Source: an uncultured Roseovarius sp.
GTDB taxonomy: Bacteria > Pseudomonadota > Alphaproteobacteria > Rhodobacterales > Rhodobacteraceae
Direction: 5' to 3'
Assembly: GCA_951812895.1 (NCBI GenBank)
Contig: OX638333.1
Span: 2,212,001-2,276,000, forward strand
Length of the DNA stretch: 64,000 nt
Positions 1 through 64,000 of the stretch are shown here, one piece after another. A program made the translations under genes and the position numbers. The notes under the pieces were generated by a model. That model did no database searches. It saw nothing but the letters and a program-made list of their open reading frames with translations, and was not told the DNA's origin. The first letter of the stretch is position 1. Every line of letters starts with the position of its first letter.

Positions 1-1
1 A

Positions 2-871
2 ACTAACCGGGTGACAGCGCAGCCGGTATTTAGCTGGACATTCAGATCTCCTAAAGGGGGTAAAGTAAAGGCCAGCAGCGAGGCCTATGTTAATACCGAG
101 ACCTTTATCGAAAGACCGCAGGCAGATTACCTGTTCGTGATTGGCAACACAGATCAGGATGACCCCGCACTTTCGATGGGATCTGTAGTCGGCCGGTACA
201 CGCATCGGGGTGCACAGGTGTTTCTGCTGGCCGAGGCCGCCAGTCGTTACATCAAAGATCGTGGCGGTGCTGCACGCGGGATGTCGACACATTGGGAAAA
301 CTCGGCAGTTTTACGTGAACGGATGGAACTATTTGACGCCGACAATGCCATTGCCAGCCAGGACGGGCAGGTTGTGACCTGCGCGGGCATGGGTGCCACC
401 ATGGATGTTGTGCTGGCAGTTGTTGGCCGGCATGTGTCGTCGGCCGAGCTCATGACTGTTGCCAATATTTTCCTGCACGAAAAGATCCGGGACTTTGGCA
501 CACGACAGCCCTTTGGCGGGGCGCGTGGCACCGCAACGGGTGACAGTGATCTGGATCGTGCGATTGAAATTATGCAGGCCAATATCGAAGACCCGGTGTC
601 GATTGGCGATCTGGTAGAAACCATAGGGACCTCTAACCGGTCGATGGAGAGGAAATTTCGCGCATATCTTGGGACAACACCCAATACATATTACAGGCAG
701 CTGCGGTTGGCGCAGGCAAACAACCTGTTGGTAAACACAACGCTCAGCGTGCGCGAGGTTGGATTGGCCTGCGGATTTTCGGGTGGATTTTCGGTTCTCT
801 ACAAAAGGTTTTTTGGGGTTACTCCGCTGGAGATGCGTCGGCGTCGGCGGGAGACTGCAAAAGGCATTTGA
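2..871 (+). CDS. GlxA/GbdR-type AraC-family transcriptional regulator (5' end cut by window)
   Basis: The protein has an N-terminal DJ-1/PfpI (GATase1-like) domain over roughly residues 1-190 and a C-terminal AraC double helix-turn-helix with the family features IGDLVETIGTSNRSMERKF and ACGFSGGFSVLYKRFFG. A GTG at 11 could start it, but the frame stays open to base 2 and reads T-N-R-V. GlxA proteins usually have about 30 more residues here with an 'ANR' motif, so the true start probably lies outside the window. It sits 196 bp upstream of, and on the same strand as, a dimethylglycine-dehydrogenase-like gene. GbdR of Pseudomonas, a member of this family, activates betaine and dimethylglycine catabolism, so local control of that gene is a reasonable inference but not shown. 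Confidence 0.85.
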   Translation, partial: TNRVTAQPVFSWTFRSPKGGKVKASSEAYVNTETFIERPQADYLFVIGNTDQDDPALSMGSVVGRYTHRGAQVFLLAEAASRYIKDRGGAARGMSTHWENSAVLRERMELFDADNAIASQDGQVVTCAGMGATMDVVLAVVGRHVSSAELMTVANIFLHEKIRDFGTRQPFGGARGTATGDSDLDRAIEIMQANIEDPVSIGDLVETIGTSNRSMERKFRAYLGTTPNTYYRQLRLAQANNLLVNTTLSVREVGLACGFSGGFSVLYKRFFGVTPLEMRRRRRETAKGI

Positions 872-1067
872 TATGCTCTTGGCATCTGATCTTTTGTATC
901 CAACAGGGCCATCAATGATTTCGACTTGGTACGAACAACAAAAAACGCGGCGCACAGATATAAGCTACAAAATTGCAGGAGCTGTGGCGTATTTTGAACA
1001 TTTTGTGTCGGATGACCGTGGTATTTTGGGCGGGAGCGACTCGAAAATTTTTCCGGAGATATAAGAC

Positions 1068-3518
1068 ATGGGCACTCTTCCCCAAAAGGCGCGGGTGGTT
1101 ATTATTGGCGGTGGCGTTGTGGGCTGTTCTGTAGCCTATCATCTGGCCAAGCTGGGCTGGACCGATGTGGTTTTGCTCGAACGAAAGCAGCTTACAAGTG
1201 GCACGACCTGGCATGCCGCTGGTTTGATCGGGCAGCTGCGCGCCACATCTAACATGACCAAGCTGGCGCGCTATTCGGCCGAGCTTTACCTGGGGCTTGA
1301 GGCAGAGACCGGTGTGGCAACGGGTATGCGGCAGGGCGGTTCCGTTTCAGTCGCACTTACCGATGAACGGCGTGAAGAACTGTATCGCCAGGCGGCCATG
1401 GCACGCGCTTTTGGCGTTCCTGTGGAAGAGCTGAGCCCGAAGGAAGTAAAAGAGCGTTACGAGCATATCAACCTGGATGGTGTCACAGGTGGGGTCTGGT
1501 TGCCTACGGATGGACAAGCTGATCCTGCGAACATCGCGTTGGCATTGGCCAAGGGTGCACGGCAAAACGGTGCGCTGGTCAAAGAGCGCATCAAGGTTAC
1601 CGGGATCTCCAGAAATGGCCGCCGTGTGACCGGGGTCGACTGGGCCAGAGACGATGGCAAGGACCAAGGCCATATCGAGGCGGATATGATCGTGAACTGC
1701 GCCGGTATGTGGGGCCACGAAGTGGGCCGGATGGCAGGCGCGAATGTACCGCTACATGCCTGCGAGCACTTTTACATCGTGACCGAAGCTATTTCCGGTC
1801 TGACCCAGATGCCGGTGCTGCGTGTTCCGGATGAATGTGCCTACTACAAGGAAGATGCAGGGAAATTCCTGCTTGGCGCGTTTGAGCCGCATTCGAAACC
1901 CTGGGGGATGAATGGCATTCCGGATAGTTTCGAATTCGATCAGCTGCCGGAAGATTTCGATCACTTTGAGCCGATACTGGAAGCAGCGTGTGAGCGGTTG
2001 CCGATGCTGGCCGAGGCCGGAATTCACACATTCTTTAACGGCCCGGAATCCTTTACGCCGGACGATGCCTATCACCTTGGTCTGGCGCCTGAAATGGACA
2101 ACGTCTGGATCGCCGCCGGTTTTAACTCGATCGGCATTCAGTCTGCGGGCGGGGCAGGGCATGCGCTGTCGCAATGGATGGATAGTGGTGAAAAGCCATT
2201 CGATCTTGGCGATGTGGATATTGGCCGGATGCATCCGTTTCAGGGCAACAAACACTATCTGTTTGAACGGTCCAAAGAAACCTTGGGCCTGCTTTACGCG
2301 GATCACTTCCCTTATCTGCAAAAGCGGACAGCACGTGGTGTCCGCCGCACGCCATTCCATCATCACCTGCTGGAACAGGGTGCTGTTATGGGCGAAGTCG
2401 GCGGCTGGGAGCGGGCGAACTGGTTCGCCAACGAAGGTCAGGAACGCGAGTACCAATACACCTGGAAGCGGCAGAACTGGTTTGAAAACTCCGCAGCAGA
2501 ACACCGTGCTGTGCGTGAAAACGTAGGCATGTATGACATGACATCGTTCGGCAAATTGCGGGTTGAAGGGCCGGATGCAGAGGCGTTTTTGAATCATATC
2601 TGTGGCGCGAACATGTCTGTGCCTGCGGGCAAGATTGTTTATACGCAATTCCTCAACTCCACGGGCGGAATTGAAGCGGACGTCACCGTTACCCGCTTGT
2701 CTGAAACGGTTTATCTGGTGGTTTCACCTGCCGTCACCCGTCTGGCGGATGAGACGCGTATGCGCCGTCACGTTGGCGATCACCGCGTGGTGATCACCGA
2801 TGTCACGGCTGGCGAAGGTGTTCTGGCGATCATGGGCCCCAATTCAAGGGCGTTGCTGAACAAGGTGTCGCCGAATGATTTCTCTAACGGTATCAACCCG
2901 TTCGGCACCGCGCAGGAGATTGAAATTGGTATGGGCCTCGCCCGGGCGCACCGGGTTTCCTACGTGGGCGAGCTTGGTTGGGAAATCTACATTCCGGCAG
3001 AGATGTCGGGCCATGTGTTCGAAACCCTGTGGGATGCTGGACAGGATATGGGGCTGAAGCTCTGCGGGATGCATATGATGGACAGCTGCCGGATCGAAAA
3101 AGCGTTCCGCCATTTTGGCCATGACATCACCTGCGAAGACAATGTGATTGATGCGGGCCTTGGGTTTGCGGTTGATATGAGCAAACCGGACTTTATCGGC
3201 AAGGCCGCTGTCGCCGCACGCAAGGAAAGCGGACCCAAGTTCCGCATGGTGCAGTTCAAGCTGACCGACGCCGAACCGCTGCTTTATCACAATGAGCCAA
3301 TTGTGCGGGATGGTGAGTATGTGGGGTATCTCAGTTCCGGCAATTACGGGCACACTCTGGGGGCTGCGATTGGCATGGGGTATGTTCCGTGCGACGGGCA
3401 AAGCGCTGCAGATGTACTTGGGTCCACCTATGAAATCGACGTGTGCGGCACCAAGGTAACGGCTGAGGTCAGCCTGAAACCGATGTATGATCCGAAATCG
3501 GAACGTGTTAAAGTTTAA
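1068..3518 (+). CDS. Dimethylglycine/sarcosine dehydrogenase-like FAD oxidoreductase with GcvT domain
   Basis: This 816-residue protein has the full architecture of the DMGDH/sarcosine dehydrogenase family. A Rossmann FAD motif (GGGVVG near residue 14) is followed by the motif SGTTWHAAGL, whose His49 corresponds to the residue that carries covalent FAD in this family. A FAO-type middle region follows, then a GcvT-like aminomethyltransferase domain from about residue 440 and its C-terminal barrel. The family removes an N-methyl group from dimethylglycine or sarcosine and passes the C1 unit to tetrahydrofolate. The start has a GGAG-type ribosome site (CCGGAGATATAAGAC). The last bases overlap the stop of the convergent amine oxidase gene. 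The exact substrate is not fixed by sequence. Confidence 0.88.
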   Translation: MGTLPQKARVVIIGGGVVGCSVAYHLAKLGWTDVVLLERKQLTSGTTWHAAGLIGQLRATSNMTKLARYSAELYLGLEAETGVATGMRQGGSVSVALTDERREELYRQAAMARAFGVPVEELSPKEVKERYEHINLDGVTGGVWLPTDGQADPANIALALAKGARQNGALVKERIKVTGISRNGRRVTGVDWARDDGKDQGHIEADMIVNCAGMWGHEVGRMAGANVPLHACEHFYIVTEAISGLTQMPVLRVPDECAYYKEDAGKFLLGAFEPHSKPWGMNGIPDSFEFDQLPEDFDHFEPILEAACERLPMLAEAGIHTFFNGPESFTPDDAYHLGLAPEMDNVWIAAGFNSIGIQSAGGAGHALSQWMDSGEKPFDLGDVDIGRMHPFQGNKHYLFERSKETLGLLYADHFPYLQKRTARGVRRTPFHHHLLEQGAVMGEVGGWERANWFANEGQEREYQYTWKRQNWFENSAAEHRAVRENVGMYDMTSFGKLRVEGPDAEAFLNHICGANMSVPAGKIVYTQFLNSTGGIEADVTVTRLSETVYLVVSPAVTRLADETRMRRHVGDHRVVITDVTAGEGVLAIMGPNSRALLNKVSPNDFSNGINPFGTAQEIEIGMGLARAHRVSYVGELGWEIYIPAEMSGHVFETLWDAGQDMGLKLCGMHMMDSCRIEKAFRHFGHDITCEDNVIDAGLGFAVDMSKPDFIGKAAVAARKESGPKFRMVQFKLTDAEPLLYHNEPIVRDGEYVGYLSSGNYGHTLGAAIGMGYVPCDGQSAADVLGSTYEIDVCGTKVTAEVSLKPMYDPKSERVKV

Positions 3519-4774
3519 GCCCTGTCAGGGCAGCAGTTCAGAGCAAGTTCTGCTGCCCTAAGACCTTCCTTATGTGCCCCGGATACGGTTGCCTGTTCGG
3601 TCAGGTGCGTGGCTTCTCCGGCGAAAAACACACGCTCCGCGTGAGGTGTGCGAAGGTCCGCTCGGTGATGTGAGCATCCTGGGTTTGCACCGGAATAGGC
3701 TCCTTTCACCCAATGGTTTTCGCCCCACTGGGTGGCGTGGCCCTTGATGAAAGACTTGCGGATGTCCGAGCCGAAAAGGCCGACCAGCGTTGTCAGTCCA
3801 AAATCCAGCATTGTATCCTGCCCGGCCAGTTCGAGTTCGCGGCCAAAGGCACCAGCGCTCTCGAAACTGGCGAGACCACTACCCGCGATATCGCAGAGAA
3901 ACCCGCCGCCTTTTGGTGACCCCTCGGTTGTTTCAGAAATCTGATAAGTGAGCCAAGTGTCTGGTTCTACGGGTAAAGTGCCGGGTTCGAATTGGAGGAC
4001 AGCGTGGTTGTAGGTTCCCAGGTTTATCGTCTCTACGGCGCGGTTCATGTCGTTGGATAGCGGCGGGTCAAAGCGAATATCCCCGGCGGCAAGGATGCCC
4101 TGGGACACGGTGACAATGGCGGCCCTTGCGTTAAGCGCGCCTTGGTCAGTGCGCAATTCGACGCCGTTTGAAGTAGCGGTAATTTCCCGAACAGGGGCGT
4201 TCAGACGCACAGGAATGCCTTTGGCTGATTTGGCAACCAATGCGCCGAAGCCCTGGCGGCAAAAACTGTCGGAGCCTGACTGGGCTGAAACACAATCTGT
4301 GGCGGAGATGCCGGGTAGGTCGCGGGCCATTGACAGGACCAGTGACAAGGTGGCGATCAGGCTCCAGTCGTTGTGGATCGGAAAAAGGCCCGAAGCGGCG
4401 GTGTCTTCACCAGACTTTGCCGCTTTTTCCAAGGCTTCGTACAATCGGTTCTTTTCATGATCCATTGCCTTGCCGGTCGGGTCGCCTATGGTCACGAAGT
4501 TGTCCGGCGCGGGGTATATGTCGAAACCCAGAGACCGGCCAATTTCAACAAATGGGTTGATCGCATCGGAGTGCAGCCAATGCGCGCCAAGATCACAGGG
4601 CACCCCGAAAATGTTAGCATCGGTGTGCGTGCGACCGCCAATCCGGTCAGATGCCTCAAGACATATCACCGATGTGCCGCAGTCCCGCAAAGACCGTGTT
4701 GCGGCAAGGCCAGCAGCACCGGCGCCCACAACAATTACGTCGTAATCCGTAATCTGGCTTGTTGTTGCTGTCAT
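3515..4774 (-). CDS. Flavin monoamine oxidase family protein
   Basis: The N-terminus has a dinucleotide-binding motif, VVGAGAAGLAATRSL, followed by the amine-oxidase signature LEASDRIGGRTHT, and the C-terminus has the FAD-closing motif FFAGEATH. These mark the flavin amine oxidase (PF01593) family, which oxidises primary or secondary amines to aldehydes with release of ammonia or amine. I chose the ATG at 4774, 13 codons inside the longest frame, because it starts a normal N-terminus and has GAGG upstream; 4813 is possible. The gene is convergent with the DMGDH-like gene and their stops overlap by 4 bp. Context suggests methylamine or polyamine use, but the substrate is unknown. Confidence 0.85.
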   Translation of the reverse strand: MTATTSQITDYDVIVVGAGAAGLAATRSLRDCGTSVICLEASDRIGGRTHTDANIFGVPCDLGAHWLHSDAINPFVEIGRSLGFDIYPAPDNFVTIGDPTGKAMDHEKNRLYEALEKAAKSGEDTAASGLFPIHNDWSLIATLSLVLSMARDLPGISATDCVSAQSGSDSFCRQGFGALVAKSAKGIPVRLNAPVREITATSNGVELRTDQGALNARAAIVTVSQGILAAGDIRFDPPLSNDMNRAVETINLGTYNHAVLQFEPGTLPVEPDTWLTYQISETTEGSPKGGGFLCDIAGSGLASFESAGAFGRELELAGQDTMLDFGLTTLVGLFGSDIRKSFIKGHATQWGENHWVKGAYSGANPGCSHHRADLRTPHAERVFFAGEATHLTEQATVSGAHKEGLRAAELALNCCPDRA

Positions 4775-5005
4775 TGCCTGAGCCTCGCGTGATTTTCTGG
4801 TGCGGGGCAGCATAGTCAGGCGGGTAGCGAGGTAAACAGGAGAACGTACTGATGTAGCGAAGAGATTGGCATGGGAATTGGTGAATTTTGGTTAACGGCG
4901 CGTGCGCAGCTAGGTGGGCAAAGAGAAGAATGCCGCCGGAGACGATACATTAGCAAGAACAAAGCAACGGTGGTGTCTCCAAAATCGTTGTAATAAAGGG
5001 CTGAT

Positions 5006-5653
5006 ATGAGTGATGACTATAATCCGCCTGACACGCCGCTGGATGTTTTGCACGAGGATCATGAGATCGTCATCGTGAACAAACCGTCGGGTTTGTTGTC
5101 TGTTCCCGGCAAGGGGGCGCATCTGGCGGATTGTCTTTTGTCTCGGGTGCAGGACGCCTTTCCCATGGCGTTGCTGGTGCACCGTCTGGACCGGGATACA
5201 TCGGGCATCATGGTTTTTGCCCAGACCCCCTATGCACAGCGGCATCTAGGTCTGCAGTTTGAGAAGAGACAGGTGAAAAAGACTTATCTGGCAAGGGTTT
5301 GGGGTAAGCTGGAGCCCAAGCTGGGCGAGGTTGATCTGCCGCTGATCGTGGACTGGCCGAACCGGCCGCGGCAGATGGTTTGTCATGAGACCGGGAAGGT
5401 GGCGGTCACGGCGTGGCGGGTGCAGCGGTATGGGGACAATGAGACCCGGGTGCGGTTGATGCCGAAGACCGGGCGCAGTCATCAGCTGCGGGTTCATATG
5501 CTGAGCCTGGGTCACCCGATCCTGGGCGATCCTCTTTATGCCACTGGAAAGGCTGCGGAATTTCCACGCCTGATGCTGCATTCAGAAGAGCTGCGACTGC
5601 GGCATCCGGATGGCGGGACGGGGATGAAATTCAGAGAACCCGCGCCGTTCTGA
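5006..5653 (+). CDS. RluA-family RNA pseudouridine synthase
   Basis: The catalytic motif HRLDRDTSGIMVFA is present, with the active-site Asp in RLD, followed by the RluA-type KTYLA and the RSHQLRVHM segment near the end. At 215 residues it lacks an N-terminal S4 domain, which fits the small RluA subgroup (23S rRNA U746 and tRNA U32 in E. coli) better than RluC or RluD. The target position cannot be read from sequence. It stands alone between a minus-strand amine oxidase and a minus-strand kinase-like gene. Confidence 0.88.
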   Translation: MSDDYNPPDTPLDVLHEDHEIVIVNKPSGLLSVPGKGAHLADCLLSRVQDAFPMALLVHRLDRDTSGIMVFAQTPYAQRHLGLQFEKRQVKKTYLARVWGKLEPKLGEVDLPLIVDWPNRPRQMVCHETGKVAVTAWRVQRYGDNETRVRLMPKTGRSHQLRVHMLSLGHPILGDPLYATGKAAEFPRLMLHSEELRLRHPDGGTGMKFREPAPF

Positions 5654-5657
5654 GCGT

Positions 5658-5768
5658 GCGTTAACCTTTGGAAATGGCCTAAAACAGGGGGGTGATATCC
5701 GTACACCACCCGTGCACCCCCTGTACACCGCCGCGATGCAGCATGGATCTCGCGCAAAAGGTTAACGC
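5658..5768. repeat. Short element bounded by 12-bp inverted repeat, with inner hairpin and TACACC repeats
   Basis: GCGTTAACCTTT at 5658-5669 is the exact reverse complement of AAAGGTTAACGC at 5757-5768. Inside lies a second inverted pair (ACAGGGGGGTG near 5684 and CACCCCCTGT at 5715-5724) and three near-copies of TACACC or TGCACC between 5702 and 5729. The right arm overlaps the stop codon of the minus-strand gene at 5762. It separates two convergent genes, so a bidirectional transcription end is one reading and a small mobile repeat is another. Confidence 0.5.
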
Positions 5769-6805
5769 AGCACGCGGTCGGTCAGGTTGAGGCGGGCAGC
5801 GATGACTGATTTGAGAGCATCAGCCAGATCGGGGTTTTGGGTCTGCAGCTCTGCCAGTTCATCGAGCCGGTTTGTCGCGACAAGCTGAAGTGCGTCCATG
5901 CGCAGAGTGCCATCGCTATCGCGTGGAAGGGCCAAGACGGGTTGGATCAGCTCGGGCTTTGGCTCTGGCACCAGTACCCTGAGCTGAGTTTCTGACAACG
6001 AGGTTTCCGCAAACACATAGAGCCCCACCCCTTTGGCCGGGAGGGCGTAGGTGCAGAGCGCGAGATCGGTGATCTCTGGATGGTCGAGCAGGGCCGTTCG
6101 CAGCGCTGGGCCGTCGCGTTCGACCCGGTCTTCGGTGCCTTCGCCGTCGGACCAGTTCATCAGGCGGCGGGTGACAAAGTTGTAAAGCCGTTTGCCCGTG
6201 GCCATCCAGATCCGCGAGGGCAGCGATTTGCTGGCCAGCATCTGGTGTTCAGAGGGTGTGAGCAGGTCGGGCGCGTAGGCGCGTTTCTGTTTCAGCAGGT
6301 GGCGGAGGTCTTCGCGGGCCATGATGCGAAAGACCCAGCCCCGGCGAAGGTGGACCGAGGCGAGCTGAAAGTCGATGACGGCGGCGCGGCCATCCGGTGT
6401 CATCAGCCAGTGTTGCGGTTTGGCGATGTCGTTATGCGTGACCCCCGCGCGGCGCATCTGGCGCAGGAGCCGTTTGGCATCGCGGTACCATTCTGCGCCT
6501 GTCGGCTTGGCCAGTTGCAGCGGTGTGCCCTGGGTCCAGCTGCGCAGCAGGCCGGTTTTGTCGACCCGGACCAGGACGGGGCAGCCTTCGATGTCCTGAA
6601 CCGCGCGCAGTCCGCGAATTTCCTTGCGTGCCAGAAACCATGCGATGGGCCGAGCGTAAATCGGTACGGTGTCGAGCTTGCGCAGGACAACAGGAAAATC
6701 GGCAATGCCGTCGAGATGGCCAGAGATGGTTTCGGAAAAGATATCCCGCTTGTGCACGGTTTCGGGCACGAAGCTGGCCTGAGCGATATCCGGGGTGGGT
6801 GTCAT
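5762..6805 (-). CDS. Kinase-like protein with C-terminal region resembling the ANL-superfamily small subdomain
   Basis: Residues 115-150 carry a protein/sugar-kinase-like catalytic loop, H124-N125-D126 followed by K129, and a metal-binding D145-F146-Q147 in place of DFG. The N-lobe is poorly conserved, with no clear glycine loop. From about residue 225 the protein changes character: LLDHPEITDLALCTY, then GVGLYVFAE, LSETQLR, LIQPVLALPR and DGTLRMDALQLVATN. This follows the order of conserved positions in the C-terminal subdomain of acyl-CoA synthetases. The catalytic ANL lysine appears absent. It is the last gene of a run with GT25 and GT11 glycosyltransferases, so modification of a surface glycan or its lipid is a reasonable guess. 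No function is assigned with confidence. Confidence 0.65.
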   Translation of the reverse strand: MTPTPDIAQASFVPETVHKRDIFSETISGHLDGIADFPVVLRKLDTVPIYARPIAWFLARKEIRGLRAVQDIEGCPVLVRVDKTGLLRSWTQGTPLQLAKPTGAEWYRDAKRLLRQMRRAGVTHNDIAKPQHWLMTPDGRAAVIDFQLASVHLRRGWVFRIMAREDLRHLLKQKRAYAPDLLTPSEHQMLASKSLPSRIWMATGKRLYNFVTRRLMNWSDGEGTEDRVERDGPALRTALLDHPEITDLALCTYALPAKGVGLYVFAETSLSETQLRVLVPEPKPELIQPVLALPRDSDGTLRMDALQLVATNRLDELAELQTQNPDLADALKSVIAARLNLTDRVLR

Positions 6806-6848
6806 GAGCGCTGTCTTAGAGTTTTTCAGGGGATGAGGGAAGTCAGGT

Positions 6849-7709
6849 TCAGAGCCTGAGCCAGTTTGGCGGGCAGAGATCGGGGTTATCGCGATGGGTT
6901 TCGGCGAACCAGTTTTTCGGGGCGATCACGGTCTTGCCCGGGTTGGCATTGAGCCAAGCCGCCCACCACGAGAAGGTGGAATTTGCGATCACGTTGTGGG
7001 CGCAGAGAGATTGCAGGTGCAGGTCGAAATGGCCGGTGGTTTCGTCATTGTGGTCGACGACTACGGTTTCCTGACCCAGATCGAGGTGATCGCGGGCCCA
7101 GTCCGGATCATTGGAGAATACAAAACAGGTGAGCTGCGTGCCAAGCTGGTCGCGCAATGTGGTCACAGCGTCGCGGTAATACTCCGGTGTACAGGAAGCA
7201 TATGCGCCTAGCGCCATGTAGTCGCCGCGCCGGACATGCAGGGCGGCGGGGTTTTCAGCAGCCTTGATCTGTTCAGCCATGCGAGAATTGGCCGGGTCGA
7301 GAGTTGTGGTGAATGTCAGGTCCTGACGCAGTATATCAGCGATGGCGGCAAAGTAATTCTCGGATTGCCAGTAGCCGTGCAAATAGGTGTCTGGTTTCAG
7401 GTCAAAGAAGCCTGCATCAAATCCCAATGAATTTTCGCGGTGAAAACGGGGATTTCGGCCAAGACTGCGCCATAGCCCGTAGCGCAGTGCGCCGTCGGTT
7501 TTGGCCGGGGGCAAAACAGTGGGGCGGGTGAACCGGGCCTTGCCGAAATGTTCAAAGCAATCGGCTCGGTTGCTGCTGCCTGCGACATACCGGGAATCGA
7601 GTGCAAGATCGCAGCCGAGGTGATCAGCCAGGGCCCGGCCTGCGGCGTATTGAAAAAGCTGATTGCCCGCGCCGCCGAAAAGCCGCGTGTAAATGGCGGC
7701 GTCAGACAT
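6849..7709 (-). CDS. Alpha-1,2-fucosyltransferase-like glycosyltransferase (GT11)
   Basis: The protein begins with the GT11 hallmark GGAGNQLFQYAAGRALA and contains the peptide HVRRGDY (GDP-fucose-binding arginines) and, near the C-terminus, NSTFSWWAAWL. These are the conserved motifs of family 11 alpha-1,2-fucosyltransferases. I chose the ATG at 7709, which gives 286 residues and places the first motif at the N-terminus as usual; the frame stays open to 7847 but those codons overlap the upstream gene and look non-coding. The start overlaps the end of the GT25 gene by 8 bp, which suggests translational coupling. It probably adds a deoxyhexose to LPS or capsule. Confidence 0.88.
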   Translation of the reverse strand: MSDAAIYTRLFGGAGNQLFQYAAGRALADHLGCDLALDSRYVAGSSNRADCFEHFGKARFTRPTVLPPAKTDGALRYGLWRSLGRNPRFHRENSLGFDAGFFDLKPDTYLHGYWQSENYFAAIADILRQDLTFTTTLDPANSRMAEQIKAAENPAALHVRRGDYMALGAYASCTPEYYRDAVTTLRDQLGTQLTCFVFSNDPDWARDHLDLGQETVVVDHNDETTGHFDLHLQSLCAHNVIANSTFSWWAAWLNANPGKTVIAPKNWFAETHRDNPDLCPPNWLRL

Positions 7710-8463
7710 CTGCGAGGCCGCCCTGTTCCGGGGCTGTGCTGTGGCGTGAATGTCGCTGTATCGCGTTGCGGTAAATGCCGCGCTGAATTTCACGGGTGAG
7801 TTTTTCCATCGGCGATTTGCGCCCGGACTGAATGGTAGAGCCGTCAAGCTGATCCGCGATATCCGAGATGCCGGAGGGGTGGATCATCGCCGGGCGAAGG
7901 CCGGTGTGCCAATGGCTTTGCACAAAGGTATCGACCGGCCTGTCCATGCGGTCGGACAGTTTCAGAAGGTGCGCCGCGGCATCGCGGCTGACCACCTGAG
8001 CGGTTGTGCGTAACCCGGCGAGACGGGGCACTGTGAGCTGACAGGCACCAGACGTGTCGATTACCTGTGTTGCCCCCTGAGGTGGGCGGGTCTGAAGCTG
8101 GATATAGCCCAGATCGGCGATATTGGCGCTGGCCAGTCGCAGGGCCGCCGGGAAAATTGCGAGATCAATTGCCGCGTCATCCTCGATTATCAGGGCGGCG
8201 TCGGCGTCGCGCATCTGCATTTCTGCCCAGATTTGCCGGTGGCTCAGAAAGCAGCCAACTTCGCCGGATTTGAGGCCGAAAGGATAGGTTGGCGCGAACA
8301 GCTGCGCGCCGACGATGGCCGAAAGTTCAGTCGAGGACATGGTAGAGCCATCTACGGCCGGCCAGATATCACCCGGCAGGCCGCAGGTGTCCAAAAGCGA
8401 ATGTGCATTGTCCCGTCGCCCGGTTGCGCGGATCAGATGCAGGACAAATACACAAAGCTTCAT
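7702..8463 (-). CDS. Glycosyltransferase family 25 protein (LPS biosynthesis type)
   Basis: The first strand MKLCVFVLHL is followed by an N-terminal R/A-x-R-R segment, the motif GEVGCFLSHRQIW and then ALIIEDDA, which together define family 25 glycosyltransferases such as the Lex/Lgt enzymes that build lipooligosaccharide cores. Its 253 residues match the family. It is the first gene of a three-gene minus-strand run with the fucosyltransferase and the kinase-like gene. A strong hairpin that ends the preceding aldehyde dehydrogenase transcript lies just upstream (8513-8548), so this operon probably has its own promoter at about 8464-8512. Confidence 0.87.
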   Translation of the reverse strand: MKLCVFVLHLIRATGRRDNAHSLLDTCGLPGDIWPAVDGSTMSSTELSAIVGAQLFAPTYPFGLKSGEVGCFLSHRQIWAEMQMRDADAALIIEDDAAIDLAIFPAALRLASANIADLGYIQLQTRPPQGATQVIDTSGACQLTVPRLAGLRTTAQVVSRDAAAHLLKLSDRMDRPVDTFVQSHWHTGLRPAMIHPSGISDIADQLDGSTIQSGRKSPMEKLTREIQRGIYRNAIQRHSRHSTAPEQGGLADV

Positions 8464-8512
8464 GAGGTCTGTTTAAAGTGTTTTTACGTGATGTTGAATC
8501 ACAATGTTAAGC

Positions 8513-8548
8513 AAAAACGCGCACAACACATTGATGTTGCGCGCGTTT
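8513..8548 (-). terminator. Rho-independent terminator after the aldehyde dehydrogenase gene
   Basis: Read on the minus strand, AAACGCGCGCAAC pairs with GTTGTGCGCGTTT (one mismatch) around an 8-nt loop and is followed by a T-run (TTTTTGC). It lies 38 bp past the stop of the gene at 8587-10029. Confidence 0.75.
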
Positions 8549-8586
8549 AGCAAGTGAGCTTTGTCGCAACCTAGTTGCGGAGCACT

Positions 8587-10029
8587 TTACGCATCCTCGG
8601 TCCAGCCGGAAACGGATTTTACCTCGAGAAAATCCTCGATACCCCATTTGCCACCTTCACGACCGTTGCCGGACTGCTTCATGCCGCCAAAAGGCGCACC
8701 GGCACCGCGGGATTGTCCGTTCATCTCGACCATACCCGAACGCAGGGCACGGGCGAGCCTGTTGGCGCGGGCGGGATCAGAGGTCTGAACATAGTTGGTC
8801 AGCCCGTAAGGGGTGTCATTGGCCATGGCGATGCCGTCCTCTTCGCCCTCAAAAGGCAGGATCGACAGGACGGGGCCAAAGATTTCCTCACGTGCGACGG
8901 TCATGTCGGTGGTGACGTCTGCAAAGACTGTGGGTTTGACATAAAAACCGCGGTTCAACCCGTCAGGGCGTCCGGTGCCACCGGCGACGAGGCGCGCGCC
9001 TTCGTCGATGCCCTTTTGAATCAGATCCTGAATCTTGTTGAACTGTACTTCGTTGACCACCGGGCCGATATGGCGACCCTCGTCGCTGGCCGGGCCGACG
9101 GCGATGCTGCTGGCCACTGTGGCCGCGGTTTCGACGGCCTGGTCATAGATTTCGCGCTGGACAAACATCCGGGTGGGGGCATTGCAGGACTGGCCCGAAT
9201 TGTTCATGCAGTGCAGTACGCCACGTTTGACAGCTTTTTCGTCGGCATCGGCAAAGATCAGGTTTGCCCCTTTGCCGCCAAGTTCCAGGCTGACACGTTT
9301 GAGCGTGTCGGCGGCAGATTTGGAGATCAACGTGCCGGCGCGGGAGGATCCGGTGAAAGAGATCATGTCGACATCGGGATGTGACGTCAGTTGCGAACCG
9401 ACGCCCACGCCATCGCCGTTGACGAGGTTGAACACGCCGGGCGGGCAGCCAGCGGCATCAACGATTTCGGCAAAGAGCATCGCAGACAGGGGCGATTCCT
9501 CGGACGGTTTCAGAACCATGGTGCAACCGGCAACAAGGCCGGCGATGACCTTGAGCGTGACCTGGTTCATCGGCCAGTTCCACGGGGTGATCATTGCGCA
9601 GACACCGATGGGTTCATGCCTGATCCAGCTGCCTGGGGCGTGATCGCCAAGCAGGTGGGCGAAGCTGAATTTGCGGGCCTCTGCGATGAAGCCGTCAATA
9701 TGGTAGGTGCCGGAGCTGGCCTGTTGCTGGCGGGACATGTCGATGGGCGCACCCATTTCAACGCTGATCGCCTGGGCCATATCTTCGGACCGTTCGGCAT
9801 AGATGTCACGGATGCGTTCAACCAACGCGATACGTTCGGACGCCGGGGTGGCCATCCATGCGGGAAAAGCGGCCTTGGCGGCGGCGACTGCGGCGTCGGT
9901 ATCGGCCTGTCCGCCAAGCGATATGGTGGCACAGGGTTCTTCTGTTGAAGGGTTGATGACGTTGTGAACAGACGCCTCTTTGGGATCAACCCAGGCGCCG
10001 TTGATGTAGAACTGATGTTTGTCGATCAT
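8587..10029 (-). CDS. NAD(P)-dependent aldehyde dehydrogenase
   Basis: This 480-residue protein has the standard aldehyde dehydrogenase fold. Visible motifs are ITPWNWPMN (cofactor pocket), FTGSSRAG (Rossmann loop), SLELGGKG with the catalytic-base glutamate, and NNSGQSCNAPTR with the nucleophilic cysteine, followed by EEIFGPVL. It oxidises an aldehyde to the acid; which aldehyde cannot be told. I chose the ATG at 10029 because GGAGG stands at proper distance upstream; 12 further in-frame codons upstream look like leader. It diverges from the peroxiredoxin gene and ends before a clear terminator. Confidence 0.9.
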   Translation of the reverse strand: MIDKHQFYINGAWVDPKEASVHNVINPSTEEPCATISLGGQADTDAAVAAAKAAFPAWMATPASERIALVERIRDIYAERSEDMAQAISVEMGAPIDMSRQQQASSGTYHIDGFIAEARKFSFAHLLGDHAPGSWIRHEPIGVCAMITPWNWPMNQVTLKVIAGLVAGCTMVLKPSEESPLSAMLFAEIVDAAGCPPGVFNLVNGDGVGVGSQLTSHPDVDMISFTGSSRAGTLISKSAADTLKRVSLELGGKGANLIFADADEKAVKRGVLHCMNNSGQSCNAPTRMFVQREIYDQAVETAATVASSIAVGPASDEGRHIGPVVNEVQFNKIQDLIQKGIDEGARLVAGGTGRPDGLNRGFYVKPTVFADVTTDMTVAREEIFGPVLSILPFEGEEDGIAMANDTPYGLTNYVQTSDPARANRLARALRSGMVEMNGQSRGAGAPFGGMKQSGNGREGGKWGIEDFLEVKSVSGWTEDA

Positions 10030-10111
10030 GTGTTGACCTCCGAAGGTTTCGCGGCACATTGTCAATCTCTGTGCTACTCTGCAACAGGATTATGCGAATC
10101 CTTCCTGTCAG

Positions 10112-10125
10112 AATTTGATCAAATT
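10112..10125. promoter_or_regulatory. Perfect 14-bp palindrome in the ALDH/peroxiredoxin divergent promoter region
   Basis: AATTTGATCAAATT is its own reverse complement and ends 37 bp before the peroxiredoxin start codon. Its place between divergent genes makes an operator plausible. It resembles half an FNR box but does not match TTGAT-N4-ATCAA, so no regulator is named. Confidence 0.35.
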
Positions 10126-10162
10126 TTCAATGCGACACAAACACCAAGAAGAGGACACTTTA

Positions 10163-10819
10163 ATGGCCTTGAGAATAAACGACACTGCCCCTGATTTTAC
10201 CGCCGATACCACCGAGGGTGAGATCAGTTTTCACGATTGGATTGGTGACGGTTATGCCGTGATGTTTTCCCATCCCAAAGACTTTACACCGGTCTGCACG
10301 ACCGAGCTGGGAACAATGGCCGGAATGTCCGGTGAATTTGCCAGCCGCAATGCCAAGATCATTGGTATTTCCGTCGATCCGGTAGAAGACCATCACCGCT
10401 GGAAATCGGACATCACGACCGTGACCGGCAACGAGGTGAGTTATCCGATGATCGGCGATCCGGAACTGAAAGTGGCCAAGCTCTATGACATGCTTCCCGC
10501 CGGTGCCGGCGACAGCTCAGAAGGGCGGACGCCGGCGGACAATGCCACGGTGCGCACTGTGTTCATCATTGGCCCGGATAAAAAGGTCAAATTGTCGCTG
10601 ACTTATCCGATGACCACGGGACGGAACTTTGACGAGCTTTTGCGTGCGCTTGATTCGATTCAACTGACCGCCAAACATCAGGTGGCAACACCCGCAAACT
10701 GGAAGAGCGGCGAGGATGTTATCATCACGCCCGCCGTTTCCAACGAAGACGCAAAAGAGCGGTTTGGCGAGTTCGAGCAGGTGCTGCCTTACCTGCGCAA
10801 AACCAAGATGCCGAGCTGA
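10163..10819 (+). CDS. 1-Cys peroxiredoxin (Prx6 type)
   Basis: The 218-residue protein has the Prx6 active-site motif FSHPKDFTPVCTTELG with peroxidatic Cys45, and no other cysteine anywhere in the protein, so it is a true 1-Cys enzyme. The long C-terminal arm (residues 165-218, including ANWKSGEDVIITP) is typical of Prx6. These enzymes reduce H2O2 and organic or lipid hydroperoxides in the cytoplasm using an outside thiol. The start at 10163 has AGAGGA about 10 bp upstream. It diverges from the aldehyde dehydrogenase and is followed by a strong terminator. Confidence 0.93.
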   Translation: MALRINDTAPDFTADTTEGEISFHDWIGDGYAVMFSHPKDFTPVCTTELGTMAGMSGEFASRNAKIIGISVDPVEDHHRWKSDITTVTGNEVSYPMIGDPELKVAKLYDMLPAGAGDSSEGRTPADNATVRTVFIIGPDKKVKLSLTYPMTTGRNFDELLRALDSIQLTAKHQVATPANWKSGEDVIITPAVSNEDAKERFGEFEQVLPYLRKTKMPS

Positions 10820-10843
10820 TCCGTTTGGTTTAATCTTTATCCC

Positions 10844-10877
10844 AACCCCCGCGGTGCAAAACCGCGGGGGTTTTCTT
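10844..10877 (+). terminator. Rho-independent terminator after the peroxiredoxin gene
   Basis: AACCCCCGCGGT (10844-10855) pairs perfectly with ACCGCGGGGGTT (10861-10872) around a 5-nt loop and runs into TTTTCTTT. It could also serve the convergent LuxR-type gene. Confidence 0.9.
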
Positions 10878-10904
10878 TGCAGGGTTTGCAGCCTGTACTC
10901 TGGC

Positions 10905-11411
10905 TTATTCGGCTTTCGGCAGGTCCAGCCCGTCGCCCATCAGGTCCTCGATAAACAGGCTGAGCAGTTGTAGCCGGCCGCTGACACCGGCCTTGCGGTA
11001 AATCGCGGCATTCTGTGCCTTGATCGTGCCCTCGCGGGTTTGGCGCAGGCCAGCGATTTCCGCAACTGACAGCCCCTTGATCGACAGCAGGGCCACGTCA
11101 CGTTCAGCACTGGTCAGGCCCCAGCGGGAAAAGTGGTTTTCCAGCACTTCGGCAAAAGCGCCTGTGGCAATGTCAAGCTGGTGGGTCATTCGGCGATCCC
11201 TCTGCATCATCCTGCGCAATTCAAATCCGGTGAAGATCGTTCCAATCAGCAGCGCAAATGCCACGGCGTATTCAAGTGTGTCGCTTTCATCGCTCTCAGC
11301 CGTGGCCAGGCCCGGTTGCAGATCGAGAATTGCGTCGCTGACAAAAAACACGGTGCACAGCGCCTGGATGAGGAACAATCCCCATAAGAGCAGGTGGCGG
11401 TTATGGGTCAT
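10905..11411 (-). CDS. Membrane-anchored LuxR-type helix-turn-helix regulator
   Basis: The 168-residue protein has two predicted membrane segments (about residues 8-24 and 45-63) and then a cytoplasmic LuxR-type HTH: GLTSAERDVALLSIKGLSVAEIA, followed by TIKAQNAAIYRKAGVSGR. There is no receiver or autoinducer domain. The HTH shows the usual VAEIA-xxR-xxxx-TIKAQ pattern. The start at 11411 has GGAGGAC directly upstream. It lies 84 bp downstream of a secreted PepSY protein on the same strand, so the two may form an operon in which the PepSY protein and the membrane part take part in sensing. That link is inference. Confidence 0.75.
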   Translation of the reverse strand: MTHNRHLLLWGLFLIQALCTVFFVSDAILDLQPGLATAESDESDTLEYAVAFALLIGTIFTGFELRRMMQRDRRMTHQLDIATGAFAEVLENHFSRWGLTSAERDVALLSIKGLSVAEIAGLRQTREGTIKAQNAAIYRKAGVSGRLQLLSLFIEDLMGDGLDLPKAE

Positions 11412-11497
11412 TTGTCCTCCGGAATGGTGGGCTGGTCGCTGAATACAACGCAACCATACTGCACAGATACCCGCAGCGACCAGCCCTGCTGAGGTCA

Positions 11498-11782
11498 GTC
11501 GTCGTCGTCATCGACCTCAATTTCGAGGATCGCGCCCGTGTCAGAAGAAAGCTCGACCTCGTAGGTTTTGCCATCACGGGTTGCTTCGACCTCGATCTCG
11601 CCATCTTCGGTTTCGATCTCGTGGACTACGTAGCCTTCTGCGGCCAGAGCGGCACGGATGTCAGCCTCGGACGTGCCGACAATGTCACCTTCAGTCAGGG
11701 CCGCGAATGCTGCGACGGGAAGGGTAGCGGCGGTAATGGCGGCGGCCAGCAGGCCGGTTTTCAGTTTGCTCGTTGTGTTCAT
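11498..11782 (-). CDS. Secreted PepSY-domain protein
   Basis: From the ATG at 11782 the protein (94-95 residues) has a clear signal peptide, LKTGLLAAAITAATLPVAAFA, cut after AFA or nearby, and one PepSY-type domain with the pattern E-A-D-I-R-A-A-L-A-A-E-G-Y-x-V-x-E-I-E and G-K-x-Y-E-V-E-L. It ends in a run of five aspartates. PepSY domains occur in protease inhibitors and in sensor ectodomains. AAAGGA lies just before the start. It precedes the membrane LuxR-type regulator on the same strand. Confidence 0.82.
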
Positions 11783-11997
11783 GATCTTGATCCTTTGTCG
11801 ATTTGAGTTCGGTTTCTTAGCCACCTGTTCGGCGGTCCTGATCAGATTGGGGGTTTGGGGACATTTCGCCATCTGCCATCGGGTTAATTCGGGGCGCATT
11901 GGACTAAGGATTATGCGGTTTCTGCGTTATTTCCGGGTCAGATGGACGGTTTGGCGGATATGCGCTATTGCGAACAGGCGTGGCAGGAGAACAGAGC

Positions 11998-13032
11998 ATG
12001 ACGGCAAGAATGTCATTTGAAATCAAAGGACACCAGATTGCGCCGGGTGGGCGGGAAACGGTGGACGTCCCGGTGAGCACGCTATCGGATCACACGCCTG
12101 TCAACCTGTCGGTTCATGTTATTCACGGCCGCAAGCCGGGGCCGGTTTTATTTGTTTCGGCCGCTATTCACGGTGATGAAGTGATCGGGGTTGAGATTGT
12201 GCGCCGAGTGCTGAAGGCGGGCGCGTTGAAGGGCTTGGCAGGCACGTTGTTGGCGGTGCCGATTGTCAATACCTATGGGTTTCTGAATCATTCACGTTAC
12301 CTGCCTGACCGGCGGGATCTGAACCGGTCTTTTCCCGGTCTGGCAGAGGGGTCGATGGCGTCGCGTCTCGCCCATATTTTCATGACAGAGGTGGTAGCGC
12401 GGTCAGATGTAGGGATTGATTTGCATTCAGCTGCGATTCACCGGACGAACCTGCCGCAAATCCGGCTGACCCCTGAAAACCAGCAGCTGGCCGAACTGGG
12501 CCGTGTTTTTGGTGCGCCGGTGATGATGGCGTCAAAGCTGCGTGAAGGATCACTGAGGATGGCGGCGGAAGAGGCCGGTGTTGACGTGCTTTTGTACGAA
12601 GGCGGTGAGGGGCTGCGGTTTGATGAACTGGCGGTCCGGTCGGGTGTCAGCGGGGTGCTGCGGGTGATGCATCATCTGGGCATGATCGGCCGTAAAGGAG
12701 TGCCGAAAGTGCGCCATGCACCAATTTTGGCCGGGCATTCGCATTGGTATCGGGCACCGGCGGGGGGATTGTTTCGTGGCTATGTCGCAACCGGTGAGCC
12801 GGTGTCGCCGGGCACTGTTCTAGGGGCGATTTCGGATCCGTTGGGGCAGGTGGAGGCAGAGGTGGTGTCCGAGGACACCGGAATTGTCATCGGACGCACC
12901 AATATGCCGGTTGTCTATGAGGGCGACGCGTTGTTCCACATCGCGGAAACCGCGCGTGCGGATGCTGCGGCGGAAGGAGTCAGTGCGCAGCTGGAGGCAG
13001 CGCCACTATATGACGAGGATGAAATAATATAG
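11998..13032 (+). CDS. Succinylglutamate desuccinylase/aspartoacylase family zinc hydrolase
   Basis: The protein (344 residues) has the zinc-binding motif AAIHGDEVIGVE (His and Glu ligands) near residue 50 and the second ligand in DLHSAAIHR. It also has the family segments LNRSFPG and, late in the chain, GEPVSPGTVLGAISDPLG, a lipoyl-like hammerhead. This M14-like family cleaves amide bonds of N-acyl amino acids; members include aspartoacylase, AstE and the ectoine-utilisation hydrolase DoeB. DoeB-like use of N-acetyl-diaminobutyrate is possible, but no other ectoine genes are nearby. The start at 11998 has AGGAGA upstream. Confidence 0.8.
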   Translation: MTARMSFEIKGHQIAPGGRETVDVPVSTLSDHTPVNLSVHVIHGRKPGPVLFVSAAIHGDEVIGVEIVRRVLKAGALKGLAGTLLAVPIVNTYGFLNHSRYLPDRRDLNRSFPGLAEGSMASRLAHIFMTEVVARSDVGIDLHSAAIHRTNLPQIRLTPENQQLAELGRVFGAPVMMASKLREGSLRMAAEEAGVDVLLYEGGEGLRFDELAVRSGVSGVLRVMHHLGMIGRKGVPKVRHAPILAGHSHWYRAPAGGLFRGYVATGEPVSPGTVLGAISDPLGQVEAEVVSEDTGIVIGRTNMPVVYEGDALFHIAETARADAAAEGVSAQLEAAPLYDEDEII

Positions 13033-13328
13033 GGGCATTCAGGTTTACACCGAACCGCGTGCACCAATCACAAAGCAGCGCATTGCCTGCGCGCGCGGTG
13101 GCGATCCCGACCGTTGGGCCGTAGCACTTTATCCTGCCAATTTCGAAGAAGATCAGAGTGATGTCCCGGCCCAGCCAAATCGCCAGCGCGTTGGGGCGCG
13201 CAGGCAATGCGCGGCGGGGCTGCGCCCCTTGATTCCGCGCAGGGTGCTTTGCTCGAAAGGTGGAAAAGGCCGAGCGCCAATTTTGCTAAAATTTACGGGA
13301 TGAAGCTCAAGAAAGGCTCTGAGCGGTG
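13033..13328. other. Gene-poor gap with a perfect 17-bp inverted repeat
   Basis: No convincing gene is seen. GCGCATTGCCTGCGCGC (13078-13094) has its exact reverse complement GCGCGCAGGCAATGCGC at 13196-13212, with 101 bp between. Frames through the gap are broken by stops and match nothing I know. A short GC-rich hairpin (GGGGC-TGC-GCCCC) follows at about 13216. Confidence 0.6.
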
Positions 13329-13991
13329 TCAGGTGACCTGATCGCTGTTTTGCGGGAAGAGAAAGATCGACATCACCAGAAGGCCGAAAATCAGCTCGTA
13401 AACCTCCCATTTGCGTTCGACATCAATGGTGGCGATGATGACGCTGGCGATCAGGGCAAATGCCGCGTGACGCAGGCCGGGGACCGGTACGGCAAAGCGG
13501 TCAGCAAGACGTTTAATGATGCCAATACGCGGGTAAAGCAGCGGCAGAACCAGCAGATAAAGCAGGATGGTCAGCGTCAGAACCGGGCCGAAAAGATGCT
13601 TGGTCAGGGCGACGCCACCGATCTCGATATTATGGATCGTGGTTTCATCTTGTCGGTTGATCTCTTTCATGGCTTCGGAGGTTTCCCAGCCAAAGATGCG
13701 CTGACCCCAGGAAATTTCCTCGCCTGCGCCAAAGAAAAACAGCAGAGCGTAGAAAAAGGTCAGGCCGACGGCCAGTTTTGTGGCGCGCCCTTTTATGGCC
13801 AATGCGTTTCGCAGCAGAATGAAGCTGGCTGCCAGCAGAGCAAAAGCGGTGCCATATTCCGCAACACCATCTTCGGCGGCAAAGCTGAAAACAAAGAAAT
13901 CAGTGTCCCAAGCATAGATGACCACGGTGGCCACGAGGACAACCACGATAAGAGCCATCAGGATGCGGTCGATCGGGTGAAGCTGTGACAT
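13329..13991 (-). CDS. Conserved multi-pass membrane protein of unknown function
   Basis: The 220-residue protein has about six hydrophobic segments, beginning LMALIVVVLVATVVIYAW, and a central charged loop with the peptide GEEISWGQRIFGWETSE, which looks like the conserved core of its family. No known transporter or enzyme motif is visible. The segment AEYGTAFALLAASFILLR resembles LEYAVAFALLIGTIFTG in the membrane LuxR-type regulator at 10905-11411. The gene lies upstream of a repeat-bearing gap and downstream of rpsU on the same strand, but a terminator separates it from rpsU. Confidence 0.75.
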   Translation of the reverse strand: MSQLHPIDRILMALIVVVLVATVVIYAWDTDFFVFSFAAEDGVAEYGTAFALLAASFILLRNALAIKGRATKLAVGLTFFYALLFFFGAGEEISWGQRIFGWETSEAMKEINRQDETTIHNIEIGGVALTKHLFGPVLTLTILLYLLVLPLLYPRIGIIKRLADRFAVPVPGLRHAAFALIASVIIATIDVERKWEVYELIFGLLVMSIFLFPQNSDQVT

Positions 13992-14101
13992 GGGTGTCCC
14001 GTGGGTTTTCTGCTTTTAGCCCAGATAGGCGAGGTCGGGCGGTGCATCAAGGCATATCGGCGGAGCATCGCCGTGATGTATCTGGTGCCCTGAAATGACA
14101 A

Positions 14102-14126
14102 ACCCCCGCGGCGGGGCCTCGGGGGT
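14102..14126 (-). terminator. Rho-independent terminator after rpsU
   Basis: On the minus strand ACCCCCG pairs with CGGGGGT around a GC-rich loop that can itself pair (GGCCCCGCC), followed by TTTGT. It lies 32 bp past the rpsU stop codon. Confidence 0.75.
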
Positions 14127-14158
14127 CGTCTAAATTCGTTACGCAAATGCGAGAGTTC

Positions 14159-14365
14159 TCAGAGGAGACCTTCGCGCTGTGCCTTTTTACGGGCCAGTTT
14201 GCGGGCACGACGGATCGCTTCAGCTTTTTCACGCGCTTTTTTCTCTGACGGTTTCTCGAAATGTTGCTTGAGCTTCATTTCACGGAACACGCCTTCGCGT
14301 TGCAGCTTCTTTTTCAGGGCACGAAGCGCCTGATCGACATTGTTGTCGCGAACACTAACCTGCAT
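14159..14365 (-). CDS. rpsU: 30S ribosomal protein S21
   Basis: The 68-residue basic protein begins [20 protein letters not shown] and ends with a lysine/arginine-rich helix, the normal sequence and length of alphaproteobacterial bS21. It binds the small subunit near the 3' end of 16S rRNA and helps initiation. A strong ribosome site (AAGGTGGTGA) precedes the start. A promoter-like pair lies about 50 bp upstream and a terminator just downstream, so it is probably a single-gene unit. Confidence 0.97.
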
Positions 14366-14416
14366 GTGGTTGTCACCACCTTTCTAAGTTTGAGTTGCAA
14401 GATTGCAGGAGGCCGC

Positions 14417-14445
14417 CATATAGCAAAGCCATTTTGATTTGTCTA
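14417..14445 (-). promoter_or_regulatory. Candidate sigma-70 promoter of rpsU
   Basis: On the minus strand TAGACA (14440-14445) and TATATG (14417-14422) are separated by exactly 17 bp and lie about 50 bp before the rpsU start. Confidence 0.5.
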
Positions 14446-14581
14446 GGGTAGCTTATATTCGCTTTTATGTCGAATGCCGGGCGCTTTGACATGGTATATC
14501 CGTCTGTCAGGTCAGTGAATTTTGAGTTACAAGCATGGGTATTGCGGCGTAGTCTGGCCGGCAACAAACCAGGGGGCGAAA

Positions 14582-15271
14582 ATGTCCGATTCTGATGTGA
14601 AAACCAGATTGCTTGAGGCTGCCAAGGCGCATGTGCCGTTTGATGGCTGGAGCCAAGAAACGATGCAGGCGGCAGCGGCGGATGCCGGGATTGAGGATGG
14701 GCTGGTCCGGGCGGTTTGCCCGCGCGGGGCCGTTGATCTGGCGCTGGCCTACCACGAAGCTGGTGATCAGGAGATGCTGGCCCGGCTGGAGGCTGCTGAT
14801 CTGAGTGAATTGAAATTTCGCGACAGAATCGCCGCGGGTGTGCGGTTTCGGCTGGAGGCGGTTGAAGATCGGGAGCTGGTCCGGCGTGGGATGACGCTGT
14901 TTTCACTGCCGCATTATGCGATGGACGGGGCCGGGGCGGTCTGGCGCACCTGTGATCGCATCTGGACGGCCTTGGGAGATACATCGAACGATGTGAACTG
15001 GTATACCAAACGCGCGACCTTGTCAGGGGTTTACGGTGCGACTGTACTGTTCTGGCTGGGTGATGACAGCGACGGGTGCGCGCGGACCTGGGCGTTTCTG
15101 GACCGGCGGATCGAGGATGTGATGCAGATCGAGAAATTCAAGGCGCAGGCGCGTGATAACAAGCTGGTCAGCGCCGTGATGGCCGGGCCGTTGTCTTTTT
15201 TGAGCAGGGTCAGGGCGCCGGACCCGGGCGGACGGACCGGCATGCCGGGGCGTTGGTCAGGGCCGGGCTGA
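14582..15271 (+). CDS. coq9: COQ9 family ubiquinone-biosynthesis protein
   Basis: The 229-residue protein shows the COQ9 features: an N-terminal TetR-like helical part (LLEAAKAHVPFDGWSQET), the segment YHEAGDQEML, and the C-terminal core GAVWRTCDRIW, DVNWYTKRATLSGVYGAT and a final FLDRRIEDVM. COQ9 binds lipids and helps the Coq7 hydroxylation step of ubiquinone synthesis. The ATG at 14582 follows GGGGGCGAAA; a longer frame from 14522 looks like leader. The next gene, a quinone oxidoreductase, starts 34 bp later, so these probably form an operon. Confidence 0.88.
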   Translation: MSDSDVKTRLLEAAKAHVPFDGWSQETMQAAAADAGIEDGLVRAVCPRGAVDLALAYHEAGDQEMLARLEAADLSELKFRDRIAAGVRFRLEAVEDRELVRRGMTLFSLPHYAMDGAGAVWRTCDRIWTALGDTSNDVNWYTKRATLSGVYGATVLFWLGDDSDGCARTWAFLDRRIEDVMQIEKFKAQARDNKLVSAVMAGPLSFLSRVRAPDPGGRTGMPGRWSGPG

Positions 15272-15305
15272 GCGCCGAGCGACAGGTTGAGTTGAGGAGA
15301 GAGCG

Positions 15306-16289
15306 ATGAGCGAAACGATGAATGCCGTGGAAATCACAGCGCCCGGCGGGCCGGAGGTTCTGCAATTGACGACCCGGCCGGTACCTGTGCCACGCGCGGG
15401 CGAGGTGGTGATCCGCTTAGCATTTGCCGGTGTGAACCGTCCCGATGCGTTACAGCGCGCGGGCCAATATGCACCGCCGCCGACCGCAAGTGATCTGCCC
15501 GGGCTGGAAGCCGCGGGCGAGATTGTATCCGTGGGCAGCGGGGTGAGCGAGTGGTCCCTTGGCGATCAGGTTTGTGCGCTGTTGCCCGGTGGTGGGTATG
15601 CCGAGTTTGCGGCGACACCTGCCGTGCATTGTCTGCCCGTGCCCGAAGGGTTGAGTCTGAAGGAAGCGGCCTGTTTGCCAGAGACGTTCTTTACCGTCTG
15701 GTCGAACGTATTTGGCCGGGGTGGATTGCAGGCCGGAGAGCGGTTTTTGGTGCATGGCGGATCGTCCGGCATCGGGACCACCGCGATTCAGTTGGCCAGC
15801 CAGATGGGCGCGCGCGTGTTCGCGACAGCCGGATCAGATGAAAAGTGTAAAGCCTGCAGCGCGTTGGGCGCGGAGCGTGCGATCAACTATCGTGAAGAAG
15901 ATTTCGTCGATATTCTGAAGTCCGAAGGCGGGGCCAACCTGATCCTTGATATGGTGGGGGGCAACTATCTGCCGCGCAATGTCAGATGTCTGGCCGATGA
16001 TGGACGACTGGTGCAGATCGCGTTTTTGCAGGGGCCGAAGGTGGAGCTGAACTTTGCCCAGGTGATGATGCGCCGCCTGACGATCACCGGCAGCACGCTG
16101 CGCCCGCAAAGCGATCTGGCCAAGGCGCGGATTGCCGAAGATCTGCGCAGCCGGGTCTGGCCCCTGCTGGAGGCGGGAAAGGTGGCACCGGTCATGGATT
16201 CGGAATTCCCACTGGCCGAGGCGGCGGCGGCCCATGCCAAGATGGAAAGCGGCGGGCATATTGGCAAAATCGTACTGAAAGTAGGGTAA
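15306..16289 (+). CDS. NAD(P)H-quinone oxidoreductase (zeta-crystallin / TP53I3-like MDR family)
   Basis: A 327-residue zinc-free medium-chain dehydrogenase. The motif VNRPDALQRAG, the hinge GLEAAGEIVSVGSGV, the nucleotide-binding sequence LVHGGSSGIGTTAIQLA and the C-terminal GKIVLKVG all fit the quinone oxidoreductase branch, and the tail AAAAHAKMESGGHIGKIVLKV is the usual PIG3 form. It reduces quinones with NADPH. GAGGAGAGAGCG precedes the start. It lies between coq9 and a BNR-repeat gene on the same strand. Confidence 0.9.
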   Translation: MSETMNAVEITAPGGPEVLQLTTRPVPVPRAGEVVIRLAFAGVNRPDALQRAGQYAPPPTASDLPGLEAAGEIVSVGSGVSEWSLGDQVCALLPGGGYAEFAATPAVHCLPVPEGLSLKEAACLPETFFTVWSNVFGRGGLQAGERFLVHGGSSGIGTTAIQLASQMGARVFATAGSDEKCKACSALGAERAINYREEDFVDILKSEGGANLILDMVGGNYLPRNVRCLADDGRLVQIAFLQGPKVELNFAQVMMRRLTITGSTLRPQSDLAKARIAEDLRSRVWPLLEAGKVAPVMDSEFPLAEAAAAHAKMESGGHIGKIVLKVG

Positions 16290-16293
16290 GGTT

Positions 16294-17409
16294 TTGGGGG
16301 CGGTTCAGCTGTTCATTCTGGCGCTTGCGGGGATCAGCCTGTGTCTGAGCCTTTATGCTGTGAGCCGGGACAAGCCGCTGGATTGGCGATTTACGCCTCC
16401 TGTCGTGGTCGCGGCAGAGGGCGCGCCCAGTTTCGAGACTGTGCTGGATTACACCGCCACCGAAGGGCAGGCACATTCCCCCGCCATTGTGATCCGTGAT
16501 GGCGGGTTCGATGTTCTGTGGTTTGAGGGGTCCGAAGAGGCGCAGGCGGATGTGGATATCCACCATGCCGCGATTCGGCGTCAGGGTGATGGATGGGAAC
16601 AGTTTTCCTCTGGCGAGGTGCTGACCCGGGATGGGCTGGGCGCGGTGTCCGATCCGCGGCAGATTGTTGTGACCCTTGGCAATACGATTGAGAACGAGGC
16701 CACTGGCGGGCTGTACGCCACTGTGGCTTCAGTCGGGGGCTGGGCCATGGCCTCGGTCATGGATGTGGAGACGGGGCATGACGGGCCGGTGGAGGCGCGT
16801 AAGCTGAACCTGTCACCCTTCCTGAACCGGTCGCATTTGGTGAAATCACCGATGGTGGCCTATGCCGATGGCAGCCTTGCCTTGCCTGCTTATTTTGAAT
16901 TAGGCGCAACGCATGGCGTTTTGGTCCGGCTGAACGATCATGGTCGTGTGCGGGACACGCGGCGCATTGCCGGGGCGGGCAAGCCGATACAGCCGATGAT
17001 CGCGCCGCTGGATGACACACGGGCTGTGGCGTTTTTGCGGGATTTTGACCCAAGCGGCAAACTGTTGATCAGTCGGACATCTGATGGCGGGCAAAGCTGG
17101 TCGAAGGTGGTGCCGATGGAGATGGGGAACCCGAGCTCTCCGGTGGCGGCAATTGGGCTGGGCGGTGGCCGGATATTGATGGCAGTCAATGATGATTTTG
17201 ACCGGGCCGATGTGTTGAGGCTGATGCTGAGCGAGGATGAAGGGGAAACTTGGCATGTGCGAGAGGAATTTGTCGGAGAAGACGGCGCGTTGCGCTATCC
17301 GATGTTGCGCCGTCTGCAATCCGGTGAGTTTGTGCTGACCTATTCGCGTGGCACCAAACGCGGGGTTGTGGCGCATATGTTCAACCAGAGCTGGGTGGAT
17401 GCGCAATGA
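16294..17409 (+). CDS. Exported sialidase-like BNR/Asp-box repeat protein
   Basis: The N-terminus is a hydrophobic stretch (LFILALAGISLCLSLYAV) that can be a signal anchor. Two Asp-box repeats are visible, SRTSDGGQSW and LSEDEGETW, as in six-bladed sialidase propellers, with KSPMVAYADGSLALPAY and YPMLRRLQSGEFVLTYS in between and after. It may hydrolyse or simply bind glycans; the catalytic Tyr/Glu pair of true sialidases cannot be confirmed by eye. The start is a TTG at 16294, 4 bp after the quinone reductase stop, so its start is uncertain. Its stop overlaps the next gene by ATGA. Confidence 0.75.
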   Translation: MGAVQLFILALAGISLCLSLYAVSRDKPLDWRFTPPVVVAAEGAPSFETVLDYTATEGQAHSPAIVIRDGGFDVLWFEGSEEAQADVDIHHAAIRRQGDGWEQFSSGEVLTRDGLGAVSDPRQIVVTLGNTIENEATGGLYATVASVGGWAMASVMDVETGHDGPVEARKLNLSPFLNRSHLVKSPMVAYADGSLALPAYFELGATHGVLVRLNDHGRVRDTRRIAGAGKPIQPMIAPLDDTRAVAFLRDFDPSGKLLISRTSDGGQSWSKVVPMEMGNPSSPVAAIGLGGGRILMAVNDDFDRADVLRLMLSEDEGETWHVREEFVGEDGALRYPMLRRLQSGEFVLTYSRGTKRGVVAHMFNQSWVDAQ

Positions 17410-17957
17410 GCGGGCTTGGCGCATCTCTGGCACTGGCCATTGTTGTGGGTTGGGTGGTTTTTGCGCTGTCTGGCTGGGCCGTCTCTGCGCCACTGGCGAC
17501 GGGCTTCGGTTTGGTGATTGGCCTGGGCGTGGCGTTTGGACTGCAGGGGAGCATGGCAGTTGGGGGTGCGGTTGCACTGTTGGCGCCGTTTGGCGTGATG
17601 TTGCCCGCGCTGGTGCTACGGCATGTTGCGATGAAGCTGGGCGTGCCGATGGTGCCGTTCAGCAGTGTTGAACTGCTGGTGTTTCTGGCGGCCTATCTGG
17701 TTTTTCTGATGACTGCATTTGGCGTGGTGCCGGTTGATCTCTACCGGTTCGGCTATGCGCCGTGGCCCGTGGCGGCGATGGTGCTGGCGGTCTGTGCCTA
17801 TGGCGCGGTGACAGGCAACTGGATGCTGCCGCTGGTGGCGGTATTGGGGCAGGTGTTCTGGGTGTTGGGATGGGGCAGCAGCAACTGGTTTGATTACGTG
17901 CTGCATGTGCTGTTGGTGCCGGTAACAGTGATTGTGCTGGTCGGGAGGTTGTTTTGA
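17406..17957 (+). CDS. Polytopic membrane protein of unknown function
   Basis: The 183-residue protein has about five or six hydrophobic segments, with a conserved-looking centre HVAMKLGVPMVPFSS and the end WGSSNWFDYVLHVLLVPVTVIVLVGRLF. Nothing in it marks a known family. The start codon overlaps the stop of the BNR-repeat gene (ATGA), so the two are translationally coupled and probably work as a pair in the inner membrane and periplasm. Transcription seems to end before the convergent RNase T2 gene. Confidence 0.7.
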   Translation: MSGLGASLALAIVVGWVVFALSGWAVSAPLATGFGLVIGLGVAFGLQGSMAVGGAVALLAPFGVMLPALVLRHVAMKLGVPMVPFSSVELLVFLAAYLVFLMTAFGVVPVDLYRFGYAPWPVAAMVLAVCAYGAVTGNWMLPLVAVLGQVFWVLGWGSSNWFDYVLHVLLVPVTVIVLVGRLF

Positions 17958-18038
17958 AGGGTGCACGGGGTTGTGGGCAGTGGATTTGAGTATTTTTAGA
18001 ACAATGAAAACATTATGCTCTTTAATGTTCACGTAGCG

Positions 18039-18668
18039 CTACCTTATCGGATCAAACAGCGCATTCTTCATCGTGCAATCCCTGATCGTGTCGCGTCCGC
18101 AGGGCACGGGGCGCAGGTCTTTGGACAGGCACAGCCGGGTCTCTTGGATACGGCCGTCGCGGCAGGTGATGGTGAGCATGTCAGGCTCCCATTCCGGGTT
18201 GGCCTTTAGAAAGGCGGCCTCGACAACGGATGCGGGGAGCTTGACCGGGTTTTTGAGTTTGCGAAATACGTCAGGGCGGTTGACCGCGTTATAAGCCTCG
18301 CGGGACAGGGCGTAGTAAGTGGGCGCAGAAAGACCGCTGCAGCTGCCATGTTTCTTCCACTGATACCAGGCGAGGCCGGAGGAGCCCATGATATCGGCCA
18401 TCGCCTCTGTCATGACCCGCGAGGGCGGACGTTCGGCTGTCGGGCAATGAGCGGGCCGACCGCGGTGATATTGCGGCCATAGACCATGCAGGGCCCAGCC
18501 GAAATCGGCCGAGGCATCGCATTGTGGAGACTTGCGTGCATCCCCTTCGAGCGCGCACCATGTGGGTGACCAGCTGAGTGACAGCACGTAGTAGTCAAAT
18601 TCGCCGGCGCGTTCGCCGTCGGCCAAGGCCGCAGCCGCACTTAACACCCATACCAAAAATGCCCGCAT
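18039..18668 (-). CDS. Ribonuclease T2 family protein, secreted
   Basis: A signal peptide (FLVWVLSAAAALA) is followed by both RNase T2 catalytic signatures: HGLWPQY with His61 and WKKHGSCSG with His107 (CAS I and CAS II). Six or more cysteines fit disulfide formation in the periplasm. T2 enzymes cut RNA through 2',3'-cyclic phosphates. The length of 209 residues is normal. The gene is divergent from trcR and convergent with the membrane-protein gene upstream. Confidence 0.93.
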   Translation of the reverse strand: MRAFLVWVLSAAAALADGERAGEFDYYVLSLSWSPTWCALEGDARKSPQCDASADFGWALHGLWPQYHRGRPAHCPTAERPPSRVMTEAMADIMGSSGLAWYQWKKHGSCSGLSAPTYYALSREAYNAVNRPDVFRKLKNPVKLPASVVEAAFLKANPEWEPDMLTITCRDGRIQETRLCLSKDLRPVPCGRDTIRDCTMKNALFDPIR

Positions 18669-18799
18669 GATTTAGACTTTCAATTTACCGCCGGGGCCAC
18701 TATATAGCGGCCAAGTTCCCCGACAACGGAAACCTGTCCCGGCCCCCGGGACCGCCCTTCCAGGCGACGGGAAAGATATGCGTCAAGGAGACATGAAAG

Positions 18800-19540
18800 A
18801 TGGCAAAACCGCTTATGGCCAAGGCCACCGCTGTCTGGCTGGTGGACAACACCACGCTCAGTTTTAAGCAAATCGCGGATTTCGTTGAAATGCACGAGCT
18901 GGAGATTCAGGGCATTGCGGATGGTGATGTCGCAGCAGGTGTCAAAGGATTTGACCCGATCGCCAACAACCAGCTGACCCAGGATGAAATTGATGCGGCA
19001 GAGGCGAGCCCGATGCACAAGCTGAAGCTCAAGTTCAATGCTGCAGCTGTGGGCGAGGAAAAACGCCGTGGTCCGCGTTATACCCCGCTGTCCAAGCGTC
19101 AGGACCGCCCGAACGCAATTTTGTGGCTGGTGAAGTTTCATCCAGAGCTGGCGGATAGCCAGATCGCCAAGCTGGTGGGAACAACCAAGCCGACGATCCA
19201 GTCGATCCGCGAGCGCACCCATTGGAACATCTCCAACATGCAGCCGGTTGATCCGGTGGCATTGGGACTGGCCAAACAAACCGAGTTGGATGCCGCTGTA
19301 CAAAAGGCCGCGGCACGCAAGGCAAAAGACGGCGAGACGATGGACGATGATGAGCGTCGCAAGCTGCTGAGCACCGAACAGAGCCTGCATATGGACGCAG
19401 AGCCGCGCATACCGACCGCGATTGAGGGTCTTGAGACCTTTAGCCTGAGCGGGGATGACGAGGAAAAAGAAGAAGAGGTCACGCTGGATGCTGAAAGCCT
19501 CTTTAACCTGCCGGAAAGCTCTGACGACGACGAGGATTGA
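18800..19540 (+). CDS. trcR: Cell-cycle transcriptional regulator TrcR (DUF1013)
   Basis: The protein opens with the invariant DUF1013 start MAKPLMAKATAVWLVDNT, continues through LSFKQIADFVEMHELEIQGIADG and GFDPIANNQLTQDEI, and has the HTH-like core RQDRPNAILWLVKFHPELAD followed by GTTKPTIQSIRERTHWN. The C-terminal third is acidic and low in complexity. This family is nearly confined to and highly conserved in Alphaproteobacteria, where TrcR is described as a cell-cycle regulator that works with RNA polymerase. AAGGAGACATGAAAG precedes the start. A terminator follows at 19576-19602. Confidence 0.92.
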   Translation: MAKPLMAKATAVWLVDNTTLSFKQIADFVEMHELEIQGIADGDVAAGVKGFDPIANNQLTQDEIDAAEASPMHKLKLKFNAAAVGEEKRRGPRYTPLSKRQDRPNAILWLVKFHPELADSQIAKLVGTTKPTIQSIRERTHWNISNMQPVDPVALGLAKQTELDAAVQKAAARKAKDGETMDDDERRKLLSTEQSLHMDAEPRIPTAIEGLETFSLSGDDEEKEEEVTLDAESLFNLPESSDDDED

Positions 19541-19575
19541 CAGCCCAGAAATTTCAGGGACTGCAGTAGATAATG

Positions 19576-19602
19576 AGGCGGGTGCTAGGTTCCCGCCTTT
19601 TT
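19576..19602 (+). terminator. Rho-independent terminator after trcR
   Basis: AGGCGGG (19576-19582) pairs with CCCGCCT (19592-19598) and is followed by six T. It also stands in front of the convergent recR end. Confidence 0.88.
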
Positions 19603-19616
19603 TGTTTGGGCTTTGG

Positions 19617-20210
19617 CTAAAGTGCTTTGCGGGCTGAGAGTGCGGCACTGATGGTGCCATCGTCGAGATAGTCCAGCTCTCCACCCACCGGAACGCCCTG
19701 TGCAAGAGAGGTCAGGCGTGTGCGGTCCTCCAGCTGATCTGCGATGTAATGCGCGGTGGTCTGGCCATCGATCGTGGCGTTCAGGGCGAGGATAACTTCG
19801 GTGATTTCTTCAGTTTCCACCCGGTCTACAAGCCGGGGGATGCGCAGTTGCTCAGGCCCGATCTGGTCAAGCGCCGACAGCGTGCCGCCAAGGACGTGAT
19901 AGCGGCCCTTGAAAACGGCCGCGCGCTCCATTGCCCAGAGGTCCGCCACATCCTCGACCACGCAAAGCAGACCATTGGCGCGTTTGGGATTGTTACAGAT
20001 ATCGCAGATATCCGTGGTTCCGATATTGCCGCAGTTGAGGCATTCGCGGGCAGTGGCGGCCACCTGCACCATCAGATCGGCGAGGGGGGTGAGCTGTAGT
20101 TCCCGCTTGCGGATCAGGTGCAGCACCGCGCGCCGGGCCGAACGGGGGCCAAGGCCGGGCAGTTTGGCCATCATTTCGATCAGCGAATCTATGTCGCGTG
20201 TGGAGTTCAC
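19617..20210 (-). CDS. recR: Recombination mediator protein RecR
   Basis: The N-terminal helix-hairpin-helix segment [16 protein letters not shown], a four-cysteine zinc finger ([16 protein letters not shown]) and a Toprim domain with [13 protein letters not shown] and the late [11 protein letters not shown] define RecR. With RecF and RecO it loads RecA at gaps. The start is GTG at 20210. It follows ybaB by 49 bp on the same strand, the common ybaB-recR pair; the usual partner dnaX lies 11 kb away on the same strand. Confidence 0.96.
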
Positions 20211-20259
20211 CCGGGCACCAGAGGCTCAGACAACGTGCCCGAAGCCTCTTCCTTTGTTG

Positions 20260-20604
20260 TCAGAACGGAAGGTTCATATCTTTGGGAAGGCCCATGCCTT
20301 CGGTCAGTTTGCCCATTTCTTCCTTGGCCTTTTCGCCGGCACGGGTTTGGGCATTTTTGATCGCTGCCAGGATCAGATCCTCGACCGCCTCTTTGTCGTC
20401 AGGGTTAAAGATTGACGCGTCGATGGTGAGCGATTTCAGCTCTCCCTTGACTGTGCAGGTGGCTTTAACCAGACCTGCGCCGCTTTCACCTTCGACGGTG
20501 AGACGTTGCATCTCTTCCTGCAGATCGGCCATCTTGGTCTGCATTTCCTGCGCGGCCTTCATCATTTTGGCCATATCGCCCATCTGGCCCAGTCCTTTGA
20601 ACAT
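20260..20604 (-). CDS. ybaB: YbaB/EbfC family nucleoid-associated protein
   Basis: At 114 residues, with the start MFKGLGQMGDMAKMMKAAQE, the coiled-coil MQTKMADLQEEMQRL and the core VEGESGAGLVKATCTVKG, it is a standard YbaB/EbfC protein, a dimeric DNA-binding protein often coded between dnaX and recR. GGAGTAATCTAA precedes the start. recR follows directly. Confidence 0.95.
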   Translation of the reverse strand: MFKGLGQMGDMAKMMKAAQEMQTKMADLQEEMQRLTVEGESGAGLVKATCTVKGELKSLTIDASIFNPDDKEAVEDLILAAIKNAQTRAGEKAKEEMGKLTEGMGLPKDMNLPF

Positions 20605-20756
20605 TTAGATTACTCCGGGGGTTTCGTGTGTTTGAGTGTTGTGCCCTGAATACGGGTCGGATGCGGTGGGGGCAAGTCGGATGGTTCGACTGTGTTCCTG
20701 TGGAGAGAAAACTGTTACCCGTGAAACGGAGTCGAGCAGACGGGGAAGGCATTGGC

Positions 20757-21227
20757 ATGTTGCGGCCATTGGAAATCTCATTTGATAAAGAAATCCCGCT
20801 TGAAGAATTGGCTGGGATGAATTTGCGGGGGCGGCCGTTTCTGTCGGAGCAGGGTGACGCGGTGACACGAGGTCTGGTTGATCAGTTTACCTATGAAGAC
20901 GAACATTGGTCGCTTTTACTGTACGATATCGATTACCTCTATAAATTCTCAGGAATTTGGCAGCGTGAATGTGAGTCTGATACTTACGGCGGTCCTTTGA
21001 GGCTTGCCAATCCGAAGTCCGGAATATTGATGGCTGAAGGCCGCAAAGACATGTTTCTGGACATTGGCGGCTATGGGATGTTCGTGCTGATCGGCCCTGA
21101 AACTGACAGCCCCTGGACCGAGATAATCTGGCCGGACCGGTTAGACACCTTTGTATTTGACGGTGGGCGTCTGGGCGTCTGGGCGTTGACAGAGTTTCAG
21201 GACATTCCGGAGTGCCAATACGATTAG
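20757..21227 (+). CDS. Conserved hypothetical protein
   Basis: I do not recognise a family. From the ATG at 20757, after GGGGAAGG, the 156-residue protein is soluble, acidic and rich in aromatic residues (DEHWSLLLYDIDYLYKFSGI, WTEIIWPDRLDTFVFDG), with a glycine-rich middle (MFLDIGGYGMFVLIGPE). A GTG at 20718 would add 13 residues. There is no signal peptide or membrane segment. The stop codon is inside the left arm of a terminator hairpin. It diverges from ybaB and converges with acnA. Confidence 0.65.
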   Translation: MLRPLEISFDKEIPLEELAGMNLRGRPFLSEQGDAVTRGLVDQFTYEDEHWSLLLYDIDYLYKFSGIWQRECESDTYGGPLRLANPKSGILMAEGRKDMFLDIGGYGMFVLIGPETDSPWTEIIWPDRLDTFVFDGGRLGVWALTEFQDIPECQYD

Positions 21228-21250
21228 GGCGGCCTGTTGGCCGCCCTTTC
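21226..21250. terminator. Bidirectional terminator between the hypothetical gene and acnA
   Basis: AGGGCGGCC (21226-21234) pairs perfectly with GGCCGCCCT (21239-21247) around a 4-nt loop, then TTTC. The stop codon TAG of the upstream gene lies partly in the left arm. The hairpin also sits 27 bp past the acnA stop on the other strand. Confidence 0.8.
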
Positions 21251-21276
21251 GATTCTTTGGCACTCTATGGGTCTGT

Positions 21277-23964
21277 TCAGGCCGCTTGAGCCAGATTGCG
21301 CAGTACATAATGCAGCACGCCGCCATGTTCGATATATTCGATTTCAATCGCTGTATCGATCCGACATTTCAGCGTGATTTCTTTAACCGTGCCATCAGCC
21401 GTGGTAATCGTGCAGGGCACTTCCTGAAGTGGCTGGATTGTGTCGAGGCCGGAGATTGAAACGCTTTCCTCTCCGGTCAGGCCAAGCGATTTGCGGCTGT
21501 CACCACCGGTGAATTCGAACGGGATCACGCCCATGCCAACGAGATTGGAGCGGTGGATGCGCTCAAAATTTTCAGCGATCACGGCCTTGACGCCCAGAAG
21601 GGCCGTGCCCTTGGCCGCCCAGTCCCGGGATGAACCCGCGCCGTATTGTTCGCCACCGAAGACCACCAGCGGCGTGCCTGCTTCCTGATAGGCCATGGCG
21701 GCGTCGTAGATTGAGGTTTGCGCGCCATCGGGGCCGTTGGTGTAGCCACCTTCGACACCGTCCAGCATCTCGTTCTTGATCCGGATGTTGGCGAAGGTGC
21801 CACGCATCATGACCTCGTGGTTGCCGCGGCGGGATCCGTAGGAGTTGAATTCGCGCACGGGAACCTGGCGGTCGACAAGATACTGCCCGGCGGGCGTTGT
21901 GTCTTTGAACGATCCGGCGGGCGAGATGTGGTCGGTTGTGACCATGTCACCCAGCAGGGCCAGAACGCGGGCATCTTTGATATTGCTGATGGTTCCCGGT
22001 TCTTTCGACATGCCCTGAAAATAGGGCGGGTTTTGAACATAGGTCGATTGTGGTGGCCAGTCGTATGTTTCACCCTCTGACGTCTCGACGCCTTGCCATT
22101 TATCATCGCCTTTGAACACATCGGCGTATTTCGACAGGAACGCTTCGCGAGTAACCGTTTGTTCGACCAGTTCGGCAATTTCGGACTGTGTGGGCCAGAT
22201 GTCTTTGAGATAGACATCCTTGCCATCCGGGGTTTGCGCAATCGGGTCAGAGGCGAGGTTGATGTCCATTGTCCCGGCCAGCGCATAGGCCACGACCAGT
22301 GGCGGCGAGGCGAGGTAGTTGGCACGCACGTCGGGGGATATCCGCCCTTCGAAGTTGCGGTTGCCGGACAGGACAGATGTCGCCACGAGATCGCCCTCGG
22401 CGATGGCCTCAGACAGTTCTTTCTGGATCGGGCCGGAGTTGCCGATACAGGTGGTGCAGCCATAGCCAACGAGGTTAAAGCCGATCTTGTCGAGATCTTC
22501 CTGAAGGCCGGCAGCTTCGAGATAGTGCGATACAACCTGTGAACCCGGGGCAAGCGAAGTCTTGACCCAGGGTTTGCGATCAAGACCCAAAGCAGCGGCC
22601 TTGCGCGCGACAAGACCCGCGCCGATCATCACATAGGGGTTCGACGTGTTGGTGCAGGAGGTGATCGAGGCGATCACGACGTCGCCGGAAGACAGGGTAT
22701 AGTCCTCTCCGGCAACGGCAACCTCTTTGCCCATCGGACGTTTGAAGGTCTCTGCCATCTCGCGGGTAAAAGCCGTTTTGGCATCTGTGAGTGCTACGTA
22801 ATCCTGCGGGCGTTTGGGGCCCGAGATCGCGGGAACGATAGTTCCCATGTCGAGATGCAGCGTGTCAGTGTAAATCGGTGCATAATCCGCGCCGCGCCAG
22901 AAGCCGTTTTCCTTGGCGTAGGCTTCAACCAGCTGAACGCGGTCTTCGTCGCGGCCGGTATTGCGCAGATAGCGCAGGGTTTCATCATCAATCGGAAAGA
23001 ACCCGCATGTCGCGCCGTATTCAGGGGCCATGTTGGCGATGGTGGCACGGTCTGCCAGCGGCAGAGTGTCGAGGCCTGCGCCATAGAATTCAACGAATTT
23101 TCCAACAACACCGCGTTCGCGGAGCATTTCGACGACTTTTAGTACAAGGTCGGTGCCGGTGGTGCCTTCGACCATCTGGCCTGTCAGTTCAAAGCCCACA
23201 ACCTCTGGGATCAGCATCGAAATTGGCTGACCCAGCATGGCGGCCTCGGCCTCGATCCCGCCGACGCCCCAGCCCAGAACAGCCGCGCCGTTGACCATGG
23301 TTGTGTGGCTGTCTGTACCGACAAGAGTATCGGGGTAGGCGACCTGTTCACCATTCTGGTCCGCATCGGTCCAGACGGTTTGGGCCAGATACTCGAGGTT
23401 CACCTGATGGCAAATGCCCGTTCCGGGTGGTACGACGCGGAAATTGTTGAACGCGCCCTGACCCCATTTGAGGAACTGGTAGCGTTCCATATTACGTTCG
23501 TATTCACGGTCAACGTTCATCTGGAACGCGCGCGGATTGCCAAATTCGTCAATCATGACCGAGTGATCGATGACAAGATCAACCGGGTTTAGCGGGTTGA
23601 TCTGTTGGGCGTCGCCGCCCAGGGCGACGATGCCATCGCGCATCGCTGCCAGGTCAACAACCGCAGGAACCCCGGTGAAATCCTGCATCAGAACACGTGC
23701 GGGTCGATAGGCGATTTCGCGAGGATTTTGCCCGCCTTTCTCAGCCCATTCTGAGAAAGCTTTAATGTCATCAGTTGAAACGGTTTTACCGTCTTCGAAA
23801 CGCAACATGTTTTCCAGAACAACACGCAGTGCGGCGGGCAGGCGGGAGAAATCCCCCAGTCCTGCAGCCTCGGCCGCGGCAATAGAATAATAATGAACGG
23901 TGCTGCTTCCGACGCTCAGAGATTTGCGGGTTTTGGCAGTATCGTGGCCAACAGTAATGGGCAT
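21277..23964 (-). CDS. acnA: Aconitate hydratase A
   Basis: The 895-residue protein is a full AcnA/IRP-type aconitase. It shows [13 protein letters not shown], the cluster-ligand motifs [13 protein letters not shown] and [12 protein letters not shown] (three cysteines in all for the [4Fe-4S] cluster), and the swivel-domain motifs [13 protein letters not shown] and [12 protein letters not shown]. It interconverts citrate and isocitrate in the TCA cycle. I chose the start MPITVG at 23964 because AAAGGA lies 8 bp upstream; an in-frame ATG three codons earlier and a longer frame to 24069 are less likely. It is divergent from a DUF1223 gene. Confidence 0.97.
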
Positions 23965-24050
23965 TTGGGCCATCCTTTCACGATAGGGCTGGTTATCTAT
24001 GGGCTGCTTCTGACGGATTTCAGGTCTTCGTTCAAGGGGGGGAAGTGTAA

Positions 24051-24072
24051 ATTGTATACCATTGCACACAAT
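24051..24072. promoter_or_regulatory. Imperfect inverted repeat in the acnA/DUF1223 divergent region
   Basis: ATTGTATAC and GCACACAAT are 7/9 matched inverted halves with a 4-bp spacer (24051-24059 and 24064-24072), about 90 bp before acnA. The spacing and ATTGT/ACAAT ends are of the kind bound by GntR-family dimers. No regulator is coded nearby. Confidence 0.3.
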
Positions 24073-24194
24073 TTATTGTGACAGATGGCAACACAAAATG
24101 CTCAACTTTGCATCGCGAAACCTTGATTGGCCATCATTGCGACGGATACATAGAACATATGACGTCAAGTAACGTCATTCAGCGGATTCGTATT

Positions 24195-24890
24195 ATGCGC
24201 ACACTGAAATCTTTTGTCGCGGCGGCCATGATGTTGGCTTCTCCTGTTGCCGCAGGAGAGCAACCTGTCGTCGTCGAGCTGTTCACCTCTCAGGGGTGTT
24301 CATCCTGTCCGCCAGCCGATGCATTCCTGCATGACCTGGCTGCACGCGATGATGTATTGGCGCTGGCGCTGCATGTGGACTACTGGGATTACATCGGTTG
24401 GAAAGATATTTTCGCCAATCCGGCCTATTCACAGCGGCAAAGAGAATACGCGCGCGCCGGAGGGCGGAGGATGGTTTACACCCCGCAACTGGTGATCAAT
24501 GGAGAGGATCACGTGGTTGGCAACCGGCCAATGGACGTCACTGATGTGATCGCCCGCCATTTGAGCGGAGAGGACACTGTCGTGCTGACAGCCGCGCGTA
24601 CGGACGACAACGTTTCAATCTCTGCTGAAGCGCTGATAGCCATTGACAGGCCATTGATTGTTCAGCTTGTACGTTACCGTCCCGAGTCCACCGTTGAAAT
24701 CAAACGCGGTGAAAATGCAGGGCGAACCCTGAGCTATGCCAACGTTGTGACCGAATTGACCAAGATTGGGGAATGGAACCCGGCGCAACCGCTGAGCATT
24801 GATGTGCCCGTGTCAGGCGATTTACCCGCGGTAGTGTTGATCCAACATTATGAACATGGGCCCATGGAAGCGGCGGTCAAAGTAGACTGA
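24195..24890 (+). CDS. DUF1223 thioredoxin-fold secreted protein
   Basis: From the ATG at 24195 a signal peptide (LKSFVAAAMMLASPVAAG) leads into the DUF1223 core: VVVELFTSQGCSSCPPAD with a CxxC pair in a thioredoxin-like setting, then HVDYWDYIGWKD and YTPQLVINGEDHVVG. The 231-residue length fits. A periplasmic redox or copper-related role is plausible from the fold; none has been shown for the family to my knowledge. Upstream in-frame ATGs (24078, 24160) exist but would bury the signal peptide. Confidence 0.85.
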   Translation: MRTLKSFVAAAMMLASPVAAGEQPVVVELFTSQGCSSCPPADAFLHDLAARDDVLALALHVDYWDYIGWKDIFANPAYSQRQREYARAGGRRMVYTPQLVINGEDHVVGNRPMDVTDVIARHLSGEDTVVLTAARTDDNVSISAEALIAIDRPLIVQLVRYRPESTVEIKRGENAGRTLSYANVVTELTKIGEWNPAQPLSIDVPVSGDLPAVVLIQHYEHGPMEAAVKVD

Positions 24891-25205
24891 TTTCTAGTTA
24901 CTTTCGATGAATACCTGAGCCCCGGCTGTTGCAGAGATGTAGGCGGGGCTTTTTGGTGTGAACGCAGAAGTAGCTTGCCACGGCTAAAACCCTTAAAAAG
25001 AGGCCCGCAGGCGAGGGAGCCTGCGGGCCTCTGTCGGCTGCTGTAGGGAAGGACCTCGAGCGCCAAGAGGGGGTCGGCACCCGATGCAGCCGGGAGGGAA
25101 AATATGATCTGTTTCTGACGTGAAACTGGGGTGAGTTCGAGCGAATAAAACCCCCCTCTCGGAAAGGTGACCAGCATCGTGCCCGTGTCAAAATTTTCGT
25201 GAGGT
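24891..25205. other. Gap of 315 bp with a strong minus-strand terminator and no clear gene
   Basis: Apart from the terminator hairpin at 24999-25032 nothing is recognised. The 170 bp between that hairpin and the stop of the HAD gene are unusually long for a 3' UTR. A TTGACA box on the minus strand (25187-25192) has no good -10 partner. A minus-strand frame across it reads only low-complexity peptide. Confidence 0.5.
24999..25032 (-). terminator. Perfect 14-bp-stem terminator
   Basis: AGAGGCCCGCAGGC (24999-25012) and GCCTGCGGGCCTCT (25019-25032) pair without mismatch around a 6-nt loop. On the minus strand the stem is followed by TTTTTAAGG, so it ends minus-strand transcription, either from the HAD gene at 25206-25910 or from a separate short RNA. 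Confidence 0.85.
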
Positions 25206-25910
25206 TTAACCGATTTCTGCAATCAGCGGGGCCAGCTGCCCAAGATCGTCCAGTGCACGATATCGCGGAGCTTCGGTTGGGGCGACGTCATGTTCCATTT
25301 CCCACGTCAGATCATGGGGCACGAAAACTCCCCAGCCGCCGGCATCAATCGCGGGGCGGACATCAGAACGCAGAGAGTTTCCAACCATCATGGCATGTTC
25401 CGGGCCATCACAATGGCGGGTGAAAATATCGGTATAGACCGCCGCAGTTTTGTTGCTGACGATCTCTACCCCATCAAACAGATCACCAAGGCCGGATTGC
25501 GCAAGTTTACGTTCTTGATCCAGAAGGTCACCCTTGGTGATCAACAGGACGCGATGGCTTGCACTGATTTCCAAGACCGTCTCGCGTGCCTGAGGCAGCA
25601 GCTCGATCGGATGGCGGAGCATGTCCTGTCCGGCGGCGATGAGCTCTGCGATGACGGGTGCGGGCACGCGGCCATCTGTGACGTCAATCGCAGTTTCGAT
25701 CATCGAAAGGGTAAAGCCTTTTATGCCGAACCCGTAGTGTCCGACATTGCGTTTTTCTGCCGCCAGCAACTGGTCAAGCAGATGGTCGCCATCCACGTAG
25801 GCCGACAGCAGATCAGCGAATCTTTCCTGGGTCAGCCGAAAGAAACGTTCGTTCTGCCAAAGCGTATCATCCGCATCGAAACCAATTGTTGTCAGTTTCT
25901 GAACCATCAT
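25206..25910 (-). CDS. HAD-superfamily hydrolase
   Basis: Motif I is GFDADDTLW with both aspartates, motif II is LLITKGD, motif III has a lysine in SNKTAAVY and motif IV is MMVGNSLRSDVRPAIDAGGWGVFV. The helical cap after residue 20 places it in HAD subclass I. Such enzymes remove phosphate from small metabolites; the substrate cannot be read. It diverges from clpS. Confidence 0.88.
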   Translation of the reverse strand: MMVQKLTTIGFDADDTLWQNERFFRLTQERFADLLSAYVDGDHLLDQLLAAEKRNVGHYGFGIKGFTLSMIETAIDVTDGRVPAPVIAELIAAGQDMLRHPIELLPQARETVLEISASHRVLLITKGDLLDQERKLAQSGLGDLFDGVEIVSNKTAAVYTDIFTRHCDGPEHAMMVGNSLRSDVRPAIDAGGWGVFVPHDLTWEMEHDVAPTEAPRYRALDDLGQLAPLIAEIG

Positions 25911-26007
25911 AGCCCCTGTCGGTACTGTGCCCTCTTTTCTCTGATGCCAGACAGGTTATATAGACAGGTCACGAACCGCCACGACAAACGTTACTGTCAG
26001 AGAGATA

Positions 26008-26349
26008 ATGCAGCATTTGATTATGATGTCCGGGCCCGAAAATGACGACGATGGAGGGGATACCTCTGTTGTTGTGGAAACACGCCCCAAGACCAAGCGG
26101 CCCCCGCTATACAAGGTGCTGCTCTTGAATGATGACTTTACTCCGATGGAGTTTGTGGTTGCCGTATTGGAGCGGTTCTTTGGGATGAACCATGCGCAAT
26201 CGGTTGAAATCATGCTGACCGTGCACCAAAAGGGTGTGGCAGTTGTAGGCGTGTTCAGCCATGAGATTGCCGAAACCAAGGTGACGCAGGTCATGGATTT
26301 CGCCCGCCGCCATCAACACCCGCTGCAATGCACAATGGAAAGAGAATAG
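26008..26349 (+). CDS. clpS: ATP-dependent Clp protease adaptor ClpS
   Basis: The core [24 protein letters not shown] carries the N-degron pocket residues (LLNDD...TPMEFV), followed by [24 protein letters not shown], as in ClpS. The 113-residue length and the charged flexible N-terminus are typical. It delivers N-end-rule substrates to ClpAP. clpA is not in the window. The next gene starts with GTG one base after its stop, so the two are coupled. Confidence 0.95.
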
Positions 26350-26350
26350 A

Positions 26351-27343
26351 GTGAGCAACGCCTCACGCCTGTCTCTGGCGCTGGAATCGGGTGAGTTATC
26401 TCTGCCCGACGCTGGGCGTATCGCAGTCTTTGCGCCGCGCGCAGGACAAGACATTTCCCCGCTGCCCGCTGATCGCTGCAGGATTATCACCGGTTTCCGG
26501 CCTGATCACGATTATTTCGCTGGGCAGGGATTTGCTTGTTCGACAGAGCCACAGGGGCGGATTGTGGCGTCGGTTGTCTTTATTCCAAGGGCCAAGCCGT
26601 TGGCACAAGCGCTTATCGCGCAGGCCGTGGCGGTCACGGATGGGCCTGTGATCGTGGACGGAGCCAAAACGGATGGTATCGAATCAGCGCTGCGTGCATG
26701 TCGCGTGCGGGCGGAGGTTTCGGCGCCATTGTCCAAATCGCATGGCAAGCTTTTCTGGTTTGCTGCCGGGTCAGGCTTCGAAGATTGGAACACCGCAGAA
26801 CCCACGAGTATTGACGGTGGGTTTGTAACGGCACCTGGCGTGTTTTCCGCCGATGGTCCAGATCCCGCATCTCTACAGCTGGTGGATCATCTGCCGTTGA
26901 AGCTGGGGTCAATGGTGGCTGACCTTGGTGCGGGATGGGGATATCTGAGTGCACGTGTTCTGGAACGAAGTGATATCGAAGAGCTGCATCTGATCGAGGC
27001 AGACCATACCGCACTGGCCTGTGCGCGTTTTAACGTTGCTGATGCCCGTGCCCGTTTGCACTGGGAAGATGCCAGCCGTTGGCAGCCAATAACATTGATG
27101 GACACGGTCGTGACCAATCCGCCATTTCACACTGGTCGCGCTGCAGACCCGGAATTGGGACGGGCGTTTATCCGCTCAGCCGCGGGCATGTTGAAGCCTC
27201 GGGGGCAGCTTTTTCTGGTGGCGAACCGGCATCTGCCGTATGAATCGTCAATGGAACAGCATTTTGCCCAGGTGAGCGAAATTGGCGGCGACAACAGGTT
27301 CAAGATTCTGTTAGGCGCAAAACCACGCCGGCAGGCCAGGTAA
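26351..27343 (+). CDS. Class I SAM-dependent methyltransferase, RsmC/RlmG-like
   Basis: The protein has two weakly similar halves, as in RsmC, with the active domain in the second: MVADLGAGWGYLSARVLE (SAM-binding motif I), then ADHTALACARFNVADA and the N6/N2-methyltransferase catalytic motif TNPPFHTGR. RsmC and RlmG modify guanine-N2 in 16S or 23S rRNA. The exact site is not determined. It starts with GTG right after the clpS stop. Confidence 0.85.
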   Translation: MSNASRLSLALESGELSLPDAGRIAVFAPRAGQDISPLPADRCRIITGFRPDHDYFAGQGFACSTEPQGRIVASVVFIPRAKPLAQALIAQAVAVTDGPVIVDGAKTDGIESALRACRVRAEVSAPLSKSHGKLFWFAAGSGFEDWNTAEPTSIDGGFVTAPGVFSADGPDPASLQLVDHLPLKLGSMVADLGAGWGYLSARVLERSDIEELHLIEADHTALACARFNVADARARLHWEDASRWQPITLMDTVVTNPPFHTGRAADPELGRAFIRSAAGMLKPRGQLFLVANRHLPYESSMEQHFAQVSEIGGDNRFKILLGAKPRRQAR

Positions 27344-27389
27344 CGCGGTCGGAAAATACCTAAAACAGCGGCAGGCGAGAGGACAAGAG

Positions 27390-28193
27390 ATGTCATTTTC
27401 CATTTCAGGGAAAACCGCAATCATAACCGGTGGGGCAAACGGCATCGGTCTCGCCATCGGGCGGCACTTTTTGGATAAGGGCGCCAATGTCATGTTCGCG
27501 GATATGGATGAAAAACAGCTGATCAAAGAGCTGGGAGAAACCGAAGAAGGTGGTCCAAAGCGCTACTTTGCCGGGGATCTTCGGGAAAAGCTGACGTTGG
27601 CAAATCTGTTGTCTGCCACGATTGATGCGTTCGAGCATGTCGATATTCTGGTCAATGCTTCTCGGCAGGTGGTTCCATCTGACCCGCTGGATCCAGAGGA
27701 AGACGCAGTTGAACTGCTGCTTCAGCAGAACCTGATGACCGCGTTACGGACCAGTCAGCTTGTCGCGAAACGGATGATCAAGCAGGCCGAAGGGCGTGAG
27801 GATGATGAGAGCGTCGGCACGATTGTGAACCTGTCATCTATCGCGGCGCGGCGCAGTCATCCAGATCTCTTGGCCTATTCTATTTCCGCGGCAGCGCTTG
27901 ATCAGATGACACGCGGGTTGGCGGTGGCGTTAGCGCCGCACCGGATTCGGGTAAATGCAGTTGCATTTGGATCTGTGATGAGCGCGTCGCTGCAGGGTGC
28001 GTTGCGTGAAAACAGGGATTTTCGAAACGATATCGAAGAGCATACACCACTGGGGCGGATAGCGTCTGCGGCAGAATTGGCCGAAGCCGTGCAGTATCTG
28101 GCCTGTGACAGCTCTGCCTTTGTGACCGGGCAAGTGATGACAGTTGATGGTGGGCGCACTTTGCTTGATCCGGTTTCGGTACCAGCGCATTAA
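27390..28193 (+). CDS. SDR family oxidoreductase
   Basis: A classical short-chain dehydrogenase of 267 residues: TGGANGIGLAIG cofactor loop, catalytic-site order with S in IVNLSSIAARRS, then Y in LLAYSISAAAL where the usual YxxxK reads Y-S-I-S-A, so the catalytic lysine seems replaced. The end CDSSAFVTGQVMTVDGGRTL is typical. The NNAG segment reads LVNASRQ. Loss of the YxxxK lysine suggests altered or lost oxidoreductase activity. It lies between the RsmC-like gene and hemF. Confidence 0.83.
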   Translation: MSFSISGKTAIITGGANGIGLAIGRHFLDKGANVMFADMDEKQLIKELGETEEGGPKRYFAGDLREKLTLANLLSATIDAFEHVDILVNASRQVVPSDPLDPEEDAVELLLQQNLMTALRTSQLVAKRMIKQAEGREDDESVGTIVNLSSIAARRSHPDLLAYSISAAALDQMTRGLAVALAPHRIRVNAVAFGSVMSASLQGALRENRDFRNDIEEHTPLGRIASAAELAEAVQYLACDSSAFVTGQVMTVDGGRTLLDPVSVPAH

Positions 28194-28229
28194 CGTGCAA
28201 GCGTCGCCAGTGTTCAAAGAGAGCCACTC

Positions 28230-29120
28230 ATGACCAGCCAGATGACCGACGAGAAAAAGCGCGCTGCAAACTGGTTTCGTGCGCTTAGGGATGAAATCGT
28301 GTTGGCGTTTGAAGCACTGGAGCAAAGCCATATCAACGGATCACTATCCGAGGCAAACCCCGGTCAGTTCGAGCTGACCCAAACCAAACGTGACAGCGAT
28401 GATGGCAGCGATGCTGGTGGCGGGCTGATGAGCGTCATGCGCGGCGGCAGGGTCTTTGAAAAGGTCGGTGTCAACGTCTCAGAGGTTTACGGAACGCTTG
28501 GGGCCGCCGCGCAAAAGGCCATGGCCACGCGTGGTGTGCCGGGGATAGAAGAAAACCCGCAATTTTGGGCCTCTGGCATCAGCCTTGTGGCGCATATGCA
28601 GAACCCGCATGTGCCGGCGGTTCATATGAACACGCGGATGTTCTGGACACCCGGAGCATGGTGGTTCGGAGGGGGTTCCGATCTCAATCCCTGTATTGAG
28701 TACGACAGCGATACAGAGCATTTCCACGCAACACAAAAGGCGCATCTCGATCCACACGGAGAGGGGCATTATCCTAGGCTGAAAGACTGGGCAGATGAAT
28801 ATTTTTTTATCCCGCACCGAGGGCGCGCACGTGGTGTAGGTGGGGTGTTTATGGACGATCAGAATTCAGGCGACTGGGAAGCTGATTTTGCGCTGACCCA
28901 AGACATAGGCCGCGCCTTTCTTCCGGCGTTCGTACCACTGGTAAAGCGTCGTCGAACACAAAGCTGGGTGGAAAGTGACAAAGAAAAACAACTCATTCAC
29001 CGGGGGCTCTATGCGGAGTACAACCTAGTCTATGACCGGGGTACCAAGTTTGGTCTGGCCACCGGACATGACGCGAATGCTGTTCTGATGAGCTTGCCAC
29101 CGATGGCAAAGTGGATTTAA
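28230..29120 (+). CDS. hemF: Oxygen-dependent coproporphyrinogen III oxidase
   Basis: Key HemF segments are present: GGGLMSVMRGGRVFEKVGVN, VPAVHMNTRMF, WWFGGGSDLNPC, HRGRARGVGGVFMDD and the C-terminal RGLYAEYNLVYDRGTKFGLATG. The 296-residue length fits. The enzyme decarboxylates coproporphyrinogen III to protoporphyrinogen IX with O2 in haem and bacteriochlorophyll synthesis. It is tail-to-tail, 3 bp apart, with the LpxL-like gene. Confidence 0.97.
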   Translation: MTSQMTDEKKRAANWFRALRDEIVLAFEALEQSHINGSLSEANPGQFELTQTKRDSDDGSDAGGGLMSVMRGGRVFEKVGVNVSEVYGTLGAAAQKAMATRGVPGIEENPQFWASGISLVAHMQNPHVPAVHMNTRMFWTPGAWWFGGGSDLNPCIEYDSDTEHFHATQKAHLDPHGEGHYPRLKDWADEYFFIPHRGRARGVGGVFMDDQNSGDWEADFALTQDIGRAFLPAFVPLVKRRRTQSWVESDKEKQLIHRGLYAEYNLVYDRGTKFGLATGHDANAVLMSLPPMAKWI

Positions 29121-29123
29121 GGC

Positions 29124-30065
29124 TCAGCTTTCGCGCTGCATTTCAGCCAGCTGCTTGGCTCGGTGATCTGCCAGAACTCCGGTGCCATCTTTCCAGCGAC
29201 GGTGAATCCAGAACCATTGATCCATACGAGCACGCACCTGGGTCTCTAACCGGTCATTGATTTCCTGCGTCATCGTCACCGGATCAGAATGTGTAACAGG
29301 GGTTTCGACATGGACACTGAAATCGAGGCCGTTATCCGCCCGAATTCCCCACGTCGGCACAAGTAATGCGTTGAATTTCAGGGCCATTTCGGCAGTCGCT
29401 AAAGATGATAATGCGGGTTTGCCAAAAAAGGGCAACGGCACACCGTCATGCGCGTTGAGATCGGTAAGGATTGCCAGGACGCCGCCAGATTTCAGATGTT
29501 TGACCATCTGGATCATGCCTTTGCGGCCCTGTTCGAACAAAGGTTCGCTGATTTGTTTCATCGCAGCGATGTATCGGGCATTGAAATATTGGTTTCGCAT
29601 GGGGCGATAAAATCCCCCCATTAGAAACCCCTGCTCGATCATCGCAACACGGGCGGCGTTGTAACTTCCGAAATGACCGGTGACAAAGATCACCGAGCGG
29701 CCCTGTTCCCTTGACTTGCGAAGTGTTTCCAGGCCAGGGCCACTGACTGGTGCACTGCGCGCGCGGCTCTTAAATTCATCCCCGGAATACATTTCGATCA
29801 TTGTTCGGCCGGCATTGTCTGGGACTGCGCGGACAAGGTGCCTGATCTCTTCTTCGGTCAAATCGGGCCGGACATAAGCCAGGTTTTCGCGAATACGCTT
29901 GCGGTATCCTGCCAACGGGGCTGCGATCCGCGACGTTACCCAACCAATAAGCGGAACACGCCAGCGATAAGGTAACAGCAACGCCAGCGAGATAGGAGCG
30001 CTCATAGCTATGCCCGTAACGGTGTCTGCCATACATGCCAGAATAGATTTTTTCTGCGGGCTCAT
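29124..30065 (-). CDS. Lauroyl/myristoyl acyltransferase-like protein (LpxL/HtrB family)
   Basis: The protein has the lysophospholipid acyltransferase H-x4-D/E equivalent in VTGHFGSYNAAR, the family block GGFYRPMRNQYFN and LTDLNAHDGVPLPFFGKPA, plus an N-terminal membrane segment. These are features of LpxL/HtrB enzymes that add secondary acyl chains to lipid A. I chose the ATG at 30065 (GGAATAAG upstream); the frame runs on to 30410 but that part overlaps the next gene and does not look coding. It lies 62 bp downstream of the nitrile-hydratase-family operon on the same strand and may be co-transcribed. Confidence 0.86.
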   Translation of the reverse strand: MSPQKKSILACMADTVTGIAMSAPISLALLLPYRWRVPLIGWVTSRIAAPLAGYRKRIRENLAYVRPDLTEEEIRHLVRAVPDNAGRTMIEMYSGDEFKSRARSAPVSGPGLETLRKSREQGRSVIFVTGHFGSYNAARVAMIEQGFLMGGFYRPMRNQYFNARYIAAMKQISEPLFEQGRKGMIQMVKHLKSGGVLAILTDLNAHDGVPLPFFGKPALSSLATAEMALKFNALLVPTWGIRADNGLDFSVHVETPVTHSDPVTMTQEINDRLETQVRARMDQWFWIHRRWKDGTGVLADHRAKQLAEMQRES

Positions 30066-30127
30066 CTTATTCCGTCGGGTTGCCTGATACGCTCTGATAC
30101 GCCCGGCGTTGCCGGACCACAAGCTTT

Positions 30128-30778
30128 TCAGGGTGCCTGCACAAGACCCGTACCGATCATTGAATCGCGGGTGACAAGCTCTGCCAGAGCCGTCTGTGAC
30201 ATGCCCTCGGTGCCATTGGGGCGCAAAGGCAGAACAATATAACGCATGTCGGCGGTGCTGTCGTGCACTCTGACCGTCACAGAGTCTGGGAGCTCCACGC
30301 CGAATTCCCGCAGCACCGCACGTGGCTCGCTCACGGTTCGAGAGCGATATTCCCGGCTTTTGTACCAATCCGGAGGCAAGCCCAATAAGTTTCGCGGGTA
30401 ACAGGAACACAGAGTGCAGACGATCACGTTATGCACCTTTGCAGTGTTTTCAACGGCGATAAGTTTCAGCGGCCCGATATCAAAACCCATCTCGCGACTG
30501 GCTGCGCTGGCATCCTGGAGCAATCGTGCCCTGAACTCTGGATCAGCCCACGCACGGGCGACGACCACGGCACCATTAGCCGGAGAGCGCGAATCCATGG
30601 TGTTGATTTGTTGTGCGACCTCTGCGGCGGTTACATGCCCGCCTTCGATCAAAAGCTCGCGCACGGCAATTTCCATACGCTGCCAATACGTCAGCGGCTC
30701 GTCATTGTCGGCACGGTAGGGATGGCCCGAGGAGCTTATCCCATGGTGATGAAAATGATCTGGGTGATCGTGCGGCAT
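30128..30778 (-). CDS. Nitrile hydratase alpha / thiocyanate hydrolase gamma-type subunit (Co-type motif)
   Basis: The metal motif V-C121-T-L-C124-S-C126-Y-P is the cobalt-type claw of the nitrile hydratase superfamily, whose second and third cysteines are normally oxidised. The residues after it, RNLLGLPPDWYKS and YRSRTVSEPRAVLREFG, and the late VTRD-S-MIGTG fit the family. After CYP the protein has Arg where nitrile hydratases have Trp, as I recall for thiocyanate hydrolase gamma. The N-terminus is histidine-rich (HDHPDHFHHH), which may help metal capture and is also seen in that protein. It is the third gene of a tight three-gene unit with the split beta subunit. The substrate is undetermined. 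Confidence 0.85.
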   Translation of the reverse strand: MPHDHPDHFHHHGISSSGHPYRADNDEPLTYWQRMEIAVRELLIEGGHVTAAEVAQQINTMDSRSPANGAVVVARAWADPEFRARLLQDASAASREMGFDIGPLKLIAVENTAKVHNVIVCTLCSCYPRNLLGLPPDWYKSREYRSRTVSEPRAVLREFGVELPDSVTVRVHDSTADMRYIVLPLRPNGTEGMSQTALAELVTRDSMIGTGLVQAP

Positions 30779-30782
30779 TCTC

Positions 30783-31046
30783 TTAAACCTTTTCCAGCCA
30801 ATGCCCGAAAATCTCGGCATCGAGTGTATCGGTTGGGCACTCAGCCGCGTCCCCCCAGATTTCCTGCATCGTGAAGCGCACCCGGTAGAGTGGCCTTTGA
30901 TCGGCTGCCAATCCATAGGCCAGTTGTTCAGGATTGCTAAACTGGCCCAATTCGCGCTCAATTTCCCCCACCTTTCCGCGCAGAAACGCAGGGGTGCGAA
31001 TATGGCCCGGTGGCATCATAAATTTCACCCGCACCCGTTCAGCCAT
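30783..31046 (-). CDS. Nitrile hydratase beta C-terminal (SH3-like) half as a separate subunit (thiocyanate hydrolase alpha-like)
   Basis: This 87-residue protein matches only the C-terminal SH3-like barrel of nitrile hydratase beta: MAERVRVK, then PPGHIRTPAFLRGKVGEIER, NPEQLAYG, LYRVRFTMQEIWG and a final IFGHWLEKV. It starts at ATG 31046 inside the end of the preceding gene (8-bp overlap, different frame) and stops 4 bp before the alpha gene, so the three are translationally coupled. A separate C-terminal-half subunit is the arrangement of thiocyanate hydrolase and toyocamycin nitrile hydratase rather than ordinary nitrile hydratase. Confidence 0.82.
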   Translation of the reverse strand: MAERVRVKFMMPPGHIRTPAFLRGKVGEIERELGQFSNPEQLAYGLAADQRPLYRVRFTMQEIWGDAAECPTDTLDAEIFGHWLEKV

Positions 31047-31377
31047 TCTGGGCCTCACCATATGTTTTGCCGCGTTTGGCAATCTCTTCCATCCGGTTGC
31101 CCAGTTCTTCGAGCGTGTAGACGCCGCCCTCAATCAGGTTCTGGTTAATCGCGGCAATCCAGCGTTCATAATAGCTGTGCTTTTCGAACGTATCCTCGCC
31201 CATGTCTTCCAGCGCACGCCGTAGGCCATCCACCGTGAACAGACCTTTTTCACCACACAGAACCATCAGAGCATCAACACGCTTTTCCCAGATAGCGAAA
31301 TCATGCTCTTCCCGCTGGATGGGGCCTGCGCCCTGCCCACCCATGTCGTGCCACCGGCGTCCGTCAACATCACTCAT
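31039..31377 (-). CDS. Nitrile hydratase beta N-terminal half as a separate subunit (thiocyanate hydrolase beta-like)
   Basis: The 112-residue protein corresponds to the helical N-terminal part of nitrile hydratase beta: a DMGGQGAGPI opening, WEKRVDALMVLCGEKGLFTVD, and YYERWIAAINQNLIEGGVYTLEELGNRM. Small proteins of this type are also annotated as nitrile hydratase accessory/activator proteins, which is the main alternative. Here it is the first gene of the unit and supplies the only copy of the beta N-terminal half, which favours a structural subunit. Two intact frames with their own starts argue against a simple frameshifted gene. Confidence 0.8.
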   Translation of the reverse strand: MSDVDGRRWHDMGGQGAGPIQREEHDFAIWEKRVDALMVLCGEKGLFTVDGLRRALEDMGEDTFEKHSYYERWIAAINQNLIEGGVYTLEELGNRMEEIAKRGKTYGEAQNG

Positions 31378-31528
31378 AAGGCAAAAACTAGGCCCGGGAT
31401 CGGAACGAGTCCAGACCCCAACCTTCTGATTGGGCTAAAGTATCGTTCATGGGTACTCCCAGCCATTTTCGCGACTGAACAACAGGTGATGTTCAGGGTG
31501 ATGTTTCCACCATTTTACCAAAACCGGA

Positions 31529-31921
31529 TCAGCTGGATTTTTCTTTTTTCGGAGACGTGTACAGAATCATTACCACACACAAAATCCCGATCATCCCGAT
31601 GAAAACGGTGGCCGGGCCGGCACAGCCTTCGGCAACTGATGCTGCCCGTTGGCCGCCGGCAGGGCTGAAGAAGGTCAGGCTGGACGCCAGAAAACTCCAT
31701 GCAACGCAAACAGCCAATGCTGCCCAATGGTTGCGAAAGCGCAGGGTGATGATGGTCGCTGCAAGCAGGAAGAGCGCCAGTGGAGAACTGAACAAAGCGG
31801 CCGCCTCTGACCACGCGGATACCGGAGTGCCGTCCCAATTGGGGCGTGCTTTGTCACAAACCGATGCCCAAGCGGGCAGGGGCAGTAAGGCAAGGATCAG
31901 TCCTCTTCGAACGGGTCCCAT
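31529..31921 (-). CDS. Small membrane protein of unknown function
   Basis: An N-terminal signal-like segment (LILALLPLPAWAS) is followed by a short loop and three hydrophobic stretches (PLALFLLAATIITL, WAALAVCVAWSFLASSL, TVFIGMIGILCVVMILY), ending in a lysine/serine tail. No family is recognised. Its first 25 bases overlap the end of dnaX in another frame, with GGAAGATGA as ribosome site, so it is probably made from the dnaX transcript. Confidence 0.65.
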   Translation of the reverse strand: MGPVRRGLILALLPLPAWASVCDKARPNWDGTPVSAWSEAAALFSSPLALFLLAATIITLRFRNHWAALAVCVAWSFLASSLTFFSPAGGQRAASVAEGCAGPATVFIGMIGILCVVMILYTSPKKEKSS

Positions 31922-33660
31922 TCATCTTCCACTTCGGGCAGGGCATCGGCCACAGCCTCTGCTGCTATTTCTTCCTCGGTCCGGATGTTTTCTATCTTTG
32001 CCTTGGGAAAAGCGGCAAAAACGGCCTGAACCAGAGGATGCGCGCGCGCCTCGTTTTCAAGCGCTGTCACCTCGGCATCGCGTATTTCGGTGATCGTCGG
32101 GGCGCCACCCTCGTTTACCAGCGAAACCGCCCAACGGTTTCCAGTCCACCGCTGAAGAGCAGAGCCGAGGCGTTGCGACAAATCGCTGGGTGCGGTCGCA
32201 GTCGGTTCAAATTCAATTCGCCCAGGGCGATAAGATGCCAGGCGAACATGGCCCTCAACTTCGACCAATAGCCTGACGTCACGGTTGGCGCGGATCAGGT
32301 CAACCACATGCTCGAAGGTCGGATAACGCGCCAGAGCGGTGTCCATTTGGGCGGCCAAAGCAGTGGTTTGGCCATCTTGTGTTGCCCCGCCAGCGATCGT
32401 GGATTGCATGGTTCCACCAACAGGCGCGTGTGGTTGTGTGGATTGGGACATTCCACCGCCGCGGCCGGTGGGGCCGGATGCGGATGGCCCGGGCGGTTGG
32501 TCCTGCAGCTTGCGCACCAACTCTTCGGGTGTGGGCAGATCGGCCACGTGGGTCAGGCGGATCACGGCCATTTCGGCGGCCATCATTGCGTTAGGGGCAT
32601 CGCCCACTTCTTCGAGCGCCTTGAGCAGCATTTGCCACATCCGGCTTAGAACCCGCATGGGCAGGGCTTCGGCCATCTGGCGGCCGCGTTCGCGTTCATC
32701 GGGGCCGACGGTGGGGTCGTCTGCAGCATCAGGCGTGATCTTTACAATCGACACCCAGTGCGTGACCTCGGCCAGATCGCGCAGGACGGCCATCGGGTCA
32801 GCGCCTTCGGCATATTGTGCGCTGAGTTCGGCGAGTGCAGCTGCTGCGTCGCCCTTTAAAATAAGGTCAAACAGATCAAGCACGCGGCCGCGGTCCGCAA
32901 GGCCCAACATGGCGCGGACCTGTTCGGCAGAGGTTTCTCCGGCGCCGTGGCTGATCGCCTGATCCAGAAGCGAGGTTGCATCCCGGGCGGATCCTTCGGC
33001 GGCACGGGTGATCAGGGCAAGCGCATCTTCGGCGATTTCAGCCGCTTCGGCGCTGGCAATTTTTCGTAACAGGCCGATCATATCTTCGGGTTCAATCCGG
33101 CGAAGATCAAACCGCTGACAGCGCGACAGAACTGTCACGGGAACCTTGCGGATTTCGGTCGTTGCGAAGATGAATTTCACATGTTCCGGCGGCTCTTCCA
33201 ACGTTTTGAGCAGTGCATTGAACGCACTGGTCGAGAGCATGTGAACCTCGTCAATGATATAAATCTTGTATCTGGCTGAGGCTGCACGATAACGAACGCT
33301 GTCAATTAACTCTCTGATATCATTGACACCTGTGCGACTGGCAGCGTCCATTTCCAGAACATCGACATGGCGGCCTTCCATAATCGCCGTGCAGTTTTCG
33401 CAAGTGCCGCAAGGCTCTGTCGTTGGACCGCCTGATCCATCGGGGCCGATACAGTTCATGCCCTTGGCGATGATCCGGGCGGTGGTGGTTTTACCGGTGC
33501 CGCGGATGCCGGTCATGATGAAGGCCTGTGCAATTCGATCCGCGGCAAACGCGTTTTTCAGGGTGCGGACCATGGCGTCCTGACCAACCAGATCGGCAAA
33601 GGTTTCTGGCCGGTATTTCCGGGCAAGAACCTGATAGGTTTGGTCTTTTGTGTCGCTCAT
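31897..33660 (-). CDS. dnaX: DNA polymerase III subunit gamma/tau
   Basis: The start MSDTKDQTYQVLARKYRPETF, Walker A GIRGTGKTTTARI, a four-cysteine zinc module (C in GMNC, then CGTCENC), Walker B IIDEVHMLS and the sensor TTEIRKVPVTVLSRCQRFDLRR are all present in the 587-residue clamp-loader ATPase. The C-terminal part after residue 380 is variable and ends in an acidic peptide EDEWDPFEED. I saw no slippery heptamer, so a frameshifted gamma form is not predicted. ybaB and recR, often directly downstream, are 11 kb away on the same strand. Confidence 0.96.
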   Translation of the reverse strand: MSDTKDQTYQVLARKYRPETFADLVGQDAMVRTLKNAFAADRIAQAFIMTGIRGTGKTTTARIIAKGMNCIGPDGSGGPTTEPCGTCENCTAIMEGRHVDVLEMDAASRTGVNDIRELIDSVRYRAASARYKIYIIDEVHMLSTSAFNALLKTLEEPPEHVKFIFATTEIRKVPVTVLSRCQRFDLRRIEPEDMIGLLRKIASAEAAEIAEDALALITRAAEGSARDATSLLDQAISHGAGETSAEQVRAMLGLADRGRVLDLFDLILKGDAAAALAELSAQYAEGADPMAVLRDLAEVTHWVSIVKITPDAADDPTVGPDERERGRQMAEALPMRVLSRMWQMLLKALEEVGDAPNAMMAAEMAVIRLTHVADLPTPEELVRKLQDQPPGPSASGPTGRGGGMSQSTQPHAPVGGTMQSTIAGGATQDGQTTALAAQMDTALARYPTFEHVVDLIRANRDVRLLVEVEGHVRLASYRPGRIEFEPTATAPSDLSQRLGSALQRWTGNRWAVSLVNEGGAPTITEIRDAEVTALENEARAHPLVQAVFAAFPKAKIENIRTEEEIAAEAVADALPEVEDEWDPFEED

Positions 33661-33799
33661 GATCTGCCTGTGGGATTCGGATATTGCGACAGAGTAGTTC
33701 GAGGGCCGAAGGGCGTCCAGCTTGCATTTCAGAGGGGTTCACGCAAAATTGGGCTGTGTCCGTTATCGTCAGATAGCCGGGTTTAGGGGGGGTAAGTCG

Positions 33800-34291
33800 T
33801 TGTCAGGATTTGTTATTTTCGCACTTCCTGTGGCCGAGGGTATACTGGCAATCGCACCGATGCCCGGGCGGGGTGAGCATTATGCCGAGGACATGGCGCA
33901 TCTGAAAGACTGGCAACCGGCTCTGGTGATTTCAATGACCACGACACTGGAAATGGTTGCTGAAGGGGCGGACCGTCTGGGTCCGGACCTGCAGGATGCG
34001 GGCACCCGATGGGTGCACCTGCCGACACAAGATTTTGGGGTGCCGGACGCAGGGCAAGACGAGATATGGCACACAGCCAGCCGTGCAGCGCTGGCCGCGT
34101 TGGAGGGCGGAGGACGGGTTTTAATCCATTGCCGGGGGGGATGCGGACGGTCTGGAATGGCGGCTCTTCGGTTGATGATCGAGGCGGGAGAAGAGCCCGG
34201 TTCAGCGCTCAGCCGTTTGCGTGCCGTGCGGCCCTGTGCGGTGGAAACCAAGGACCAGATGCGCTGGGCCCGGGAGGGGGAAGGTTTGTAG
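33800..34291 (+). CDS. Protein-tyrosine-phosphatase-like (dual-specificity) protein
   Basis: The CX5R signature HCRGGCGRSGMAALRLM gives Cys111 and Arg117, and the general-acid loop may be PTQDFGVPDAGQ upstream. At about 163 residues it fits a small dual-specificity/PTP-like phosphatase. I chose the TTG at 33800, which follows AGGGGGG; a longer frame starts at 33722 but its first codons look non-coding. It is divergent from dnaX. The substrate is unknown. Confidence 0.78.
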   Translation: MSGFVIFALPVAEGILAIAPMPGRGEHYAEDMAHLKDWQPALVISMTTTLEMVAEGADRLGPDLQDAGTRWVHLPTQDFGVPDAGQDEIWHTASRAALAALEGGGRVLIHCRGGCGRSGMAALRLMIEAGEEPGSALSRLRAVRPCAVETKDQMRWAREGEGL

Positions 34292-35248
34292 CATCTGTAC
34301 AAAAATCGGGGTCTTTGCAGCTGTTGGACTTTGGGAATGGTGGGGTGAAACCCCACCCTACCGGGGCAGTGTTGCTTTGGATGTTGGTCGATTGTTTGTG
34401 TTTGAGAAAATCCCTGCGCGAAATAGCGGCTGTAGGCCGCCGCGCATCGCCAGACCGCTCCCGGCAATTGTATTTATCAATATGTCTGGAATGGTTTCTG
34501 ATCGCGGATAATAGCGTTTGCGATTGTGAGGATTTTTCGAGTCAACGCGATGGCGATAAGTTTGCTGAACTGGCGTTGGATCGCCATCCCGCGACCGGCA
34601 ATGCGCGGCTTGGGAGTTGGCGGGGTGAACCCTGCCCCATATATAGGTGACGGGGTAAATTCGCGCTATACCCAAAACAATTGGGTGAGAGACTGACAAC
34701 GACCGTGATCGAAAAAAATCAACTACTTGGGACAAGATTTGTAACCATGTAACCACCGCTGAACTGAACCAGGTGATAAGGCCACCAATTCACATAATAG
34801 CGCTCACAGACACGTAGATAGATGCTGTGATTCGCAAGTCTGAATGAACAAGAAGTTGAACAATCACATCCATTGAAGTTTCGGCTTTAGCCCATCGGAA
34901 ACATCCCACCAGCAGAGGCCGAGGATAAATTCTATGAACAACGCAATGAGTTCGATAAAGCCGTCTAAAGCGGAGTAATAAGCCCGGGGAAAAACCGGGG
35001 CGGTTAATATTGGTTGGCCGTCAGCCATTCGGCAGGGCGGATCTTCAACATTGGATGTTCGTCGCAAGGAAGAGTTGAGGGCCGGGGAACTACCAAACCA
35101 AAGGAAAACGAGATTTTTATGCGGCATCCATGTTTAACTTGCTGCGATCGGAATGTTGACATGATTTGCTAGCTTACCACTGGCGGGCGCGAATTTTGCG
35201 CAATCTTCCAATCGTTGTAGTGTGAGGAAATCTGACTAGGGATTCTGT
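34292..35248. other. Gene-poor stretch (957 bp) with short hairpins and repeat fragments
   Basis: No convincing gene is present. GTGGGGTGAAACCCCAC (about 34349-34365) is a perfect hairpin, and a similar form, GGCGGGGTGAACCCTGCC, lies near 34619. Two pieces (about 34405-34455 and 34578-34602) resemble the segment at 44600-44700. A minus-strand frame (34864-35028 or to 35127) codes a hydrophobic peptide with FIELIALFIEFILGLCWW; it has no good ribosome site and I do not call it a gene. Base composition falls noticeably after about 34,680. The stretch borders the cox cluster and looks like worn-down accessory DNA. Confidence 0.6.
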
Positions 35249-36205
35249 GTGATCGCGTCCACAAGTTCGCATATCGAGAAGATCGCGCAAGCGGTTCAAT
35301 CCGGTGCTGCCGGGGCACAGTCTCGCATTGCCGCATCTTGGTTTCGATCAATGGTCAAGCATGGGCTTGATCCGGGGCAGCAGAGCGCGCCAGAGTATCT
35401 TTCTGCCAACGACATATACAAACGAAATCAAGCGTTGGGCCGGGTTGCTGTCATCGCCAAGCCAAAGCTTGACCAGTTATTTGCGTTAGTTGGCAGTTCG
35501 GGCTGTGGCGTGGTTTTGACCGACAGGCAAGGCGTGATCGTTGACCACCGTTTCGAAGGAGCTGATATGCAGGTGTTCCATGGCTGGGGGCTTGGGGCTG
35601 GCGCAGACTGGAGCGAAGCCGCGCAAGGGACAAATGGCATCGGCACCTGTCTGACGGAACGGCGCGAGGTGATCATTCACCGCGACCAGCACTTCATGGC
35701 AAGCAACATCGCAATGAGCTGCATCGACGCCCCTGTGTATGGTGCAGAAGGTGAGATTGTTGCAGCTTTGGACGTGTCCTCGGCCCGTGCTGATCAGACA
35801 GCAACAATGAATGGAATGATCTCAGAGCTTGTGCGGCAAGCAGCCCGCAGTATTGAGACTGACAATTTTCAGGACAAATTCAGCGATGCACGTGTTCTGA
35901 TTGTGAATGATCCAACCGACGGCGTATCGTTGCTTGCGGCAAATGCAGACGACATTGTCATTGGGGCGACACGTGCGGCGCGGCGCGCGTTTGGTTTGGA
36001 AACTGAGGGCGCGCTAAAGCCTGTGCCTTTGGGTGATCTTATCGGGCAGGATAAAACGACAAAGGGTTTTGAAAGGGCGCAGCATGCCGCAGTTAAGCGC
36101 GCTTTGGTGCGCGCAGATGGGAATGTCAGCCTTGCTGCGCGCGAACTCGGGGTCTCACGGGCGACGCTTTATCGACGGATGAAGCGTCTTGGGATCGTCG
36201 GCTAA
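35249..36205 (+). CDS. GAF-domain regulator with Fis-type HTH, lacking an AAA+ domain
   Basis: The N-terminal two-thirds resembles AcoR: AASWFRSMVKHGLDP, LSGCGVVLTDRQGVIVDHR-type GAF text and EAAQGTNGIGTCLTERREVIIHR-type GAF signature, followed by a PAS-like stretch. The C-terminal 40 residues are a Fis HTH (ALVRADGNVSLAARELGVSR, then ATLYRRMKRLG). The AAA+ domain with GAFTGA that AcoR-type sigma-54 activators need is missing at 318 residues, so it probably acts as a conventional DNA-binding regulator. The start is GTG at 35249. It lies directly upstream of coxG with a perfect inverted repeat between them, so it is the likely regulator of the cox genes. Confidence 0.82.
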   Translation: MIASTSSHIEKIAQAVQSGAAGAQSRIAASWFRSMVKHGLDPGQQSAPEYLSANDIYKRNQALGRVAVIAKPKLDQLFALVGSSGCGVVLTDRQGVIVDHRFEGADMQVFHGWGLGAGADWSEAAQGTNGIGTCLTERREVIIHRDQHFMASNIAMSCIDAPVYGAEGEIVAALDVSSARADQTATMNGMISELVRQAARSIETDNFQDKFSDARVLIVNDPTDGVSLLAANADDIVIGATRAARRAFGLETEGALKPVPLGDLIGQDKTTKGFERAQHAAVKRALVRADGNVSLAARELGVSRATLYRRMKRLGIVG

Positions 36206-36208
36206 GAG

Positions 36209-36236
36209 CATTTTGTCTCAGATTTGAGACAAAATG
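36209..36236. promoter_or_regulatory. Perfect 12-bp inverted repeat upstream of coxG (candidate operator)
   Basis: CATTTTGTCTCA (36209-36220) and TGAGACAAAATG (36225-36236) are exact reverse complements with a 4-bp spacer, right after the regulator stop and 80 bp before coxG. It is followed by TAGTATATTTTC, not a proper T-run, so an operator is more likely than a terminator. Confidence 0.55.
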
Positions 36237-36315
36237 TAGTATATTTTCTTCATGCAAGTCTTCACACACTAAAACATCCTTGCTGAACTGCCTGAACTAT
36301 GCAGCAGGAATATCC

Positions 36316-36831
36316 ATGAACCTAGCCGACAACAGGAACATCGCAGCATCACGGACGGCCGTCTGGGCCGCCATCCTTGATCCTGAGGTTCTCAGAACCT
36401 GCATCCCGGGTTGCAAAGAAGTGACCGGTACGGTCGATGACGGGTTCGAAGCAGTCGTGGTGCAAAAGGTCGGTCCGGTGAAGGCAACTTTCAAAGGCCA
36501 AGTGGAAGTTTCGGACATCATCCAGGGCGAAAGCTTGACGCTGACAGGCCAAGGCAAAGGCGGTCCTGCAGGTTTTGCCAAGGCGGCCGCAAAGCTCAGA
36601 TTTTTGGACACCGATGATGGCGGAACTGTGTTGTACTATGACATGGATGCCAAGGTCGGCGGTAAGTTGGCGCAACTCGGCAGTCGCATCATTGACGGGT
36701 TCACCAAGAAACTTGCCGATCAGTTCTTTGAACGGTTCCAGGAAAGACTGGAGGACCAAACTGATGCTGACGATACCGAAGAAAATGACGAGAAACCAAA
36801 AAAGGGTTGGATCGGGCGCCTGTTAGGCTGA
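36316..36831 (+). CDS. coxG: CoxG-type SRPBCC protein
   Basis: The START/SRPBCC fold of CoxG is visible: AVWAAILDPEVLRTCIPGCKEVTG, VGPVKATFKGQVEVSDI, GFAKAAAKLRF and KLAQLGSRIIDGFTKKLADQFF. After residue 145 comes an acidic linker (DADDTEENDEKPKK) and a short end WIGRLLG that may touch the membrane; CoxG is proposed to recruit CO dehydrogenase to the membrane. I used the ATG at 36316 (AGGAA upstream) rather than 36280. It heads the coxG-S-L-M operon. Confidence 0.9.
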   Translation: MNLADNRNIAASRTAVWAAILDPEVLRTCIPGCKEVTGTVDDGFEAVVVQKVGPVKATFKGQVEVSDIIQGESLTLTGQGKGGPAGFAKAAAKLRFLDTDDGGTVLYYDMDAKVGGKLAQLGSRIIDGFTKKLADQFFERFQERLEDQTDADDTEENDEKPKKGWIGRLLG

Positions 36832-36864
36832 AGCGCCGATCTGCAATTTTTAAGGGAGGAAAAC

Positions 36865-37347
36865 ATGCCAACAATTACCATGAATGTGAACGGGGCGCCT
36901 GTCTCGGTGGAGGTGGAGAACCGAACGGTGCTTTCCTCTGCCTTGCGCGAAGGTCTGGGAATGACTGGGACTCACATCGGCTGTGACACCAGCCAGTGCG
37001 GTGCCTGTGTTGTACACGTCAACGGCAAAGCGGTGAAGTCATGCACAATCTTTGCCCTCGAAGCAGATGGAGCTGATGTGGAGACCATCGAAGGGCAGGC
37101 CCATGCCGATGGATCGTTAAATGTGCTCCAGCAGGCGTTTCAGGATCATCACGGGCTGCAGTGCGGATTTTGCACACCGGGTATGATCATGAGCGCTGCG
37201 GCTCTCCTGAAAGAAAATCCAAAACCGACAGAGGCTGAGATCCGCGACTATCTGGAAGGCAATATCTGCCGCTGCACAGGCTACCAGGGCATCGTCGACG
37301 CAATCATGGCTGCAAGCGGTCAATCGACCGCCATCGCAGCTGAATAG
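36865..37347 (+). CDS. coxS: Small [2Fe-2S] subunit of a CO-dehydrogenase-like molybdenum hydroxylase
   Basis: The 160-residue protein has both iron-sulfur sites: the ferredoxin-type cluster with C40, C45, C48 and C60 ([14 protein letters not shown]) and the alpha-helical cluster with C100, C103, C135 and C137 (CGFCTPGM and CRCTGY). The spacing is that of the xanthine oxidase family. It passes electrons from the molybdenum site in CoxL to the FAD of CoxM. AAGGGAGGAAAAC precedes the start. It is followed by coxL 13 bp later. Confidence 0.95.
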
Positions 37348-37360
37348 GGAGGACAAGGAT

Positions 37361-39730
37361 ATGGCAGCAGATGGTGGAATGGGTCACGCGACCAAACGCC
37401 GTGAGGACGTGCGTTTCCTGACAGGGCGCGGCAAATACACGGACGATTATACGCCCGCCAAGACCAGCTATTGCGCCTTTGCACGCTCAACCGTTGCGAA
37501 TGGCAAAATCAACAGCATCGACACAACGGCGGCCGCCGAAATGCCGGGCGTTGTTGCGGTGTTCAAGGGTGAAGATTTCGCAGAGGTTGGCGGTAATCCA
37601 GCAGGCTGGGCTATCGTTTCACGCGATGGCACACCAATGCAGGAACCCAAGCGGCCAGTGCTGGCTCATGGCAAGGTGCGCCATGTCGGCGATGCCTATG
37701 CCGCCGTCATTGCGGAAACGTTGGAACAGGCGATGGATGCGGTCGAGGCGATTGACGCGGATATCGATGAGTTGGATGCTGTGATCGACATGGCCGGTGC
37801 GCTGGCCAACGATAACACGCTGGTCCACGACGAGATCGGAACCAACATGTGTTTCGACTGGGGCTGGATCGAAGACAACCGCGCCGCCACAGAGGAGGCG
37901 ATCAAGAATGCGCCACATGTGACAACACTGAAACTGGTCAACAATCGGCTTGTACCCAACGCGCTGGAGCCGCGCTGCTCGATTGGTGAATATGATCCTG
38001 GCACGGGCGACTACAGGCTGACAACAACCTCGCAAAATCCACATTTAACGCGACTTTTGATAAGTGCCTTTGTGTTGGGCATCGCCGAGAACAAGCTGAC
38101 CGTGCATTCGCCCGATATGGGAGGTGGCTTTGGATCCAAGATCTATCACTACGGTGAAGAGGCTCTTGTGCTGGCAGCAGCGAAAAAGCTAAACCGTCCC
38201 GTCAAATGGACTTCGACCCGGACAGAAGCGTTTTTGTCGGATGCCCACGGTCGCGACCATGTGACCAAGATTGAGCTGGCCTGCGAAAAGGACGGCACCT
38301 TCATTGCCTTCCGGACCGAAACTATGGCCAATGTCGGTGCGTACCTGTCGAACTTCTCAACCGTGACGCCGACCTTCCTGCATGGCACGCTGATGGCAGG
38401 TAATTATACGGTGCCCAATGTCTATGTGAACGTCAAAACTGTGTTTACCAATACTGCCCCGGTCGACGCCTATCGCGGCGCGGGCCGACCAGAAGCAACA
38501 TTTAGTCTTGAGCGCGTCATCGACAAAGCTGCGCGTGAGTTGGGGATCAATCCGGTTGAAATCCGGCGCAAGAACTTCGTCAAACCCGACCAGTTCCCCT
38601 ACGCCTCAGCGGCGGGCCTGGAATATGACAGCGGCAACTATGACGCGCTCATGGACGGTTTGGAAATGCGTGCAGATTTGGCAGGGTTCGAGGCGCGATG
38701 CACGACCAGTGCCAAGAACGGCAAGCTCCGCGGCCTGGGCATCAATAGCTACATCGAGGCATGCGGCATCGCACCGTCAAACTTGGTCGGTGTGCTCGGG
38801 TCCCGCATTGGCCTTTACGATGCCGCGACCGTACGTGTGAATGCGACGGGAAATATCTCGGTCATGGTAGGTGCACACAGCCACGGGCAGGGGCATGAAA
38901 CGGCTTTTCCGCAAGTGGTTGCAGACATGCTGGGGATTGATCCGATGTCGGTCGAGATTGTGCATGGCGACACGTCGAAAATCCCGTTCGGAATGGGAAC
39001 CTACGGGTCGCGCAGTCTTGCGGTTTGCGGGTCCGCTGTGTTCCGGGCAACAGAGAAGATCATCAAGAAAGCCACGTTGATCGCTGCCCATATGGTGGAG
39101 GCCAAACCTGAGGACGTGAATTTCACCGATGGTGAGTTCGCGGTCAAAGGCACCAACAAAAAGGTGAGCTTCGGGGATGTGGCGCTCAAAGCCTATATTC
39201 CACATGATTTCCCGATTGAAGCAATTGAACCGGGGCTTGAGGAAACCGCCTTCTACGATCCGGCCAACTTCACCTACCCTGCTGGCGCTTATGCCTGCGA
39301 GGTCGAGGTGGATCCGGATACGGGCAAAGTCGAGATATGTTCCATGGTTGCGATGGATGACTTTGGCAATGTGGTCAATCCGCTGATCGTGACCGGGCAG
39401 GTCCAGGGCGGGCTTGCGCAAGGGATTGGGCAGGCGCTGCTGGAACACGGGGTCTATGATGAAAACGGACAGCTTTTGTCCGGGTCCCTGATGGATTACG
39501 CCATGCCGCGCGCGGATGATCTGCCCAACCTGGTGGTGGATCATAGCAATGCCACCGCCTGCACCCACAACCCCATCGGAGTGAAGGGCTGCGGTGAGGC
39601 CGGGGCCATAGGTTCACCCCCAACGGTCGTGAATGCAGTGATCGACGCGCTCCAGCGCGGCGGGCATGATGTGGAACATATCGACATGCCGGTGTCACCC
39701 GGGCGTGTCTGGGCTGCGATGAACGGATGA
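37361..39730 (+). CDS. coxL: Large molybdopterin subunit, form II CoxL type
   Basis: The 789-residue protein has the xanthine oxidase large-subunit pattern: RREDVRFLTGRGKYTDD, DMGGGFGSK, the active-site loop AYRGAGR at residues 370-376, GQGHETAF and GVKGCGEAGAIGSPP near the end with the catalytic Glu. AYRGAGR is the form II signature; true form I CO dehydrogenases have AYXCSFR with the Cu-binding cysteine. The gene order S-L-M also fits form II. Form II enzymes are widespread in Roseobacters, but alone they have not been linked to CO oxidation, so the substrate should be left open. Confidence 0.93.
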   Translation: MAADGGMGHATKRREDVRFLTGRGKYTDDYTPAKTSYCAFARSTVANGKINSIDTTAAAEMPGVVAVFKGEDFAEVGGNPAGWAIVSRDGTPMQEPKRPVLAHGKVRHVGDAYAAVIAETLEQAMDAVEAIDADIDELDAVIDMAGALANDNTLVHDEIGTNMCFDWGWIEDNRAATEEAIKNAPHVTTLKLVNNRLVPNALEPRCSIGEYDPGTGDYRLTTTSQNPHLTRLLISAFVLGIAENKLTVHSPDMGGGFGSKIYHYGEEALVLAAAKKLNRPVKWTSTRTEAFLSDAHGRDHVTKIELACEKDGTFIAFRTETMANVGAYLSNFSTVTPTFLHGTLMAGNYTVPNVYVNVKTVFTNTAPVDAYRGAGRPEATFSLERVIDKAARELGINPVEIRRKNFVKPDQFPYASAAGLEYDSGNYDALMDGLEMRADLAGFEARCTTSAKNGKLRGLGINSYIEACGIAPSNLVGVLGSRIGLYDAATVRVNATGNISVMVGAHSHGQGHETAFPQVVADMLGIDPMSVEIVHGDTSKIPFGMGTYGSRSLAVCGSAVFRATEKIIKKATLIAAHMVEAKPEDVNFTDGEFAVKGTNKKVSFGDVALKAYIPHDFPIEAIEPGLEETAFYDPANFTYPAGAYACEVEVDPDTGKVEICSMVAMDDFGNVVNPLIVTGQVQGGLAQGIGQALLEHGVYDENGQLLSGSLMDYAMPRADDLPNLVVDHSNATACTHNPIGVKGCGEAGAIGSPPTVVNAVIDALQRGGHDVEHIDMPVSPGRVWAAMNG

Positions 39731-39784
39731 TCTGGATCTTGCTGGGGTGGCATTGCTGCCCTGTCAGCCAGAGAGGAGAAACAG

Positions 39785-40573
39785 ATGTACAATTTTGAAT
39801 TTACAAAACCTAAAACAGTAGAAGAGGCCGCAACCGCTATGGCTGCAGAAGGTGCACAAGCGCTGGGTGGTGGGCAGACTTTGATTCCGACCATGAAACA
39901 ACGGCTTGCCTCACCCGAAGTACTGGTCAGCATGACCGATATCGAAGGCATGGTCGGTGTTGCTGCGCACGGCAATACCCTAACCATCGGCGGGGCAACA
40001 ACCCATGCGCAGGTTGCTGCTGATGCAGCAGACCTCTTCCCCGGTCTGGCAGCCTTGGCCTCTGGCATCGGCGATCCGGCGGTGCGCAACCGGGGCACTA
40101 TCGGTGGATCGTTGGCCAACAACGATCCGGCGGCGTGCTACCCTGCCGGTGCGCTTGGGTCTGGTGCCACGGTCACGACCAACAAGCGCGACATCACCGC
40201 GGACGACTACTTCCAAGGCATGTTTGAAACTGCGCTGGACGAGGATGAAATCATCACTTCGGTCAGTTTCCCCATACCGGAAAAAGCTAATTACCAAAAA
40301 TTTGAACAACCGGCGTCTCGCTTCGCACTGGTGGGGGTCTTTGCCGCCAAATTTAACGACGGTGTCCGAGTCGCCGTAACTGGGGCATCGAACGTTGGTG
40401 TGCACCGCTGGACAGAGGCCGAAACAGCGCTGAACAGCAACTTTTCAGAAAGTGCGATTGATGGAATGTCCGGAAACGCCAATGATATGATTGCCGATCT
40501 GCACGGATCGGCGAAGTATCGGGCTCATCTGGTTGGTGTATTGACTCGCCGCGCTGTAGCTGGCTGTGGGTAA
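39785..40573 (+). CDS. coxM: Medium FAD-binding subunit, CoxM type
   Basis: The FAD-binding motifs of the family are present: ALGGGQTLIPTMKQRLA near the N-terminus and the second motif NRGTIGGSLANNDPAACYP with the TIGGS block. The C-terminal part contains EDEIITSVSFP and the late domain ends RAHLVGVLTRRAV. The 262-residue length is normal. It moves electrons from CoxS to the acceptor. GAGAGGAGAAACAG precedes the start. No maturation genes (coxD, coxE, coxF) follow; an IS6-family remnant begins about 230 bp downstream. Confidence 0.93.
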   Translation: MYNFEFTKPKTVEEAATAMAAEGAQALGGGQTLIPTMKQRLASPEVLVSMTDIEGMVGVAAHGNTLTIGGATTHAQVAADAADLFPGLAALASGIGDPAVRNRGTIGGSLANNDPAACYPAGALGSGATVTTNKRDITADDYFQGMFETALDEDEIITSVSFPIPEKANYQKFEQPASRFALVGVFAAKFNDGVRVAVTGASNVGVHRWTEAETALNSNFSESAIDGMSGNANDMIADLHGSAKYRAHLVGVLTRRAVAGCG

Positions 40574-40799
40574 TCCTGACATGGCAATATCGACCACGAC
40601 GAGGTTCTCGTTGTGGTCTCCTTTTAGATCAACTAAATAACAACGGTATAGCGGGCTGTAACATCGTAGATGAGCATCTCTTTCAACCCAACCCTACTCG
40701 GTGCGGATCCAATAAGTGGTCATGATGCTGTCAGAGGAAGTCGAACCAGCCCTAGTTTGTCGCGGAAAACGTGTATCTATGCGGAACAAAATTGAGTCT
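40574..40799. other. Non-coding gap between coxM and the transposase remnant
   Basis: No gene is seen. The left end of the IS6-type element should fall here, but no clean copy of its terminal repeat is visible, so this end seems eroded or deleted. Confidence 0.4.
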
Positions 40800-41371
40800 A
40801 CTTGGTAAGTGCGGCGGTTCTGTTCAGTCTGAAGTTGGCTCGTGATTAGAAGTGCTTTTCTTGATTGAAGTGGTTTTGAACCGACGAGTGAATAGAGACG
40901 AATTTTTGCAGAGATCGCCACTGTCGAAAACGCAACATCGCACGTTGTCGCCGCCGAAACGGAAGGTGTGAATTCTCAACGCGATTGTTCAGCCAGCGCC
41001 CTGTGATTTGCCGTCGAGAACTGCTGTTTACCTTCGTTGCGGCGCCGTAAGACTTCAGCCGGTCCGTGAAGACAGCATCAGGTTGGCCGTAGCGTTTTAT
41101 TGATTTTCACGAAAACCTCGTCGAGATGCCATTACCAATTCGAGTGTGACTGGTGAATTGCAACCCGCCTTCGATAAATGTTCGCAGCGAATATCGGGCC
41201 AAATCGGCTCCACCAAAACCGGATGGTTTCACGGCTGACATCGATTCGACGCTCATGCAGCATGTCTTCGACATTGCGAAGAGAGAGCGGGAACCTGACG
41301 TACATCATCACCGCAAGTCTGATGATCTCGGGGCTGGTTTTGAAGTAACGGAATGGAGAGCGTTTTGTCAT
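40800..41371 (-). pseudogene. Decayed IS6-family transposase
   Basis: Translated on the minus strand, the first 79 codons (41371-41135) give a good IS6/IS26-type N-terminus with FRYFKTSPEIIRLAVMMYV and SLRNVEDMLHERRIDVSRET. An in-frame TAA then breaks the sequence just before WHLDEVFVKIN, the first catalytic Asp. About 50 codons are missing and the frame shifts; the frame resumes with YGQPDAVFTDRLKSYGAA (second Asp), RWLNNRVENSHLPFRRRQRA (Glu) and ends near FVSIHSSVQNHFNQEKHF at about 40855. The copy cannot be functional. It marks past insertion at the edge of the cox cluster. Confidence 0.85.
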
Positions 41372-41406
41372 TCAGTGACGCTACAAAATCGAATGACCAG
41401 CCTCAA

Positions 41407-41428
41407 GCTGGTTTAATCCGACACTGCC
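41407..41428 (-). repeat. Probable right terminal repeat of the IS6-family remnant
   Basis: On the minus strand the sequence reads GGCAGTGTCGGATTAAACCA, 36 bp before the transposase start. It resembles the GGCACTGT ends of IS6-family elements. The opposite end was not found. Confidence 0.4.
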
Positions 41429-41944
41429 ATCCCACGCACAGGGTGATTCTGCGGCACAAATCTTCGATTGAGAACTCATAAAACAGCGCGCCTAGCGCAA
41501 CTTGTCCTGGCGCAGATATTTGGTGAGGCTTTTGGCCAATTCTTGCCTACATCCGTTTTCAGTCATGTAGCCTAGGGTCTGGCGGCTCTTAACATAAGCC
41601 CACCCAAAGCTGCTTGATACTGATGCGCTTAGGTACACCCGGTGACGGCCTTGCGTCCCGTATCATTGGATTTATGATCTGACCTGTGAAATTACTTTCG
41701 TCGTGCTCTGCAACCCTTTCCGAAGCCCCAAGCTCTGCCAAGCACAAAGTGCGCGCAAGGACAATCCATTCGTCGGCACCGGGTTACGCATCTAGATTGC
41801 CTGCCTCGCATGATAGCGTCCCTTGCGGTTAACAATGTTCTTAACCTTGCCTGCCACGAGAGCACCAAATGCAACCTTAAAACGGGCAATCACCCTGTAA
41901 TGAAAGGGTCTTATTTGTTTTCAAAGACATAAGAAAAGTAGGGT
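41429..41944. other. Non-coding or decayed stretch between IS remnant and ffs (516 bp)
   Basis: All frames are broken by stops and nothing is recognised. It could hold further worn-out accessory genes. The end next to ffs (about 41,890-41,944) is AT-rich (CTTTTCTTATG on the minus strand) and may serve as the transcription end of ffs. Confidence 0.5.
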
Positions 41945-42038
41945 GAGAGGCTGGACAACGACCCAAGCGGGGCTCGTTACGGCTGCTTCCTTCCGGACCT
42001 GACCGGGTTGGCGAGGTGCCTGCCCGCGCCAACCTCTC
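41945..42038 (-). ncRNA. ffs: Signal recognition particle RNA (4.5S, small bacterial type)
   Basis: The minus strand carries the conserved SRP domain IV core GGTCAGGTCCGGAAGGAAGC followed by AGCC, with the GGAA tetraloop and the Ffh-binding internal loop. The ends GAGAGGTTGG and CCAGCCTCTC pair to close the hairpin, which fixes the borders at 94 nt. It works with Ffh in co-translational membrane targeting. A promoter-like pair stands 8 bp upstream of the inferred 5' end. Confidence 0.95.
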
Positions 42039-42045
42039 AACTGGT

Positions 42046-42074
42046 CATATAATCGGCGTTTGGTGGATTCGCAA
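42046..42074 (-). promoter_or_regulatory. Candidate sigma-70 promoter of ffs
   Basis: On the minus strand TTGCGA (42069-42074) and TATATG (42046-42051) are 17 bp apart, and the -10 box lies 8 bp before the inferred 5' end of the SRP RNA. Confidence 0.6.
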
Positions 42075-42115
42075 GATAGAGGTTTTGTGGCTAGGCTGGG
42101 CGAAGGTGAACTTTA

Positions 42116-43420
42116 GTGACCACAGAAAGATCAATCATTATGCGCGACCGTTATGACAATCCGCTTTCAACCACATCGCCCGACGCACGGGATCACTATG
42201 TCGAGGCGGTTGACCGGTTGCTGGCCGGGCAACCTGGAATAACGACTGCGTTTTCGCGGGCGGTTGAGGCGGATCCGGGTTTCGCGCTGGGTTATGCCGG
42301 GCTGGCCCGGGGGTATCAGTTTGAGGGTAATATGAAGATGGCCAAATCGGCCATGGATCAGGCGCGTCAGGTCGGGCAAACGGGTGATGATCGCGAGGCC
42401 AGCCATCTAAATGCCTTTGGACTGCTGATAAATGGCAAAGCAGCCGAAGCCTACGTCGCGATCCGGGCGCATGTGGACGCATACCCGCGCGATGCGCTGG
42501 TGGCGCAGACCTGTTCCTCTGTGTTCGGGCTGATCGGGTTTTCCGGCCAACCGGGGCGCGAGGCGGAAATTCTGGCCTATACCGCGGCCTTGTTGCCGCA
42601 TTATGGCGAGGACTGGTGGTGCCTGAGCCAGTATGCCTTTGCGCTGTGCGAAAATGGCGCGCAGCACAAGGCATCGGCGGTGATTGACCAGTCACTTGCA
42701 CTGAACCCGCGAAATGCAAATGGCGCGCATGTGCGCAGCCATATCTACTATGAAAGCGGTGAGACTGATCTGGGAATCGCTTACCTGGATGATTGGCTGA
42801 AACCCTATGATAGGGCCGGGTATCTGCATGGCCATTTGTCCTGGCATTCGGCGCTGTGGTCGCTGGAGCAGGGCGAAGTTGAGACTATGTGGCAGCGGAT
42901 TGATGCGGATGTGCAACCGGGCGTGGCCCAGGGTTTGCCGATCAATGTTCTGACCGATACCGCATCTATCCTGTACCGGGCCGAGCTGGCAGGTGTGGAT
43001 GTTCCCAAAGAGCGCTGGAAAGCGGTCAGCGATTATGCGTTGCAGTTTTTTCCCAACGCAACGCTTGGGTTTATTGATATTCATTCCGCGCTGGCGCATG
43101 CAATGGCCGGGAATGTCGAGGCGGTGGCCCGGCTGATTGAGGCGCCGAATGCAACAACCGGCGATCTGGTGACCCCGGTGGCGCAGGCCTATGCCGCGAT
43201 CGCCCGCCAAAGCTGGGCCGAGGCGGTTGATCTGCTGGTCTCTGCCATGGGGGACCACGCCCGATTGGGTGGAAGCCGGGCGCAGCGGGACCTGTTAGAG
43301 TTTTCGCTGCTTGGGGCGTTGCTGAAGCTGGGCAAGGATGAAGAGGCAAAGCACCTTTTGGCGTTGCGGCGGCCGGCGCTGGTCGGAATGCGGTCGGTGC
43401 ATGGCTTGCGCGCGCATTGA
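42116..43420 (+). CDS. TTC38-like tetratricopeptide repeat protein
   Basis: The 434-residue soluble protein consists mainly of helical repeats. Repeat-like units include AVEADPGFALGYAGLARGY and ALNPRNANGAHVRSHIYYESGE. The peptides YLHGHLSWHSALWSLEQGE and ALPHYGEDWWCLSQYAFAL-like text (LLPHYGEDWWCLSQYAFALC) are typical of the TTC38 family. No catalytic motif is seen; a scaffold role is inferred from the fold only. The start is probably GTG at 42116 after AGGTGAAC; ATG at 42140 is possible. It diverges from ffs. Confidence 0.8.
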   Translation: MTTERSIIMRDRYDNPLSTTSPDARDHYVEAVDRLLAGQPGITTAFSRAVEADPGFALGYAGLARGYQFEGNMKMAKSAMDQARQVGQTGDDREASHLNAFGLLINGKAAEAYVAIRAHVDAYPRDALVAQTCSSVFGLIGFSGQPGREAEILAYTAALLPHYGEDWWCLSQYAFALCENGAQHKASAVIDQSLALNPRNANGAHVRSHIYYESGETDLGIAYLDDWLKPYDRAGYLHGHLSWHSALWSLEQGEVETMWQRIDADVQPGVAQGLPINVLTDTASILYRAELAGVDVPKERWKAVSDYALQFFPNATLGFIDIHSALAHAMAGNVEAVARLIEAPNATTGDLVTPVAQAYAAIARQSWAEAVDLLVSAMGDHARLGGSRAQRDLLEFSLLGALLKLGKDEEAKHLLALRRPALVGMRSVHGLRAH

Positions 43421-43547
43421 GGTCTTTTGGGTTAAGCCGTTGGCATTTAACGAGAGTGCAGGCTAGAAGTGCGCGACGTCGGGTTCTCTAAGCCCGTATT
43501 ATTCTACAGATAAACGTTGAACCAGAGCGTGCCGTGGGAGCCAAGAG

Positions 43548-44561
43548 ATGAAGATTGTCCGCACAGACTGTGAATTGCAGACCCCACAGTTGGATGGGCA
43601 ATTACGGGGGATGGGGCATGATCTGGTGCTGCTGCCGGACGGTGTGGCCGAAGATATCCTTGCTGATGCGGTGCGTGACGCTGATCTGTTGCTGATGTGC
43701 TATACGTCGATCACCCGCCGTGTGATCGAGGGCGCGACCCGGCTGCGTGGCATTGTGAAATACGGTGTGGGCATTGATGCCATAGACATCCCGGCGGCGA
43801 TTGAGCACGGCGTCGTTGTCGTCAACATCCCCGAATATGCCGAGGAAACTGTGGCAGAGGGGGCGTTTGCGCTGTTGATCGCGCTGGCGCGGAAGTTACC
43901 GGCCTTAAGTGCGCAGATGGCTACGACCGGCTGGGCCTGGCCCGAGCCTGCATGGCTGGGTCGGGATATCGCGGATAGCACGGTGGGTCTGGTCGGGATT
44001 GGCAAAATTGGGCGGTCGATGGCGCGCATGGCCGGGGCAGGATTTCGGGCTCGGGTGATTGCCTATGATCCGAATGTATCTGATGCGGATGTCCGAGCGT
44101 TGGGGGCAGAGCCATGTGACAGTTTGCATGCGCTGCTGGAACAGGCGGATTTTGTCACCATTCACAGCGTTCTGAATGATCAGACTCGTTATCTGATGGG
44201 CGCGGCGGAATTTGAGAAGATGAAGCCCAGTGCGTGCCTGATTAATGTCTCACGCGGCGCAATTGTGGACGAGGCGGCACTGATCGCGGCGTTGGATGAG
44301 GGGCAGATTGCTGGAGCCGGGCTGGATGTGTTCAGCGTGGAGCCGCTGGCGCTGGAGAACCATCCGCTGAGCCCTTTGTTTGGTCGTTCCAACGTGATCC
44401 TGACACCGCATCTGACATTTTACACTGAACAGGCAATGGCACGGCTCGAGCAAGATACATTGGATCGGTGTCTGGAGTTGATCGAGGGGCGTGATGTTCT
44501 GGTCAGGTCCCATGATCCGAGGCTGCGGAAGCAGAGCAAGGGTGTGGTGTTTTCGGATTAG
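43548..44561 (+). CDS. D-2-hydroxyacid dehydrogenase (phosphoglycerate dehydrogenase-like)
   Basis: The NAD motif GLVGIGKIGRSMARMAGAG lies near the middle, with the catalytic Arg in LINVSRGAIVDEAAL, Glu in FSVEPLALENHPL and His in VILTPHLTFYTEQA. The N-terminal substrate domain has GIVKYGVGIDAIDI. It lacks the C-terminal ACT domain of full SerA. It reduces a 2-oxoacid or oxidises a D-2-hydroxyacid; the substrate is not clear. GGGAGCCAAGAG precedes the start. Confidence 0.88.
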   Translation: MKIVRTDCELQTPQLDGQLRGMGHDLVLLPDGVAEDILADAVRDADLLLMCYTSITRRVIEGATRLRGIVKYGVGIDAIDIPAAIEHGVVVVNIPEYAEETVAEGAFALLIALARKLPALSAQMATTGWAWPEPAWLGRDIADSTVGLVGIGKIGRSMARMAGAGFRARVIAYDPNVSDADVRALGAEPCDSLHALLEQADFVTIHSVLNDQTRYLMGAAEFEKMKPSACLINVSRGAIVDEAALIAALDEGQIAGAGLDVFSVEPLALENHPLSPLFGRSNVILTPHLTFYTEQAMARLEQDTLDRCLELIEGRDVLVRSHDPRLRKQSKGVVFSD

Positions 44562-44599
44562 GGGTTTCTCGATAACCTACCTAAAAATGATCGGGTGCT

Positions 44600-44705
44600 A
44601 ATACTGAGTCAAAGCCCCGCGCGAAATCAGGAGGCGGAGCCCGCCGCGCTTGACCATCCCGTGGTTTGTCGATGCGCGGCTTTGCGTTTGGGTCCCGATA
44701 TTCCG
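44600..44705. repeat. Intergenic repeat related to segments in the 34.4-34.6 kb gap
   Basis: GCGCGAAAT followed by a GGC-rich stretch, CCGCCGCGC, a block like GACCATCCCG and finally ATGCGCGGCTT occur here in order. The same blocks occur near 34415-34455 (GCGCGAAAT, GCCGCCGCGC, ATCGCCAGACCG) and 34578-34602 (GATCGCCATCCCG, ATGCGCGGCTT). It lies between the dehydrogenase and the convergent amidohydrolase gene. Confidence 0.4.
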
Positions 44706-44710
44706 AAGTA

Positions 44711-46360
44711 TCACGCTTCGTAGGTGATCCTGCCGCCGCAAATTGTGACTGCAGCCCGCGCAGTGGCCAGCTGATCGGGTGGCATAGCCTCCAGATCATG
44801 GTCCATAACCACAACGTCTGCCATCATTCCCGTGCGCAGGCGCCCCTTGCGATGTTCGTTGTGTTCTGCCCAGGCATTGTCGCGGGTGTACGACGCAAGT
44901 GTTTCGCGCAGGCCCTGGCTTTGGTCGGGCCAGATATCGGGCAGCTCGGCACAGGCGACAGCACCCTGAACAGTCAGCATCACATCAACGGGGACAACCG
45001 GCCAGTCGGTGGAAAAAATCATAGCGGCGCCGGTTTCACGGATGGTTTTTATTGCGAACGCGTGTTCAAATTGGTGGGCGTGCATAACGTCGCCCGGTTC
45101 TTGAGCCGGGAGGAAAAAGCCGCCACGGGGAGAGTGGAGCGGCTGCATTGAGGCAACCGTGCCAAGTTCAGAAATCCTGGGAATGTCGTCCGGGTGGATC
45201 GTTTCGATATGCTCGATCCGGTGCCGGCTGTCGCGCACGCCGTTGGCCCGTCGGGCATGTTCATATCCATCCAGTGTCTGGCGCACGGCAGCATCGCCGA
45301 TGGCATGAACTGCAATGCGCAGTCCCATCGCATCAGCGCGCTGGCAAATCTCGTTAAACTGATCGGGTGAAAACAATGGTTCACTACAGTCGTTCGTGTC
45401 GGGGTAGGGCTGCAGCATATAGGCGGTCCGGCTATCAATGACACCGTCCATAAACATCTTCACGCAGCCGGACCAAAGCATGTCAGTGTTGTATTTCGCC
45501 TGCATTTCCGCAGCTTCGGATAACCGGTCAATCGGGTCCGTATGCTTTAGATGCAGGGGAATTTCCGTGCGGCACAGTAATGTGCCTTCGGCTTCCATTT
45601 CCTGTAGCAGCTCAAGTTGGTAGAAATTGCCATCCATATTGTGCAGGCCTGTGATGCCGTGCGAAGCGCAATGTTTTAAGCCGTTGGCGAGGACAGCCTT
45701 GTCTTTCGCACGATCCGCCGCTGACGGCTCGGGGAACGGGCTTTTCCCGGTGGTCAGGCCCATTAGTTCCCTGCCACCCAATGCTGTCAGCGCAAGCACC
45801 GGCTCGTATGCGCCGGGCTCACGAAGTTCGCCGGCTGCCAGCCCGTCGGCACCCATCACCACCTCGGACCCTTTCGGTACTTCTTTGCCGTGGAGCAACC
45901 CGGCGAGTTCCAGGGCCTTGGTGTTGGCCCAGACGGTATGATGGTCGGCGGCGATTGCAGCAAAAGCGCGATCAGGCACAGCGGCATCCAGATCGTGGCG
46001 AGTGATCGGGCGATCGCCCATCAGGCCATAATCGATGGAGGCGGCGAACACGATAGTATCGTCAGGGCGCGATGCGGCGTAAGGACGTGCAGCAGCGGCG
46101 AGAGCTTCAGCATTCGAAACATCGGCCAGGTTGAGATAATCAAGTTCTGCTGAACCACTGAACAGATGCACGTGGCTGTCGATGAAACCGGGTAGAACGG
46201 TTGACCCTTGTGCATCTATAGTCCGGGCAGATCCGGATATGTCGCTGATTTCAGAGGTTGTTCCGACGGCAGTAATAACCCCATCCTTGATTGCAAGCGC
46301 TTCGGCATCGGGACCATCGAATGTGATGACCCGCCCGTTTAAAATTACAAGATCAGTCAT
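44711..46360 (-). CDS. YtcJ-like amidohydrolase family protein
   Basis: The metal-dependent amidohydrolase pattern is clear: LPGFIDSHVHLFSG with the first His pair, a later AVHAIGDAAV, RIEHIETIHPDDI and the catalytic-Asp region FSTDWPVVPVDVM. The start MTDLVILNGRVITFDG and the 549-residue length fit the YtcJ / N-substituted formamide deformylase group. Substrates of this group vary (formamides, amides) and none can be chosen here. The start lies 222 bp from the nucleotidase gene upstream on the same strand. Confidence 0.87.
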   Translation of the reverse strand: MTDLVILNGRVITFDGPDAEALAIKDGVITAVGTTSEISDISGSARTIDAQGSTVLPGFIDSHVHLFSGSAELDYLNLADVSNAEALAAAARPYAASRPDDTIVFAASIDYGLMGDRPITRHDLDAAVPDRAFAAIAADHHTVWANTKALELAGLLHGKEVPKGSEVVMGADGLAAGELREPGAYEPVLALTALGGRELMGLTTGKSPFPEPSAADRAKDKAVLANGLKHCASHGITGLHNMDGNFYQLELLQEMEAEGTLLCRTEIPLHLKHTDPIDRLSEAAEMQAKYNTDMLWSGCVKMFMDGVIDSRTAYMLQPYPDTNDCSEPLFSPDQFNEICQRADAMGLRIAVHAIGDAAVRQTLDGYEHARRANGVRDSRHRIEHIETIHPDDIPRISELGTVASMQPLHSPRGGFFLPAQEPGDVMHAHQFEHAFAIKTIRETGAAMIFSTDWPVVPVDVMLTVQGAVACAELPDIWPDQSQGLRETLASYTRDNAWAEHNEHRKGRLRTGMMADVVVMDHDLEAMPPDQLATARAAVTICGGRITYEA

Positions 46361-46582
46361 AGTTTTTTGTCACCTGAAATTTGTAGAATGCATTGAAAGG
46401 ATGGATGGCGTCGGGCGTAGCATTTGTGTTTTGGGTAATCAATCAGGAAGGGAAGAATTGAAGAGCGCTGACACTGTGTCGACCATGGTCGGTTGCACCG
46501 GAACCGCAGGTGTCATCTAGGCGCACCGGCCTAACGGTGGTTGGTTCACACGCGGCAAGTGCAGCGGTATCTCAAAATTTTA

Positions 46583-48529
46583 TCAAAGAGCCATTCGGAA
46601 ACGTGCAAAGCCGTGTTCAGTGTCTCCCAAATCCTCTAATCCGCTGTTATTGATGTTTTTAAGATGAAGGCGCAGACCGGGGCCTGTGTCAATGATCACA
46701 TTTGTGCCGGGCAGAGGGCAAAATTGCCATGTTTTGCCGGCTAAACGTTGTGCAAGCCCGCCGCTGCTGATGAATTCGGCCACAATGGTGCGGATGTTTC
46801 TATGACTGACGACCACCATCTGATTTTCCGGCCATATCGGGAACGGCCCGCCGCCAAAGGCGCGGTAATTGTTCAGGGCCAGAATAAATTCGGCGTCTGG
46901 ATCAACCGGTTCCTCGTTGTGCAGAAGAGCAGTTATTCGGCGGGCCGACGGATTGGTAAGCACACCTGTAGCGTCGTAACGCGCAGGTTGGGTCAGGTCG
47001 ATTTCATAGATCAAGCCATCCACCGTATCGAATGCATGGCCGGGAAATTCCGGGTTCCATAGCATCTGGTCCGACGCGCCCGGTGTGATTTGGTTGAAAC
47101 AGGATGCCGTGCGCTCCAGCCAATCAGCGATCTGCATCCCGGTCAGATGCAACCCGCACAACATGTTGGGAAAGGGGTAAAGATCCGAGGCATGGCGCAG
47201 GGTAAGTGGCCCTGCGGGAATGTCGGTAAAATAGCCAGGCCCGGCCCGCCCGCCGGTTTTATAGGGGGCGCTCGCCGACAGGATTGGCAGATGCGCATAA
47301 TCTGTACCTTGCAGGTGCCGGGACAGTTCTGCGCGTTGGGCGCGGGTGACGGCCAGAACCGAAGGGTCGCTTTGGGTTCGGGCCAGATAGCTGTGCAGCG
47401 GTTGAGCGCAATGTCCCAATGGTGCCTGGGTGATTTGCAGCGTTGCCTCATGCGCCGGTTGGGCGAGTGCAGTAAATGTGGGGTCTGCTGCGGCCAGTTC
47501 GCCGGAATCTGCGTCGCGGATCGGGCGGGCCAGGGACTGGTGGGCAGTTGTTTGCCAGCTCCCGCTCTGACGGGTCAGGCAAAGGTCTATCACGCCCAGA
47601 TGTGAGCCGCGAAATCCGGCCATGACAGCAGGCACACCGTTCAGGGTCCCGTTTGCGTGATCAACGCCATCAGGCGCCGCTGCGTCGGTGTTGGGAAAAA
47701 CTTCATGGGTGTGACCGGTAACGATGGCATCAACCCCCGTCAGCTGTGCCAGGGCAAGCCCTGCGTTTTCCAAATTGGTACCGTTCTCGCCTGTTCCGAT
47801 GCCGGTATGGGCAAGCAATACAACAATATCAGCCCCCGCCTCGCGGATGTCCGGCAGGTGGGCTCGCGCGGTTTCGACCATGTCCCGGCTGGTGATGTTG
47901 TCGCGCAGGTGAAACTGGTCCCATGTGGTGATCTGTGGGGGCAATAGCCCCAGAACGCCGATGGTTAGCGGGTGGGTCTGGCCGGCGCTGTCCAGAACCT
48001 GACGCCGGAGGGTGAGCCATGGCGGGCACAGCGTTTCATCCGCAGTAGGTGTATTACCCCGTTGCGTCAGGGCGTTTGCGCAGACCACCGGAAATGTGGA
48101 TTCCGCCAGGGCCGTGCGCAATGGATCAAGACCAAAGTTGAATTCATGATTGCCGAGAGTTGCTGCATCATAGCCCAATGCGTTCATCATCGCGATGACG
48201 GGATGCGGACCGGGCGGGCGACCCTCTCTCAAGGCAGTGATGTCGCTGAGAGGGGTGCCTTGGAGGAAGTCCCCATTGTCAAAAAGAAGGCAATTCGCGG
48301 CCTCAGACCGGGCTTGTCTCAACAAGGTTGCGGTGCGTGCGAGACCGTAAGTTGTACCGGACCGGTTCGCAAAATAGTCATAGGGCAAAAGATTGCCGTG
48401 CATGTCCGTTGTGGCACACAGGCGCAGCCAGACATGTGTGTCGTCCGGCCGTGGCAAAGGCAAATGAGGCCAAACAGGAGAGGGGTGCGTATTGGTCAAA
48501 TTTGTAACAGAATCTTCCTGTGCGCCCAA
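46583..48529 (-). CDS. 5'-nucleotidase / 2',3'-cyclic phosphodiesterase family protein (CpdB-like), no signal peptide seen
   Basis: The calcineurin-like metal sites are ATTDMHGNLLPYDYF, FDNGDFLQGTP, GNHEFNFGLD, LLAHTGIG and GHTHEVFP. The C-terminal nucleotidase domain shows LALNNYRAFGGGPFP, the substrate-stacking region typical of CpdB. CpdB proteins are normally periplasmic, yet here the N-terminus up to the first metal motif is about 40 polar residues with no signal peptide. The start is unclear: TTG at 48529 or TTG at 48499; no strong ATG exists. It probably releases phosphate from nucleotides. Confidence 0.85.
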   Translation of the reverse strand: MGAQEDSVTNLTNTHPSPVWPHLPLPRPDDTHVWLRLCATTDMHGNLLPYDYFANRSGTTYGLARTATLLRQARSEAANCLLFDNGDFLQGTPLSDITALREGRPPGPHPVIAMMNALGYDAATLGNHEFNFGLDPLRTALAESTFPVVCANALTQRGNTPTADETLCPPWLTLRRQVLDSAGQTHPLTIGVLGLLPPQITTWDQFHLRDNITSRDMVETARAHLPDIREAGADIVVLLAHTGIGTGENGTNLENAGLALAQLTGVDAIVTGHTHEVFPNTDAAAPDGVDHANGTLNGVPAVMAGFRGSHLGVIDLCLTRQSGSWQTTAHQSLARPIRDADSGELAAADPTFTALAQPAHEATLQITQAPLGHCAQPLHSYLARTQSDPSVLAVTRAQRAELSRHLQGTDYAHLPILSASAPYKTGGRAGPGYFTDIPAGPLTLRHASDLYPFPNMLCGLHLTGMQIADWLERTASCFNQITPGASDQMLWNPEFPGHAFDTVDGLIYEIDLTQPARYDATGVLTNPSARRITALLHNEEPVDPDAEFILALNNYRAFGGGPFPIWPENQMVVVSHRNIRTIVAEFISSGGLAQRLAGKTWQFCPLPGTNVIIDTGPGLRLHLKNINNSGLEDLGDTEHGFARFRMAL

Positions 48530-48740
48530 AATCGCGCGCTGAAATTAGGGGCGTTTGCCCGGGTTTGAAATATCAAAAGAGGAACTGTTTACGCGTGATT
48601 TACGGTGGCATGTTTGACCGTTCAGTTCAATCTACCACTGGTTGCAATTTTCGCCAAATGTAGCAAATAGAACATATTTTCAGGTCTAGAACTTGTCCTA
48701 GGTCGTGGAAAATGCCACGCCGGGTGTAGAGGAAAACGCG

Positions 48741-49712
48741 ATGAAACATGCAGAACAGGTGACCTTTGGCGGATCGGCTCTGAACCGCGCGGCAGAGCTG
48801 CGCGGAGACAAGGGTGCGATCTCGGCGGCGGTGGCGGAAGGGTCGGCCAAAACGCTGTTGCTGTGGCGCGGCAAGCCACTGGTGCGGGCCGGCGCGTTGG
48901 ATGCACTGGTGCGATTGGCCGCAGATCACCCTTTGGCTGAAACCGAAGCTGGGCCGATGGTTTTGCTGGGACAGGAAGAAGATGACACGCGGATCTTTGC
49001 CCGAGAATTGTTGGACTGGGTGCCCCAGGGGTTGGATGCCAGCGGGTTTGATTCATTTGTGGACCAGAGCGAACAGCAGCATCCGGGCCTGCCGGAGGAC
49101 AGCGTCTTTGCTGAGCTGCGCCGGATCATGGCGCGACTTAGTCCACGTGACGCAGAGCTGGCCGCGACGGCCAAAGCGGTTCTGGGCTGGCATCAGAGTC
49201 ACAGGTTTTGCGCCCGATGTGGGGCCGAGAGCGAAATGGCGATGTCAGGGTGGCAACGCAGCTGCCCGGCTTGTGGCGGGCAGCATTTTCCGCGCACCGA
49301 TCCCGTTGTGATCATGCTGATCACGCGCGGGAACTCTGTGTTGATGGGGCGGTCGCATGGCTGGCCTGAAGGGATGTATTCCCTGTTGGCCGGATTCGTC
49401 GAACCGGGCGAAACGCTTGAGGCGGCGGTGCGGCGAGAGGTTGTTGAAGAGGCCGGGATTAACGTTGGGCAGGTGGATTACCTGGCCAGTCAGCCCTGGG
49501 CCTTTCCGTCTTCTTTGATGTTCGGATGCCGGGGGGAGGCGCTGAATGAGGAAATTCAGATTGATCCCGAAGAGATTGACGATGCCATGTGGGTTCGCCG
49601 CGAGGAGATGATGGCGGTCTATACCGGCCTGCATCCGCGTATGAAGCCATCGCGAGAGGGATCAATTGCCCATTTCCTGCTGCGCAACTGGCTGGCGGAT
49701 ACGTTGGATTAA
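48741..49712 (+). CDS. nudC: NADH pyrophosphatase / NAD-cap hydrolase NudC
   Basis: The 323-residue protein has the four-cysteine zinc ribbon (CARCG and CPACG), the Nudix box GFVEPGETLEAAVRREVVEE with following AGI, and the NudC-specific SQPWAFPSSLM. NudC cleaves NADH and removes NAD caps from RNA. The ATG at 48741 follows AGAGGAAAACGCG; the frame is open to 48705. It stands alone between the nucleotidase and a SRPBCC gene. Confidence 0.94.
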   Translation: MKHAEQVTFGGSALNRAAELRGDKGAISAAVAEGSAKTLLLWRGKPLVRAGALDALVRLAADHPLAETEAGPMVLLGQEEDDTRIFARELLDWVPQGLDASGFDSFVDQSEQQHPGLPEDSVFAELRRIMARLSPRDAELAATAKAVLGWHQSHRFCARCGAESEMAMSGWQRSCPACGGQHFPRTDPVVIMLITRGNSVLMGRSHGWPEGMYSLLAGFVEPGETLEAAVRREVVEEAGINVGQVDYLASQPWAFPSSLMFGCRGEALNEEIQIDPEEIDDAMWVRREEMMAVYTGLHPRMKPSREGSIAHFLLRNWLADTLD

Positions 49713-49903
49713 GCTGGCGGGGTAGAAGTTGGCCGTTTGTCTTAGTGTTGCAGCCTATTTTCTATTCAAGAAGGTGCAGTCCTGCCCCCAAGTTTCAGGC
49801 AACATTCAGAAAGAATTCACATTTAGGTGGATGAAACGATTCAAAATCACAACGAACCGATTTAGAGTGCGCCTGCAGGCAGAATATTGAGAGGCGCAGT
49901 GAC

Positions 49904-50386
49904 ATGAATTTTGGGACCAAGGAAGATATAGAAGCCCCCATTGAGTTTGTCTTTGGGCAGCTTTCAGATTTCAACGCGCTTGAACGGTCAGCGATGCGGC
50001 GCGGCGCGGATGTGCAACGCATGGACAATCGCCCGACACCCGGAGTGGGCATGGCGTGGGATGTAGAGTTTGATCTGCGTGGCAAACGCCGCCAATTGCA
50101 GATGGAAGTCACCGAATTCAGCCCGCCCAATAGTATGGTGATGACATCACGGTCGCCGACGATGGGGGGGCATATGGCCGTTGAGCTGGTTGCACTTTCA
50201 CGCGCGCGGACACGGATGAGCCTGGAGATCGAGCTGCAGCCCAAGAACCTGACCGCGCGATTGCTGATCCAGTCGCTGAAGCTGGCGAAAAAGAACCTGT
50301 TGAAACGGTTTCATGAAAGGGTGGGAAATTATGCCGCGGATGTTGAAGACCGTTATCAAAAATCCGGCGGGCTAAAGGGCGTTTAG
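49904..50386 (+). CDS. SRPBCC-fold protein of unknown function
   Basis: The 160-residue sequence begins MNFGTKEDIEAPIEFVFGQL, the first helix and strand of a START/SRPBCC lipid-binding fold, and continues with WDVEFDLRGKRRQLQMEV and a long C-terminal helix (LLIQSLKLAKKNLLKRFHER). Proteins of this fold bind hydrophobic ligands or act as cyclases. GAGAGGCGCAGTGAC precedes the start. No partner is suggested by the neighbours. Confidence 0.78.
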   Translation: MNFGTKEDIEAPIEFVFGQLSDFNALERSAMRRGADVQRMDNRPTPGVGMAWDVEFDLRGKRRQLQMEVTEFSPPNSMVMTSRSPTMGGHMAVELVALSRARTRMSLEIELQPKNLTARLLIQSLKLAKKNLLKRFHERVGNYAADVEDRYQKSGGLKGV

Positions 50387-50452
50387 CACTTGCCCGTTGG
50401 AAAATTCGCGCCATAGTGCCGGTGACAAATCCGTAGCATATGCGAGGTTCAG

Positions 50453-51376
50453 ATGACGCTTTCCGCCTTTACCGCTCCGGGCCGTTTCTACCGCGGCAAT
50501 CTGCATACACATTCTACATTGTCGGACGGCGTTCTTGCGCCGGAAGAGGTCTGTCGCCGGTACAAGGCGGAAGGGTATGACTTTATCGCACTGACCGACC
50601 ATTTTGTCGGGCTTTTTGGCTATCCGATTGCCGATACCCGTGGGTTTCGGGACAACTCTTTTACCACCATTCTTGGGGCGGAGCTGCATTCAGGGGCGAT
50701 GGAAAACGGTCTGGTGATGCATGTGCTGGCGGTGGGATTGCCGCTGGATTTTGAGCCGTCCAATTCGCCGGATTTTCTGGCGGTTGAGGGGCAGGAAAGT
50801 GCCGCAGAGATTGCCCAACGGGCGCGGGATGCCGGGGCCTTTGTGGCGGTGGCGCATCCGCAGTGGTCAGGTATGACGCTGGCCGATGCCCGCGCGATTG
50901 AAGCCGCGCATGCGGTGGAGGTGTATAACCACAGCTGTGCCGTAGGTGCGGATCGTCCGGACGGGTTTCACACCGCCGATCTGTTGCTTTCAGAGGGCAG
51001 AGAATTGTCATTGATTGCCACGGACGATGCACATTTCTCAGAGCCCGACTCTTTCGGCGGCTGGGTGATGGTGAAGGCCGAAGCGAATGATCCTGACCTG
51101 CTGTTGCAGGCTCTAAAGAACGGGGATTTCTACGCCTCTCAAGGACCGGAACTGCGTGGGGTCGAGGTCGAAGGGGACCGCATTCGTGTGGAATCTTCAG
51201 CGGTCGAGGCTGTGATTGTGCAGGGGCATGGTCAGGCTGCACTGGCGGTGCATGGCGCGTCGATGACGCGGGCAGAGCTGAAACTAGCCAAATTCGCAGA
51301 TAGCCCATGGATCCGGGTCACCGTGGTGGACCGGGCTGGAAACAGGGCGTGGTCGAACCCGATCTGGATGGAGTGA
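50453..51376 (+). CDS. PHP-domain metal-dependent phosphoesterase
   Basis: The PHP motif I, RGNLHTHSTLSDGVL, motif II YDFIALTDHF, motif III with H in GAELHSG and AVAHPQWSG, and motif IV ATDDAHFS are all present in the first 200 residues. The remaining C-terminal 90 residues form a small beta-rich extension (GPELRGVEVEGDRIRVES). Such proteins hydrolyse phosphate esters with two or three metals; the substrate is not known. GCGAGGTTCAG precedes the start. Confidence 0.87.
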   Translation: MTLSAFTAPGRFYRGNLHTHSTLSDGVLAPEEVCRRYKAEGYDFIALTDHFVGLFGYPIADTRGFRDNSFTTILGAELHSGAMENGLVMHVLAVGLPLDFEPSNSPDFLAVEGQESAAEIAQRARDAGAFVAVAHPQWSGMTLADARAIEAAHAVEVYNHSCAVGADRPDGFHTADLLLSEGRELSLIATDDAHFSEPDSFGGWVMVKAEANDPDLLLQALKNGDFYASQGPELRGVEVEGDRIRVESSAVEAVIVQGHGQAALAVHGASMTRAELKLAKFADSPWIRVTVVDRAGNRAWSNPIWME

Positions 51377-51513
51377 AACTGGGGCCAGAGCTTTTCAGTT
51401 TGCCGAAAGTTTCAAATGGCGGGTTGGAGGCCAAAGCGTTCATTAGTTGGCCATAGGAACTATGCGAGTTAATCGCACCTAAAATTATTAGGTCGACAAC
51501 TCCGCACACAACG

Positions 51514-52455
51514 TCAGTACCCTCGATCGCGGTCAACAAAACCGGCCGGTCGCTCGCCTCTTTCGAACTGCTTAATGCCGTTGGCGACAAACTTTGCTAC
51601 ACCTGTCTGCTCTGCATCCCCCGCAACGTGCGGCGTGACCATGATCTTGTCATGGGCCCAAAATGGATGATCTTTGGGCAAAGGTTCCGAGGCAAACGTA
51701 TCCAGCGCCGCCGCAGCCGGCCGGCCTTTTTCGAGTGCTGTAATAAGGTCGGGCTCTGAGAGATGCCCGCCTCTACCTAGATTGATGATGATCGCATCAT
51801 CCCGCATCTTGGAATAAAAAGCCGCCGATAATATCCCAGTGGTCGCGTTTGACAGGGGCAGTAGATTTACGATTGCGCGACTTGTAGTTGCTATCCGCTC
51901 CAGCCCTTCTTTTCCGCTAACGATGTCGATACCGCCATCATGCCGTGGCGTCGATCCATAGGCTGTAGTCGGAAAGCCCAGGTCATGAAGCCTGCGAGCC
52001 AAAGTCCCACCCATATGGCCAAAGCCCAAAATGCCAACCGGAAAGGTTGAAGGGGCGGTACGGTTGATGGGCGACCACTCTTTAAGTTTTTGTTGGGCCG
52101 GATACTCAAGAAGTTTTCGTTGCCAACCTATGATATGCCATATCGCGAAGCCGGCGATCATCTCGGCCTGTTCTTCAAGCTTAACCCTCGAGATCACAAC
52201 ATCGGGTGCCAAACCTGGGTGATGCACAAACGCGTCGACGCCAGCCCCGGCACATGAGACGAGGCGAAGATTTGGATAGGGTTTAAACGCGTCAGGTCCG
52301 GGGCTGAATGCGAACGCATGGTGAATTGCCAATGGATCAGAAACATCTGCGGGATTTATCAGAATTATCCACGGATGAGCCTTCTCAAATGCTGAACCAA
52401 AGATGCCCTTCAAGTCATAATCATCGCACAAGCAAACCAGTTCAATCGTTTCCAT
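51514..52455 (-). CDS. GhrA-like glyoxylate/hydroxypyruvate reductase
   Basis: A 313-residue D-2-hydroxyacid dehydrogenase with GILGFGHMGGTLARRLHDLGF as NAD-binding motif, catalytic Arg in IINLGRGGHLSEPDL, Glu in TFASEPLPKDHPFW and His in VTPHVAGD. LPLSNATTGIL and the peptide LPKDHPFWAHDKIMVTPH are typical of the GhrA group, which reduces glyoxylate and hydroxypyruvate. It is divergent from the DEAD-box helicase across a 352-bp gap. Confidence 0.87.
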   Translation of the reverse strand: METIELVCLCDDYDLKGIFGSAFEKAHPWIILINPADVSDPLAIHHAFAFSPGPDAFKPYPNLRLVSCAGAGVDAFVHHPGLAPDVVISRVKLEEQAEMIAGFAIWHIIGWQRKLLEYPAQQKLKEWSPINRTAPSTFPVGILGFGHMGGTLARRLHDLGFPTTAYGSTPRHDGGIDIVSGKEGLERIATTSRAIVNLLPLSNATTGILSAAFYSKMRDDAIIINLGRGGHLSEPDLITALEKGRPAAAALDTFASEPLPKDHPFWAHDKIMVTPHVAGDAEQTGVAKFVANGIKQFERGERPAGFVDRDRGY

Positions 52456-52807
52456 CGTCTTTGTCTCCCTTCGCTCGTATCTTGGCTAGGTAGTACCGTT
52501 CTATCAAAATTGTACCTGACGAAGGCTCGAATAAGAAATGAATGATTTAGTTAGATTAATGAGCTCTTGAACGGCAGCTTTGTCGCGCTTAGCAATAACT
52601 GACCCAGTTAAGATTTGCCTGACGCACCAAGCCATCGGCCCTCGGTTTGCCAAAGCGGGGCGCGCATAAAGCTGCTATACAATTGCATCCGAACGTATTA
52701 GAGGCTGTCGCTTGCTGTTCCGTGACCGGATTTTTTGCAAAACTCCGGCCTGTTGCTGTCTGAATTCACGTGAATTCGGGCTCTCTCTAGTCAAAAGAAA
52801 ACACACC
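52456..52807. other. Divergent promoter gap (352 bp) without recognised elements
   Basis: The gap holds the promoters of the GhrA-like gene and the helicase. A frame into the helicase is open from 52712, but the peptide there (cysteine-rich, CKTPACCCLNSREF) does not look like family sequence. No clear repeat or RNA structure was seen. Confidence 0.5.
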
Positions 52808-54754
52808 GTGATAAAACCTCTCACTGATGCGCTTGAAGATCGTGGATATGCCACGCTGACCCCGGTTCAGGAGGCCGTGACCGAACCCGGGCTTGCTGGT
52901 CTTGATTTGTTGGTGTCGGCACAAACCGGGTCGGGAAAAACCGTGGGGTTTGGGCTGGCCATTGCGCCAACCGTATTGGGTGATGCGGATCAGTTCGAGA
53001 CTCCAGCTGCACCTTTGGCATTGATCATTGCACCGACACGCGAGCTTGCCCTGCAGGTGAAGCGAGAGTTGGGGTGGCTTTATGCCAAGGCCGGCGCCGT
53101 TGTTGCGTCCTGTGTTGGTGGTATGGATATGCGCGATGAGCGCCGGGCACTGGGCCGCGGGGCACATATTGTGGTCGCCACGCCGGGCCGTTTGCGCGAT
53201 CATATCATGCGGGGGTCGATTGACCTGTCCGCGCTGCAGGCGGTGGTTCTGGATGAAGCGGATGAAATGCTTGATCTGGGGTTCCGTGAAGATCTTGAGT
53301 TCATTTTGGGTGAATCGCCAGAAGAACGGCAGACTTTGATGTTCTCGGCCACGGTTCCGCAATCCATTGCGCGACTGGCGCAAAGCTATCAAAAGGATGC
53401 GGTCCGGGTTGTGACCAAGTCGGAACAGACCCAGCATGCCGATATTGAATATCGGGCGATGAATGTGTCCGAACGTGACGCGGAAAATGCGGTCATCAAT
53501 ACGCTGCGCTTCTACGAGGCACCCAACGCGATTGTGTTCTGTAATACACGCGCTGTGGTCAACCGGCTGACAACGCGTCTTTCCAACCGCGGGTTTTCGG
53601 TGGTGGCCCTGTCCGGAGAGCTGTCACAGGCAGAGCGGACCAACGCATTGCAGGCGATGCGGGACGGGCGCGCACGGGTTTGTGTGGCGACGGATGTTGC
53701 GGCGCGAGGGATCGACCTGCCCAATCTTGATCTGGTAATCCATGCCGAGCTGCCGTCGAACCACGAGACCCTGTTGCATCGCTCTGGCCGAACCGGGCGT
53801 GCCGGGCGCAAGGGGGTCAGTTCGCTGGTCGTCACGCCGAAATCCCGCAAAAAGGCAGAGCGGATATTGAAGTCTGCCAAGCTTCGTGCCGAATGGGGCG
53901 CGGCCCCCTCGGCCGAGGAGGTTCTGGCCGGGGATGAACAGCGGATGCTGAACAGTCCGGTCTGGAATGATGAGATTGCCGGGTCAGAGCGTGACGCCGT
54001 TGCTACGCTGGTAGAGACGTTTTCGGCAGAGCAGATCGCCTCGGCCTATCTGCGGCTGTATCGATCTCAGCATTCGGCGCCGGAAGAGCTGGCTGGTGTG
54101 GATGCAAGGCCCGAACCAAGGGCGCCATTTGGCCCCAGTGTCTGGTTTTCGCTGACTGGTGGCCGGGATCAGGATGCGGAGCCGCGGAAACTGTTGCCGA
54201 TGTTGTGCAAGGCTGGCGGTTTGTCGCGTGAGGATTTTGGAGCAATTCGTGTGCAGCAGGATCAGTCCTATGTCGAGATCCGCGAATCAAGCTTAGGTGC
54301 GTTTTTGAAGACCATCGGCCCGGATATGACGGTTGAGGCCGGCGCGGTGCTGACCCAACTGGATGCGCCGCCTGCCGGGATCAGGTCTCAGCGGCCCGCA
54401 GGGCCGGGGCATCGAGGCCAGAGACCGGCTAAGCCCAGCCGCAGGCCCGACGCTCCGAAACCGAACACGCCTCCGGTGGAGTGGAATGATGAACCGGCGC
54501 CACGGGCGAGAAAGCCCAAGGCCCCGAACAGCCCGGGCAAACCAAAAGCGCGGACTAAACCCGATGCAGCGCCCTTTGATGAGAGCCGGGATGGTGCTGT
54601 GACACGGCGCAAACCTCGCAATAAACCCAAAGGGCCACCGCCACCGGCCGGCAAGGCATCCAGCAAGAAGAATAAGGCGAGAAAAGCTGCGGCCAAGAAC
54701 CCCGGAAAATCGCTACGTGGCGGCGGGGGTGCGCCGCGGCGCGGGAAAAGCTGA
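52808..54754 (+). CDS. DEAD-box ATP-dependent RNA helicase (DbpA/CsdA-like)
   Basis: All DEAD-box motifs are in order: Q-motif TLTPVQEAV, motif I AQTGSGKT, Ia PTRELALQ, motif II as DEAD (VVLDEADEMLDLG), motif III FSATVP, IV IVFCNTRA, V TDVAARGIDLP and VI HRSGRTGRAGRKG. After residue about 440 comes a DbpA-type RNA-binding domain (GGLSREDFGAIRVQQDQSYVEI) and then a long Pro/Lys/Arg-rich tail. It remodels RNA, perhaps ribosomal. I chose GTG at 52808 because the family starts here; the ribosome site (AAAAGAAAA) is weak. Confidence 0.92.
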   Translation: MIKPLTDALEDRGYATLTPVQEAVTEPGLAGLDLLVSAQTGSGKTVGFGLAIAPTVLGDADQFETPAAPLALIIAPTRELALQVKRELGWLYAKAGAVVASCVGGMDMRDERRALGRGAHIVVATPGRLRDHIMRGSIDLSALQAVVLDEADEMLDLGFREDLEFILGESPEERQTLMFSATVPQSIARLAQSYQKDAVRVVTKSEQTQHADIEYRAMNVSERDAENAVINTLRFYEAPNAIVFCNTRAVVNRLTTRLSNRGFSVVALSGELSQAERTNALQAMRDGRARVCVATDVAARGIDLPNLDLVIHAELPSNHETLLHRSGRTGRAGRKGVSSLVVTPKSRKKAERILKSAKLRAEWGAAPSAEEVLAGDEQRMLNSPVWNDEIAGSERDAVATLVETFSAEQIASAYLRLYRSQHSAPEELAGVDARPEPRAPFGPSVWFSLTGGRDQDAEPRKLLPMLCKAGGLSREDFGAIRVQQDQSYVEIRESSLGAFLKTIGPDMTVEAGAVLTQLDAPPAGIRSQRPAGPGHRGQRPAKPSRRPDAPKPNTPPVEWNDEPAPRARKPKAPNSPGKPKARTKPDAAPFDESRDGAVTRRKPRNKPKGPPPPAGKASSKKNKARKAAAKNPGKSLRGGGGAPRRGKS

Positions 54755-54869
54755 ACGGATGTCAGCGTGTCTGGCTGGCGTTAGTGTCTCGACGCTCCAT
54801 AGAAATTGCTCCAAGCCGTGCATTGGCGACGCGCGGCAGCCTTTGGTCGCTGTTTCGCGCGCGTACAAG

Positions 54870-56192
54870 TTAAGCCGATAGTTTTTGTGCGCCCATTTCG
54901 ATTAGCGGGCAGTTGTAAACCTCATCCATGATGATCTCGACCAATTCAAACTGGGACTGGCCGTTGACGTCTTCGAAATAGACATGGCTGGGCCACGGTG
55001 CACCGACATGGTTGTCATCGGGCAGGTCAATCGCCTCGCAGACGCGTTTGATGGCGGCGACAAAGGATCGGGCCTCATCCCCGATCTGAGCTTTGGTTTC
55101 ATCCAGATCCTCGATGCTGTTGCGGTCGATCTGGGGTGAGCCGATACCGGATGTCAGAGGGATGTTTCGTGCGATGGCCTGTTCTTCGTAGAAAGAGATG
55201 TCAATCTTGTCCGCCTCAAGCCGCATGATGAAAACCGGATTTACGCTGACCTTTGCTTCGGTCAGCTCGAGCAGGTTTCCGCGATCCGCATTGGCCCCTT
55301 CGGGCGCTTTGCGGCGCGAGGCGCGGCCCTTTTTCTTGACCTCGGAAACGAAATCCCCGCGATAGTTGTTGTCGAACACGCGGTCGGCATAGGGCTTGTC
55401 CCGCAGCATGTGGCGGATGGAACGGATCGACATGTTTTTGCAGTTTTCCGGTCCGATAAAGAATGGCGAGCCAGAGGCATCTGACAGCTCTATCCAGCCA
55501 TCGGGGAAGGTTTCCATGTGGTGGTCCATCCACGGGCCGAGTACCTTGTAGCCCAGATGATCCAGCAACGCGTTGACGTTCTCTGGGTCATTCACCACAT
55601 CCGCAAGCAGAGGTTCCTGCCCGTAGATATCAGCGGCAAGGCTATATGGTGCCGAAATTTGCAGCAGTGGCGGAACCCCAGTGAGTTTCTGCGTGACGCG
55701 CAGAATATCGTCGATGGCTTTGGGTACGCCGGTGGTGAAATCGGGTGTGTCCAGCAAGTGCCAGTTTTCACGATTTATGAGCGTTACATCGGGATCAGAA
55801 CCCGGTGGGAACTTGTCCGGGTACATCATTTTCTGACCCAGTGGTTCGCAGGTAAAGGCATAGAGCGCCCAGGTCATGTAGAATTTTTTCATCCCCAGCA
55901 GGCGGCTTACCGCAAGGTTGGCCCGTACATATCGGTAGGGGTCTGTGTTGTAGTAATCCCAGGATTCAGTGCCATAGAGATCATGAAGAACCGCAAGCGC
56001 CAACATGTGCACCGATGCGGTTGCATGTACTTCATCAGCCGGTGCCAGGATGGCAAAGTTTTCATCAAAATCACCAGCGATGGCGGCATCGAAAACATTC
56101 GCCATTTCCTGCTTTGCATCGGCGTCACCGGTTTGCCAGCGTGTCAGAAGGTGCAGTCCAGATGGATAAGCGTAATCTTCAATTCTTGTCAT
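54870..56192 (-). CDS. Uroporphyrinogen decarboxylase (URO-D) family protein, probably not HemE
   Basis: The 440-residue protein is longer than HemE and has only a URO-D-like pattern: VPPLLQISAPYSLAADIYG, DPENVNALLDHLG, WIELSDASGSPFFIGPENCKN and GIGSPQID. HemE's signature PLIGFAGAPFT region is not conserved. Proteins of this type include corrinoid methyltransferases such as MtaA and others of unknown role; the Zn-binding H-x-C pattern is not obvious. It diverges from a MocR regulator with direct repeats in the shared promoter, so that regulator probably controls it. Confidence 0.72.
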   Translation of the reverse strand: MTRIEDYAYPSGLHLLTRWQTGDADAKQEMANVFDAAIAGDFDENFAILAPADEVHATASVHMLALAVLHDLYGTESWDYYNTDPYRYVRANLAVSRLLGMKKFYMTWALYAFTCEPLGQKMMYPDKFPPGSDPDVTLINRENWHLLDTPDFTTGVPKAIDDILRVTQKLTGVPPLLQISAPYSLAADIYGQEPLLADVVNDPENVNALLDHLGYKVLGPWMDHHMETFPDGWIELSDASGSPFFIGPENCKNMSIRSIRHMLRDKPYADRVFDNNYRGDFVSEVKKKGRASRRKAPEGANADRGNLLELTEAKVSVNPVFIMRLEADKIDISFYEEQAIARNIPLTSGIGSPQIDRNSIEDLDETKAQIGDEARSFVAAIKRVCEAIDLPDDNHVGAPWPSHVYFEDVNGQSQFELVEIIMDEVYNCPLIEMGAQKLSA

Positions 56193-56280
56193 TGTTCGGG
56201 TCGCTTGTTGTTGGGCACGAAGAATCGGGTCGCGGGATAGGTGTGTCTGAAATCAGGGTAGGAAAAAGTGGATAAGTAAA

Positions 56281-56314
56281 ATATACCCATTATTTGAATT
56301 TCTATATACCCATT
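56281..56314. promoter_or_regulatory. 11-bp direct repeat in the URO-D/MocR promoter region (candidate MocR site)
   Basis: ATATACCCATT occurs at 56281-56291 and again at 56304-56314, 23 bp start to start, about two helical turns, and ends 10 bp before the MocR start codon. MocR proteins such as GabR bind direct repeats (ATACCA for GabR), so a site for the adjacent regulator is likely. Confidence 0.5.
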
Positions 56315-56324
56315 TGAGGATCTT

Positions 56325-57803
56325 ATGCCAAAATCACCCGGAGGTGCATTGCTTCAAGCCTTCAGTATTGAGCGGGGAACGTCTGTTCCGATTTATCGGC
56401 AGCTGGATGCATCGCTGCGCAGGTTGATTTTGGAAGGAACACTTGCGGCGGGTCAAAAATTGCCCTCGACACGTGAACTTGCTCAGGATTTGGGGCTTTC
56501 TCGGATCACAGTGAAATCTGTTTACGAGCAGCTGATTGCCGAAGGGTATGTTCAGGCGAAAACCGGTGCTGGCACGTTTGTGGCGGATGGGCTTGAGATT
56601 GAAACCAAACCGGAAATCTGGCGAGCGCGCCAGAAACTGACCATGCCTGACATAGAGATTTCTGAACGTGCGCAAACCATCATGTCATCCAAGGCCAGCG
56701 TGCGGTACGGGGAAACTGAACCGTTTCGCCCCGGCGTGCCAGCGTTGGAGTTGTTTCCGACCCGGATTTGGAACAAATATCTGCTGGATGCCATGACATC
56801 CAGGAATCGCCAGAACCTGAGTTATGGTGAAGTGAACGGCAGTTCCGCGCTACGTGCTTCGATTGTGCGGCATCTGGCTGATGCCCGTGGCATGCAGGTG
56901 GACGCGGATCAGATTATCATAACATCAGGTGCGCAGCAGGCCTTTGTCCTGATTGCGTTCGTGTTGCTAAGCCGGGGCGATACGGTTTGGTACGAGAACC
57001 CCGGCCATATTGCGGGACGGGATGTGATGCAGATTATGGGCAGCAACGTAGCACCCGTACCGATTGATGGCGAAGGTTTTGATCTGCAGTTTGCGCAACG
57101 AACCCATGCTAAGCCGTCTTTGATTTTTACCACACCGTCGCATCAACAACCCTTGGGGGTGACGATGAGTTTGGGGCGGCGGTTGGCGTTGCTCAACTAT
57201 GCGAAGGAAAACGATTGCTGGATTATTGAAGATGATTACGACAGTGAGTTCCGCTATCGCGGTCGCCCGCTTCCGGCGCTGAGCGCATTGGATAGCGAAA
57301 GGCGGGTTTTCTATGTGGGCACGTTTTCGAAATCCATGTTCGCCGCGATGCGGTTGGGGTATGTTGTGGTGCCGCCTGCCCTGGCCGACAGTTTTGCCAA
57401 GGCGCGAAACCTGCTTGGGCAAAGCTCATCGGCGGTCGTGGAACAGGCCCTGTCACGGTTCATGGATGAAGGCCGGTTTGTTGAGCATATCCGGAAAATG
57501 CGCCGGATTTACCGCGAACGCCGGGATGTTTTGTTTGAGTGTCTCACACGGGATTGTTCAGCATTTCTGGAGCCACAGGAAACTGATGCCGGTATGCACA
57601 TGCTGGCGTGGTTAAAAAACGGGTTGGGGGATCAGGATGTGCATCGCGCCTTGCTGGACGCAGGGATCGAATCCTTGCCCCTGTCTGTCTATTGTATTGA
57701 ACCGCTGGAGCGAAAAGGCATCGTATTGGGGTTCTCAGGTGCTGATACAAGGCGCATCCCGCGATTGACCAAGCGGATAGCCGATGTTCTGGCTTCGCTA
57801 TAG
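56325..57803 (+). CDS. MocR-type GntR/aminotransferase transcriptional regulator
   Basis: The N-terminal winged helix (LEGTLAAGQKLPSTRELAQD with LSRITVKSVYEQL and GYVQAKTGAGTFVA) is joined to a fold-type I aminotransferase domain. The latter has TSGAQQAF, DDYDSEFRYRGRPLP and the PLP-lysine motif VGTFSKSMFAAMRLGY with Lys336. MocR regulators sense PLP and amino compounds. The length of 492 residues is normal. It is divergent from the URO-D-family gene and shares its promoter region. Confidence 0.92.
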   Translation: MPKSPGGALLQAFSIERGTSVPIYRQLDASLRRLILEGTLAAGQKLPSTRELAQDLGLSRITVKSVYEQLIAEGYVQAKTGAGTFVADGLEIETKPEIWRARQKLTMPDIEISERAQTIMSSKASVRYGETEPFRPGVPALELFPTRIWNKYLLDAMTSRNRQNLSYGEVNGSSALRASIVRHLADARGMQVDADQIIITSGAQQAFVLIAFVLLSRGDTVWYENPGHIAGRDVMQIMGSNVAPVPIDGEGFDLQFAQRTHAKPSLIFTTPSHQQPLGVTMSLGRRLALLNYAKENDCWIIEDDYDSEFRYRGRPLPALSALDSERRVFYVGTFSKSMFAAMRLGYVVVPPALADSFAKARNLLGQSSSAVVEQALSRFMDEGRFVEHIRKMRRIYRERRDVLFECLTRDCSAFLEPQETDAGMHMLAWLKNGLGDQDVHRALLDAGIESLPLSVYCIEPLERKGIVLGFSGADTRRIPRLTKRIADVLASL

Positions 57804-57840
57804 GATACCGACATTATTTGAGAAAAATTGGGGACACGTT

Positions 57841-58206
57841 GTGAAGTTTCAGAAACTCTATTCAGACAAAAACGGAGAAAGCCACTGGGAAGATGTCGAG
57901 GTCTCGTTTCAGGAGAAGATGTTTGCACCTCCTGCCAAAGGCATTGAAATTTCTCAGCCTGACCCGGTATCCCAAATGATGTTTCTGCGGCTTCCATCCG
58001 GTTGGAACGAGCCAATTCACCCGACACCAGTACGGCAAAAGCTGATTTGTTTGGGCGGAGCCGTGCGGGTAACGGCCAGCGATGGTGAGACACGTGAGAT
58101 CGGGATTGGTGACGTGTGGCACATGGAAGACAGCCACGGCCAAGGGCACCACACAATGGTGACAAGCGAAGAAGACTTTTTGTCAGTCATCGTGCAGTAC
58201 GAATAG
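57841..58206 (+). CDS. Small cupin-domain protein
   Basis: The 121-residue protein from GTG 57841 contains a cupin-like barrel: NEPIHPTPVRQKLICLGGAV, then IGIGDVWHMEDSHGQGHHTMV, with His residues in places usual for metal ligands. I do not recognise the subfamily. The frame is open to 57784, inside the intergenic gap after the MocR gene. It is on the same strand as mocR, 37 bp after its stop, so they may share a transcript. Confidence 0.7.
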   Translation: MKFQKLYSDKNGESHWEDVEVSFQEKMFAPPAKGIEISQPDPVSQMMFLRLPSGWNEPIHPTPVRQKLICLGGAVRVTASDGETREIGIGDVWHMEDSHGQGHHTMVTSEEDFLSVIVQYE

Positions 58207-58250
58207 GATCATGCACGTCAGGCGACAGAAATTGGCCTGCCAAAGCAGGA

Positions 58251-59084
58251 TCAGTGTCGCTTGGGATCGGCCGGATAAACGCCCAGCATGGTGATGTCTG
58301 AGGTGAAGTAGTCCAGTTCTTCCAGCGCGCGGCGGACGGCGGGGTCATCGGGATGACCTTCGATATCGGCATAGAATTGTGTGGCAGAGAATGAACCACC
58401 AACCATATAGCTTTCCAGTTTGGTCATGTTCACACCATTGGTCGCGAACCCGCCCATCGCCTTGTAAAGTGCGGCCGGGATGTTGCGGACCTGAAAAACA
58501 AATGTCGTCATCATGCCATCATCGCCGCGGGGCTCATAATTGGGCTCACGTGACATCACCAGAAAGCGGGTGGTATTATTGCCTTCGTCCTCGATATGGC
58601 GGGCAAGTACGTCTAGGCCGTAAATCTCGCCAGCAAGCTCGCTGGCGAGCGCCCCAAGCTCCGGATTTCCGGCCCCCGCCACGTGCAGCGCCGAACCTGC
58701 AGTATCGGCGCCGGTGATCCGGGTGATTCCATTTGCGGCAAGGAATTCACGGCACTGGCCCAATAGCATTGTATGGCTCATCGCCTGTTTGACCTGGTCA
58801 AGTGTTACGCCGGGAAGGGCAAGCAGATTGATGTGAACCCTAACGAATGCCTCATCAATGATGTGCAGGCCCGATTCTGGCAGCAGGTGGTGAATGTCGG
58901 CAACCCGCCCGAATGTGGAATTTTCCACCGGCAGCATCGCCAGCTCTGCTTCGCCGGAACGCACTGCTTCGATGGCGTCTTCGAAGGTACGACAGGGCAG
59001 CGCCTCCATCTCTGGATAGGTCTCGCGGCAGGCCTGATGCGAATAGGCACCCGGCTCACCCTGAAAGGCAATGCGTTTTGTCAT
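58251..59084 (-). CDS. pheA: Prephenate dehydratase
   Basis: The start KRIAFQGEPGAYSHQACRE, the substrate segment AMLPVENSTFGRVADIHHLL, the TRFLVMSRE motif (with the catalytic Thr in NNTTRFLV) and a C-terminal ACT domain (FQVRNIPAALYKAMGGFATN with NMTKLESY) mark prephenate dehydratase with its phenylalanine-sensing domain. It makes phenylpyruvate. I chose the ATG at 59084; 59099 or 59147 are possible but give non-conserved leaders. It is divergent from cycM, a common Rhodobacterales neighbourhood. Confidence 0.94.
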   Translation of the reverse strand: MTKRIAFQGEPGAYSHQACRETYPEMEALPCRTFEDAIEAVRSGEAELAMLPVENSTFGRVADIHHLLPESGLHIIDEAFVRVHINLLALPGVTLDQVKQAMSHTMLLGQCREFLAANGITRITGADTAGSALHVAGAGNPELGALASELAGEIYGLDVLARHIEDEGNNTTRFLVMSREPNYEPRGDDGMMTTFVFQVRNIPAALYKAMGGFATNGVNMTKLESYMVGGSFSATQFYADIEGHPDDPAVRRALEELDYFTSDITMLGVYPADPKRH

Positions 59085-59201
59085 TCTCGACTGTCCCATA
59101 AAAATCCCGGTCGGGCATTTGGTCGCGCAAACTACACCTTGCGCCACAGCATGGGAAGCGGATAGATACCAAAGCCAAGAGATTCAGATGGAAGCGGGCC
59201 T

Positions 59202-59720
59202 ATGTTCGATACAATGACACTTACCAAGATCACCGGAGCTGTTTGCGGAGCACTGTTGATCTTCTTAATGGGCAGTTGGGCAGCCGAGGCGCTGTATGCA
59301 ACCGGGGGCGGGCATGGCGATCATGCCGAGCAGGCCTATGTGATTGAAACCGGTGATGATGGTCCTGATGTTACTGTAGATGATGGTCCTGATTTCGCAG
59401 AATTGCTGGCCTCGGCAGATGTGGAAAAAGGTGCAAAAGCATTCAGCAAATGCAAATCCTGTCACAAGCTGGAAGACGGCGCCAATTCAACCGGTCCGCA
59501 TCTCTACGGTATCGTTGACCGTGCGGTTGGCTCTGTCGACGGGTTCGGTTATTCCGGAAGCCTTGTCGCGGTGGCCCAGACCTGGGACGTGGATGCGCTG
59601 AACGGGTTCCTTGAGAATCCCAAGAAATTTGCACCGGGCACAAAAATGTCTTTCGCAGGTATGAAAAAGGCAAAAGACCGGGCCAACCTGATCGCATATC
59701 TCGACGGTCTAGACAATTAA
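59202..59720 (+). CDS. cycM: Membrane-anchored c-type cytochrome (CycM / c552 family)
   Basis: An N-terminal signal anchor (ITGAVCGALLIFLMGSWAAEAL) is followed by an acidic linker rich in Asp and Gly (about residues 35-65) and a class I cytochrome c domain with haem motif CKSCH, the GPHLYGIV loop and the axial Met in GTKMSF. Such cytochromes link the bc1 complex to the cytochrome oxidase without diffusing. The length of 172 residues is normal. A strong terminator follows. Confidence 0.93.
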   Translation: MFDTMTLTKITGAVCGALLIFLMGSWAAEALYATGGGHGDHAEQAYVIETGDDGPDVTVDDGPDFAELLASADVEKGAKAFSKCKSCHKLEDGANSTGPHLYGIVDRAVGSVDGFGYSGSLVAVAQTWDVDALNGFLENPKKFAPGTKMSFAGMKKAKDRANLIAYLDGLDN

Positions 59721-59748
59721 TCGTCAAATTGGCTTTGGCACAAAATTC

Positions 59749-59786
59749 AAAGACCGCCACCCGGGTCGGGACAGGCGGTCTTTTTT
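59749..59786 (+). terminator. Rho-independent terminator after cycM
   Basis: AAAGACCGCC (59749-59758) pairs with GGCGGTCTTT (59774-59783) and continues in a run of T. Confidence 0.9.
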
Positions 59787-59923
59787 GTGCCGTGTCAAAA
59801 CAATTGCAGTGGCAAGATCACGCAGAGTTCACGTTTCCGCGCTTGAATGTAATGGGTGGCCTAAATTAGCTTGCGCATAAGAAAATCGTCGCCAAATCAA
59901 AGAGCGGCAGGAGGAGAACATTC

Positions 59924-61864
59924 ATGACCCGAATCCGCAGCCGGGCCAAGGCCCGGAAGATCGCGATGCACAAGGTTTCAGTCTTGCTGGCCGCGCTGTT
60001 GGGACTAAGCATTGCCACGCTGGCTGCGCATCGGGCACTTTCCGAAGAAGATAAGATAATCCGCTCTCATGGATATTCCTTTTTCGGCGAGCTGAGCTAT
60101 CCCCCTGATTACGAGCATTTCGATTATGTAAACCCGGATGCGCCGAAGGGGGGAGAGATTTCAATCGCGTTGAGCGGCACATTTGATTCTATGAACCCCT
60201 ATTTTCGGCAGGGACGGGCAGCGGCGCTCTCTACGGTTATGTATGAAAGTCTGTTGGGTGAAATCCTTGCCGGAGCTGGCGCACTTCCGGCTGACAAGGA
60301 CGGCGAATATTACGGGCTGTTGGCGCATACGATTGAATATCCCGAGACCAAGGATTGGGTCATCTTCCATATGCGGCCAGAGGCCCGGTTTTCGGATGGA
60401 ACACCTGTAACTGCACATGATGTGCTTTTCAGTCACAAACTGCTGCTGGAACAGGGCCTGCAATCCTATGCCCAAGCTGTGAGCAAGAGGGTGCCCAAGG
60501 CCGAAGTTCTGGATGATCACATGATCAAGTTTACATTTGCCGAAGGGTTTTCGCGGCGAAGCCTGATCGAGACGGTTGGATTTACCTCTGTTTGGTCAAA
60601 GAAATGGTACGAAGAGACCGGTGCGCAGCTGAACGAAAGCCGATTAGAGGTATCGCCCGGGTCCGGGCCATATGTAATCGAGGATATCGATGTAAGCCGT
60701 CGTACGACGTTCCGGCGGGATCCGGATTATTGGGGATGGGATTTGCCGATCAACCAGGGACGGCACAATTTTGATGTGATCCGAATCGAGTATTTTGCGG
60801 ATGCAACCGCCGCCTTTGAGGCGTTCAAAGCCGGCGAAGTGACCTATCGCACGGAATCTGACCCCAAAAAGTGGGCATCTGCATATGATTTCCCGGCATT
60901 AGAACGCGGAGATGTGAAGCAGGAAGAGCTTCCCGACGGGTTTCCGCCCTCTATGAACGGCATCGTTTTCAACCTTGGTAGTGAGTCGCTGAAGGACAAA
61001 CGTGTTCGCGAGGCTGTGGCGCTCGGCTTTAATTTTGAATGGACCAATGAATCCCTGCTTTATGGTTTGTACAAACAACAGAAATCTTTTTCTGATGGTA
61101 CACGGTTAGAGGCCAAGGGCGTGCTGACTGGTGAAAATCTTGTGTTCTTTGAGACATTGGGTGATGTGGTGCCACAGGATATTCTGGCAGAAGAGGCCAG
61201 GGTACCGCACATATCGGACGCCAAGAGGCTGGCAAACAGAAGAAACCTGCGCAAAGCAAAAAAGCTGTTGGATGACACAGAATGGCGCGTCGGTGATGAT
61301 GGACTGCGGCGCAATTCAGACGGCGAGGTATTGACGCTGAAGTTCCTCTATCAGGCCTCTGATGCGTCAAGCCGCCGGGCTATTGCAGAAAATTTTGTAT
61401 CCAACCTTAGGACGATGGGCATCGATGCCATTTTTGAAGCAGTCGATTCAGCGCAATACACCTCTCTGGAGCGTGACCGCAAATACGATCTGATTTTTGA
61501 TGCCTACCCGTCTCTGACCGGAACTGGTGCCGGTCTGATGCAACGGTTTGGATCAGAGGACGCGGCGTATAGTCTGTTTAACCCTGCGGGGCTTGCCAGT
61601 CCTCTGGTCGATGCCGTGATTGCGAAATCACTGCAGACGAATTCACAAGAAGAAGAAGACATCTCGGTTCGAGCACTGGACCGGGCGTTGCGGCACGAAT
61701 TTTTTATGATACCGACCGGATATGTCCCGGATCATTGGGTTGCCTACTGGGATATTTATGAGCATCCCGCAGAACAACCACCCTATGCTTTGGGAACGCT
61801 GGATTTCTGGTGGTATAACGCCGAAAAAGCAGAGGCCCTCAAAGCCTCTGGCGCGTTGAGGTAA
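59924..61864 (+). CDS. yejA: YejA-type peptide ABC transporter substrate-binding protein
   Basis: The family 5 solute-binding pattern is present: signal peptide ([19 protein letters not shown]), [21 protein letters not shown], the block [32 protein letters not shown] and [12 protein letters not shown]. These are YejA features, and the next genes are yejB and yejE. In E. coli YejABEF imports peptides and microcin C. The start follows a strong AGGAGGAGAA site. No lipobox is seen. The ATPase yejF must lie beyond the window. Confidence 0.93.
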
Positions 61865-61871
61865 ACAGCGC

Positions 61872-62960
61872 ATGGGCGCCTATATTCTTCGCAGGCTATT
61901 GCTGATTATCCCCACGCTTTTGGGCATCATGGTGATCAACTTTGTTTTGGTTCAGTTCGTGCCGGGTGGCCCGGTCGAGCAGGTGATTGCCCAGATGCAG
62001 GGCGGTGGTGACGTATTCGGCGGATTTGCCGGTGGCGGTGAAGATACGACATTTGAAACCGAAGACGGGGGTGACAGCAAATACCTGGGCGCGCGCGGCC
62101 TTCCGCCGGAATTCATTGAGGAGCTGGAGCGGCAGTTCGGCCTTGATAAGCCTCCGCTCGCGCGGTTCTTCAACATGATGTGGAACTATATGCGGTTTGA
62201 CTTTGGCGAGAGTTATTTTCGCAAGATTGACGTGACGGAGCTGGTTCTGGAAAAGATGCCGGTCAGTATCACGCTGGGGCTGTGGTCCACACTGATCGCC
62301 TATCTCGTGTCGATCCCATTAGGCATTCAAAAAGCGGTGCGTGATGGCAGTTCCTTTGACAGCTGGACCAGTGGGATCATCATCGCGGCCTATGCCATTC
62401 CCGGTTTTCTGTTTGCGATCATGCTGGTGGTGTTGTTCGCAGGTGGCAGTTACTGGCAGATTTTCCCGCTGCGCGGCCTGACATCCGACAACTTTGATCA
62501 GCTGACCCTGTGGGGCAAGGCCATGGATTACCTGTGGCATATTGCGTTGCCGGTGATTGCCTCCACAATCGCTGCATTTGCGACGCTGACTTTGCTGACC
62601 AAGAACTCGTTCATTGACGAGATCAAGAAACACTATGTGATGACTGCCCGCGCCAAGGGGTTAAGCGAGGGCAGGGTGCTTTATGGCCATGTTTTCCGTA
62701 ACGCGATGCTGATTGTGATTGCCGGATTTCCGGCGGTTTTTATCGGCGTGTTCTTTGGCGGGTCTCTGTTGATCGAGACGATCTTTTCTCTGGATGGCCT
62801 TGGGAGGCTTGGGTTTGAGGCTGCTGTAGGGCGCGATTACCCTGTAATGTTTGGCACGTTGTTTTTGTTTGGCTTGATTGGGTTACTCGTTAATATCCTG
62901 AGCGACCTGATGTATGTGCTGGTTGATCCGCGCATCGATTTTGAACGACGCGAGGGGTAG
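61872..62960 (+). CDS. yejB: YejB-type peptide ABC transporter permease
   Basis: The protein has six hydrophobic segments, beginning [20 protein letters not shown], and the BPD_transp_1 coupling motif with EAAVGRDYP / [21 protein letters not shown] (EAA loop). The insertion [20 protein letters not shown] between the first two segments is typical of YejB. It starts 8 bp after the yejA stop. The last codons are 3 bp from yejE. Confidence 0.94.
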
Positions 62961-62963
62961 GTG

Positions 62964-64000
62964 ATGGCGCTTTCCCCGCTCAATCAAAGGCGCTGGCGCA
63001 ATTTCCGCCGTAACAGGCGGGCATTTTGGTCGCTCATCCTTTTTGCGATTCTCTTTGCGGTGGTCCTGCCCGCAGAATTTGTTGCCAACGACAAGCCGAT
63101 TTTGGTGAAATACCAGGACAGCTATTATACCCCGATCTGGAAATTTTACCCCGAGACAGCCTTTGGCGGCGATTTCGAAACCGAAGCTATCTACCGCGAT
63201 CCGGAGGTTGAATGCCTTATCGCGTCCGGTGGTTTGGAGATTTGTTTTGATGACCCCGAAGCTGTGATCGAAGATGCCCAGGACGGAGAGGTCGAAGGCG
63301 AGGCAATTGTTAAGGGTTGGGCCATTTGGCCGCCAATCCCCTATAGCTATGACACATCTGTTGACCGGCCCGGTGCCGCACCGTTGCCACCCAACGGTCA
63401 AAACCTATTAGGCACGGATGATACCAAGCGCGATGTGCTGGCGCGGGTTATTTATGGATTCCGGCTATCAGTGATGTTCACACTGATCGTGACGTTTGCT
63501 TCGGCCGCCATCGGTATATTTGCCGGGGCGGTTCAGGGATATTTCGGCGGTTGGGTTGATCTTATTTTTCAGCGGATCATCGAGATCTGGGCCTCAACCC
63601 CACAACTGTATGTAATCATCATCCTGTTTGCCATTTTACCACGCAGCTTTTGGCTGCTCGTGGGCATTACTGTACTGTTCGGCTGGATGGCGTTGGTCGG
63701 CGTGGTTCGGGCAGAGTTTCTGCGTGCCCGGAACCTTGAATATGTCCGGGCGGCCAAGGCATTGGGTGTGGGAAACCTGACCATCATGTTCCGGCACATG
63801 CTGCCCAATGCAATGGTGGCGACGCTAACCATGTTGCCATTTGTGATTACCGGGACAATTGCGTTGCTGGCCGGGCTCGATTTCCTTGGTTTCGGCCTGC
63901 CGTCAAGCGCGCCTAGCCTGGGTGAACTGACGTTACAGGCCAAGCAGAATCTGCAGGCCCCCTGGCTGGCGTTCACGGCGTTTTTCACCTTCGCGATCAT
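62964..64000 (+). CDS. yejE: YejE-type peptide ABC transporter permease (3' end cut by window)
   Basis: Translation from ATG 62964 gives MALSPLNQRRWRNFRRNRR, a first membrane segment, then a large outside loop containing the YejE text VANDKPILVKYQDSYYTP and ETAFGGDFETEA, and PPNGQNLLGTDDTKRDVLARV. The permease core follows with YVRAAKALGVGNLTIMFRHM (EAA loop). The frame is open at base 64000. It completes the YejABE membrane set; the remaining part and yejF lie downstream. Confidence 0.93.
   Translation, partial: MALSPLNQRRWRNFRRNRRAFWSLILFAILFAVVLPAEFVANDKPILVKYQDSYYTPIWKFYPETAFGGDFETEAIYRDPEVECLIASGGLEICFDDPEAVIEDAQDGEVEGEAIVKGWAIWPPIPYSYDTSVDRPGAAPLPPNGQNLLGTDDTKRDVLARVIYGFRLSVMFTLIVTFASAAIGIFAGAVQGYFGGWVDLIFQRIIEIWASTPQLYVIIILFAILPRSFWLLVGITVLFGWMALVGVVRAEFLRARNLEYVRAAKALGVGNLTIMFRHMLPNAMVATLTMLPFVITGTIALLAGLDFLGFGLPSSAPSLGELTLQAKQNLQAPWLAFTAFFTFAI

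Follow-up and report, generated by a model that had tools for sequence, protein, structure and literature searches.

The window analysed here, a stretch of 64,000 nucleotides from an uncultured Roseovarius sp., shows on its minus strand three consecutive genes of the nitrile hydratase (NHase) family. The first gene, betaN (31039..31377), encodes the N-terminal half of an NHase beta subunit as a free protein of 112 amino acid residues, which matches PF21006 (NHase_beta_N) with an E-value of 3.4e-21. The second, betaC (30783..31046, with its ATG at 31046), encodes the free C-terminal SH3-like half of beta, with 87 residues and a match to PF02211 (NHase_beta_C, E 3.9e-20), and the third, alpha (30128..30778), encodes the metal-binding subunit, with 216 residues and a match to PF02979 (NHase_alpha, E 5.1e-79). 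All three exceed the curated Pfam cut-offs. The frames of betaN and betaC differ and their ends overlap by 8 bp (ATGGCTGA) in an ATG...TGA arrangement, while betaC and alpha are separated by 4 bp. Residues 121-126 of alpha form the claw CTLCSC, followed by YPR. Frames, Pfam matches and claw bear out an earlier note on this DNA, made from the letters alone, which had described a split-beta three-gene operon with a Co-type CTLCSC alpha subunit, two overlapping beta pieces in different frames and the gene order betaN-betaC-alpha known from thiocyanate hydrolase (SCNase).

The best PDB match of alpha is the nitrile hydratase 3hht_A (E 2.2e-62). According to the alignment, betaN keeps Arg53, Glu57 and Tyr69 (beta-Arg52, beta-Glu56 and beta-Tyr68), and betaC keeps His15 and Arg23, for which we take beta-His147 and beta-Arg157 to be the classical beta numbers. 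A replacement of the catalytic beta-Arg52 by Asp in betaN was considered and rejected, since the residue count in 3qxe_B aligns Arg52 with the conserved betaN Arg53. These positions were compared in 104 loci of the clade that contains the window (window clade). These loci were chosen by similarity, the window being one of them, and some are near-duplicates (a species may recur across the two collections); betaN and betaC were detected by a one-round profile. Arg53 and Glu57 are found in 102/102 rows with a betaN, Arg23 and His15 in 104/104 rows, and the three claw cysteines are all present in 103/104. In Jannaschia pagri (L096), an otherwise intact alpha shows the claw RTLCSC, with the first Cys changed to Arg, which may reflect an error in the sequence or an enzyme that has lost its activity. 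Next to the invariant Asp173, alpha shows His172, which is His in 104/104 window-clade rows and in six of seven other three-part rows. At this position Trp is found in 32 of 34 classical rows, Ser in operons with a permuted gene order, and Glu, Ala or Val in SCNases, a possible second-sphere difference.

The earlier note had considered that the 112-residue protein might prove to be only an activator. This is disfavored: betaN scores 68.7 bits with the nitrile_beta model against 19.2 bits with nitrile_acc, and it bears the equivalents of the beta active-site Arg, Glu and Tyr. Taken alone, betaN and betaC each score below the full-length nitrile_beta cut-off (152.2 bits), as expected because each is half a subunit. 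Single-sequence structure prediction of betaN alone gave a helical model of low confidence (mean pLDDT 54.7, pTM 0.39).

When 84,980 species were scanned, each through one genome, 514 relatives of alpha emerged, and the analysis retained the best 80. Among these best 80 of 514, the closest named alphas belong mostly to Roseovarius and related genera, and 78 show separate betaN and betaC frames upstream of alpha. None of the 80 has a fused beta, and in the remaining two betaN is missing where the contig ends. The two halves jointly resemble one beta subunit, as they would if the split were a frameshift artefact or the mark of a decaying pseudogene; however, with 78 of the best 80 relatives split and none fused, sequencing error is not the cause of the split. 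Differences from relatives at the first, second and third codon positions are 0.19/0.15/0.53 in betaN, 0.22/0.20/0.56 in betaC and 0.21/0.13/0.56 in alpha, a strong third-position bias such as would be seen under purifying selection. In two Rhodobacter MAGs, a whole cupin gene of about 168 codons lies between betaN and betaC (L036:5231-5731 and L039:5228-5731; Cupin_2 E 8.7e-18 for the latter), so betaN and betaC would be independent genes. No match to this cupin was found in the other collected loci or in the window, and the window genome has distant cupins only. The artefact or pseudogene reading is already excluded at sequence level and we give it practically no probability; the split of beta is real and old. 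A betaN match of at least 55% identity was present in 47 of 296 sampled family genomes, own genome included, a figure that counts betaN and not splits. In one same-genus genome (G035:C1:503695-504012) the betaN match crosses one TGA, where the model match perhaps overruns the gene end, and in another (G015:C48:51061-51353) a single place shows short alpha fragments only, resembling a decaying gene.

Downstream of alpha, the window shows a lipid A acyltransferase-family gene (29124..30065, minus strand; PF03279, E 5.7e-42) that is probably not part of the enzyme. ORFs of one similarity cluster, named by likeness from a single member, come immediately after the operon in 55 of the best 80 of 514 relatives. 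The recurring neighbours in the relatives encode a lipid A acyltransferase, a FliG-like protein, an adenylosuccinate lyase, a DUF1223 protein, an aconitase and a permease, of which the lipid A acyltransferase and the DUF1223 protein were named by Pfam, from their genes in the window, and the others by eye. They were considered as functional partners and set aside, as none points to a nitrile pathway. The surroundings of the operon, covered by eye for the ORFs at 27-35 kb and with Pfam for three neighbours, showed no recognisable gene for an amidase or a cobalt transporter. Such housekeeping-like surroundings, together with clade-wide changes such as the His172 of alpha in place of the classical Trp, would fit an NHase-family enzyme acting on something other than a simple nitrile, either another molecule bearing a C-N triple bond or a small metabolite. 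We consider this unlikely, given that the claw and the examined Arg, Glu, Tyr and His positions of beta agree with those of nitrile hydratases and that an enzyme of the same architecture, from Streptomyces canus, hydrates nitriles according to the part of its description available to us (PMC7329996).

A phylogenetic tree of the concatenated alpha, betaN and betaC sequences (84 rows, 399 columns, unrooted) and an alpha-only tree were generated, with 27 of the 104 window-clade rows taken in. In the concatenated tree the window clade has a support of 100/99, and the classical and alpha-first rows form a separate clade with 100/100. A branch with 98/96 support divides the window clade, the classical rows and one three-part row (L113) from the SCNases, six other three-part rows and two permuted rows. 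With 99/98 support, the SCNases group with the two permuted operons and with L162, a three-part operon of Streptomyces; their branch is very long (2.37), which may affect where they are placed. Holding the window clade together with the SCNases was weakly rejected by the AU test on the concatenated data (p 0.042). With alpha only, the test rejected neither a clade of window and SCNase rows (p 0.258) nor one uniting every three-part row except the SCNases (p 0.326). The window clade thus sits outside the classical NHases and, in the concatenated tree, apart from the SCNases. A firm grouping of alpha inside the classical NHases, which the earlier note had named as telling against its reading, was found in neither tree, though an intact NthB exists elsewhere in the genome. 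The second alpha of the window genome (L001) falls inside the classical clade, and the window alpha outside it. Because the trees have no root, the three-part form may be ancestral or derived. Five operons with the order alpha-betaN-betaC-activator (L120, L152, L153, L154 and L157) lie inside the classical clade, at several places, which may point to repeated splitting of beta.

Thiocyanate or an unknown nitrile had been proposed as the substrate in the earlier note, and the Arg after the claw and a His-rich N-terminus had been taken as features of SCNase. As a thiocyanate hydrolase, the three chains would hydrolyse SCN- to COS and ammonia. The window proteins match all three chains of PDB 2dd4, the thiocyanate hydrolase of Thiobacillus thioparus, in whose naming the counterpart of alpha is gamma. 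This enzyme shares with the window operon the split beta, the Arg after the claw and the equivalents of betaN Arg53 and betaC Arg23. None of the 398 genomes sampled first, across the phylum, passed TIGR03887. Nine of 369 genomes from another class gave alphas above its cut-off (382-397 bits), which we used as SCNase references. The gene order in the nine loci is as in the window (betaN is cut off in one). However, the window alpha scores 195.4 bits with TIGR03887, below the cut-off of 291.45, and narrowly passes TIGR01323, the nitrile hydratase alpha equivalog (256.3 bits; cut-off 249.85). An alpha insert found only in SCNases is absent from 104/104 window-clade rows.

The beta residues also differ. 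The equivalent of beta-Glu56 is Asn in SCNases (8/8 true betaN rows), whereas it is Glu in 102/102 window-clade rows and in 39/39 classical and alpha-first rows. The SCNase betaN counts refer to eight rows because the entry of L145 in the betaN columns is its downstream activator, its own betaN lying beyond the contig end. Similarly, the equivalent of beta-His147 is Tyr in 9/9 SCNases, whereas it is His in 104/104 window-clade and 39/39 classical and alpha-first rows. AnhD-Glu56 and AnhE-His21 of S. canus, named in a review, would be the equivalents of these two residues. Furthermore, an activator-like gene follows alpha in eight of nine SCNase loci, the ninth being cut near its end, whereas the window operon has none alongside; among the 104 window-clade loci, whose flanks differ in length, the search for such a gene gave a single weak second betaN-like match (L104, 20 bits).

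Neither of the two proposed SCNase features is diagnostic. Arg follows CTLCSCYP in each of the 122 loci examined that have the betaN-betaC-alpha or a permuted order (104 of the window clade, seven other, two permuted and nine SCNase), a Streptomyces three-part operon included, while the 39 classical or alpha-first loci show Trp (31), Phe (7) or His (1). This Arg is a tempting SCNase marker, yet it marks the betaN-betaC-alpha lineage and not the reaction. A crude measure, the number of His in a fixed N-terminal segment of 32 residues, averages 6.0 for the window clade, 5.0 for the 39 loci of classical or alpha-first type and 2.0 for the nine SCNases. A second way of cutting the N-terminus gave the same group order (6.1 in 96 rows, 4.7 in 21 and 2.0 in 9). 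Thiocyanate hydrolase was rejected on family score, residues, operon layout and the concatenated tree, although the alpha-only AU test leaves it open, and we judge it very improbable; between the two substrates first proposed, a nitrile is the probable one.

As the earlier note had stated for the surrounding DNA, no activator gene was found beside the window operon. Elsewhere in the window genome, at about G000:C1:1099000-1101000, lies a second NHase operon, of the classical alpha-beta-activator type, whose activator scores 53.5 bits with TIGR03889. Activation in trans is possible in the window strain because this second operon holds an activator, and the window enzyme may be a nitrile hydratase dependent on it. 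The distribution within the genus argues against such dependence, which we regard as quite improbable. The three-part operon is found in 29 of 36 same-genus genomes, own genome included (20 as loci and nine by neighbouring alpha and short-frame betaN matches alone); six of the 29 additionally have a classical beta and an activator, and 23 show no TIGR03889 match, so that the operon persists without a recognisable activator. The positive control was the set of eight same-genus genomes that carry a classical long-frame beta: TIGR03889 matched in every one, in one case just under the curated cut-off, and the model therefore works in this genus.

The apparent absence of activators rests on profile searches, so divergent activators can be missed. 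TIGR03889 gave no match in two of seven class-level genomes with NHase alpha genes, nor in the nine SCNase genomes, though eight of the nine SCNase loci show an activator-like gene. Because of this blank, a model was built from seven SCNase-type activators. This second model, with no positive control behind it, found no match in the 36 same-genus genomes, and in 60 relatives searched it gave one match (E 7.9e-4), inside a 362-aa frame of a class-level genome. Nine further genomes with betaN-betaC-alpha operons were examined, four of the window clade and five others. Six of them show no TIGR03889 match, and in the remaining three (G197, G075 and G658) the match lies near a second alpha.

The closest characterised system, of a rare three-part type, is AnhD-AnhE-AnhA (ScNHase) of S. 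canus CGMCC 13662. The available part of its description presents it as a three-chain cobalt enzyme that hydrates nitriles, reports that no activator gene was found in the S. canus genome, and describes AnhD as a subunit that is also a metal and subunit-swapping chaperone (PMC7329996). As far as that description goes, the two systems share the betaN-betaC-alpha order with both beta pieces as separate genes; S. canus lacks an activator gene and the window operon has no adjoining one, its own genome having one in the other operon. They differ in that ScNHase is actinobacterial, and its stand-in in our trees, Streptomyces L162, falls on the three-part side with SCNases and permuted operons, not nearest to the window clade. 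Since the window operon shares the anatomy of the S. canus system, the same way of working is the best-supported explanation. On the sequence evidence, betaN-betaC-alpha is likely to be a self-activating three-part Co nitrile-hydrating enzyme with no dedicated activator, and would be a recurring alphaproteobacterial member of the already known activator-free three-part nitrile hydratases. Cobalt, cysteine oxidation, assembly, nitrile-hydrating activity and chaperone role are all predictions.

In such an enzyme two of the claw cysteines would be oxidised, and two beta arginines, one from each half (betaN-Arg53 and betaC-Arg23), would hold the claw. By our alignment these would correspond to the Arg52/Arg150 pair that, in the part of the report available, stabilises the claw of an Ensifer enzyme (PMC12646544). 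Water would be added to the C-N triple bond of the substrate, giving an amide. Activator proteins are homologues of the free betaN, which would probably bind alpha first and help cobalt in; afterwards it would either remain in the finished complex of betaN, betaC and alpha or enter it by exchange, the course reported for AnhD. By analogy, betaN is probably both a subunit and a maturation chaperone, and the operon is a natural case in which to ask whether half of a beta subunit can take the place of an activator. In the open-access literature consulted we found no published assay of any enzyme from the Rhodobacteraceae clade of the window.

Compared with classical NHases (PDB 3hht and 3qxe; operons of alpha-beta-activator or beta-alpha-activator type), the window operon agrees in claw and catalytic residues, but the classical beta is fused, Trp or Phe (once His) follows the claw, and a dedicated activator is usually present. 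Toyocamycin nitrile hydratase also has three subunits, although alpha alone is reported there as sufficient for activity (PMC7329996, compared by the description in the part available). An NHase of the roseobacter Nautella R11, whose named subunits are alpha and beta, has been connected with the formation of indole-3-acetic acid from indole-3-acetonitrile, as far as the accessible part of the paper describes it (PMC3230580). In open-access work on roseobacters, Rhodobacteraceae and three-subunit NHases, consulted selectively, we found no description of the split form in Rhodobacteraceae. What seemed an oddity, a truncated beta and a possible SCNase, would become a recurring form of NHase in this family.

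The eukaryotic fusion NHases (Monosiga and others) have beta before alpha in one chain, with a His-rich stretch between in opisthokont members, according to the parts of the reports available (PMC2603476, PMC3323583); compared by this published description, they share the beta-before-alpha order with the window operon and differ in being one fused polypeptide. Marron et al., in the part available, drew their bacterial sequences from the top BLASTP matches to the Monosiga fusion, Roseobacter CCS2 among them, whose beta "appeared truncated" (PMC3323583). Roseobacter sp. CCS2 is L111 of our window clade and its beta is split, which probably explains the truncation. Going by these published descriptions, the eukaryotic fusion enzymes may derive from the window lineage; if so, their beta-alpha order has a simple origin. 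A wider reading, tentative and in our judgement rather unlikely as a whole, is that activator-free betaN-betaC-alpha enzymes form a separate major NHase lineage, with Arg after the claw and betaN as subunit and metal-insertion chaperone. SCNases would have arisen inside it and regained an activator, the eukaryotic beta-alpha fusions would be a fused roseobacter-type operon, His-rich stretch included, and the Rhodobacteraceae branch would act on an undescribed marine compound.

In Streptomyces L162 an aquaporin gene follows the three-part operon and HoxN lies two genes on; neither is found directly beside the window operon. The two permuted operons, with the order betaC-alpha-betaN, are located on Azospirillum and Agrobacterium plasmids (L164 and L165), and in L165 the operon is followed by aquaporin, DUF302, CbtB and CbtA genes.
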